A stretch of DNA of 34,956 nt. Source: Thermoprotei archaeon. GTDB taxonomy: Archaea > Thermoproteota > Nitrososphaeria > Geothermarchaeales > JDFR-13. The stretch covers positions 1-34,956 of the forward strand of contig DQXH01000056.1 in the NCBI GenBank assembly GCA_011043415.1. Direction: 5' to 3'. The notes below the pieces were generated by a model that saw only the letters and a program-made list of their open reading frames with translations, made no database searches and was not told the DNA's origin. The position numbers were made by a program, and so were the translations under genes. Each line of letters opens with the position of its first letter. Within the stretch, counting starts at the first letter, position 1. Below, in pieces: positions 1 to 34,956 of this stretch.

Positions 1-1
1 T

Positions 2-415
2 ATCCTAGAAAATATTGAGAGAAAAGTAGGTATGGAGCTTATAAAGAAGTTCCCTAATATACCGAGGAATCTAGACGAGGTATTTAAAGAGGGTCTAGAG
101 AGTGGAATCACAAAATTATATAATGTAGTAGCTACAGACGGCGGTAATGCAACGCAAATACTCAGGCGTATGGATAATGAAGAGCTAGTTGGTAGGGTAC
201 ATGTAAAACTGGATATCGATGCAATCAAGAAAATTAAATTCAAGGACTTAAGTAAGGATGAGAGGCAGGTTCTAACGTATCTACTGAGGAGTGGAAGGAA
301 AGACTCGATTTACATAAATATCTATAATCTAGCTAGATTATTGAGGAAGACCCCCCTACAAATCCTAGACTCGTTATACTCGCTATCTGATCAAGGTTTA
401 ATAGTATTTAACTGA
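2..415 (+). CDS. cdvB: CdvB-like ESCRT-III protein, C-terminal part (partial, runs off left edge)
   Basis: Open frame continues upstream of the tracked ATG at 32 (ILENIERKVG-MELIKKFPNIP...). P-containing MIM2-like stretch KFPNIPRNLDEVF and C-terminal winged-helix-like end (LSKDERQVLTYLLRSG...LRKTPLQILDSLYSLSDQGLIVFN). Immediately upstream of a MIT-domain AAA ATPase. Confidence 0.65.
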   Translation: MLENIERKVGMELIKKFPNIPRNLDEVFKEGLESGITKLYNVVATDGGNATQILRRMDNEELVGRVHVKLDIDAIKKIKFKDLSKDERQVLTYLLRSGRKDSIYINIYNLARLLRKTPLQILDSLYSLSDQGLIVFN

Positions 416-424
416 GGGTAGGAT

Positions 425-1597
425 ATGTCGTATAATGATGATAAAGTAAGAGATTTAGCAGACATCGCCCTACATTATGCTAAATTAGCGGTTGAAGCAG
501 ATAGGAAGGGTCTAAAGAGTCTTGCAGTTACATATTATAGCAAGGCCGTCGACGCATTAACGGAGTTATTGAATTATGAAGAGTCTCCCACCTTAAGACA
601 ATTATATACTAAGAAGATAAGAGAGTATAGATATCGTATGACCTTCTTAAGGGGTGTTATATCAGGGAAGATCCAGGAGTCTAAACCATATAAAAGTGAT
701 GGTAAGCCAGTTATAGAATATAAGCACGAGGAGCCTATTCTAAAGAAATTTAAATCATCGATAACATGGGATGATATAATAGGTTTAGATCATGTTAAGA
801 AGCTTATAAGGCAAAGTATAGTATATCCAATAAGAAGACCCGATCTATTTCCATTGGGCTGGCCAAGGGGAATCTTATTATACGGGCCGCCGGGATGTGG
901 AAAGACTAGCGTGGCTGCAGCAGTATCAAATGAGATCGATGCGGAGTTTTATCCTATAGATGCCCCGATGATAATGAGTAAGTGGCTTGGAGAGAGTGAA
1001 AAGAAGGTAGCACAGGTATTTTCATTTGTTAAGGAGCGGGCGAGGAATAATATCCCAGTAATTTTATTCATAGATGAAGTAGATTCGTTAATCGGGATAA
1101 GGAGTAATGAAGTCGGAGGGGAGGTTAGGGTTAGAAACCAGTTTCTTAAGGAGATGGATGGGCTGGAGGATAAGGATAATTTTAAGCTCCCCCTATTCGT
1201 AGTGGCTTCTACGAATAAACCTTGGCTTCTTGATTTAGGTTTTATAAGAAGATTCCAGAAACGTATATATATTCCTCCGCCTGACCGTGAAACTAGAAAG
1301 AAGCTATTTAGATATTTTCTAAGTAAAGTAAATGTAAATAGTGATATAGACTATGATTTGTTGGCAGAGTATACTAAGGGATATACCCCAAGTGATATAA
1401 AAGACGTATGTCAGATGGCTATAATCGAGGTTGTATCAGAATTATTTGAAAGCGGACTCGCGAGCGACCCATCTGCAAGACCTAGGCCGATAACTATGGA
1501 CGATCTAGTTAATGCGATCAAGAGGGTGAAACCTAGTATAACGAGTGAGATGCTCATTGTATACAATAACTGGTATAAAAAATTCCGTTCAGAATAG
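425..1597 (+). CDS. cdvC: CdvC / Vps4-like AAA ATPase with N-terminal MIT domain
   Basis: N-terminal MIT-like helices (ADIALHYAKLAVEADRKGLKSLAVTYYSKAVDALTELL), Walker A GPPGCGKTS, Walker B ILFIDEVDSL, Vps4-like C-terminus. Confidence 0.92.
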   Translation: MSYNDDKVRDLADIALHYAKLAVEADRKGLKSLAVTYYSKAVDALTELLNYEESPTLRQLYTKKIREYRYRMTFLRGVISGKIQESKPYKSDGKPVIEYKHEEPILKKFKSSITWDDIIGLDHVKKLIRQSIVYPIRRPDLFPLGWPRGILLYGPPGCGKTSVAAAVSNEIDAEFYPIDAPMIMSKWLGESEKKVAQVFSFVKERARNNIPVILFIDEVDSLIGIRSNEVGGEVRVRNQFLKEMDGLEDKDNFKLPLFVVASTNKPWLLDLGFIRRFQKRIYIPPPDRETRKKLFRYFLSKVNVNSDIDYDLLAEYTKGYTPSDIKDVCQMAIIEVVSELFESGLASDPSARPRPITMDDLVNAIKRVKPSITSEMLIVYNNWYKKFRSE

Positions 1598-2881
1598 TTA
1601 TGGTACGATAGTCTCTGGATCCCGAGGATATAAAACCACTTCTCTAATATTTTCTCTGCCAGTCAGTATCAGCATTAATCTATCTAACCCTAATCCGAAT
1701 CCGGCGTGTGGAGGCATACCATACTTATAATGTCTCAAATGATATTCGAAGGTCTCAGCATTCAACCCCTTTTCAATTATATTCTTCTTAAGCTCTCTAT
1801 ATCTATGTTCTCTGGTCCCGCCTGAAGATAGTTCCAGGTCATTATACATTAGATCAAATGACTCAGATAAGTCTCCTTTACGCATAATATAGAATGGCTT
1901 GAGGCTCCATGGCCAATCTATAATATAATAAAATCCTCCAATCCTCTCAGCTAATATTGATAGCGCCTCGCTATCCAGATCATCCCCCCATCTAATCTCC
2001 TTTCCCTCCTTCTTAATTATCTGGATGGCTTCAGAATATTTAATTGTCTTAATGTCTCCTGGTGCCTGTGGAGGTGTATATTTTAAAATTTCATAGTACT
2101 CCTTCCCTTCTCTAGGGATCCTCTCAAGAAGATATTTTATATAACCTGTTAATACTTCCATTGCACCCTCATAATTTATATAGGCCCCCTCAAAATCCAC
2201 TGAAGTGAACTCCGTTAAGTGTTTCCGGGTATGCGACTTCTCAGCACGATAATATTGTGCAATCTCATAGACCATGCCTAAACCCATAACCATCTCCTCC
2301 TTATATAGCTGGGGGCTCTGTGCGAGGTATGCATCCTTATCAAAGTAATCGACTTTAAATAGGTCGGCTCCACCCTCAGTCGCGGTTGAAATTATTTTAG
2401 GAGTATTAATCTCCGTACATCCAATCTCATTGAAATACTCTCTGCTTAACTTTAATGCAAGCCCCCTCAATTTAAATATAGCATTTACAACAGGGATTCT
2501 CAGGCTTAATGGCCTATATTCAATTAACTTAGGTAGCGAGGCAGGGGTTCTTCCAGTAGGATCTATTGGAAGAGGATGCTCAGCCTCACTAACTATATAG
2601 TATTTATGTGGTATAACCTCTATAGTGTCACCATATTTATTCACTCTACCATAAATACTTACTATACTCTGTCTCCTAGTCGCTAAAGCTAAGTTATAAA
2701 TAGATTTATCCTCTCTCTTGACCGTGATCTGAGTCTTTCCCCAACCATCCCTTATAGTTAGAAATATTATGTTACCGAGTATCCTCTTATCCTCTATCCA
2801 CCCATATATATGTACCTTTCTATCGATATAACCATTAAGTTCACTAAGTCTTATCTTTATATATTCATCCACATAGACCAC
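1598..2881 (-). CDS. aspS: Archaeal-type aspartyl-tRNA synthetase (possibly non-discriminating Asp/Asn)
   Basis: OB-fold N-terminus, class II motifs: FTSVDFEGAY, SGGTREHRY, GMPPHAGFGLGLDRLMLILTG..NIREVVLYPRDPE. Confidence 0.88.
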   Translation of the reverse strand: MVYVDEYIKIRLSELNGYIDRKVHIYGWIEDKRILGNIIFLTIRDGWGKTQITVKREDKSIYNLALATRRQSIVSIYGRVNKYGDTIEVIPHKYYIVSEAEHPLPIDPTGRTPASLPKLIEYRPLSLRIPVVNAIFKLRGLALKLSREYFNEIGCTEINTPKIISTATEGGADLFKVDYFDKDAYLAQSPQLYKEEMVMGLGMVYEIAQYYRAEKSHTRKHLTEFTSVDFEGAYINYEGAMEVLTGYIKYLLERIPREGKEYYEILKYTPPQAPGDIKTIKYSEAIQIIKKEGKEIRWGDDLDSEALSILAERIGGFYYIIDWPWSLKPFYIMRKGDLSESFDLMYNDLELSSGGTREHRYRELKKNIIEKGLNAETFEYHLRHYKYGMPPHAGFGLGLDRLMLILTGRENIREVVLYPRDPETIVP

Positions 2882-3061
2882 CTGATTAAAATATCAATAT
2901 ACCTCTTATCTATATATTACACTATAAACATAGATGTTATATTACATTATCGTTAATTTGATTAAAGTTTATCAACCTCAATAAAAATTTTTTTATAATA
3001 TTATAAACAAAAATTATATAAATGTCTTTTATATACTTTATTTTGTAAGGAGTGGTTTTAT

Positions 3062-3553
3062 ATGGGTAAGAAAGAAGAGTCTGAAGAATTTACTTTTCCC
3101 AGGCCTACTAAGACGACATATAAGCTACTCGAGTTTCTTAGAGAGAATGCCGTAAGTGAATATGTATATCGTGTAGATATAAAGCAGAGTGAGCTCGCTA
3201 AGATGCTCGGGATTACTAGACAGGCATTAAGTATAAAGTTAAAGCCATTTATAAAGGCGGGTATACTACGTACTGGAAGAGGCTTTATCGAAATTACAGA
3301 GAAGGGGATGATGCTTTTAGGTTATATGACGAAGCCTGTATATATTATGGTTAGAGTAGATCCTGAAAATAGGCTTGCTGTATATGATGAGTTAAGGAAG
3401 TTAAAGTATGGGAAGATCTCGCGTGTATCGGGTGACTTTGACCTAATTATCGAGGTTGATGGAGCTAAGGCATCTGAGGTTTTAAACCTGTTAAGTAGGC
3501 TTCCAGGTATTGAAGAGACTAAAACATACTTTACCTTAGAGACTCTCAGGTGA
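3062..3553 (+). CDS. Winged-helix transcriptional regulator with C-terminal Lrp-like ligand-sensing domain
   Basis: HTH (QSELAKMLGITRQALSIKLKPFIKAGIL) followed by beta-alpha-beta (YIMVRVDPENRLAVYDELRKL..ISRVSGDFDLIIEVDG). Confidence 0.7.
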   Translation: MGKKEESEEFTFPRPTKTTYKLLEFLRENAVSEYVYRVDIKQSELAKMLGITRQALSIKLKPFIKAGILRTGRGFIEITEKGMMLLGYMTKPVYIMVRVDPENRLAVYDELRKLKYGKISRVSGDFDLIIEVDGAKASEVLNLLSRLPGIEETKTYFTLETLR

Positions 3554-3641
3554 AGATATAGCTTTCTAATAAATATCTAAATCTAGATTTTTAATATAGT
3601 TATGATAATATACTTGATAATATAAAGAGTGGGGTGTCGGT

Positions 3642-4769
3642 ATGTTTCTACTTGAATACGAGGGTAAGGAGATCTTTAGGAAATATGGTATCCCAATACC
3701 AAAGGGATTCGTGATTGAGAAGGGTAAATCGCTTAGTCTAGATTTAGTTAGAGAGGCTGGGCTTGAATTACCTATCGTCCTTAAAGGGCAGTATTTAATG
3801 GGTGGTAGGGGGAAGGCCGGTGCTGTAAAGATTGTCCGTAGTGAGAGTGAGTTAGATCAGGCTGTAAAGAATATTTTTAGTTTAAGTATTAAGGGTAGCT
3901 ATCCAGAGTATATTTTGGTGGAGGAGTTTGTAGAGCATGAGAAAGAGTTATATCTTAGTGCATTAGTATCTAAGCCGGATAGGGCTGTAACTATTCTAGC
4001 GTCTCCCTATGGTGGGGTTGATGTGGAGGAATTAGCTAGGCGTGAAGGGGCTCTATTGAAACTCGATGTGGATCCGAGTATAGGTGTTTCAAATCACCAT
4101 CTAAGGCTTATATCCAAATTTCTAGTAGGTAAATTTGATAAGCCTCTTATGGAGCTTATAAGAAGCTTATATAATGCTGTGATTAATGATGATCTGCTAC
4201 TAGCAGAGATAAATCCTCTGGCCATGTTAGATGGAGAGTATAAGGCATTGGATTCTAAGGTCATCGTCGATGATAACTCAATATTTAGAAGGGATCTCGA
4301 GAAGTTTTATGAATATAAAAAGTTCCTGACTTGGGGTGAGAAGATGGCTAGGGAATACGGTTTTTCATACGTGCCTCTAGGCGGTGATATAGGTATAATC
4401 GGTAATGGAGCGGGATTAACTATGGCTACATTAGATCTGGTAGCATACTATGGTGCTAAGCCTGCTAACTTCCTTGATGTAGGAGGCGGCGCCTCGGCTG
4501 AGAGGATTGAGAAGGCTCTAGAGGTACTTGTTAAGGAGATTAAACCTAAGAAGATCTTTATAAATATATTTGCAGGGATTACAAGATGCGATGAGGTTGC
4601 GAAGGGTATTGTAGCTGCAGTGGATAATCTTAATCTACCTAAGGAGATGTTCGTGATTAGATTAACTGGGACTCTAGAGGATGTTGGTAAGAAGATTTTA
4701 GAGGAGAGGGGGTTTAAAGTGTATATTGATATGGATGAAGCTGCTATGGAGGTGGCTAAAAATGTCTAG
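3642..4769 (+). CDS. sucC: Succinyl-CoA synthetase (ADP-forming) beta subunit
   Basis: MFLLEYEGKEIFRKYGIPIPKG ATP-grasp start; AEINPLAML; GNGAGLTMATLDLV; LDVGGGAS; NIFAGITRCDEVAKG. Confidence 0.95.
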   Translation: MFLLEYEGKEIFRKYGIPIPKGFVIEKGKSLSLDLVREAGLELPIVLKGQYLMGGRGKAGAVKIVRSESELDQAVKNIFSLSIKGSYPEYILVEEFVEHEKELYLSALVSKPDRAVTILASPYGGVDVEELARREGALLKLDVDPSIGVSNHHLRLISKFLVGKFDKPLMELIRSLYNAVINDDLLLAEINPLAMLDGEYKALDSKVIVDDNSIFRRDLEKFYEYKKFLTWGEKMAREYGFSYVPLGGDIGIIGNGAGLTMATLDLVAYYGAKPANFLDVGGGASAERIEKALEVLVKEIKPKKIFINIFAGITRCDEVAKGIVAAVDNLNLPKEMFVIRLTGTLEDVGKKILEERGFKVYIDMDEAAMEVAKNV

Positions 4770-5655
4770 TGGAAGGGGGATAAAAGGATTTGTTGGAGAT
4801 GAATTAAAGTTACTGGTCCAGGGTATTACAGGTAGGCAGGGGTCTTTCCATACTGAGCAGATGCTTAAATATGGTACTGAGATAGTTGCTGGGGTAACGC
4901 CCGGTAAAGGTGGGATGGAGGTACATGGTGTTCCGGTATATGATACTGTGTATGAGGCTGTAAAGGAGACTGGTGCAAATGCATCTATAATATTTGTCCC
5001 AGCTCCATATGCTTATGACGCGGCTCTAGAGGCTATTGAAGCTAGGTTAAGCCCTATTGTGATAATAACGGAGGGTATTCCAGCCCATGACACGCTTAAG
5101 ATAGTTAATATAGCGAGGAAGTATAATATAAGGATCGTCGGTCCAAATACACCTGGATTTATAATACCTGGCTATACTAAAGTCGGTATAATGCCGAATC
5201 AATACTTTAAGCCGGGTCCAGTATCTATAGTATCAAGGAGCGGAACTCTAACGTATGAGATTTCATGGAGTATATTAAAGCAGGGTATTGGGCAGAGGCT
5301 CGTACTTGGGTGTGGTGGAGACTATGTAATAGGGACGAACTTTATAGATGCCCTGGAGTTTTTGAGGGATGATAAGCAGACTGAGGTGATAGTTGTAGTA
5401 GGTGAGATAGGCGGGGATGACGAGGAGAGGATGGCTAGATACTATATGGAGACTAATTATCCAAAGCCTGTAATTGGATATGTGGCTGGAAAGACTGCTC
5501 CTGAAGGTAAGAGGATGGGGCATGCAGGTGCAATCATCTCTGGTGGGACTGGAACGGCAGAAAGTAAAATAAAAAGTTTTAAGGAAGCAGGTATTGAAGT
5601 TGCATATAGGCCATCTGAAGTAGCTGAAATAGTTAGGAGGTTATTAAGGAGATGA
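4762..5655 (+). CDS. sucD: Succinyl-CoA synthetase alpha subunit; ATG at 4762 preferred over the tracked 4726 start
   Basis: VQGITGRQGSFHTEQMLKYGT, VTPGKGG, GPNTPG, SRSGTLTYE, GHAGAIISGGTGTAESKI. Overlaps sucC by 8 nt. Confidence 0.95.
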   Translation: MSSGRGIKGFVGDELKLLVQGITGRQGSFHTEQMLKYGTEIVAGVTPGKGGMEVHGVPVYDTVYEAVKETGANASIIFVPAPYAYDAALEAIEARLSPIVIITEGIPAHDTLKIVNIARKYNIRIVGPNTPGFIIPGYTKVGIMPNQYFKPGPVSIVSRSGTLTYEISWSILKQGIGQRLVLGCGGDYVIGTNFIDALEFLRDDKQTEVIVVVGEIGGDDEERMARYYMETNYPKPVIGYVAGKTAPEGKRMGHAGAIISGGTGTAESKIKSFKEAGIEVAYRPSEVAEIVRRLLRR

Positions 5656-5822
5656 GTGAAGAAGCCGTCATAGATAAGAAGGCATTGGCACAGAAATATA
5701 GATTATACTATAAAATATGTAGGAATTGTGGGGCTAGGAACCCTCCTACAGCAGTAAAATGTAGGTGGTGTAAAAGTAAGAATTTAAGGTGGAAGAAGAG
5801 GACTCTAGGTATTAAGAAGTAA
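5652..5822 (+). CDS. rpl40e: 50S ribosomal protein L40e (56 aa, absent from the supplied ORF track)
   Basis: Hand translation: MSEEAVIDKKALAQKYRLYYKICRNCGARNPPTAVKCRWCKSKNLRWKKRTLGIKK, with CxxC...CxxC zinc motif and LRxKxRxLGxKK tail. Overlaps the sucD stop (ATGA). Confidence 0.95.
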   Translation: MSEEAVIDKKALAQKYRLYYKICRNCGARNPPTAVKCRWCKSKNLRWKKRTLGIKK

Positions 5823-5909
5823 GTGTAAGTAACGGTCTTCTCAGATTTAGGTAGAAGTTGAGAAAAGAGGAATAAATAGAGATTTTTAATTAGATAGGGT
5901 CTAGATAAG

Positions 5910-6643
5910 ATGGATGACTATGATCCCTGGGCCGAGGTCTATGACTTGTTATATGGAGACTATAGAGATGATATTGAGTTCTATAAGAATGAGGCTAAGA
6001 AGATAGATGGGAAGCTGCTTGAAATAGGCTGTGGAACTGGAAGGGTTTATCTAGAGCTACTGAAGGAGGGCATAGATATATATAGAATAGATAGCTCATA
6101 TAAAATGCTGGAGAAACTTAGGGAGAAAGCTAGGAAGCCGAATCTAATACCGAAGGTTTATCAAGCGGATATGAGGAATTTTAAGCTTGAGCAGAGCTTC
6201 AAGTTAATAATAACTTTCAGAATGTTTCTACATAATCTAACAATAGAAGATCAATTAAGTGCATTAAAATGCTGTAAGGAGCACTTAACTAGAAATGGGA
6301 AACTAATTTTAAATTTCTTTAATCCGAATCCGGAGAAAATCGTTGAGTATATAAAAATAAGGAAAAGATAGAAATATTAAAATATGGCGGCGAAGAGTAT
6401 AAACTAATTGAAAGACCGAAGTTTATAGATGAGGTCGACCAAATAATTGAAGTTGACTACAAGTTGATGAAAGAAGATAACATTATCTTGGAAGGAAAAA
6501 TATAACTGAAATATATTTACAAGAGAGAGTTTGAGTTATTATTGAAACCAGCTGGTTTCAAACGATGGAGGGTATATGGAGGTTTCAGTCACGAACCATT
6601 AAAATCATATAGACAGGAATTAGTTTGGATAGTTGAAAAGTAA
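5910..6643 (+). pseudogene. Class I SAM-dependent methyltransferase, disrupted by a frameshift and a nonsense codon
   Basis: N-terminal half intact (DPWAEVYDLLYGDY...KLLEIGCGTGRVYLELL). The frame shifts near the A-tract at 6353-6357. Continuation IKNKEKIEILKYGGEEYKLIERPKFIDEVDQIIEVDYKLMKEDNIILEGKI*LKYIYKREFELLLKPAGFKRWRVYGGFSHEPLKSYRQELVWIVEK* reads in the next frame with an in-frame TAA at 6503-6505. Confidence 0.8.
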
Positions 6644-6698
6644 AAATATTTTGAGGGATAAACCCGGAATTTCAGCTTATCTACCAAAGTTTTTATAG

Positions 6699-6771
6699 TG
6701 GGCCCGCCAGGATTTGAACCTGGGGCCTCCCGCGTGTGAGGCGGGCGTCATAACCTCTAGACCACGGGCCC
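6699..6771 (-). tRNA. tRNA-Val (anticodon CAC)
   Basis: Reverse complement GGGCCCGTGGTCTAGAGGTTATGACGCCCGCCTCACACGCGGGAGGCCCCAGGTTCAAATCCTGGCGGGCCCA folds as a cloverleaf; anticodon arm CCCGC-CTCACAC-GCGGG, T-arm with GGTTCAAATCC. No intron. Confidence 0.95.
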
Positions 6772-6843
6772 ATATCGATTATAGTATATTCTCTAATTTT
6801 TCTTTATATTTTTAAGTATTATTTTAAATACTCTATTACTATC

Positions 6844-7413
6844 ATGATAGTTGCTGTTACTGGTACACCGGGTGTAGGTAAAACTACTTTGAGTAAAATA
6901 ATTTCGGATGATTTTAAGTTGAAGTATATTGATTTTGAAGGTTTTCTAATTGAAAATAAACTTTATATTGAGTATGATGAGTCTTCTGGTAGTTATGTTA
7001 TAGACATTGATAGAGCGAGAGATTACTTTAACTCTTTTTCATTTGAAGACGCGGTTTTAGATGGTCATAACATAATACTAATCTATCCATGTGAGAGGAT
7101 AGATTATATAATTCTACTGAGGTGTTCACCATATGTATTGTATGACCGGATGAAAAGGAAGGGGTATGCAGATAATAAGATTATAGAGAATATACAGGCG
7201 GAGATACTTGATATAATAGCGAGTGATGTATATGGCAATTGTGAAGTGAGGAAGGTTATGGAGGTTGATGTGAGTGAAGGGGTCGATAGAAAATATACTC
7301 TTATTAAGAAATTTCTAAAGGGGGGTTTTCCAGAGGGGTATAGAGAAAGGGTTGATTGGTTGTCTTTAGTAGCTGATAAAGGTGATTTAAATAGATTTAT
7401 GAGGCCTTTATGA
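6844..7413 (+). CDS. AK6/Fap7-like archaeal adenylate kinase / P-loop nucleotide kinase
   Basis: MIVAVTGTPGVGKTTLSKII, YVIDIDRARDYF, LDGH, LRCSPYVLYDRMKRKGY, ENIQAEILDIIASDVYG. Confidence 0.82.
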   Translation: MIVAVTGTPGVGKTTLSKIISDDFKLKYIDFEGFLIENKLYIEYDESSGSYVIDIDRARDYFNSFSFEDAVLDGHNIILIYPCERIDYIILLRCSPYVLYDRMKRKGYADNKIIENIQAEILDIIASDVYGNCEVRKVMEVDVSEGVDRKYTLIKKFLKGGFPEGYRERVDWLSLVADKGDLNRFMRPL

Positions 7414-8947
7414 TAGGCTTGACTTTAATTGGAAATGGTAGTGGGTTTACAGTATCTCTTATAATTGCTTCTCCAATATCTAGTTGTTTCATATATTCAA
7501 TTTGATCATGTGTAAGAGATATTATATTCGATATTACTCTAATATCTTCGTAGCCCGATAGTCTATGTATAATTAAGAACCCAGAGTTTTTGATTATATC
7601 TTTGGTTAACTGGCTAGGGAATTGGGATACGATAAAAACGGATTCCCCGAATTTTCTCAATTCATTAACGAGCTTCTCACCTATATTAGGCGGGTCGTAG
7701 TCTCTTCTCGGTGGAAGAATATATTTAGCTTCCTCAATTACAGTCACGTGGTTAAAGTTCTTCTTACCCTTGATAAGTTGATGGTCGTATATCGTCTTCA
7801 AAATTATATAAATAAATATTTTCCTTATGAGTACCTCTCTAATATCTCCAACCTGGATAATTACATTTTTATTCATTAAATCCCTCGGGTTGAAGGTATC
7901 CTCGTTGCTGAAGATCCTGCTAGCCTGACCTTCTACAAGCTGCTTTAACCTCCTTAATAATGCCATCTTAGTCTCATTCTCACTATATGACTTGATCGGG
8001 TATTCTTCAAGTATCTTTACTAATGCAGGTAGATTAGGTTCGGGTTCTCCAGTCAACCTATATCCTGAGAAAGTTGATTCAAGTACCATTTTAAAATAAT
8101 ATGCCTGAGGATGTGTAAAACCATATACCTCACTGAATATATCTGATATCATAGATATATGCTCCTCCTCATCTATATCCGACCAGATCTTAAGTGGATT
8201 CAATGAAACTTGGTCGCGACCTATTCTAAGTACTCGCTCATAATTATTAAGTAGCTTGTCATATTCATTATGTATATCTATCACCATATACTTAATCTGG
8301 GGAGGTAGCTGATTTAATATCGTAGCGATTGTAGTGGTTTTACCCGTTCCCGTTGTTCCAATGCATGTAAGATGCCTACTTAACATCCCTAATCTAACTC
8401 TATATATTTCATTAGTATCTATCACCCTACCTAGAATTATATCTCCCTCTGTAGCCTCGGATAAAACTGGTAACTTAAATATACTTCGTGGTTTAATACC
8501 CTGACTGTAGTTATCTTCTATGATGAAAAAATGTGGATTAGGGTTTTGGCTTCCTACCTTCCCCCATAAATATAATTTCCTTAGCTCGGATCCTGTTAAA
8601 GGATGTAGCTGGTAATTTGGATATATTGCCTTAAATGTATTCTCTACTATAAATAGGTTTCTCCTCATCTCATCGAGTTCTCTACCTATCGTCAACACAG
8701 TTAATATAGTCCTCCCATTCAAACCATAATAAGTCATTTGAAATGGGATGCCCATCCTGTTCAGTGCATTAACTAAGTTTTGAAACGACCTATAATTTAG
8801 ATATGCATTTAACTTCTTATCGTCGTCGTATATTGGGATCGCCTGGATCCTATATCCACCTATCCAGAGTTTATCATTAATCAATATACCATCATTAGCG
8901 GCCTCTAACTTATTAATGACTTTTCTTCTAAATCTTATTCTCAGCAT
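7397..8947 (-). CDS. HerA/VirB4/FtsK-superfamily DNA-translocase-like ATPase
   Basis: Walker A CIGTTGTGKTTTIATIL, Walker B YMVIDIHNEYDKL, late motifs HVTVIEEAKYILPP, FIVSQFPSQLTKDIIKNSGFLIIHRL. First gene 5' of a pilin/secretion gene set on the same strand as judged by map order. Confidence 0.8.
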   Translation of the reverse strand: MLRIRFRRKVINKLEAANDGILINDKLWIGGYRIQAIPIYDDDKKLNAYLNYRSFQNLVNALNRMGIPFQMTYYGLNGRTILTVLTIGRELDEMRRNLFIVENTFKAIYPNYQLHPLTGSELRKLYLWGKVGSQNPNPHFFIIEDNYSQGIKPRSIFKLPVLSEATEGDIILGRVIDTNEIYRVRLGMLSRHLTCIGTTGTGKTTTIATILNQLPPQIKYMVIDIHNEYDKLLNNYERVLRIGRDQVSLNPLKIWSDIDEEEHISMISDIFSEVYGFTHPQAYYFKMVLESTFSGYRLTGEPEPNLPALVKILEEYPIKSYSENETKMALLRRLKQLVEGQASRIFSNEDTFNPRDLMNKNVIIQVGDIREVLIRKIFIYIILKTIYDHQLIKGKKNFNHVTVIEEAKYILPPRRDYDPPNIGEKLVNELRKFGESVFIVSQFPSQLTKDIIKNSGFLIIHRLSGYEDIRVISNIISLTHDQIEYMKQLDIGEAIIRDTVNPLPFPIKVKPIIKAS

Positions 8948-8963
8948 ATATTTACACCGGTTG

Positions 8964-9146
8964 CTAGTCTGGAAGGAAGTAAAACATGGTCTTATATAGC
9001 CAGTTTAAACCCTCCCATATTTTATCTATGAACTCGTTTATTCTATCCTGAATCTGTCCAAGAGCTGCTATACTTAATCCTATAGCTATAAAAGCCACAA
9101 GTATCAATAAAGCCTCTTCCAATATTTGAACACCTTTCCTCTTCAT
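8964..9146 (-). CDS. 60-aa single-TM pilin-like protein with class III (prepilin) signal
   Basis: MKRKGVQILEEALLILVAFIAIGLSIAALGQIQDRINEF...: basic n-region, KG cleavage-like site, Glu at +6/+7, long hydrophobic helix. Confidence 0.65.
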   Translation of the reverse strand: MKRKGVQILEEALLILVAFIAIGLSIAALGQIQDRINEFIDKIWEGLNWLYKTMFYFLPD

Positions 9147-9188
9147 TCCATAAAATATCCGTTGTCTAAAAGTTTTTAAATACCCCCA

Positions 9189-9713
9189 TTAAATCGAGAC
9201 TATGCCTAACATCAATTTGATCAGGATATAAGAGAATAGTAAATACAATAGAGTTTTCAATACTATCCTCTTTAATGACATTCTTTCTATGCAGAAATAT
9301 GAATAAATATACTCATATAGTAATAATGTATTAATTGAGAAGATGACTACAATTATTATATCATAATTAGGTAGGATGAAGAAGCTGATTCTATCAAGAA
9401 ATTTTTGGAGCACGTATAATACTGAGGTTAAAATAGATAGTACGGCGATGAATACATATGAAACTATCTTTAATTTCATCCTGATTAGATTGACGTGTGT
9501 TTTTAGGGTTGATATCGCCTTTTTAATCTTCTTCTTATGATTTAGATAGGATATAAGTATATCTTTATCATAGTTCCGTAGAATATCCTCACTTATATCT
9601 ACTTCAATGTTTTTAATATATCTCCTTAAACTACTATAGTCACCTTCATAATATAATGCCCTCCCAATAGAATATCCCTCTATAACCCTATCTATTATTC
9701 TCTCTTCATCCAT
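9189..9713 (-). CDS. Membrane protein, candidate second half of a split type II/IV secretion platform protein (GspF/TadC-like)
   Basis: Soluble N-terminal helical region followed by multiple hydrophobic segments; overlaps the adjacent membrane ORF by 19 nt and lies next to a secretion ATPase. Confidence 0.5.
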   Translation of the reverse strand: MDEERIIDRVIEGYSIGRALYYEGDYSSLRRYIKNIEVDISEDILRNYDKDILISYLNHKKKIKKAISTLKTHVNLIRMKLKIVSYVFIAVLSILTSVLYVLQKFLDRISFFILPNYDIIIVVIFSINTLLLYEYIYSYFCIERMSLKRIVLKTLLYLLFSYILIKLMLGIVSI

Positions 9714-10198
9714 ACTATCCTCCTCATCGTTAAAAGCAGGATTAATAGTTGTATTACTGGCGTCATTAAAATTATAGTGCTATCGAATGAGAGTAGTAGA
9801 ATTAATGTAAGTATAGGGGGGAATATTAATGAAGCTAGTATAAAGAGGGCGTAAATATCGATCTTCTCCGTATATACAATAAATTTATTATTAATCATAT
9901 TAATGATCTCGTTGACCTTGATCATTGCGATCTCCCTTTCACCCAGGATAGGAAACTCATTTCTCTCCCCTGGGATTAAACTTATAGATATATCCTCCCC
10001 CTTCAAAGCCCTTCTTAGCTCGTCATATCCACATGATTTAATTGACGTCGGCAATGACCGTGTTAAGTAATATAACGTTATAAATTCATATAACTTATCA
10101 AGTTTTTTGAATAAATTTACTGAATAATGTTTAATATATCTATGAATCAGCAGATATACTGTTATATACTCAAGGATTAATATAATATATTCATACAT
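9695..10198 (-). CDS. Membrane protein, candidate first half of a split GspF/TadC-like platform protein
   Basis: TM - cytoplasmic helical segment (FITLYYLTRSLPTSIKSCGYDELRRALKGEDIS...) - two TMs (ALFILASLIFPPILTLILLLSF); overlaps the secretion ATPase start by 8 nt. Confidence 0.5.
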   Translation of the reverse strand: MYEYIILILEYITVYLLIHRYIKHYSVNLFKKLDKLYEFITLYYLTRSLPTSIKSCGYDELRRALKGEDISISLIPGERNEFPILGEREIAMIKVNEIINMINNKFIVYTEKIDIYALFILASLIFPPILTLILLLSFDSTIILMTPVIQLLILLLTMRRIVWMKRE

Positions 10199-11588
10199 TT
10201 CTCCGGCTTCTCTTTATAAATTCAATAAACTCTTCATAATTTATTATCTCTCCATTCGACAGTTTTTCCTTGGTAAATGTAAATAGTTCTAATAAATCAT
10301 TATACTTCAGTTTTAATCTTTTGCCTAGTTTTTCAGCTAAGATAGAGAGTCCATAATCCCTCTGTGATATTTCCTTTATTCTATATATCTTTACGTCATT
10401 ATCCTTATACTCTAGCGTATAGACGCCGTCAACATATCTTCTATTTTCATCTAAATCCCTTTTCATGATTACAACCAGGTCTATATCACATATTATTCGC
10501 GGATCCATTTCCTCGTGTATGAGCCATCTTTTCAAAAGACTATCTATTGAGTGAGTATGTATCGTGGTAGCGACATTTAATCCTAGTGAAATCGAGTAAA
10601 ATAATATCTCTACATCATGTTTAGTTAACGTTTCGCCGATGATTATATAACCCGGGCTTCTTCTTAATGTAAATATTATCTGCTCTTCCTTACTCCACTT
10701 GTTAATTTTCCCAAGTCTATAAAATACCTGGTGATTACCATAACGCCTTAAATCGAGTGACTCTCTAGCTTCTTCAATATATACCTTTCTAATATGATTA
10801 GGGAGTATAGATAATAGTGAGTTTAATAATGTAGTTTTTCCTGTATTAGGTGAGCCCGCGATTATAATATTAGCCAGGCTATATATAGATACAATTAAAA
10901 TTGAGGTTAAATCTACATCGATCGACCCTAAATTAATCAGCTTAGTTAGTGAATACATTAGATGTCTGAGGTTCCTTAGTGAGATGAAATAATCTCCATA
11001 TGTAATCTGAGGCCCATCAATATTTAATCTATAATGTATTTTACTATTGTATAAATCTGCCTCCATATTTCCTCTAAGAGGATCCAGCCCCTCACCTTTA
11101 ATAAATTCTATGAGTCTTATTAGTGAGAGTACTTCAGACTTCGTAAGTACAATATTTGTAATTAATTTCCCATACCTTCTATGATCTACATATATCGGAT
11201 ATTCAGATCCATTGATGAATATTTCATTAATGTTAATATCGTATAGCAGGGGCGCGACTCTCGATAGATTTAAAGATTCCCAGAATATCAGGTCGGGGAT
11301 CAGATCATTCTGAGGATCTATATTTAATCGTCTAAGCTCCTCACTTATCTTATTTATATTTATATTATAGAATATATCAAAGTTAATCTCATTGAACTCT
11401 GCCAATGCGTCGAAAACAGGATATTTCTGAGATAATTCTCTAACTAAAGGCAAAAGCCCTATATACTCTTCATTTAGGTAAACCTCATACTTCTTCTCCT
11501 CTTTATTTATATAAACTGTGTATACATTGTTAATGTCATATGATGGTTTGTCGATGTATCCGAGTAACAACTCTAGGTACATGTCCAT
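10191..11588 (-). CDS. Type II/IV secretion system ATPase (GspE/TadA/VirB11-type)
   Basis: Walker A IIAGSPNTGKTTLLNSLLSILP, IEEARESLDL, TLRRSPGYIIIGETLTKHDVEILFYSISLGLNVATTIHTHSIDSLLKRW. Confidence 0.88.
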   Translation of the reverse strand: MDMYLELLLGYIDKPSYDINNVYTVYINKEEKKYEVYLNEEYIGLLPLVRELSQKYPVFDALAEFNEINFDIFYNININKISEELRRLNIDPQNDLIPDLIFWESLNLSRVAPLLYDININEIFINGSEYPIYVDHRRYGKLITNIVLTKSEVLSLIRLIEFIKGEGLDPLRGNMEADLYNSKIHYRLNIDGPQITYGDYFISLRNLRHLMYSLTKLINLGSIDVDLTSILIVSIYSLANIIIAGSPNTGKTTLLNSLLSILPNHIRKVYIEEARESLDLRRYGNHQVFYRLGKINKWSKEEQIIFTLRRSPGYIIIGETLTKHDVEILFYSISLGLNVATTIHTHSIDSLLKRWLIHEEMDPRIICDIDLVVIMKRDLDENRRYVDGVYTLEYKDNDVKIYRIKEISQRDYGLSILAEKLGKRLKLKYNDLLELFTFTKEKLSNGEIINYEEFIEFIKRSRRNV

Positions 11589-11635
11589 TAAGGTAAGTTG
11601 TTTAAAAATATATAACTACACCCAATTTTAATGGG

Positions 11636-11737
11636 ATGAAGAGGGTTCTTGAGAAAGTTCTGATATCTAATATCGATATAATAATCGTAATATTGATAAT
11701 AGTCTCGATTCTCATAAGGGTGATTGGCTATGGATAA
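11636..11737 (+). CDS. 33-aa single-TM micro-protein, first in the divergent plus-strand pilus operon
   Basis: Hand translation MKRVLEKVLISNIDIIIVILIIVSILIRVIGYG*; overlaps the next start by 8 nt; not in the ORF track. Confidence 0.45.
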   Translation: MKRVLEKVLISNIDIIIVILIIVSILIRVIGYG

Positions 11738-11918
11738 CACAGTGGCTTATCTATTAATGGAGGTAGTTATAGCAGTGGTATGTATAAGCCTGGTTTTAGT
11801 ATTCTCAAATTTGTTATCAAGCTCTATACTTGGACTATTTCATAGGCATTTGAATAATGGTACAATATACTCGGATGGTTTAATTAGAATTATTAGAGAG
11901 TTGGTGTTAAATGTCTAG
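11730..11918 (+). CDS. Small membrane protein (62 aa from ATG 11730)
   Basis: MDNTVAYLLMEVVIAVVCISLVLVFSNLLSSSILGLFHRHL...; SD-like GGTGAT at 11719-11724. The tracked start at 11724 is a TTG. Confidence 0.6.
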   Translation: MDNTVAYLLMEVVIAVVCISLVLVFSNLLSSSILGLFHRHLNNGTIYSDGLIRIIRELVLNV

Positions 11919-12018
11919 TGAGATAATTGAATCCTTTCTTGGTCTCTTTATATTCTTCATAATCGTGATTCTTGTTTTAATCTATGTATTTATCATGATA
12001 ATGGTGTTCCTACTATGA
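11911..12018 (+). CDS. 35-aa single-TM micro-protein
   Basis: Hand translation MSSEIIESFLGLFIFFIIVILVLIYVFIMIMVFLL*; GGTG 5' of the ATG; overlaps both neighbours (ATGA at 12015-12018). Confidence 0.5.
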   Translation: MSSEIIESFLGLFIFFIIVILVLIYVFIMIMVFLL

Positions 12019-12401
12019 GGAAGATGTTTGAGATTCTGGTTTCGTCCTCGATAATTGTAGCTTTCATAATGATCTCTGTAATAGGGCATATTAAGATATT
12101 AAGTGGCTTACAAAGTAAAAACAAGTATAGTGATCCATGCATAGATCTACTGTCCAATATGTATGAGAATAATAGTAGTTATATCGCTAGGACCCAGGGA
12201 AATTCTTCTCTCAGGATTATATACATATATTCAACTAGTATTCAAGATGCTGAACCAGTGTTAATTATTTTAATTACAAAAAACATGAGCACTATAAGTA
12301 TAGAGGCTTATATACCAGCTAACTACACGATGATGTCTAGATACCGTGTATATGGTGGGGGGTGCATGTATTGTTTTGTAAGAGAAGAGGCTGGAGTATA
12401 G
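12015..12401 (+). CDS. Pseudopilin-like protein, one N-terminal TM plus ectodomain
   Basis: MRKMFEILVSSSIIVAFIMISVIGHIKIL followed by a soluble region with N-glycosylation sequons (NNSS, NSSL, NMST, NYT). Confidence 0.55.
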   Translation: MRKMFEILVSSSIIVAFIMISVIGHIKILSGLQSKNKYSDPCIDLLSNMYENNSSYIARTQGNSSLRIIYIYSTSIQDAEPVLIILITKNMSTISIEAYIPANYTMMSRYRVYGGGCMYCFVREEAGV

Positions 12402-12697
12402 CCTTATCAACGATATTATTGATTGCGGTTCTCATATTTGTAGATGGGATGATTTATGAAATAAAAAGTATCGAGTATGAGATAGGGAATTTTGATGAAT
12501 ACATTCTGAAGTATTCGGCATCGCTATATATAGTAAATAAGTTTATCAATTCAAATAGCCTGGTTATATTTTACCCGGATTCAATAGAAGTTGTAGATAT
12601 TGATTTTAATGAAACTTATTGTAGCCTGTTGGTTAGGAAGGTGAGTGGCCCATCCAATCTAGATATTTACTATAAAATTATAATTGAGCATCTGTAG
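12362..12697 (+). CDS. Pilin-like protein with class III signal-like N-terminus
   Basis: CKRRGWSIALSTILLIAVLIFVDGMIYEI...; 40-nt overlap with the preceding ORF if GTG 12362 is used (start uncertain). Confidence 0.55.
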   Translation: MHVLFCKRRGWSIALSTILLIAVLIFVDGMIYEIKSIEYEIGNFDEYILKYSASLYIVNKFINSNSLVIFYPDSIEVVDIDFNETYCSLLVRKVSGPSNLDIYYKIIIEHL

Positions 12698-13528
12698 CTA
12701 GTTTCTACTTCTAAATCTCTTCTTAGTTACTTGTATATTCCCTTCACTCATTCTCTTAATTTCTGCCAGTCTGTCTCTTAAGGTGAATCTGCTAACTTTA
12801 AGTACCCTACTTAATATAGTCTGATTGAAGTATGGTCTTCTATCCTCTTTATATGCCAATGACATTTCACCGAGGTATATAAGTAGTGCAGAGACTGTTT
12901 TTATGCTTTTTCCCTTTAAATATCTTGATAGTGAAGACCCTAATTCATTTATGATTTTCCAGATTCTCTCATAATAATACTTATCTATCTTCGATAAATT
13001 CAGTTCCTTAATAACCTTATTTAGATATAAATTTGTGGCTGCTAAGTAATCTGGTTTAAACTGTCTTATAGTGTTAGAGTTCTTTAGTTTGTATATTAGC
13101 TTCAAGATCCTACTTCTATTAAGTTTAACTCCATATCTTAACATAAAGACACTATCTAGATCCTTGAACGTTATAAGATAATTCTTATCCTCATATGCTG
13201 ATACGATTAAGGCTGTTGATACTGCTGTATAAGGGTCTAATCTCCTATCTCTCAGCCTACTCAATATCGTTATCATGTGTCTCTTAGCTCTTTTCATTAT
13301 ATTAGCTGGGATATCCAAGATGTTTGATACTTCATAGAATATATCTAGATACTTTCTATCTAAGGCCTCCGACTTAATTAATATAATTTCATTAAAATTC
13401 CTATCTATATAGTACTCGTTTTCAGAAGACTCTTCCAATATAGTTCCACATACCTTACAGATGACTCTTCCTCTAAGTCTTATAAATTCTACTGAGCCGC
13501 ATATGGGGCATACCTTCGGGATCATCAA
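12698..13528 (-). CDS. tfb: Divergent transcription initiation factor B (TFB) paralog
   Basis: N-terminal zinc ribbon CPICGSVEFIRLRGRVICKVCG, two cyclin-like helical repeats, C-terminal HTH (NQTILSRVLKVSRFTLRDRLAEI); short (276 aa). Confidence 0.78.
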   Translation of the reverse strand: MMIPKVCPICGSVEFIRLRGRVICKVCGTILEESSENEYYIDRNFNEIILIKSEALDRKYLDIFYEVSNILDIPANIMKRAKRHMITILSRLRDRRLDPYTAVSTALIVSAYEDKNYLITFKDLDSVFMLRYGVKLNRSRILKLIYKLKNSNTIRQFKPDYLAATNLYLNKVIKELNLSKIDKYYYERIWKIINELGSSLSRYLKGKSIKTVSALLIYLGEMSLAYKEDRRPYFNQTILSRVLKVSRFTLRDRLAEIKRMSEGNIQVTKKRFRSRN

Positions 13529-13700
13529 TATTTACTGGGTAGATATGGTTTAATATAATGAAGTTTTGAATGGTTAAAGATAATTTACTTTTCTTCGATG
13601 GCGATGTATAAATTAGAGTTGTAAATATAGACTTTAGTGAAAGTGTAATTTAATAGTGAGAGATAGGCAAATATTAATTTAGAACTATGGTGTTGGAAAA

Positions 13701-14117
13701 ATGATGCCTATAAATCTTCTTACTAGAGAATTAAATCTATTGATTAATAAGGAGGTAATAGTTGAGTTTAAAGATGGAGGTCGTTTAAAGGGTGTTTTAA
13801 AGGCTATCGACCCAACTACTCTAAATATAGTATTATCGGATATCGAGGTAGGTAGGGAGAAGTATCGTGTAATAGTTTATCGGGGAGAGAATATTAAGGC
13901 AATATACCTTAAAGAGCGTTATATAGATCTAACAGAGCTTAGGAAGAGGTTGGAACGTGTTTTCCCTAGAGTCGTAGAATATAGGCCTTCCGAGAAAGCA
14001 CTTATCGTCATGAATAAAATTAAAGTTACGGAGGACGGGGTATTCGGGGAACCCGGCCCGATCTACAACAGGGTTAAGAGAATTTATGATGAGTATATCG
14101 CTGAGATAAAGGGTTAA
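13701..14117 (+). CDS. LSm/Sm-like RNA-binding protein with extra C-terminal domain (SmAP3-like)
   Basis: LLINKEVIVEFKDGGRLKGVLKAIDPTTLNIVLSD Sm1 motif, VIVYRGENIKAIYL Sm2-like motif, about 65-aa C-terminal extension. Confidence 0.75.
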   Translation: MMPINLLTRELNLLINKEVIVEFKDGGRLKGVLKAIDPTTLNIVLSDIEVGREKYRVIVYRGENIKAIYLKERYIDLTELRKRLERVFPRVVEYRPSEKALIVMNKIKVTEDGVFGEPGPIYNRVKRIYDEYIAEIKG

Positions 14118-14812
14118 GTATACATATACTTATCTCCCTCTTTTTTAGTCGCCTCTAGAATCTCCCTAGTCCTCTTTTCATATTCCTCTGCAGTCTCTAA
14201 TAACTCCTCTAAATTCAATTTCATGTTAAGGATCTCTGAGATAGTCTTTAAGGCGGAGTATACACCCATTAAATCAATGGTTCTCTCTGGATCCGCGTAT
14301 GCCAATAAGGCGATCGCGGGAATATGCAATATTTCTGCATAATATAGTACCTGAGCTAGTGGCCCATATATTTTAACATCTTTCTGTATCTCCCGGTAGT
14401 CTAATCTATTTTTCCAGTAGTTGTTATATACTATCCTAATTAAATCTGACTCACCATCCTTCAATGAGGATGTTAACCCTCCGATGGTGATGACTCTATC
14501 AATACCCTTATTAGACAATTCCTCTAGAAGCTTCTTCACTAAAGTAGCTCCTCTATATCCCGGAGGGACCTCCTCTATATATAAAATCAGGAAATGCTTA
14601 TCGTACTCATATATTTCTACTGGATATGATAATCCGAATTTTGTGGTGGTTAATACTGGTGGAAGGTATTTGCTCTCGGCGATCGCTATTCTCTCAATTG
14701 AATCTAGGTTATCAATTAAATATTTTATAGTTAGGTAACCTACGTATCCTATTCCCTTAAACCCAGTTAATATAAGTCTTGTTTGTGGGTTTCTATACCA
14801 GTGTATTTTCAT
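14114..14812 (-). CDS. PAC2-family proteasome assembly chaperone-like protein
   Basis: LILTGFKGIGYVGYLTIKYLID, AIAESKYLPPVLTTTKFGLSYPVEIY, KGIDRVITIGGLTSS. Confidence 0.72.
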   Translation of the reverse strand: MKIHWYRNPQTRLILTGFKGIGYVGYLTIKYLIDNLDSIERIAIAESKYLPPVLTTTKFGLSYPVEIYEYDKHFLILYIEEVPPGYRGATLVKKLLEELSNKGIDRVITIGGLTSSLKDGESDLIRIVYNNYWKNRLDYREIQKDVKIYGPLAQVLYYAEILHIPAIALLAYADPERTIDLMGVYSALKTISEILNMKLNLEELLETAEEYEKRTREILEATKKEGDKYMYT

Positions 14813-14953
14813 AGCATCACCTATGTTTACTTATCCAGCATTACCATCGCATTTTAGATGTTTAAGCAAAATTTACATATAAATTCTAAATGTTAATTAA
14901 CTATTTATAAGTTAAATGCAGTATGACTTAATCATTGAATATTGTGAGTCGGC

Positions 14954-16219
14954 ATGAGTAGGGTCGTTATAAGTTTTTTAGGTGATCCCGATAAAGTAGG
15001 TAGGGCGGCATATCTAATTAGGGGGAGTAAGAGTATATTGATTGACTATGGCGTCGAACTAACTAAGCCGCCTAAATTCCCGATATTAGTTCCCCCGCAC
15101 TACATAGACTTATTCATATTATCGCATTCACATTTAGATCATATAGGAGCCGCGCCTACCCTATATTTACATGGTAATATACCCGCCCTAATGACTAAAC
15201 CCACTCTAGAACTAGGTGAATTGCTGATTAAAGACTTTATAAAATTATCGGGGGAGTATCTCCCATATGAGTACCTAGATTTCATGAATCTGGCGAATAA
15301 TACACATTTCTTAACTTATAAAAAGAATTTTTCTATAAATGATGTATCAATAACCTTTCTAGATGCTGGTCATATCCCAGGTAGTTGCCAAGTTATAGTT
15401 GAGATTGATGGGAAGAGGATTTTATATACTGGGGATATAAATACATACGATACTCGCCTACAGAATGTCGCGGATTTAAACTATGAGGAGGAATTTGATG
15501 CTGTCATAATTGAAAGTACCTATGCTGCCGATGTACATCCTCCCCGTAAGAAGCTCGAGAGACTATTTGTAAAAACTGCAGAGGAGGTTGTTGAAGACGG
15601 TGGTATAGCCCTCGTACCTGCGTTTGCAGTCGGTAGGAGTCAAGAGATTCTACTAATATTATATCATAGAAAATTTAGTTATAATATCACGATGGATGGG
15701 ATGGCTTTGGAAGCGACTAAAATATTATTGAATAACCCTGGTTATATCAAAAATTATAAGGTGTTGAAGAAGGCTTTTAAGAAGATTAGAAAGGTATATA
15801 GATGGAAGGAGAGGAAGAAGGTTATTAAGGAACCTGGTTTAATAATAGCTCCCGCAGGTATGTTGGGTGGGGGAGCAGCTGTATATTATATTAATAAGCT
15901 GTATAAGGATCCGAAGAATGCGATTTTCCTCGTAGGTTATCAGGCTCCAGGCTCACCTGGAAGAAACTTGCTTGAAGCGAGGAAACTTAAGATTGAGGAG
16001 AGGGAGAAAGAGGTTGTTGCATCAATATATTATATGCAGTTTTCAGCCCATACTGATTCAAATGGGTTGAAGAAGGTTTTATCTTCATTAAGAGGTGATC
16101 CTAAAATATATATTGTTCATGGTGAGAGGAGGGGTAGGGAGGCATTATATCGTATAGCTAGTGAGGAATATGGATTTAAGGCTTATATGCCTATGACTGG
16201 TGAGAAATATGAAGTATAA
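14954..16219 (+). CDS. Metallo-beta-lactamase/beta-CASP RNA nuclease (CPSF/Ysh1-like)
   Basis: HSHLDHIGAAP, DAGHIPGS, YTGDINTYDTR, ESTYAAD, PAFAVGRSQEIL, APAGMLGGGAAVYY, HGE. Confidence 0.9.
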   Translation: MSRVVISFLGDPDKVGRAAYLIRGSKSILIDYGVELTKPPKFPILVPPHYIDLFILSHSHLDHIGAAPTLYLHGNIPALMTKPTLELGELLIKDFIKLSGEYLPYEYLDFMNLANNTHFLTYKKNFSINDVSITFLDAGHIPGSCQVIVEIDGKRILYTGDINTYDTRLQNVADLNYEEEFDAVIIESTYAADVHPPRKKLERLFVKTAEEVVEDGGIALVPAFAVGRSQEILLILYHRKFSYNITMDGMALEATKILLNNPGYIKNYKVLKKAFKKIRKVYRWKERKKVIKEPGLIIAPAGMLGGGAAVYYINKLYKDPKNAIFLVGYQAPGSPGRNLLEARKLKIEEREKEVVASIYYMQFSAHTDSNGLKKVLSSLRGDPKIYIVHGERRGREALYRIASEEYGFKAYMPMTGEKYEV

Positions 16220-16799
16220 ATTTAATATTTGGGTGGAGCCTGATAGTGAGGATATAATCTTTAGGAATATCGATGTGGTCGAGGCAGGTATAAGCTTTAT
16301 CTTTTGGGAGAATTATGAGTTGGATATCAATAGAATGCCTGAGGAGGTTTTGCGGAGAACTGAATTTAATGAACGTAATCAGCTTGATATAAGTAGCTTG
16401 ATTAAATTATTTAGAAGTAGTGTGAAGCCTGAGTCAAATATAATAGACATTATATTTCTGTCTAAGGATATTTACTATAAAGATAAGGACTATATATTCG
16501 CTGCTACACATATTCCGTCAAAGACTATAGTGATTTCACTCTATAGGCTTTCTAAGACATATGATTTAAAGGGGTTTATTGATGAGAATACTCTTAGGAC
16601 ACGGGTCTTTAAAGAGATATTACATGAATTAGGGCATTTATTGGGTCTAGATCATTGTAGTGATGAAAAGTGTGTAATGTCGTTCTCCCCTAATTTAAGA
16701 GCTTTAGACGAGAAACTCCCCTTTTTCTGCCGAGTGTGTGTAGATAAGTTGAAGGATATGGGGTATAAAGTATTTACCTCTGATGAAGGTATAATCTAA
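16200..16799 (+). CDS. Archaemetzincin-like zinc metalloprotease (start more likely ATG 16209 than 16200)
   Basis: HELGHLLGLDHCSDEKCVMSFSPNLRALDEKLPFFCRVC matches HExxHxxGxxxCx4CxM...CxxC. Confidence 0.85.
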   Translation: MRNMKYKFNIWVEPDSEDIIFRNIDVVEAGISFIFWENYELDINRMPEEVLRRTEFNERNQLDISSLIKLFRSSVKPESNIIDIIFLSKDIYYKDKDYIFAATHIPSKTIVISLYRLSKTYDLKGFIDENTLRTRVFKEILHELGHLLGLDHCSDEKCVMSFSPNLRALDEKLPFFCRVCVDKLKDMGYKVFTSDEGII

Positions 16800-16996
16800 T
16801 ACTCTACTATCTCGACCTTAGCATTCTTTAAAATCTCCTCAGCCTCCTCCTCACTGTATACCTTAATCGTATATAACCTCCTACTTAATCTCGCCTTAAT
16901 CTTAATATACTTAGGCAGTCTCCTAACGACTATAATCTTCTTTGCATGCTGCATCAATTTAATGAACTCATCTTTATCCTTGATCTCCATAGGCAT
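16796..16996 (-). CDS. rpl38e: Ribosomal protein L38e (start MPMEIKDK at 16996; the track starts at 17008)
   Basis: MPMEIKDKDEFIKLMQHAKKIIVVRRLPKYIKIKARLSRRLYTIKVYSEEEAEEILKNAKVEIVEY fits the L38e pattern (xxKLKxRxxRxLYTxxV). Confidence 0.8.
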   Translation of the reverse strand: MPMEIKDKDEFIKLMQHAKKIIVVRRLPKYIKIKARLSRRLYTIKVYSEEEAEEILKNAKVEIVEY

Positions 16997-17058
16997 ATTA
17001 ATCACCATTCTTAAGGTAAAATATTAACTTATAGTATAAAATTTTTTGGTTTTAGATT

Positions 17059-17697
17059 ATGCATAAGGTATTCAATATCAGAGACTTAAATAAGTATGTT
17101 AGTAGTGTTGATCCAGAGTGGCATACAATCATATATCCTACAGATACGGTATATGGCATCGGGGGAGACCCATTAAATCAAATTATAGTGAGTAGAGTAC
17201 TACATCTAAAGAGGAGGGTTTTAAATCCATTTCCTATACTGATATCGAAAGTGGATTATGTATATAAGCTAGCATATGTAAGTGATCTAGCCGAGAAATT
17301 CATGGAATATTTTTGGCCTGGGGGGTTAACCATCCTATTCAAGGCAAAATATGATATTCCAGCTATCCTAGGGAGTAAGGTAATCGGTCTAAGATGCCCT
17401 GCTCCGAGGGAGTTGAGAGAATTAATCGAGTATTTTGGCGGGTTATTGATAGGGACTTCCGCAAATATATCTGGGTATCCTCCAGCCACCTCATATCTCG
17501 ATGCATATAATTACTTCGGTGACCGGGTCGACTATTATATAGTAGATGATGAGATGCCTCATGGCAAGCCGTCTACAGTATTAGATTTATCAGGTGGGGA
17601 TGTCGTTAAAATAATTAGAGTCGGATATGTGGGATTGGATGAACTCTCGAGAATATGTGGTGAATGGGGGTGTAAACTAGTTGTTAAATCTCGATAA
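17059..17697 (+). CDS. Threonylcarbamoyl-AMP synthase (Sua5/YrdC)
   Basis: IIYPTDTVYGIGGDP, LKRRVLNPFPILIS, WPGGLTILFKAK, GLRCPAPRELRELIEYFGGLLIGTSANISGYPPAT. Confidence 0.9.
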   Translation: MHKVFNIRDLNKYVSSVDPEWHTIIYPTDTVYGIGGDPLNQIIVSRVLHLKRRVLNPFPILISKVDYVYKLAYVSDLAEKFMEYFWPGGLTILFKAKYDIPAILGSKVIGLRCPAPRELRELIEYFGGLLIGTSANISGYPPATSYLDAYNYFGDRVDYYIVDDEMPHGKPSTVLDLSGGDVVKIIRVGYVGLDELSRICGEWGCKLVVKSR

Positions 17698-18217
17698 AGA
17701 ATTCAATATAATTATAACGACACCTAGGAATAGAGAGTGGTATGCGATTGAGGAGATTGAGTCGATTATATATTACTTAAAGATTGAATGTAAATATGAT
17801 TTTTGGCGTTCTGGCATAAGTGGCGTGGTATTAGGGTATATAGATTACCCAGTTAGGGAGTTTATAGGGAAGCTGAAGTCTTTATTATCTGAGCGGCCAT
17901 GGGAGTTCAGGGATATTAAACGTGTTATCCCAGTTGATGTGATTGTAGATACGGACTATACTGAGATATCTAGGGTATCGTGGAGAATAGCTGAGAATAT
18001 CCCTAAAGGCGCCACGTTTAGGATTAATGTCAAGAAGAGATATACTGAATTGAGTAGTAGGGAGTTGATTAGGGTCGTAGCTGAAAGAATTGATCGTAAA
18101 GTAGATTTGGAGAACCCAGATTATATTATTAACATAGAGATCTTAGGGCCTAAAACTGGTGTTGCTTTAATTAAACCAGATGACATATTAAGTGTCGAGA
18201 AAGAGCTTCTTAGATAA
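17681..18217 (+). CDS. THUMP-domain protein (Tan1-like)
   Basis: Central/C-terminal THUMP pattern: IPKGATFRINVKKRYTELSSRELIRVVAERIDRKVDLENPDYIINIEILGPKTGVALIKPDDILSVEK. Confidence 0.75.
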   Translation: MLNLDKEFNIIITTPRNREWYAIEEIESIIYYLKIECKYDFWRSGISGVVLGYIDYPVREFIGKLKSLLSERPWEFRDIKRVIPVDVIVDTDYTEISRVSWRIAENIPKGATFRINVKKRYTELSSRELIRVVAERIDRKVDLENPDYIINIEILGPKTGVALIKPDDILSVEKELLR

Positions 18218-18640
18218 CCTCTCCTGCTCTACCCTTAACCTAAATATAGCCAATTCAGATAAAATACCTATATCACCCTCATCCAGATCATAATCCTCAT
18301 ATCCATCGGGTTTGATTACTTTTGATGAGAGAGCTACGACAATATCCTTCTCATACTTTCCAAGTATTTTCCTTATCTTATTTATCTGATCCTCCATCAA
18401 TATGAATGCAGCGAATCTATAGTTGTCGTCTCTAATCCATCTTCTACCTCTCTCACCGATCTCAAGGAAGTGATATGTAGCTGCAATTAAGTGGTATCTT
18501 CCTCTACATAATCCATGATGTAATATGATAGATGTATATGAGTATCTAAAGTCATTTAAAATATCTTTCATACCTTTATCCTTAGGTATTTTATAGACTA
18601 ATAGATATATTTCAGGTTCGTCGAAGACCTTCTCTATCAT
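18188..18640 (-). CDS. Possible Cgi121-like KEOPS subunit
   Basis: HLIAATYHFLEIGERGRRWIRDDNYRFAAFILMEDQINKIRKIL resembles the Cgi121 core; close to a Sua5 gene. Confidence 0.45.
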   Translation of the reverse strand: MIEKVFDEPEIYLLVYKIPKDKGMKDILNDFRYSYTSIILHHGLCRGRYHLIAATYHFLEIGERGRRWIRDDNYRFAAFILMEDQINKIRKILGKYEKDIVVALSSKVIKPDGYEDYDLDEGDIGILSELAIFRLRVEQERLSKKLFLDT

Positions 18641-19206
18641 TATATAGATACAAATTTCTCAAATATTTTAAGCATTTCAGGCTTCTTAGATAATTCGTTT
18701 AATAATATCTCCTTCTTACCCTCTCTAATTAATTGTATACATGTTTCAACGAATTCCCATGGAAATATTATCCAGGCGTCGGTCTCTCTCGAGAAATAAT
18801 TAACCTTAGCTTTATTCCATGGCTTAATATATATTACTGCAATATCGACATTTTTAGCTCCGTTGCTAATTAGATATTTCTTAATTTCATTTAGCGTATC
18901 ACCTGTATCCGCGACGTCATCTACTACTAAGATTGATTTACCCCTTATACCACCTATATCCTTAGCTTCGATAACTGGTTTCTCCAATGTCTCGTAAGGG
19001 CTTCTATAATATCTAGAGTAAATTACTCTAATATCACTTATCTTAAGTAGATCACCTAATATCCTCGCTGGGATCAATCCTCCTCTCGCTACCGCTAGGA
19101 TAAGGTCATAATATGCCTTCTTTTCCAGTATTTTATCCGCTAAATCTACTATGTAATCATATATTTCACTGATAGTTGGTATCTCTAGCTTAAATACCCT
19201 CTTCAT
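18640..19206 (-). CDS. Purine-type phosphoribosyltransferase
   Basis: DLILAVARGGLIPARILGDLL; PRPP loop KSILVVDDVADTGDTL; IIFPWEF. Confidence 0.85.
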   Translation of the reverse strand: MKRVFKLEIPTISEIYDYIVDLADKILEKKAYYDLILAVARGGLIPARILGDLLKISDIRVIYSRYYRSPYETLEKPVIEAKDIGGIRGKSILVVDDVADTGDTLNEIKKYLISNGAKNVDIAVIYIKPWNKAKVNYFSRETDAWIIFPWEFVETCIQLIREGKKEILLNELSKKPEMLKIFEKFVSI

Positions 19207-19257
19207 ATCGATACAATTAATGAAATATATTAGGAGATATTATTAATAATTACATCT

Positions 19258-20049
19258 TCATTTGAATGCTATATACACTTCCTCCTCATAATATCTATTA
19301 TCTATGTATACGCCTCTACCGACATTCCTCAATTTAAATCCTCTTAAATAGCTGTAGCACCTATCTTTATCCTCCATTAAATACTTGATCGGCATATTTA
19401 TCCCTAGTATTCTATATGACGGTATATGTCTTGTGGTTTTATAGCTGAATTTAAATCCTCGATTAAATATATTTAGAATCTCATTCCTACTAATCTTTCT
19501 ATAGCAGATAATTGAGATATATTCATCAATCTTCTCATGTATCAGGGAGTCGGCTATAAAATCTGGTCTAAAGCTCTTTAATAGCCTGTCAATATTCTTC
19601 AGTGATACATACCATTCGCCTAATGGTATCTCATATATACACTTATTATAAATGATTGATAAACTAAGTTTATCAATATAACCTATATCAAACTTATTAA
19701 TCTGCCTGACATCAAAATTCTTCTCGATTATTTTAAGTACGTCAGGGTTATTAAATCCCCTAAACCAGCGACCCAATAAAATCTTCTCCTTTAAATAATC
19801 TAAATTCAATACAGGGATGTATCTGATATTAAGTTTTCTTAACGCCAATAATCTATGAGTCCCGTCGATTACGAACCCCCTATTCACATCTGCTAAAATA
19901 GGGTCTTTTAATACTTTACTTACCATGATGTCATGAACCAGCTTCTCGAGTATCTCGGGGATATATTCCTCATGAGGCTCTATAGAATATACGTCAACGA
20001 TCTCGATCCTGCTTAAAAGCTCTGAATGCGACTCTGAGTCATTACTCAT
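19258..20049 (-). CDS. ParB/SbnI-fold protein resembling ADP-dependent free serine kinase (SerK)
   Basis: ParB-like core VNRGFVIDGTHRLLALRKLNIRYIPVLNLDY and C-terminal FSYKTTRHIPSYRI matching the recalled SerK KTTRH motif. Confidence 0.6.
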   Translation of the reverse strand: MSNDSESHSELLSRIEIVDVYSIEPHEEYIPEILEKLVHDIMVSKVLKDPILADVNRGFVIDGTHRLLALRKLNIRYIPVLNLDYLKEKILLGRWFRGFNNPDVLKIIEKNFDVRQINKFDIGYIDKLSLSIIYNKCIYEIPLGEWYVSLKNIDRLLKSFRPDFIADSLIHEKIDEYISIICYRKISRNEILNIFNRGFKFSYKTTRHIPSYRILGINMPIKYLMEDKDRCYSYLRGFKLRNVGRGVYIDNRYYEEEVYIAFK

Positions 20050-20116
20050 ACCTATTTAATAAATTATTTTGAATAGCTAAATTACAATAGTATAAATTAA
20101 GTCTACCAATATAATC

Positions 20117-20178
20117 TAGAGGTCATAGGGGTGCATCTTCATCACTGCTCAGTGCAGATCAGTCTAATCATCCCTCAA
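20117..20178 (-). ncRNA. Candidate C/D-box sRNA
   Basis: Reverse strand: TTGAG-GGGATGA-...-CTGA-GCA-GTGATGA-AGATGCACCCCT-ATGA-CCTCTAG. D' and C' are perfect; C and D each have one mismatch; GAGG/CCTC terminal stem. Confidence 0.35.
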
Positions 20179-20189
20179 TATAGAATGAT

Positions 20190-20957
20190 TTACTTCTTAA
20201 AATAAAATCTAATAAAATTATTGTATACCTCTCTAGCTACATACTCTGGATCCATATCCTTAATCCTCGCTATCTCATTAATGATAAGGGTTACATGTGA
20301 CGGCTTAGTAATCTCATCTTTTAATGGACCGTAATATCTAACGGGTCCATCCGTCTCTGTTAATATGTTTTCTAAGGGTGTTTTATATGCTAGTTTCTTG
20401 ACCCTCTTTGAATACGTTATAGACGGTGTAAATCCAATGTAATACCCATGTTGGATAATATTTTTAAGCGTCTCTAAATCATCGGTATACCAGTGGAAAT
20501 ACGCCTGATCAACGTCTCTTTTATTAAGAATATGTAAGACGTCTCTAGCCGCTCTTCTGGAATGTATGTTTAATGGCTTCTTATACTCTAATGCCAGACT
20601 AATCATCTTATTAAATGTATCCACCTGTTTATCCCACATTCTAATACTATCCTCATATTTCTTATCTAACCCGACTTCACCTATACATACAATTTCATCA
20701 ATGTATTCTAATATTATTTCTACGGTCTTATCGATATCCCCAGGATTATATATAGCCGTCCATGGATGTACACCTAATCCTATTAATATATTCCTATTCA
20801 ACTTCGATAAACCAAGATTTTTAATTGCAGTCACCGAGTCTTCAGATACACTGACTATATATTTAATGCCGTGGTTAAATGCCTCTTCAATTATATCGTT
20901 AATTATTTCTTTATATTCAGCATCATATAGGTGTATATGTGCATCGATATACATCAA
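20190..20957 (-). CDS. TatD-family metal-dependent hydrolase/DNase
   Basis: YIDAHIHLYD, GLGVHPW, CIGEVGLDKKY, LNIHSRRAARDVL, LTETDGP. Confidence 0.85.
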   Translation of the reverse strand: MMYIDAHIHLYDAEYKEIINDIIEEAFNHGIKYIVSVSEDSVTAIKNLGLSKLNRNILIGLGVHPWTAIYNPGDIDKTVEIILEYIDEIVCIGEVGLDKKYEDSIRMWDKQVDTFNKMISLALEYKKPLNIHSRRAARDVLHILNKRDVDQAYFHWYTDDLETLKNIIQHGYYIGFTPSITYSKRVKKLAYKTPLENILTETDGPVRYYGPLKDEITKPSHVTLIINEIARIKDMDPEYVAREVYNNFIRFYFKK

Positions 20958-21029
20958 AATATATTCAAAATATTACATCCTATAATATTTTTTAATCTGA
21001 TTTCAATAAATATTATTAGGTGAATTGGG

Positions 21030-21245
21030 GTGGATATCGCAAAATATACCATACATAAAGTTATGAAGAAGGCTGGTGCAAAGAAGGTGAGTTTAGAGGC
21101 CGCTGAGTTGCTAGCTAAATACCTTGAGAAGGTGGCGCAGGATATAACTAGACAGGCTGCGAAGATCGCGGAGGAGTCGGGTAGAATCACTATTAAAGAG
21201 AAGGATATTAGGCTTGTTCTAGAGATTAGGGGAGAGGAGATTTAG
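21030..21245 (+). CDS. Archaeal histone (histone-fold protein, GTG start)
   Basis: IHKVMKKAGAKKVSLEAAELLAKYLEKVAQDITRQAAKIAEESGRITIKEKDIRLVLE shows the full histone fold with RIT/D-loop. Confidence 0.92.
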   Translation: MDIAKYTIHKVMKKAGAKKVSLEAAELLAKYLEKVAQDITRQAAKIAEESGRITIKEKDIRLVLEIRGEEI

Positions 21246-21287
21246 AGAATAGGTTATAGAGGTAATTGAAGAGAATGATTAATTAAA

Positions 21288-21296
21288 TTTTAAATA
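21288..21296 (+). promoter_or_regulatory. Putative TATA box for tRNA-Glu
   Basis: TTTTAAATA located about 30 nt upstream of the tRNA 5' end at 21326. Confidence 0.4.
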
Positions 21297-21325
21297 GTGT
21301 ATTCTAAATTACTCTAGTGAAGAAG

Positions 21326-21401
21326 GCTCCGGTGGTCTAGCCCGGTCAAGGATACCGGCCTCTCGAGCCGGTGGTCCCGGGTTCAAATCCCGGCCGGAGC
21401 A
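21326..21401 (+). tRNA. tRNA-Glu (anticodon CTC)
   Basis: GCTCCGGTGGTCTAGCCCGGTCAAGGATACCGGCCTCTCGAGCCGGTGGTCCCGGGTTCAAATCCCGGCCGGAGCA; anticodon arm CCGGC-CTCTCGA-GCCGG. Confidence 0.95.
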
Positions 21402-21568
21402 TATAGCCATTGGTGTCACAAACCCCAACTCCCATTTTTAAATTATAGACTAGATGTAAGGCGACTCCAAATATTATTTTTGTTTAAATTTAATTCTCGT
21501 TTTCAAATTGTATATACTGAAGATAAATCATAGCTTAATGTATTTTTTAGATGTTTTAGGTGGTGGGT

Positions 21569-22666
21569 ATGAAAACCACGGTCTCTGTGATTAAAGCTGA
21601 TATTGGTAGTGTAGCTGGGCATGTGGTGGTCCCTAAGGAACTTATAGAATTCGCTTCAAATAAATTGGAGGAATATAAGAATACGGAGTTGATAAAGAGC
21701 TACTATGTAACTAACGCTGGAGACGATCTTCAGCTAATATTTACGCATGATAAGGGGGTCGATAACCCAGAGATCCATGAGATGGCCTGGAATATATTTA
21801 AAGAAGCTACTGAAAAAGTATCTAAGCCCATGAAGCTATATGCGGCTGGCCAAGACTTATTAAAGGAGGCTTTCAGCGGGAATGTGAGGGGAATGGGTCC
21901 GGGAGTTGCTGAGATGGAGTTTGAAGAGAGAAAGAGCGATCCTATAGCAGTATTTATGGCGGATAAGACTGAACCCGGTGCTTGGAACATTTATCTATTC
22001 AAGATATTTAGCGATCCATTCAATACAGCTGGGTTAGTCATCGATCCAAGGCTACATGACGGCTTCAAATTTACAGTATTAGATGTGATAGAAGGTAAGG
22101 AAGTAGATTTCATGCTTCCAGAAGATATGTATGACCTATTAGCTGTTATAGGGACTCCAAGCCGATATATCATTAAGGAAGTTAGAAGGAAGTCTGACAA
22201 TGAAATCGCTGCAGTAGCGTCTACAACGAGACTATCATTAATAGCAGGTAGATACGTAGGTAAAGATGATCCTGTAATGATCGTCCGTGCACAAAGTGGC
22301 TTCCCAGCTATGGGAGAGATTTTAGAGGCTTTCGCATATCCATACCTAGTAGCTGGGTGGATGAGAGGAAGCCACGTAGGACCATTTATGCCAGTTCCAT
22401 TAAAGTACTCTAAGGTAACAAGGTTTGATGGTCCCCCAAGGGTTATCGGATTAGGCTTCAACGTTACTGACGGTAAGTTAATTGGACCGGTAGACCTCTT
22501 TGACGATCCGGCATTTGACTATGCAAGGCAGTTAGCTGGGCAGATAGCTTATTATATTAGAATGCATGGACCGTTTATGCCTCATAGACTGGGTCCGGAG
22601 GAGATGGAATATACCACTCTTCCTCAGGTTTTAAAGAAGCTTGAGGGTAGGTGGAGGACTACCTAA
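21569..22666 (+). CDS. Bifunctional fructose-1,6-bisphosphate aldolase/phosphatase (ATG 21569 preferred)
   Basis: KTTVSVIKADIGSVAGH, GRYVGKDDPVMIVRAQSGFPAMGEILEAFAYPYLVAGWMRGSHVGPFMPV, FDGPPRVIGLGF. Confidence 0.95.
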   Translation: MKTTVSVIKADIGSVAGHVVVPKELIEFASNKLEEYKNTELIKSYYVTNAGDDLQLIFTHDKGVDNPEIHEMAWNIFKEATEKVSKPMKLYAAGQDLLKEAFSGNVRGMGPGVAEMEFEERKSDPIAVFMADKTEPGAWNIYLFKIFSDPFNTAGLVIDPRLHDGFKFTVLDVIEGKEVDFMLPEDMYDLLAVIGTPSRYIIKEVRRKSDNEIAAVASTTRLSLIAGRYVGKDDPVMIVRAQSGFPAMGEILEAFAYPYLVAGWMRGSHVGPFMPVPLKYSKVTRFDGPPRVIGLGFNVTDGKLIGPVDLFDDPAFDYARQLAGQIAYYIRMHGPFMPHRLGPEEMEYTTLPQVLKKLEGRWRTT

Positions 22667-23774
22667 ATACCCACTCCTTTAAAACCTTTTTATAGAAGTA
22701 TCTCCAATCGATTTCCACTCCAATACCTGCTTCTTTCCTAGGCTCCATAAATCCGTTCTCCATAATCCACTCTTCAGTAATAATATCCTTCATATAATAT
22801 CTTCTACTTTCCGAGATATCCGACGGGTATTTAACATTATCTAGTGTCGCGATTGATACATTGAATGATCTCCCGATTCCCGTCTCAAGCATCCCTCCAA
22901 TCCACATAGGCGTATTATTTTTTAAACCGATTTCATTAATATGTAGGCTTTCTATAATGCCTCCAACGCGTCCAGGCTTTAGATTAATTATTTTCGTGGC
23001 TCCCATTTTTATAGCCGCCTCAGTCACTAAACTATTCTGTAGACTCTCGTCTAAGCATATCGGTGTACTGATTTTTCTTTGTAGGATGCTATGATAATAT
23101 ATGTCCCAATAGTATAGAGGTTGCTCTAGATATAACAGGTTATATTTATCTATATTCGTCAATCTCGGTATATCCTCCTTAGTATATGCAGCGTTAGCAT
23201 CTGCAGTCAAGGGGATGTCAGGGAACTCTCTCCTAACCTTCTCTAGAACCTCGAAGTCCCATCCAGGCTTAATTTTAATTTTTATTCTTCGATATCCTTC
23301 TTCAAGGTATTCTTCAATCCTCCTAATTAGCCTATCTACACTATCCTGTATCCCTATACTTACGCCAACCTCAACCTTCTTTCTACTACCGCCTATAACC
23401 TCATAAAGAGGTTTCTCAAGATATTTTGCATGTAGATCCCATAGGGCCATCTCGAATGCAGCCTTAGCCATCGGATGCCCCCTTATCCATGATGTTTCAT
23501 TATAAAAGACGTATGGATTTAATTCCTTCTTTAAGACAAGCGGTATAAAATATTCTTTAAATATAGATAAGGCGGTATCTAATGTCTCATACGAGTATGA
23601 CGGCTCTCTTATCGCAACTAGCTCGCCATATCCATAGTAGTCTCCCGACTTCAACCCAATTATAATAGTCTCCTTACACTTTTCAACACCAAAGCTTGTT
23701 CTAAATGGTTCTCTATACTCTAATTTAATTCTCCATAATCTTATCTCATCTACTTTAAAACTTTCTAAATCCAT
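22659..23774 (-). CDS. Enolase-superfamily o-succinylbenzoate synthase / N-succinylamino acid racemase-like enzyme
   Basis: KIKIKPGWD, LTADANAAY, YLEQPL, CLDESL, INLKPGRVGGI, MLETGIGRS. Confidence 0.82.
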   Translation of the reverse strand: MDLESFKVDEIRLWRIKLEYREPFRTSFGVEKCKETIIIGLKSGDYYGYGELVAIREPSYSYETLDTALSIFKEYFIPLVLKKELNPYVFYNETSWIRGHPMAKAAFEMALWDLHAKYLEKPLYEVIGGSRKKVEVGVSIGIQDSVDRLIRRIEEYLEEGYRRIKIKIKPGWDFEVLEKVRREFPDIPLTADANAAYTKEDIPRLTNIDKYNLLYLEQPLYYWDIYYHSILQRKISTPICLDESLQNSLVTEAAIKMGATKIINLKPGRVGGIIESLHINEIGLKNNTPMWIGGMLETGIGRSFNVSIATLDNVKYPSDISESRRYYMKDIITEEWIMENGFMEPRKEAGIGVEIDWRYFYKKVLKEWVFR

Positions 23775-24604
23775 GATCCGGGATCCTCCGGGTTAAAACC
23801 CTTCTTCAATATATAAACTCCCTTATAATCGTGATTTTTATATAACATATATCTCACTATAATATATCCCATACTGAACAACTCTGTAAATACTTCTCTA
23901 GTCCTCATCCTCCACGTTACCTTCATCTCCTGAGGATTCCTTCCTACATTATCAATATCAACTGGTATTTCTACACCGATGGTATCTCTATTTAAATATC
24001 CATGGTATATGGGTAGGATATCCTCCTCTTCTCTTCGAGCCTCTAATATGATATGTATATCTTTGTTCCAGTCTTCATAATATTTGTAGCGTATGCGTCT
24101 AAAATACCATTTAGAGTCTATCCACCACTCGACCATAAATCTATCTGACGGAACGCCTCTATTCAATTCATCAGTCATCTCACCATAGTGATTAGGTAAA
24201 TATGTATTTGTGATGCAGCCTAATTTATTGATATTTAGTATCGCATTTTTAGATCTGAGAGGGTCATATGTCCATACAATAAGTTTAAACCCCCTCCTAA
24301 GGGCGTCTTCACGTTGCTTTAGTTTAAGTATAGTGCCTACACCATAATTCTGATATGGATCTAAAACAGCTAATTGATGGGAGTACATACATCGATATCC
24401 TTTAAATTCTCCCTGAAAACCAAATACAAATCCGATCAGCTTGTCATCTAGATACGCCCCCAGTAATACACCACCAACTTCCCTAGCCGCGATCATGACG
24501 TAGGATGGTACAACTATTTCCTCACCCTTCCAAACCTCTCTCTGAATATCCTCTAACAATTTAACTTCACTAGGATCTTCGATATCCTTAATAACAACGT
24601 GCAT
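23765..24604 (-). CDS. GNAT-family N-acyltransferase (probable start ATG 24604; the tracked ORF start at 24679 overlaps tpiA)
   Basis: MHVVIKDIEDPSEVKLLEDIQREVWKG...LLGAYLDDKLIGFVFGF...YSHQLAVLDPYQNYGVGTILKLKQREDALRRGFKLIVWTYDPLRSKNAILNINKLG. Confidence 0.78.
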   Translation of the reverse strand: MHVVIKDIEDPSEVKLLEDIQREVWKGEEIVVPSYVMIAAREVGGVLLGAYLDDKLIGFVFGFQGEFKGYRCMYSHQLAVLDPYQNYGVGTILKLKQREDALRRGFKLIVWTYDPLRSKNAILNINKLGCITNTYLPNHYGEMTDELNRGVPSDRFMVEWWIDSKWYFRRIRYKYYEDWNKDIHIILEARREEEDILPIYHGYLNRDTIGVEIPVDIDNVGRNPQEMKVTWRMRTREVFTELFSMGYIIVRYMLYKNHDYKGVYILKKGFNPEDPGSWI

Positions 24605-24659
24605 TACATAATATTTTATAATGTGATTACATAAATAATAAAAATCAGGTGTTTTTAAA

Positions 24660-25334
24660 ATGAAGTTTCCAGTTTTCATAGTAAATGCGAAAAATTATAG
24701 GGAATCTAGTGGTGAGAGGCTTCGCAGGTTTATCGAGTATGCTATTTTAACCGAAGCAGATACAGGGGTTAAAATGTATATAGCGCCCTCCGTCATAGAT
24801 TTATACTACTATAGTAGAGAATTTTCTTCATCATTAATTTCCCAGTATGTAGATGTAGTTGAGTATGGAAGTTCAACGGGGCATATCCCCCTAAAACGCT
24901 TGATTGAAATTGGTGTAAACAGATCTCTGTTGAATCACTCTGAATATAAGGTGCCACATAATAAAATTAAAGAGCTTGCATCACAGGGTTCAAAATTAAA
25001 TTTTGATTTCGTAGTATGTGTGGACTCTATTAATGAGATGGTGAACCTACTTAAATCTGAAGTATATCCAACTGCATACGCGATTGAGCCTCCTGAATTA
25101 ATCGGGAGTGGTAAATCAGTATCTAAATATAAGCCTGAAACAGTGGTTAAAGCCGTTAAATTAGGTGAAGAGTATGATATTCCAGTATTATGTGGAGCCG
25201 GTATAGTCAACGAGGAGGATGTGAAGAAGGCTGTTGAATTAGGTGTCGCGGGGATTCTGGTCTCAAGTGGAATTATAAAATCTAAGGATCCCTTATCAAC
25301 GATGTTAAAAATGGCTTCTGCACTTAAAAAATGA
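24660..25334 (+). CDS. tpiA: Triosephosphate isomerase (archaeal type)
   Basis: PVFIVNAKNY, LNHSEYK, YAIEPPELIGSGKSVSKYKPETV, VLCGAGIVNEEDVKKAVELGVAGILVSSGII. Confidence 0.92.
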   Translation: MKFPVFIVNAKNYRESSGERLRRFIEYAILTEADTGVKMYIAPSVIDLYYYSREFSSSLISQYVDVVEYGSSTGHIPLKRLIEIGVNRSLLNHSEYKVPHNKIKELASQGSKLNFDFVVCVDSINEMVNLLKSEVYPTAYAIEPPELIGSGKSVSKYKPETVVKAVKLGEEYDIPVLCGAGIVNEEDVKKAVELGVAGILVSSGIIKSKDPLSTMLKMASALKK

Positions 25335-25379
25335 ACTCTAAATACTCTCAAAATAATTATAGGTTGGAATAGTACAGGA

Positions 25380-25830
25380 GAAGACGGAATCAACTATGGA
25401 AAATGTATTGGAAGGATGACAATGATAATGATATCCTACAGCCAAACGGCTTTAGAAAGTATTCTAAAGGAAATCTATGATTTATTTCTAAATTTAATTG
25501 AGTCGGATGGTAAAGTAATAGACCTCTGATGTGGAAATGGATTGCTATTGAGTCATTTAGTCAGGGGGAGTAGATATAAATTTATTCCCCATAAGTTGAT
25601 TTTATTAAGGAGTCTATAGATCAGGCAAAAATATTATATTACCTGAATACCTGGATAATTTCATAGTGGCAAATATAATTGACCTCAATTTAAAACCGCC
25701 TTCCTTCAACTATATTTATTCGACCCAACGAATGTACATGAGGATGACTTTGGAGAAGATATTAAGAGCATACATACCGAGAGGTAGAATAATATTCTAT
25801 ATAGGTGTGAGTAGAAAACACCCCACAACT
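25380..25830 (+). pseudogene. Decayed SAM-dependent methyltransferase (multiple frameshifts and stops; boundaries approximate)
   Basis: Pieces in different frames: LWKMYWKDDNDNDILQ / TALESILKEIYDLFLNLIESDGKVIDL*CGNGLLLSHLV (TGA at 25527-25529 replaces the motif-I Gly) / VDFIKESIDQAK / ILPEYLDNFIVANIIDLNLKPPSFNYIYS / LFDPTNVHEDDFGEDI. Confidence 0.75.
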
Positions 25831-25956
25831 TTATTGATGGATTAATTCAACCCTATAACATCCCTAAGTTATAATCATAGTCAATAATTGAAATATTTTC
25901 TCTACTATAGTCTTAATTGTATGGTTTTACTTGATATTGTAATGTAAAATAGTCTT

Positions 25957-26031
25957 GCCCCGGTGGCCTAGTCTGGATAGGGCGCGGGCCTCCGGAGCCC
26001 GAGGTCCCGGGTTCAAGTCCCGGCCGGGGCG
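25957..26031 (+). tRNA. tRNA-Arg (anticodon CCG)
   Basis: GCCCCGGTGGCCTAGTCTGGATAGGGCGCGGGCCTCCGGAGCCCGAGGTCCCGGGTTCAAGTCCCGGCCGGGGCG; anticodon arm CGGGC-CTCCGGA-GCCCG. Confidence 0.95.
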
Positions 26032-26199
26032 AATTTTTATATGTTAATTTACGGCTGTTTATTTCTTAATGTATAATTTTATATCCTTTAGGTTACATAC
26101 AATGTATGATTATAATTGAGGTGTGTCTTGTTATAAGGGTATAGTTATTACCCTAAATTATATTAATAATAAAGTATTTTTTCAGTTTAAGGATCTATT

Positions 26200-28113
26200 A
26201 TGAATCTATTAGAACTTGGTAATATCATTAGAGGTCATATTAAGGATTTTCTAGATAATATTGGTGTCCGGGAAGTTGATATTACTCTCGAAGTGCCTTC
26301 AAGGATTGAGTATGGAGAGATCGCAACTTCAATATCATTCAAAGTATCTAAAGAGATTGGAGGGCGGCCCCTTGATATAGCCAATAACTTAAGAGATTTC
26401 CTTGTATCTAAGAATATTCCTTATATCGATGTAATTGAGGTAGCTGGATCTGGCTATGTGAATTTCAAGCTTAATAAAAACCTGTTTTTCAAGGATTATT
26501 TCAGGGAGATTGTTGAAGATGGTCTGAATGTATATGCAAATTACTTTGGTGGAAAATATTATAGGATAGAGTATACAAGTGTAAATCCGAATAAAGCTCT
26601 ACACATAGGTCATGCGAGGAACGTGATATTAGGTTCGTCACTAGCCACACTATTAAAGAATTTAGGTAATAAAGTTGATCTGCTTAATTACATTGATGAT
26701 ACAGGGGTTCAGATGGCGGATATTATTATAGGATTTTTAAAGCTGGGGTTTGAGCCTGTATCACCTGAGAATATGCGATTCGATAAGTATTGTGGTGATG
26801 TAGTATATGTTAAGGCTGTAGAGGAGATTGAGAAGTCAGATGAGCTTAAGGATCTACGTAGGAAGATAATAAAATATATTGAGGAGGGTGATAATCCAAT
26901 AGCATTCTTTTCTAGGGCGTTGGCACAGAAAGTATTGAGTGAACAGTTGAAGACATGCTGGAGGTTAGGAGCATATTACAATCTACTTGTATGGGAGTCT
27001 GATATAGTATGGAGTGGATTACATAAAGAATTATTTAAATTAGTCGATAGATCCTCAGGCAGGATAATTAAGATAGACTCAGGGAAATATGCTGGTACGG
27101 TAGTTATTAAAGTCTCGGAGGAACCCGATTTTAATCCATATCAAGATGAGGTGATTATGCGTAGTGACGGTACCTTGACATATGCTGGTAAAGATCTTAT
27201 ATTTGCTATATGGAAGTTAGGCCTGTTAAAATATCCTTTAAAGATTAAAGTATTTGGACGGCAACCTAATGGGGGTATCCTCTATACCACTACTAGTGAA
27301 GATTCATTCGACGAATATATACCTAATGGCTGTGACCTTCTATTTAATGTAATTGGAATTGAGCAGACGAAGCCTCAAAAGGCTATTAAGGAGGCGATCA
27401 CAGATTTATACGGTGATGAATATGGCTCAAGATATATTCATTATTCATACTCGTTAGTTAAACTATCTGGAGAGTCTACTAAGAAATACTTTGGTATCGA
27501 ATATGAGGATAAGGCTATAAGAATGTCTGGAAGGAGGGGGATATACTTCAATGTTGATGATGTATTGGATAAGATGGTTTCAATGGTTTTAGATGATATT
27601 AAGGAGAGTAATCCCGATTTAAGTGATGAGGAGGCTCGGAAGATAGCTGAGAAGATATCTGTAGCAACATTAAAGTATAGTTTATTATCGATTGACAGGG
27701 ATAAGGAGGTTATATTCGATATAGATAAGGCCTTAGATATTAGGGGTGAGAGCGGTGCATATATCCTATATAGCTATGTTAGAGCCAAATCGATACTGGA
27801 GAAGGCTGGATATACCGAGGCTAACTATGAGATCGACTTCGGTTTGTTGGATGAGGACGACTATAAGTTAGCGAGGCAGATGATGCTTCTACCACTCTAT
27901 ATATATGACTCTATTAGAAAGTTTGAGATTAAACCTCTTGTAAACTATATGTATAAGTTATCTACGGTGTTCAACGAGTATTATGAGAAGAATCCTGTTC
28001 TAAAGGCGGATGAACCAGTTAGAAGTTATAGGCTAGTTCTCGTGAATGTGTTTAGGCATATAATGGAGATTATATCGAAACTAACTAATATAGAGTTGGT
28101 GGATAGAATGTGA
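26200..28113 (+). CDS. argS: Arginyl-tRNA synthetase
   Basis: IEYTSVNPNKALHIGHARNVILGSSLATLL, YIDDTGVQMAD, SDGTLTYAGKDL, YSYSLVKLSGESTKKY, KMSG-like SGRRGIYF, DALR-type C-terminus. Confidence 0.95.
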   Translation: MNLLELGNIIRGHIKDFLDNIGVREVDITLEVPSRIEYGEIATSISFKVSKEIGGRPLDIANNLRDFLVSKNIPYIDVIEVAGSGYVNFKLNKNLFFKDYFREIVEDGLNVYANYFGGKYYRIEYTSVNPNKALHIGHARNVILGSSLATLLKNLGNKVDLLNYIDDTGVQMADIIIGFLKLGFEPVSPENMRFDKYCGDVVYVKAVEEIEKSDELKDLRRKIIKYIEEGDNPIAFFSRALAQKVLSEQLKTCWRLGAYYNLLVWESDIVWSGLHKELFKLVDRSSGRIIKIDSGKYAGTVVIKVSEEPDFNPYQDEVIMRSDGTLTYAGKDLIFAIWKLGLLKYPLKIKVFGRQPNGGILYTTTSEDSFDEYIPNGCDLLFNVIGIEQTKPQKAIKEAITDLYGDEYGSRYIHYSYSLVKLSGESTKKYFGIEYEDKAIRMSGRRGIYFNVDDVLDKMVSMVLDDIKESNPDLSDEEARKIAEKISVATLKYSLLSIDRDKEVIFDIDKALDIRGESGAYILYSYVRAKSILEKAGYTEANYEIDFGLLDEDDYKLARQMMLLPLYIYDSIRKFEIKPLVNYMYKLSTVFNEYYEKNPVLKADEPVRSYRLVLVNVFRHIMEIISKLTNIELVDRM

Positions 28114-28114
28114 T

Positions 28115-29071
28115 CTATCCAAATAATTTTTCATATATATACTCGGCTATGGCCTTTGCGAGAGGCGGAGGGACAGATTCCCCAACTTGGTTAAACTGCT
28201 GGTCTGTCCCTCCTGAAAAGATATGGTTATCTGGATACCCCATTATACGAGCCTCCTCCCTTACAGTCAATATCCGGTCATCATATGGATGTATAAACCT
28301 TGATTTACCCATTATGGTGGGAGCAGGTTTAAATGGATGAAGTCTCATATATTGTTTATACTCTCTTAAGTCCCCTCCCCTAAAATAGTCTAAAGCCTTA
28401 TTCCAAGTTATCCTATCCATTTTATTCCAGAATCTCTTGGGAGGCTTGATATATGCATGATTCGGAATTTCATTTGGGTATCTAGGATCAGGCAGGTCTT
28501 TAATGGCGTCCCATACGGTAGTTACAGTTCTAATTATCCTCGGCTTAATTTTAATGTTGGATATAAACACCCTCCTTCTATAACTAGGTACTCCAAAGTG
28601 TATCGCATTCAACTTATTAAAATATATTCTATCATAACCAACGCGCTTAAACTCGTATCTAATTAAATCTGGAATTGGATCCACGGTTATTCCGGGGACA
28701 TTCTCAATTACAAAGACTCTCGGCTTAATATCCCCTATTATTCTAATAGCCTCTAAAGTAAGTCTGCCTCTCGGATCAGTATATAATCTATCAACTGGAT
28801 CTTTCATTATATCTCTACTCACTTGAGTAAATGCCTCACAGGGTGGGGATGCAATTATAACATCTATATCTCCACCATATTCATTTATAATATCTATTGA
28901 ATCAACTTTTCTAATGTCTATGACCCACACATCAGTCTTAGGGAAATTTGATTTATAGCTGATCGACGCATCTAGATCCTTGTCTATAGCTAGTAAAATC
29001 TCGTAGCCTGCTTCATAGAATCCTCTTGAATAACCCCCTGCACCGCTAAATAAGTCGATTATAAACACCAT
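28115..29071 (-). CDS. DNA (cytosine-5-)-methyltransferase
   Basis: LFSGAGGYSRGFYEAGYEILLAID, ASPPCEAFTQVSR, VIENVPG, FGVPSYRRRVFI, LTVREEARIMGYPDNHIFSG, VGESVPPPLAKAIAEYI. Confidence 0.92.
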   Translation of the reverse strand: MVFIIDLFSGAGGYSRGFYEAGYEILLAIDKDLDASISYKSNFPKTDVWVIDIRKVDSIDIINEYGGDIDVIIASPPCEAFTQVSRDIMKDPVDRLYTDPRGRLTLEAIRIIGDIKPRVFVIENVPGITVDPIPDLIRYEFKRVGYDRIYFNKLNAIHFGVPSYRRRVFISNIKIKPRIIRTVTTVWDAIKDLPDPRYPNEIPNHAYIKPPKRFWNKMDRITWNKALDYFRGGDLREYKQYMRLHPFKPAPTIMGKSRFIHPYDDRILTVREEARIMGYPDNHIFSGGTDQQFNQVGESVPPPLAKAIAEYIYEKLFG

Positions 29072-29125
29072 ACCAATACTAATTTTTTAATATCATACTC
29101 TATTAATAGTTATAACTGAATTTAG

Positions 29126-29590
29126 GTGGATAATATGTTTGTATTTATAGTCCACAATATATACAGTAATGTAAAGCTGAATGAAGTTATTGACGTATAT
29201 CTATCTTTTCCAATCGTGGATCTTCTCGTAATATCTAAAGCATCTAGCGCCGCGGCTCAGACAGGGGTTCCTGAGGCTGAGAAAAGGGCTTATTTAAAGG
29301 GAAGACGAATCCTATACCTACCCGATTTAACCGATGTCAAGGATATATTGAAGCTGGATAAACTATATTTAATTGTTCCAAATAAAATCCCCTCGACCCC
29401 TCTAGATTTCGGGAGGCTGGCAGAGGAGATTAAGTCTATCCGTGTCGGCATAGCGGTCTCTGCGGGAGACTCTACATTTACCGCTAGAGAGCTTGAGCTG
29501 GGTGAGCCGGTTAATATAGGTATTAATGAAATTCTCCCGCCAGCGGCATATGCTGGCATCATATTATATAGCGTTACATCGAGAACGTGA
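29126..29590 (+). CDS. Archaeal conserved protein of the 'RecB-family/SPOUT-like' COG4080 type (tentative)
   Basis: VDLLVISKASSAAAQTGVPEAEKRAYLKGRRILYLPDLTDVKDILKLDKLYLIVP resembles that archaeal family from memory. Confidence 0.45.
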   Translation: MDNMFVFIVHNIYSNVKLNEVIDVYLSFPIVDLLVISKASSAAAQTGVPEAEKRAYLKGRRILYLPDLTDVKDILKLDKLYLIVPNKIPSTPLDFGRLAEEIKSIRVGIAVSAGDSTFTARELELGEPVNIGINEILPPAAYAGIILYSVTSRT

Positions 29591-29643
29591 ATTATCGTAA
29601 ATTTTATATAATGTTTAAAATAGTATCAACTTAATTTTATTTT

Positions 29644-29701
29644 AGCGATGATGATGCCGTTCCAGAATGAATCTATGATTATATCCTGGGGTATCTGAGC
29701 T
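29644..29701 (+). ncRNA. Candidate C/D-box sRNA
   Basis: AGCG-ATGATGA(C, perfect)-TGCCGTTCCAGA-ATGA(D'-like)-ATC-TATGATT(C'-like)-ATATCCTGGGGTAT-CTGA(D, perfect)-GCT; AGC/GCT terminal stem; in the intergenic gap. Confidence 0.5.
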
Positions 29702-30861
29702 TATATTAATTTAAGTCTACTTATTCTTTGAAGCGCTTTTCTCTTCTCCTCCCTATCTATATCAGCACCATAAACAGTCTCTTGCAGATAATTAATTAGT
29801 TTATCATATGTCTTTACGTCTACAGGATATGGAACACCATCTTTACCGCCTACTGTAAAAGTATACTTGATCGTATCCCTCCATTCAACCTCCTCACCAT
29901 ATATTAGTGAGGCTATTAATGCTAATCCCCTTACAACTTCTTTATTAACGCCTCTAACATTTAGAAACTCTGGAATTGTGGTAGGCCTATTTTCATAGAG
30001 TCTTCTAACTATACTCCAATTAATCTTAGGCGGCATAAATAGGATCTTAGCATTACTTGGAGCAGTATATTCTTTATCAACACTTAAATATTGGTATAGC
30101 CCAATCTTTAGAGTACTGTATAATTTATCTAAGTCTCTATGAACTCTCCGGTCAGCAATAATGTCCAGTATTAACTTCTTCGCTTCCCTCGACTTCCTAT
30201 CTACTAGATTTAAAATATTATTCTCAATCCTCTGTGTAACTATACCTGTATGTGGCTCCTGAACTACCGAATCAATTCTATTTACATTGCTCCAGTGGTA
30301 TCTCCTAGCATATTTAATATCAATGTTCATACCCTGCTGTATTATCGACCAGTAGCGATCTTCGGAAAATATAATAGCCTGATGATATAGATCATATCCA
30401 TCTTGAAGAAGGAAGTTATCTGTACGTGCAACTAATCTACTTAGATACTTCAACTCATTTATATAGGCTGTATTTAGTGTTTCACTCATATTATCAAGGT
30501 AATATGGGATATTAATTGCCTCTCTCCCCTTCCCACCGACTATATAAATCCCGAATTCGTTACCATCTCTAAAAATTTCTTTAAATACACCTGTTAATAC
30601 TGTAGTTATTCCAGATGAATGCCAATCAAAACCCAATGCACATCCAAGTGCTTGGAACCAAAATGGATTTGATAACCTATATATAAACTCATTTTTACCG
30701 AGGTCCTCAATAATAACCTTTGATATAGCATATCCTAGCTTAACCATTCGATTAAATAGCCATCTTGGTACGTGTCCACTATGTAAAGGGAGATAAGATA
30801 CGCTAGCCATCCCTCTATATACACCTAAATTGAGCGTCTTTAAAAGGTTTTCGCCATCCAA
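29701..30861 (-). CDS. DUF763 family protein
   Basis: LPLHSGHVPRWLFNRMVKLGYAISKVIIEDLGKNEFIYRLSNPFWFQALGCALGFDWHSSGITTVLTGVFKE, YVVGGKG-type motif IYIVGGKG. Confidence 0.8.
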   Translation of the reverse strand: MDGENLLKTLNLGVYRGMASVSYLPLHSGHVPRWLFNRMVKLGYAISKVIIEDLGKNEFIYRLSNPFWFQALGCALGFDWHSSGITTVLTGVFKEIFRDGNEFGIYIVGGKGREAINIPYYLDNMSETLNTAYINELKYLSRLVARTDNFLLQDGYDLYHQAIIFSEDRYWSIIQQGMNIDIKYARRYHWSNVNRIDSVVQEPHTGIVTQRIENNILNLVDRKSREAKKLILDIIADRRVHRDLDKLYSTLKIGLYQYLSVDKEYTAPSNAKILFMPPKINWSIVRRLYENRPTTIPEFLNVRGVNKEVVRGLALIASLIYGEEVEWRDTIKYTFTVGGKDGVPYPVDVKTYDKLINYLQETVYGADIDREEKRKALQRISRLKLI

Positions 30862-30867
30862 ATAATA

Positions 30868-31275
30868 ATGGTGATTTTAGTGAGGAGAAGGGGGATATCG
30901 CATTTCCTTCAAGTCGTTATAATGGTTGCACTAGTAACTACGTTAGGACTTATGTTATACAGCGGGTCTTTAGATCTATTATCTGGATGGAGCAAGTCTA
31001 AACAGATAATCCTACAGTCAGTCTATAGAATAGGCTCCGATGCATATTTGGTAATTAAAAATATAGGGACCAGCACCGTAAATGTCTCAGGTGTATCACT
31101 ATATTCCTCTGGGACGTTATTAGGAAGCAATAATACTAGTATATTGATAGAGCCGGGTAAAGCTAAGGAAGTTAAAGTAACGCTAAATAATAATTTCAAC
31201 CCCGACTCGACCGTAGATGTCATAGTAAAACTGGATGATGGATCCGTATTCAAGTTTAGAACGGTGGTCGAATGA
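30868..31275 (+). CDS. Type IV pilin-like protein with class III signal (probable start GTG 30880)
   Basis: VRRRGISHFLQVVIMVALVTTLGLMLYSG then a beta-rich domain (IKNIGTSTVNVSGVSLYSSGTLLGSNNTSILIEPGKAKEVKVTL). SD-like GGTGAT at 30870-30875. Confidence 0.72.
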   Translation: MVILVRRRGISHFLQVVIMVALVTTLGLMLYSGSLDLLSGWSKSKQIILQSVYRIGSDAYLVIKNIGTSTVNVSGVSLYSSGTLLGSNNTSILIEPGKAKEVKVTLNNNFNPDSTVDVIVKLDDGSVFKFRTVVE

Positions 31276-31694
31276 TCATAAGGTTCTCAGAGTACGTTTC
31301 CCAAACCCTACTTATTTTTATAACTCTATCTATGGCTACATTACTATACGCATATTATTTCCAACCATTATCTAGTCAATACATCGAGTATGGTAGTATA
31401 GTAAATCGGAGGAGGCTTAATCTCCAGTACTCTAAAATCTCAGTAATATACAGAGGGGTGAACGAACTTATATTCTACTATTATGGTGTTGAAGACATGT
31501 TTCCTAGAAAAATATATTTAGAGAATTATGGATTTTATAATAATTCTATACAGATTTTAAAAAATGGATCCTGGACTGAATCCGAGTTTATACCTCCTAA
31601 AACTTTCTTCAAACTCACTGGTATACCATCATCCAATATCACAAAAGTGTATTTTAAACTAGATTATAGCGTGGTGATCGTAGATGCTAGCTAG
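31272..31694 (+). CDS. Pilin-like / minor pilin protein
   Basis: N-terminal TM MIIRFSEYVSQTLLIFITLSMATLLYAYYF then a beta-rich ectodomain; overlaps both neighbours. Confidence 0.55.
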   Translation: MIIRFSEYVSQTLLIFITLSMATLLYAYYFQPLSSQYIEYGSIVNRRRLNLQYSKISVIYRGVNELIFYYYGVEDMFPRKIYLENYGFYNNSIQILKNGSWTESEFIPPKTFFKLTGIPSSNITKVYFKLDYSVVIVDAS

Positions 31695-33933
31695 AAAAGG
31701 TTTATCAAATATATTCAGTGCAGCCATCGTATTTGCATTGGTATCTATCCTGCTTAGTGCTATCATATATTATCTTGATATGAAATCCAGAGAAATAGAG
31801 TATATCGGAGAGAATTTTAGGGATGAGATTATTAGAGAATCTGAATCCCTTAAAGTAAGGTATTCAAATGGTTTAGTTATAATCGGTAATGAAGGAGATA
31901 GGAATGTATTGATCGAGGGGATATTCCTCGGATCTGGCGGTAGACTCGATTTTATTAATATATCTAAGGAGGTTTCACCAGGAGAATCTCTCGAGATAGA
32001 GATTGGTAACAGCTACAGTAGAAATGAGATATATGTAGTAACTTCAAGAGGACGTGTATTTACACCGTTGAATGACGAGCCTGATACTAATTCAAATGGT
32101 GAAATTGTAATCAAGTCATTTAATAACTCAGTCTCAATATCTAGGTTGATTAATCCAGGAACTTCATACCTAGTAGGTAAGTATCTGCCGATAAATATTC
32201 TATATTTAAATGATACGGGTAAAGTATATTATGAAATCGATATTATAAATACTACGATAATCTATGGTGGAGGCTACCCACTATATGTATCTAAGGATGG
32301 GCGGATAATATTATCTAAACACGCCGTATACCAAGATTTCAATAGACTATACTACTATGACGGACCCTATAATCTACAGCCTCTATATATAGGATATAAC
32401 TATTTAGCCTTCATATCCCCAGGTAGAGGAGTATATTTAGTATACAATGGTAGTCTAACTCACCTCGGTAATATAAGCCATAACATGGTGTCTTCAGATT
32501 ATCTATATAGTATATCGCTTGTAGGGATGTATAATGGCAGGTACTTATATAAGGTTAAAGTATATGACGAATACTTTAATCACAGAGTTCTATATATAAA
32601 TCTAGATCTAGGACTTGACGGCTTTAGATTAGTCTTAAATGACAGTGGCTATCCTAAGAGAGTATTAGGATGGATTAAAGTATATAAAGGTGTAAATGGC
32701 TTTTCTCATATATATAACGTAAGTATCCCGCTGGATCTTATAGGATATTATAAAGATGGTAATCCCATATATGCCCGGGTGAAGGGAGTACTACTAACCA
32801 TCTTTAATGATTCAGATGAAGATATGAATTATTTCAATATTTCCGGGCCTTTATACGAAGAGTCTGGAGTTAGAAAGATGATATGGGGGATTGTAAACAA
32901 GTCCATAAACGGATTTTATGAAGACTCAAGTAAAACTACATTATCATATGTAGATGTATTTGGGGATAGGAATTTAGTTAGCCAGATGATACGTTTCAGG
33001 TCTGGATATAAATGCTATGGAAGTTTATATGACCGCGTAACTATTAGATTAGCTGTAAAATACATCTTTAAGCCATTAGGATCATACTTAATTATAAGCT
33101 CTAAATTTACATATGAACAGCATCCCATCTCTATAAGGGGTAGGTATAACCAATCTATAAGGATAGTATATTTCGATGGAATAAGATCGGCTGAATTATA
33201 TACTTTTAACGAGACAACCGGATACGTATACACATTCTATATGAATTTCATTTCAGGCGGGTTCGTAATACCACTTGAGATAGGTATTGAAAAAGCTTAT
33301 AGCATGATATCATTTTCAGTATTCAAAACATTAAACTACACTGGATTATACTCTTCTGAAGAAGGTTTCATTATATATAAACCAAAATTCTTAACGCATA
33401 TAAAAATACCAATTAACGATAGTATAGATTCCATCCAAATAGAGGTTTATAACTATACCTATATCAAGCCGATAAACCCTAATAGCATATATGATGACTA
33501 TATAGCAATATCTGTGTTCTCAGTGTCTAATGATATATTATCAATGATATCTAGAGAGCTATACACTGCTGATATACCAACCGATTACTCAATGGGCTTC
33601 CTTCCAAACTATATAATCGTAAATTCGCATTACCATCATACACCGGTTTTCCTAGGCTGGTCATATGCATTTCCATATAGTTATATAGATGAAGACTTGA
33701 TTGATACAGAGATATATTATGTTACAAATAGATCGTTTTCGGATCTGTATCACCTAATCAAGTCTATAGGGGTCTGGATATATAGAATGGACGTGGAATC
33801 ACCGTATCTAGTTAAGGCTGATTTAACTAATGTACCATACGATTCTATCCTAATACCTACATCAAAATACATTATAATATTCGATCCATCTGGGAGAGAC
33901 GTCCTCGTAATCATATCTAAACTAACTATCTAG
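31684..33933 (+). CDS. Large (749 aa) pilin-signal surface protein, possible pilus tip adhesin
   Basis: MLARKGLSNIFSAAIVFALVSILLSAIIYYLD class III-like signal; long Tyr/Asn-rich beta-strand ectodomain with many N-x-S/T sequons. Confidence 0.65.
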   Translation: MLARKGLSNIFSAAIVFALVSILLSAIIYYLDMKSREIEYIGENFRDEIIRESESLKVRYSNGLVIIGNEGDRNVLIEGIFLGSGGRLDFINISKEVSPGESLEIEIGNSYSRNEIYVVTSRGRVFTPLNDEPDTNSNGEIVIKSFNNSVSISRLINPGTSYLVGKYLPINILYLNDTGKVYYEIDIINTTIIYGGGYPLYVSKDGRIILSKHAVYQDFNRLYYYDGPYNLQPLYIGYNYLAFISPGRGVYLVYNGSLTHLGNISHNMVSSDYLYSISLVGMYNGRYLYKVKVYDEYFNHRVLYINLDLGLDGFRLVLNDSGYPKRVLGWIKVYKGVNGFSHIYNVSIPLDLIGYYKDGNPIYARVKGVLLTIFNDSDEDMNYFNISGPLYEESGVRKMIWGIVNKSINGFYEDSSKTTLSYVDVFGDRNLVSQMIRFRSGYKCYGSLYDRVTIRLAVKYIFKPLGSYLIISSKFTYEQHPISIRGRYNQSIRIVYFDGIRSAELYTFNETTGYVYTFYMNFISGGFVIPLEIGIEKAYSMISFSVFKTLNYTGLYSSEEGFIIYKPKFLTHIKIPINDSIDSIQIEVYNYTYIKPINPNSIYDDYIAISVFSVSNDILSMISRELYTADIPTDYSMGFLPNYIIVNSHYHHTPVFLGWSYAFPYSYIDEDLIDTEIYYVTNRSFSDLYHLIKSIGVWIYRMDVESPYLVKADLTNVPYDSILIPTSKYIIIFDPSGRDVLVIISKLTI

Positions 33934-33943
33934 GTGTTAGATC

Positions 33944-34956
33944 ATGTCTTCAGATGAGATAATAGATGGTTACAGGGTGTCTTCCGTATTTAAATTACCG
34001 AATGGCAAGGAATACAATATATCATTTAATATCACGATAAGGAGGGTATCGGATGAATATAGGTATATAGTGGATGAAGTGTATGATGCTAAATTAATTA
34101 ATAAGGCTCGTGAGTTGATCGACAATATAATTTATACAATGACATATAATGACCAGTTCTTTGAAGATCCGGTTAAGTATATTCTTGATTCGCTAGATAA
34201 ACAGTATACTAGGGGTAGGGATAAGGTTTTTTACCAGAATATCAGGAAAGTCATTGAATATGTAATTATAAGGGATGTGATTGGATATAGGGAGATCACT
34301 CCACTACTATCTGACCCAGATATTGAGGACCTATCCTTATCCGCTCCAAATACCTATGTATTAGTATGGCACAAGAGATATAACAACCAGGGCTGGATGA
34401 AGACAAATATATTTCTAAATGACTCGGAGGTAAAGAAAATTATAAATAAATTGGCGTTTAGATCAGGTAAAAGCATTAATATGCTGAGTCCAGTACTAGA
34501 GGGGGTCTTGCCAGAGAACTATAGGGTTGTAGCTACTTGGTTGAATGAGGTTTCGCCACGTGGAAGTAGTTTTACAATAAGAAAGTATAAATCCAGGCCA
34601 TATACACTGACGGAACTGGTCTCATCGGGGGTACTACCTTCATACGTTGCAGCCTATCTATGGGTATTAGTTGATAGAAAGAAGTTTATCATGATAATAG
34701 GTCCATCTGGTGTAGGTAAGACTACGTTATTAAACTCCCTGTTACTATTGATACCGACATCAAAGAGGATTATAACCATTGAGGAGATCCCGGAGGTATA
34801 TCTACGTAATCATATAGGGTGGAAGCCGCTTACTACCAGATGGGATAAGGATACCTTAGACGAGATATTAAATCTACTTAAATACTCTTTGAGGGAGAGG
34901 GCTGACTACATTATATTAGGTGAGAGTAGGGGTTTAGAGGCTAGATTAGTATTTCA
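33944..34956 (+). CDS. Type II/IV secretion system ATPase (GspE/TadA-like), truncated by the window end
   Basis: Hand translation MSSDEIIDGYRVSSVFKLPNGKEYN...YREITPLLSDPDIEDLSLSAPNTYVLVWH...FIMIIGPSGVGKTTLLNSLLLLIPTSKRIITIEEIPEVYL...LKYSLRERADYIILGESRGLEARLVF. Not in the ORF track. Confidence 0.88.
   Translation, partial: MSSDEIIDGYRVSSVFKLPNGKEYNISFNITIRRVSDEYRYIVDEVYDAKLINKARELIDNIIYTMTYNDQFFEDPVKYILDSLDKQYTRGRDKVFYQNIRKVIEYVIIRDVIGYREITPLLSDPDIEDLSLSAPNTYVLVWHKRYNNQGWMKTNIFLNDSEVKKIINKLAFRSGKSINMLSPVLEGVLPENYRVVATWLNEVSPRGSSFTIRKYKSRPYTLTELVSSGVLPSYVAAYLWVLVDRKKFIMIIGPSGVGKTTLLNSLLLLIPTSKRIITIEEIPEVYLRNHIGWKPLTTRWDKDTLDEILNLLKYSLRERADYIILGESRGLEARLVF

Follow-up and report, generated by a model that had tools for sequence, protein, structure and literature searches.

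Sequence analysis of a Geothermarchaeota MAG (class Nitrososphaeria, 85%-complete; not Crenarchaeota) revealed a conserved block in which an ATPase of the CedD clade is encoded together with type IV pilus (T4P) genes. The block was found in a 34,956-nt stretch of DNA, here called the window. It comprises a TFB-like gene, a divergent mini-pilin array, the secretion ATPase E, the membrane proteins M1 and M2, a 60-aa pilin, and CedD (Table 1). We infer, with a probability of roughly 0.55, that this block specifies a dedicated, probably DNA-damage-inducible DNA-import pilus that brings the functions of Ced and Ups together at a single locus. All open reading frames (ORFs) named in a first-pass annotation of this DNA were recovered at the positions given there, including five overlapping single-TM ORFs on the plus strand, the first of which begins 47 nt past the E start codon (11588). 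The unit proved to be wider than first noted, with the TFB-like gene at one end and a conserved kinase neighbour at the other.

Table 1. Features of the block and its flanking slot markers (positions in the window)
Feature	Coordinates	Strand	Basis or remarks
P-loop kinase, PRK03839-like; convergent, conserved neighbour and slot marker	6844..7413	+	
CedD-type HerA/VirB4-superfamily ATPase, 516 aa	7397..8947	-	NCBIfam best = CedD, tree, synteny slot
60-aa major-pilin candidate	8964..9146	-	class III context KRKG/VQILEE, Glu +5
M2, 174 aa, half-size inner-membrane platform candidate (T2SSF/TadC-like)	9189..9713	-	
M1, 167 aa, half-size inner-membrane platform candidate	9695..10198	-	
E, T4P-type secretion ATPase (PF00437; FlaI/TadA best)	10191..11588	-	
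ORF a, mini-pilin-like, 33 aa, MKRVLE...	11636..11737	+	counterparts in L039, L040, L041, L035, L037
ORF b, pilin-like, 62 aa	11730..11918	+	Flp1_like 0.016; counterparts in relatives
ORF c, mini-pilin-like, 35 aa, MSSEIIE...	11911..12018	+	relatives' counterparts 38-39 aa, most begin MSE.IE
ORF d, minor-pilin-like, 128 aa, N-terminal TM	12015..12401	+	counterparts in relatives
ORF e, minor-pilin-like, 111 aa, N-terminal TM	12362..12697	+	counterparts in relatives
TFB/TFIIB-like protein, Zn ribbon; proposed dedicated regulator	12698..13528	-	cyclin repeat visible in homologues
Lsm-like protein, slot marker	13701..14117	+	common to Sulfolobales/Desulfurococcales cedD loci and Thermoproteales 4D loci
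PAC2-family protein, slot marker	14114..14812	-	

Family score, tree placement, and position on the chromosome assign the HerA-like ATPase to the CedD clade. Scoring against NCBIfam models gave 2.7e-51 for CedD versus 7e-21 for HerA and 3e-10 for CedB, and CedD was the best-scoring family in 16 of 16 homologues. The score on the CedD model NF053655 was 175 bits, with an equivalog cut-off of 600, and the match was limited to the ATPase domain. In the phylogenetic tree, CedD-like proteins split off from HerA, CedB, and others (UFBoot 95), the T4P-linked CedDs constituted one side of a 99% split, and HerA formed a separate clade (99%). An N-terminal TM hairpin was found in Sulfolobales CedD and in Brock/Bathy-type block members and was absent in the window ATPase and every Nitrososphaeria member examined. 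Because this N-terminal TM domain is missing, the protein is designated a CedD-clade ATPase and not CedD proper. CedD is the DNA-import ATPase of Saccharolobus; in S. islandicus, CedD (SiRe_1715) is needed for DNA import, and its gene is located away from pilus genes (PMC11868833). A structure search with the predicted model (pLDDT 82) ranked HerA above VirB4. VirB4/TraC profiles matched relatives of the window ATPase, and a VirB4 model was the best one for neither this protein nor its homologues. The first-pass annotation had proposed a Ced-type DNA-translocating ATPase, which holds, and had expected it to group with CedB/VirB4, an identity that was dropped in view of the CedD score and the split from CedB; CedD is a component described in 2025. 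A search of 61 genomes for CedB, including 11 of the Geothermarchaeota family, returned nothing above the cut-off.

Analysis of E by profile scores revealed FlaI/TadA as the closest families, i.e., the archaeal T4P lineage, in agreement with a GspE/FlaI-type assembly ATPase. The E tree was redone without the long-branch PIN/KH-type ATPases that had disturbed its first version. The ATPases of the blocks and of the 4D loci (see below) then formed one clade (100%) versus other T4P ATPases. The two ATPases had previously been read as the VirB4-plus-VirB11 pair of type IV secretion. Since E is of the archaeal T4P lineage and not a T4SS VirB11, an identity rejected on the closer FlaI/TadA match, and VirB4 is never the best match for the other ATPase, this hallmark fails. 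In almost every block, M1 and M2 lie side by side, flanked by E and the pilin, and the two are candidates for a split, TadB/TadC-like platform. Comparison of M1 with TadC of other archaeal T4P by hhalign gave 92% over 47 columns. A T2SSF match (1e-4) was obtained for 3 of 21 M2 homologues; the predicted M2 model consists of short helices, one 59-aa helix, and two TM-length helices, and a PDB fold search with it gave no match.

The 60-aa protein shows the class III pilin feature with Glu+5, and residues Q2, E5, and E6 do not vary across 17 homologues. One member of this family matched Flp_Fap (0.0034). A PDB search with its profile revealed nothing credible. Among 39 matches to this pilin in 400 genomes, 26 have cedD as a neighbour, including all 16 best. 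In full blocks, the pilin gene is positioned immediately before cedD or overlaps it on the same strand, with mostly short gaps. The divergent five-ORF array is matched gene for gene in relatives; several of the mini-pilins have no basic leader. No prepilin peptidase of family PF01478 was detected in this MAG, whose completeness is 85%. It may be absent from the assembly or divergent, because other T4P ATPases are present in the genome.

The core block (E, pilin, and CedD) keeps its gene order and strand in 35 species-level genomes, which come from Nitrososphaeria, Brockarchaeota, and deeper lineages. A TFB gene is adjacent in 30 of these blocks, and a convergent kinase was detected in 32. Block matches in genome contigs came from a profile search; a single-protein search gave none. 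This recurrence indicates that the ORF set is not a chance assembly. The co-localisation in relatives that the first-pass annotation had asked for is thus observed, and the linkage of ATPase and pilus is deeply conserved, in a gene set unlike that of Ced (CedA/A1/A2/B) or Ted. The window cedD occupies the same slot on the chromosome as cedD of Sulfolobales and Desulfurococcales: the order is Lsm-[RPB8]-cedD-kinase-thermosome-S17e in Thermoproteia and Lsm-TFB-pilus-cedD-kinase(-thermosome-S17e) in block genomes. In many genomes, including those of Desulfurococcales type, kinase and cedD remain neighbours in the absence of the pilus. A 170-aa TFB3-like gene is located one gene away from cedD in a Sulfolobales genome, and TFB3 (Saci_0665) governs ups and ced (PMC6934391).

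In the proposed mechanism, E with the split platform M1/M2 would build a thin surface-exposed type IV pilus by polymerising the 60-aa pilin, and the divergent mini-pilins may serve as tip or initiation subunits. The pilus would touch DNA or a partner cell, and a cytoplasmic CedD hexamer, tethered to the membrane through the base of the pilus, would draw the DNA in to serve as a template for recombination. Expression of the block may be switched on by the neighbouring TFB paralogue, in the way that TFB3 acts on ups and ced in Sulfolobales. A pilus and CedD encoded in one block would therefore do what Sulfolobales divide between Ced (CedD) and Ups. The sub-cut-off CedD score and its restriction to the ATPase domain, the weak platform matches of M1/M2, the undetected prepilin peptidase, the mini-pilins lacking a basic leader, and the structural ranking of HerA over VirB4 weigh against this reading.

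It appears rather unlikely that the block encodes an Ups-like adhesion pilus whose sole role is to collect cells or attach to surfaces, while CedD uses an unlinked, unrecognised CedA-like channel, the linkage reflecting co-regulation by TFB. In Sulfolobales, aggregation is indeed mediated by Ups pili, which are distinct from Ced (PMC11868833), and CedD can work without the block pilus because CedD and the kinase persist in pilus-less genomes. However, the same-strand abutment or overlap of the pilin gene with cedD in full blocks and the lack of a CedB-level protein in all 11 Geothermarchaeota-family genomes argue against this arrangement. There is only a small chance that the block is a T4P or secretion machine unrelated to DNA, with the HerA-like ATPase as a second pilus motor (e.g., for retraction or substrate selection). 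Another motor would fit because PilT-type retraction ATPases are missing in archaea (PMC4858521), and the window ATPase has no TM hairpin like that of import-competent CedD. Its ATPase core and slot are nevertheless those of CedD, the adjoining TFB gene parallels TFB3 close to Sulfolobales cedD, and the block contains no conserved secreted cargo gene.

The matches of VirB4/TraC profiles to relatives would suit a device for conjugation or DNA export, perhaps derived from a mobile element, which we regard as very unlikely. A mobile-element origin was dropped in view of the fixed slot among housekeeping genes across lineages; a relaxase or integrase was not noticed in the block, the viral contigs searched contained no homologue, and S. 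islandicus CedD serves import, not export (PMC11868833). That a canonical HerA end-resection helicase lies beside the pilus genes by chance is barely credible, although the superfamily is shared and S. solfataricus HerA was the top structural match. The N-terminal region of the model is mixed alpha/beta, whereas a beta-barrel is expected for HerA. The pilus linkage recurs in the 35 genomes, and HerA-Mre11-Rad50 and NurA-HerA occupy separate loci elsewhere in the source genome. With these loci and the distinct HerA clade, the identity as repair HerA was dropped; the grouping with NurA-partner HerA that the first-pass annotation had considered is not seen.

Interpreted as a DNA-import pilus, the block would join two halves of archaeal DNA exchange, T4P (Ups) and importer (Ced), previously known only at separate loci. 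The range of the CedD-type machine would widen beyond Crenarchaeota and take in Nitrososphaeria, Brockarchaeota, and deeper lineages, and DNA uptake by archaea outside Crenarchaeota becomes directly testable. T4P subclade 4D contains an arCOG05558 ATPase, a 4-5 TM protein, TFIIB arCOG05559, and RPB8 (PMC4858521). The Thermoproteales 4D locus occupies the matching slot (Lsm-TFB-E-membrane protein-thermosome) and its ATPase falls in the E clade (100%), but it has no pilins, cedD, or kinase and only one membrane protein. 4D is a reduced or repurposed relative. A transcription-related role had been suggested for it; on the present reading, it would be what is left of a locus for a DNA-import pilus next to a TFB regulator. 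More tentatively, and with considerable doubt, the block may represent an ancestral Thermoproteota-wide importer in which T4P and CedD were one device under its own TFB. Sulfolobales and Desulfurococcales would have dismantled this device, retained CedD, which in Sulfolobales has TFB3 close by, and recruited CedB/CedA and Ups, and Thermoproteales would have kept the motor and TFB (4D), with Ted replacing CedD. If true, archaea would possess a T4P-CedD machine for competence that lacks a conjugation conduit of the VirB2/VirB6 type.

Comparison with known systems revealed that the window CedD resembles S. islandicus CedD in ATPase domain family, clade, and slot (marked by Lsm, thermosome, S17e, and, close by, a TFB3-like gene). 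The partners of CedD in Sulfolobales are CedA/A1/B and Ups pili encoded elsewhere, whereas the window CedD is linked to a T4P operon, has no TM hairpin, and comes from an archaeal family in which CedB was not found. The Ups pili (UpsX/E/F/A/B/C), which serve DNA exchange and are TFB3-controlled (PMC6934391), share a T4P ATPase, pilins, and, with M1/M2 as candidates, a platform with the block. They possess a single platform gene (UpsF), the pilins UpsA/UpsB, and no CedD in the operon, in contrast to the split candidate platform, 60-aa pilin, and mini-pilins of the window block. The Ted/Ced importers (PMC9905601) likewise combine a HerA/VirB4-superfamily ATPase with a filament, DNA import being the presumed function of the window block. 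Ced and Ted use VirB2-like pili and a VirB6-like channel, whereas the predicted filament of the window block is T4P-like with a GspE-type motor. The Tad/Flp and Epd pili (PMC6668835) are similar in their short pilin and TadA/FlaI-like ATPase, and in a two-gene platform if M1/M2 form one; the window block differs from them in that TadZ/RcpA-type partners were not seen and a CedD ATPase is added.

Every ORF of the first-pass annotation was found at the coordinates it had given (see table). The minus-strand genes are transcribed in the order E, M1, M2, 60-aa peptide and HerA-like ATPase, with tight or overlapping spacing. The plus strand carries five overlapping single-TM ORFs, the first of which begins 47 nt away from the start codon of E. 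The assembly, a MAG of 1.24 Mb, is 85% complete. Since the named close relatives in the ATPase profile matches are Candidatus Geothermarchaeota, Geothermarchaeum rappei and Scotarchaeum otlingeri, the host is a member of the Geothermarchaeota (class Nitrososphaeria) and not a crenarchaeote. Compared genomes were placed in taxa by kinship labels and by named contigs from the ATPase profile search; the labels Thermoproteales, Desulfurococcales and Sulfolobales derive from gene content, CedD score and control genomes.

Genes of the block and the adjoining kinase gene
Feature	Position	Strand
E, T2SSE ATPase, 465 aa	11588-10191	-
M1, half-size membrane protein	10198-9695	-
M2, half-size membrane protein	9713-9189	-
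60-aa peptide	9146-8964	-
HerA-like (CedD-type) ATPase	8947-7397	-
TFB-like protein, next gene after plus-strand array	12698-13528	
P-loop kinase, convergent with HerA-like ATPase gene	6844-7413	

The strongest evidence that the HerA-like ATPase is a CedD is its chromosomal position. The gene order is PUA-PAC2-TGT-Lsm-RPB8-cedD-kinase-thermosome-S17e in Thermoproteia and (PAC2/TGT)-Lsm-TFB-[pilins]-E-M1-M2-pilin-cedD-kinase, often followed by thermosome-S17e, in Nitrososphaeria, Brockarchaeota and related MAGs. This slot is also where a genuine CedD of the Sulfolobales (767 bits) is encoded. The first-pass annotation had made its functional link depend on the ATPase grouping with CedB/VirB4 and not with the NurA-partner HerA of repair. 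The separation from HerA held: in an ML tree built on the ATPase domain, HerA forms a 99% clade, all CedD-like proteins split from HerA, CedB and others (UFBoot 95), and another split (99%) has one side made up of the pilus-linked CedDs. Repair loci lie elsewhere in the genome, namely a NurA-HerA pair on C3 and, on C8, a DUF87 ATPase followed by ORFs read from sequence as Mre11- and Rad50-like. The ATPase is of Ced type, with CedD as the best NCBIfam model (2.7e-51, far under its Sulfolobales equivalog cut-off) ahead of repair HerA (7e-21) and CedB (3e-10). CedD was the top model in 16/16 homologues, and the family's 11 genomes yielded no CedB-level protein. A single paper has so far described CedD, placing it in the Ced system as a component specific to import (PMC11868833). 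A further DUF87 ATPase (584 aa) lies on contig 93 (L299:769-2523); its relatives at loci L302, L303 and L305 have a ~600-aa partner gene ahead of the ATPase. Loci L168, L169 and L170 carry CedD-like proteins of 346-357 aa in the cedD slot, without N-terminal domain or kinase neighbour.

The CedD structural model (pLDDT 82) best matched HerA-type translocases, with an R388 T4SS chain at rank 39; its N-terminal region is predicted to be mixed alpha/beta. An N-terminal TM hairpin is present in Sulfolobales CedDs and Brock/Bathy-type block CedDs and missing from Nitrososphaeria CedDs, perhaps because the pilus base supplies their membrane anchor.

Comparison with relatives showed that the co-localisation of ATPase and pilus genes is conserved. 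The core block (E, pilin and CedD) was found in 35 species-level genomes, with TFB detected in 30 and the kinase in 32. None of the literature we searched describes a CedD-pilus block; the supplements of PMC4858521, which lay outside that search, may mention this neighbourhood. That TFB and CedD genes are repeatedly neighbours suggests a dedicated transcriptional control. One Sulfolobales genome has a TFB3-like Zn-ribbon gene of 170 aa (L165:6253-6765, plus strand) that is separated from a genuine cedD only by a thermosome gene, and Sulfolobales ups and ced are under TFB3 control (PMC6934391). At loci L097 and L098, TFB lies immediately 5' of cedD and kinase with no pilus gene, a possible intermediate state.

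By its NCBIfam matches, E is of the archaeal T4P type (FlaI, 9e-17; TadA, 1e-15; VirB11, 3e-12). In the 60-aa protein the class III context reads K-R-x-[GA]|x-Q-x-x-E-E, which places Glu at +5; Gln and both Glu are invariant in 17 homologues. Its profile gave 39 matches among 400 phylum genomes, 26 of them, including the 16 best, directly upstream of a CedD-like gene. M1 and M2, paired between E and pilin in nearly all blocks, are likely, if weakly supported, platform proteins: M1 matched TadC of other T4P (hhalign, 92%), M2 matched T2SSF at 1e-4 in 3 of 21 homologues, and the M2 structural model had no PDB match. Relatives keep the divergent array gene for gene, with ORFs of ~33-53, 60-74, 35-39, 93-134 and 111-160 aa; in distant lineages the resemblance is looser. 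A search of this 85%-complete MAG gave no PF01478 prepilin peptidase, though several T4P ATPases are present. A second T2SSE-type ATPase (33944-34956, plus strand), cut by the contig end, belongs to another T4P clade than E.

The sequence-level steps of a pilus-CedD mechanism are shown. We infer filament formation, DNA transport and regulation: E, M1 and M2 would assemble a pilus from the 60-aa pilin and the mini-pilins, and CedD at its base would drive DNA entry for recombination repair. Natural transformation of Methanococcus maripaludis requires T4P-like pili, which by analogy makes a pilus-based DNA importer plausible in archaea. PMC10133366 deals with this topic.

Thermoproteales carry an E-type ATPase of the same clade (block and 4D split, 100%) in the order Lsm-TFB-E-membrane protein-thermosome, with pilin, cedD and kinase absent. 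Such 4D-like loci (L260, L261, L264, L266 and L268) lie in the cedD slot beside TFB and thermosome. Subclade 4D, left unexplained by its authors, comprises an ATPase that may lack its C-terminal part, a 4-5 TM protein and a TFIIB homologue, with RPB8 nearby (PMC4858521). The gene content of the Thermoproteales loci in the cedD slot matches that of subclade 4D, and the two are equated here by description.
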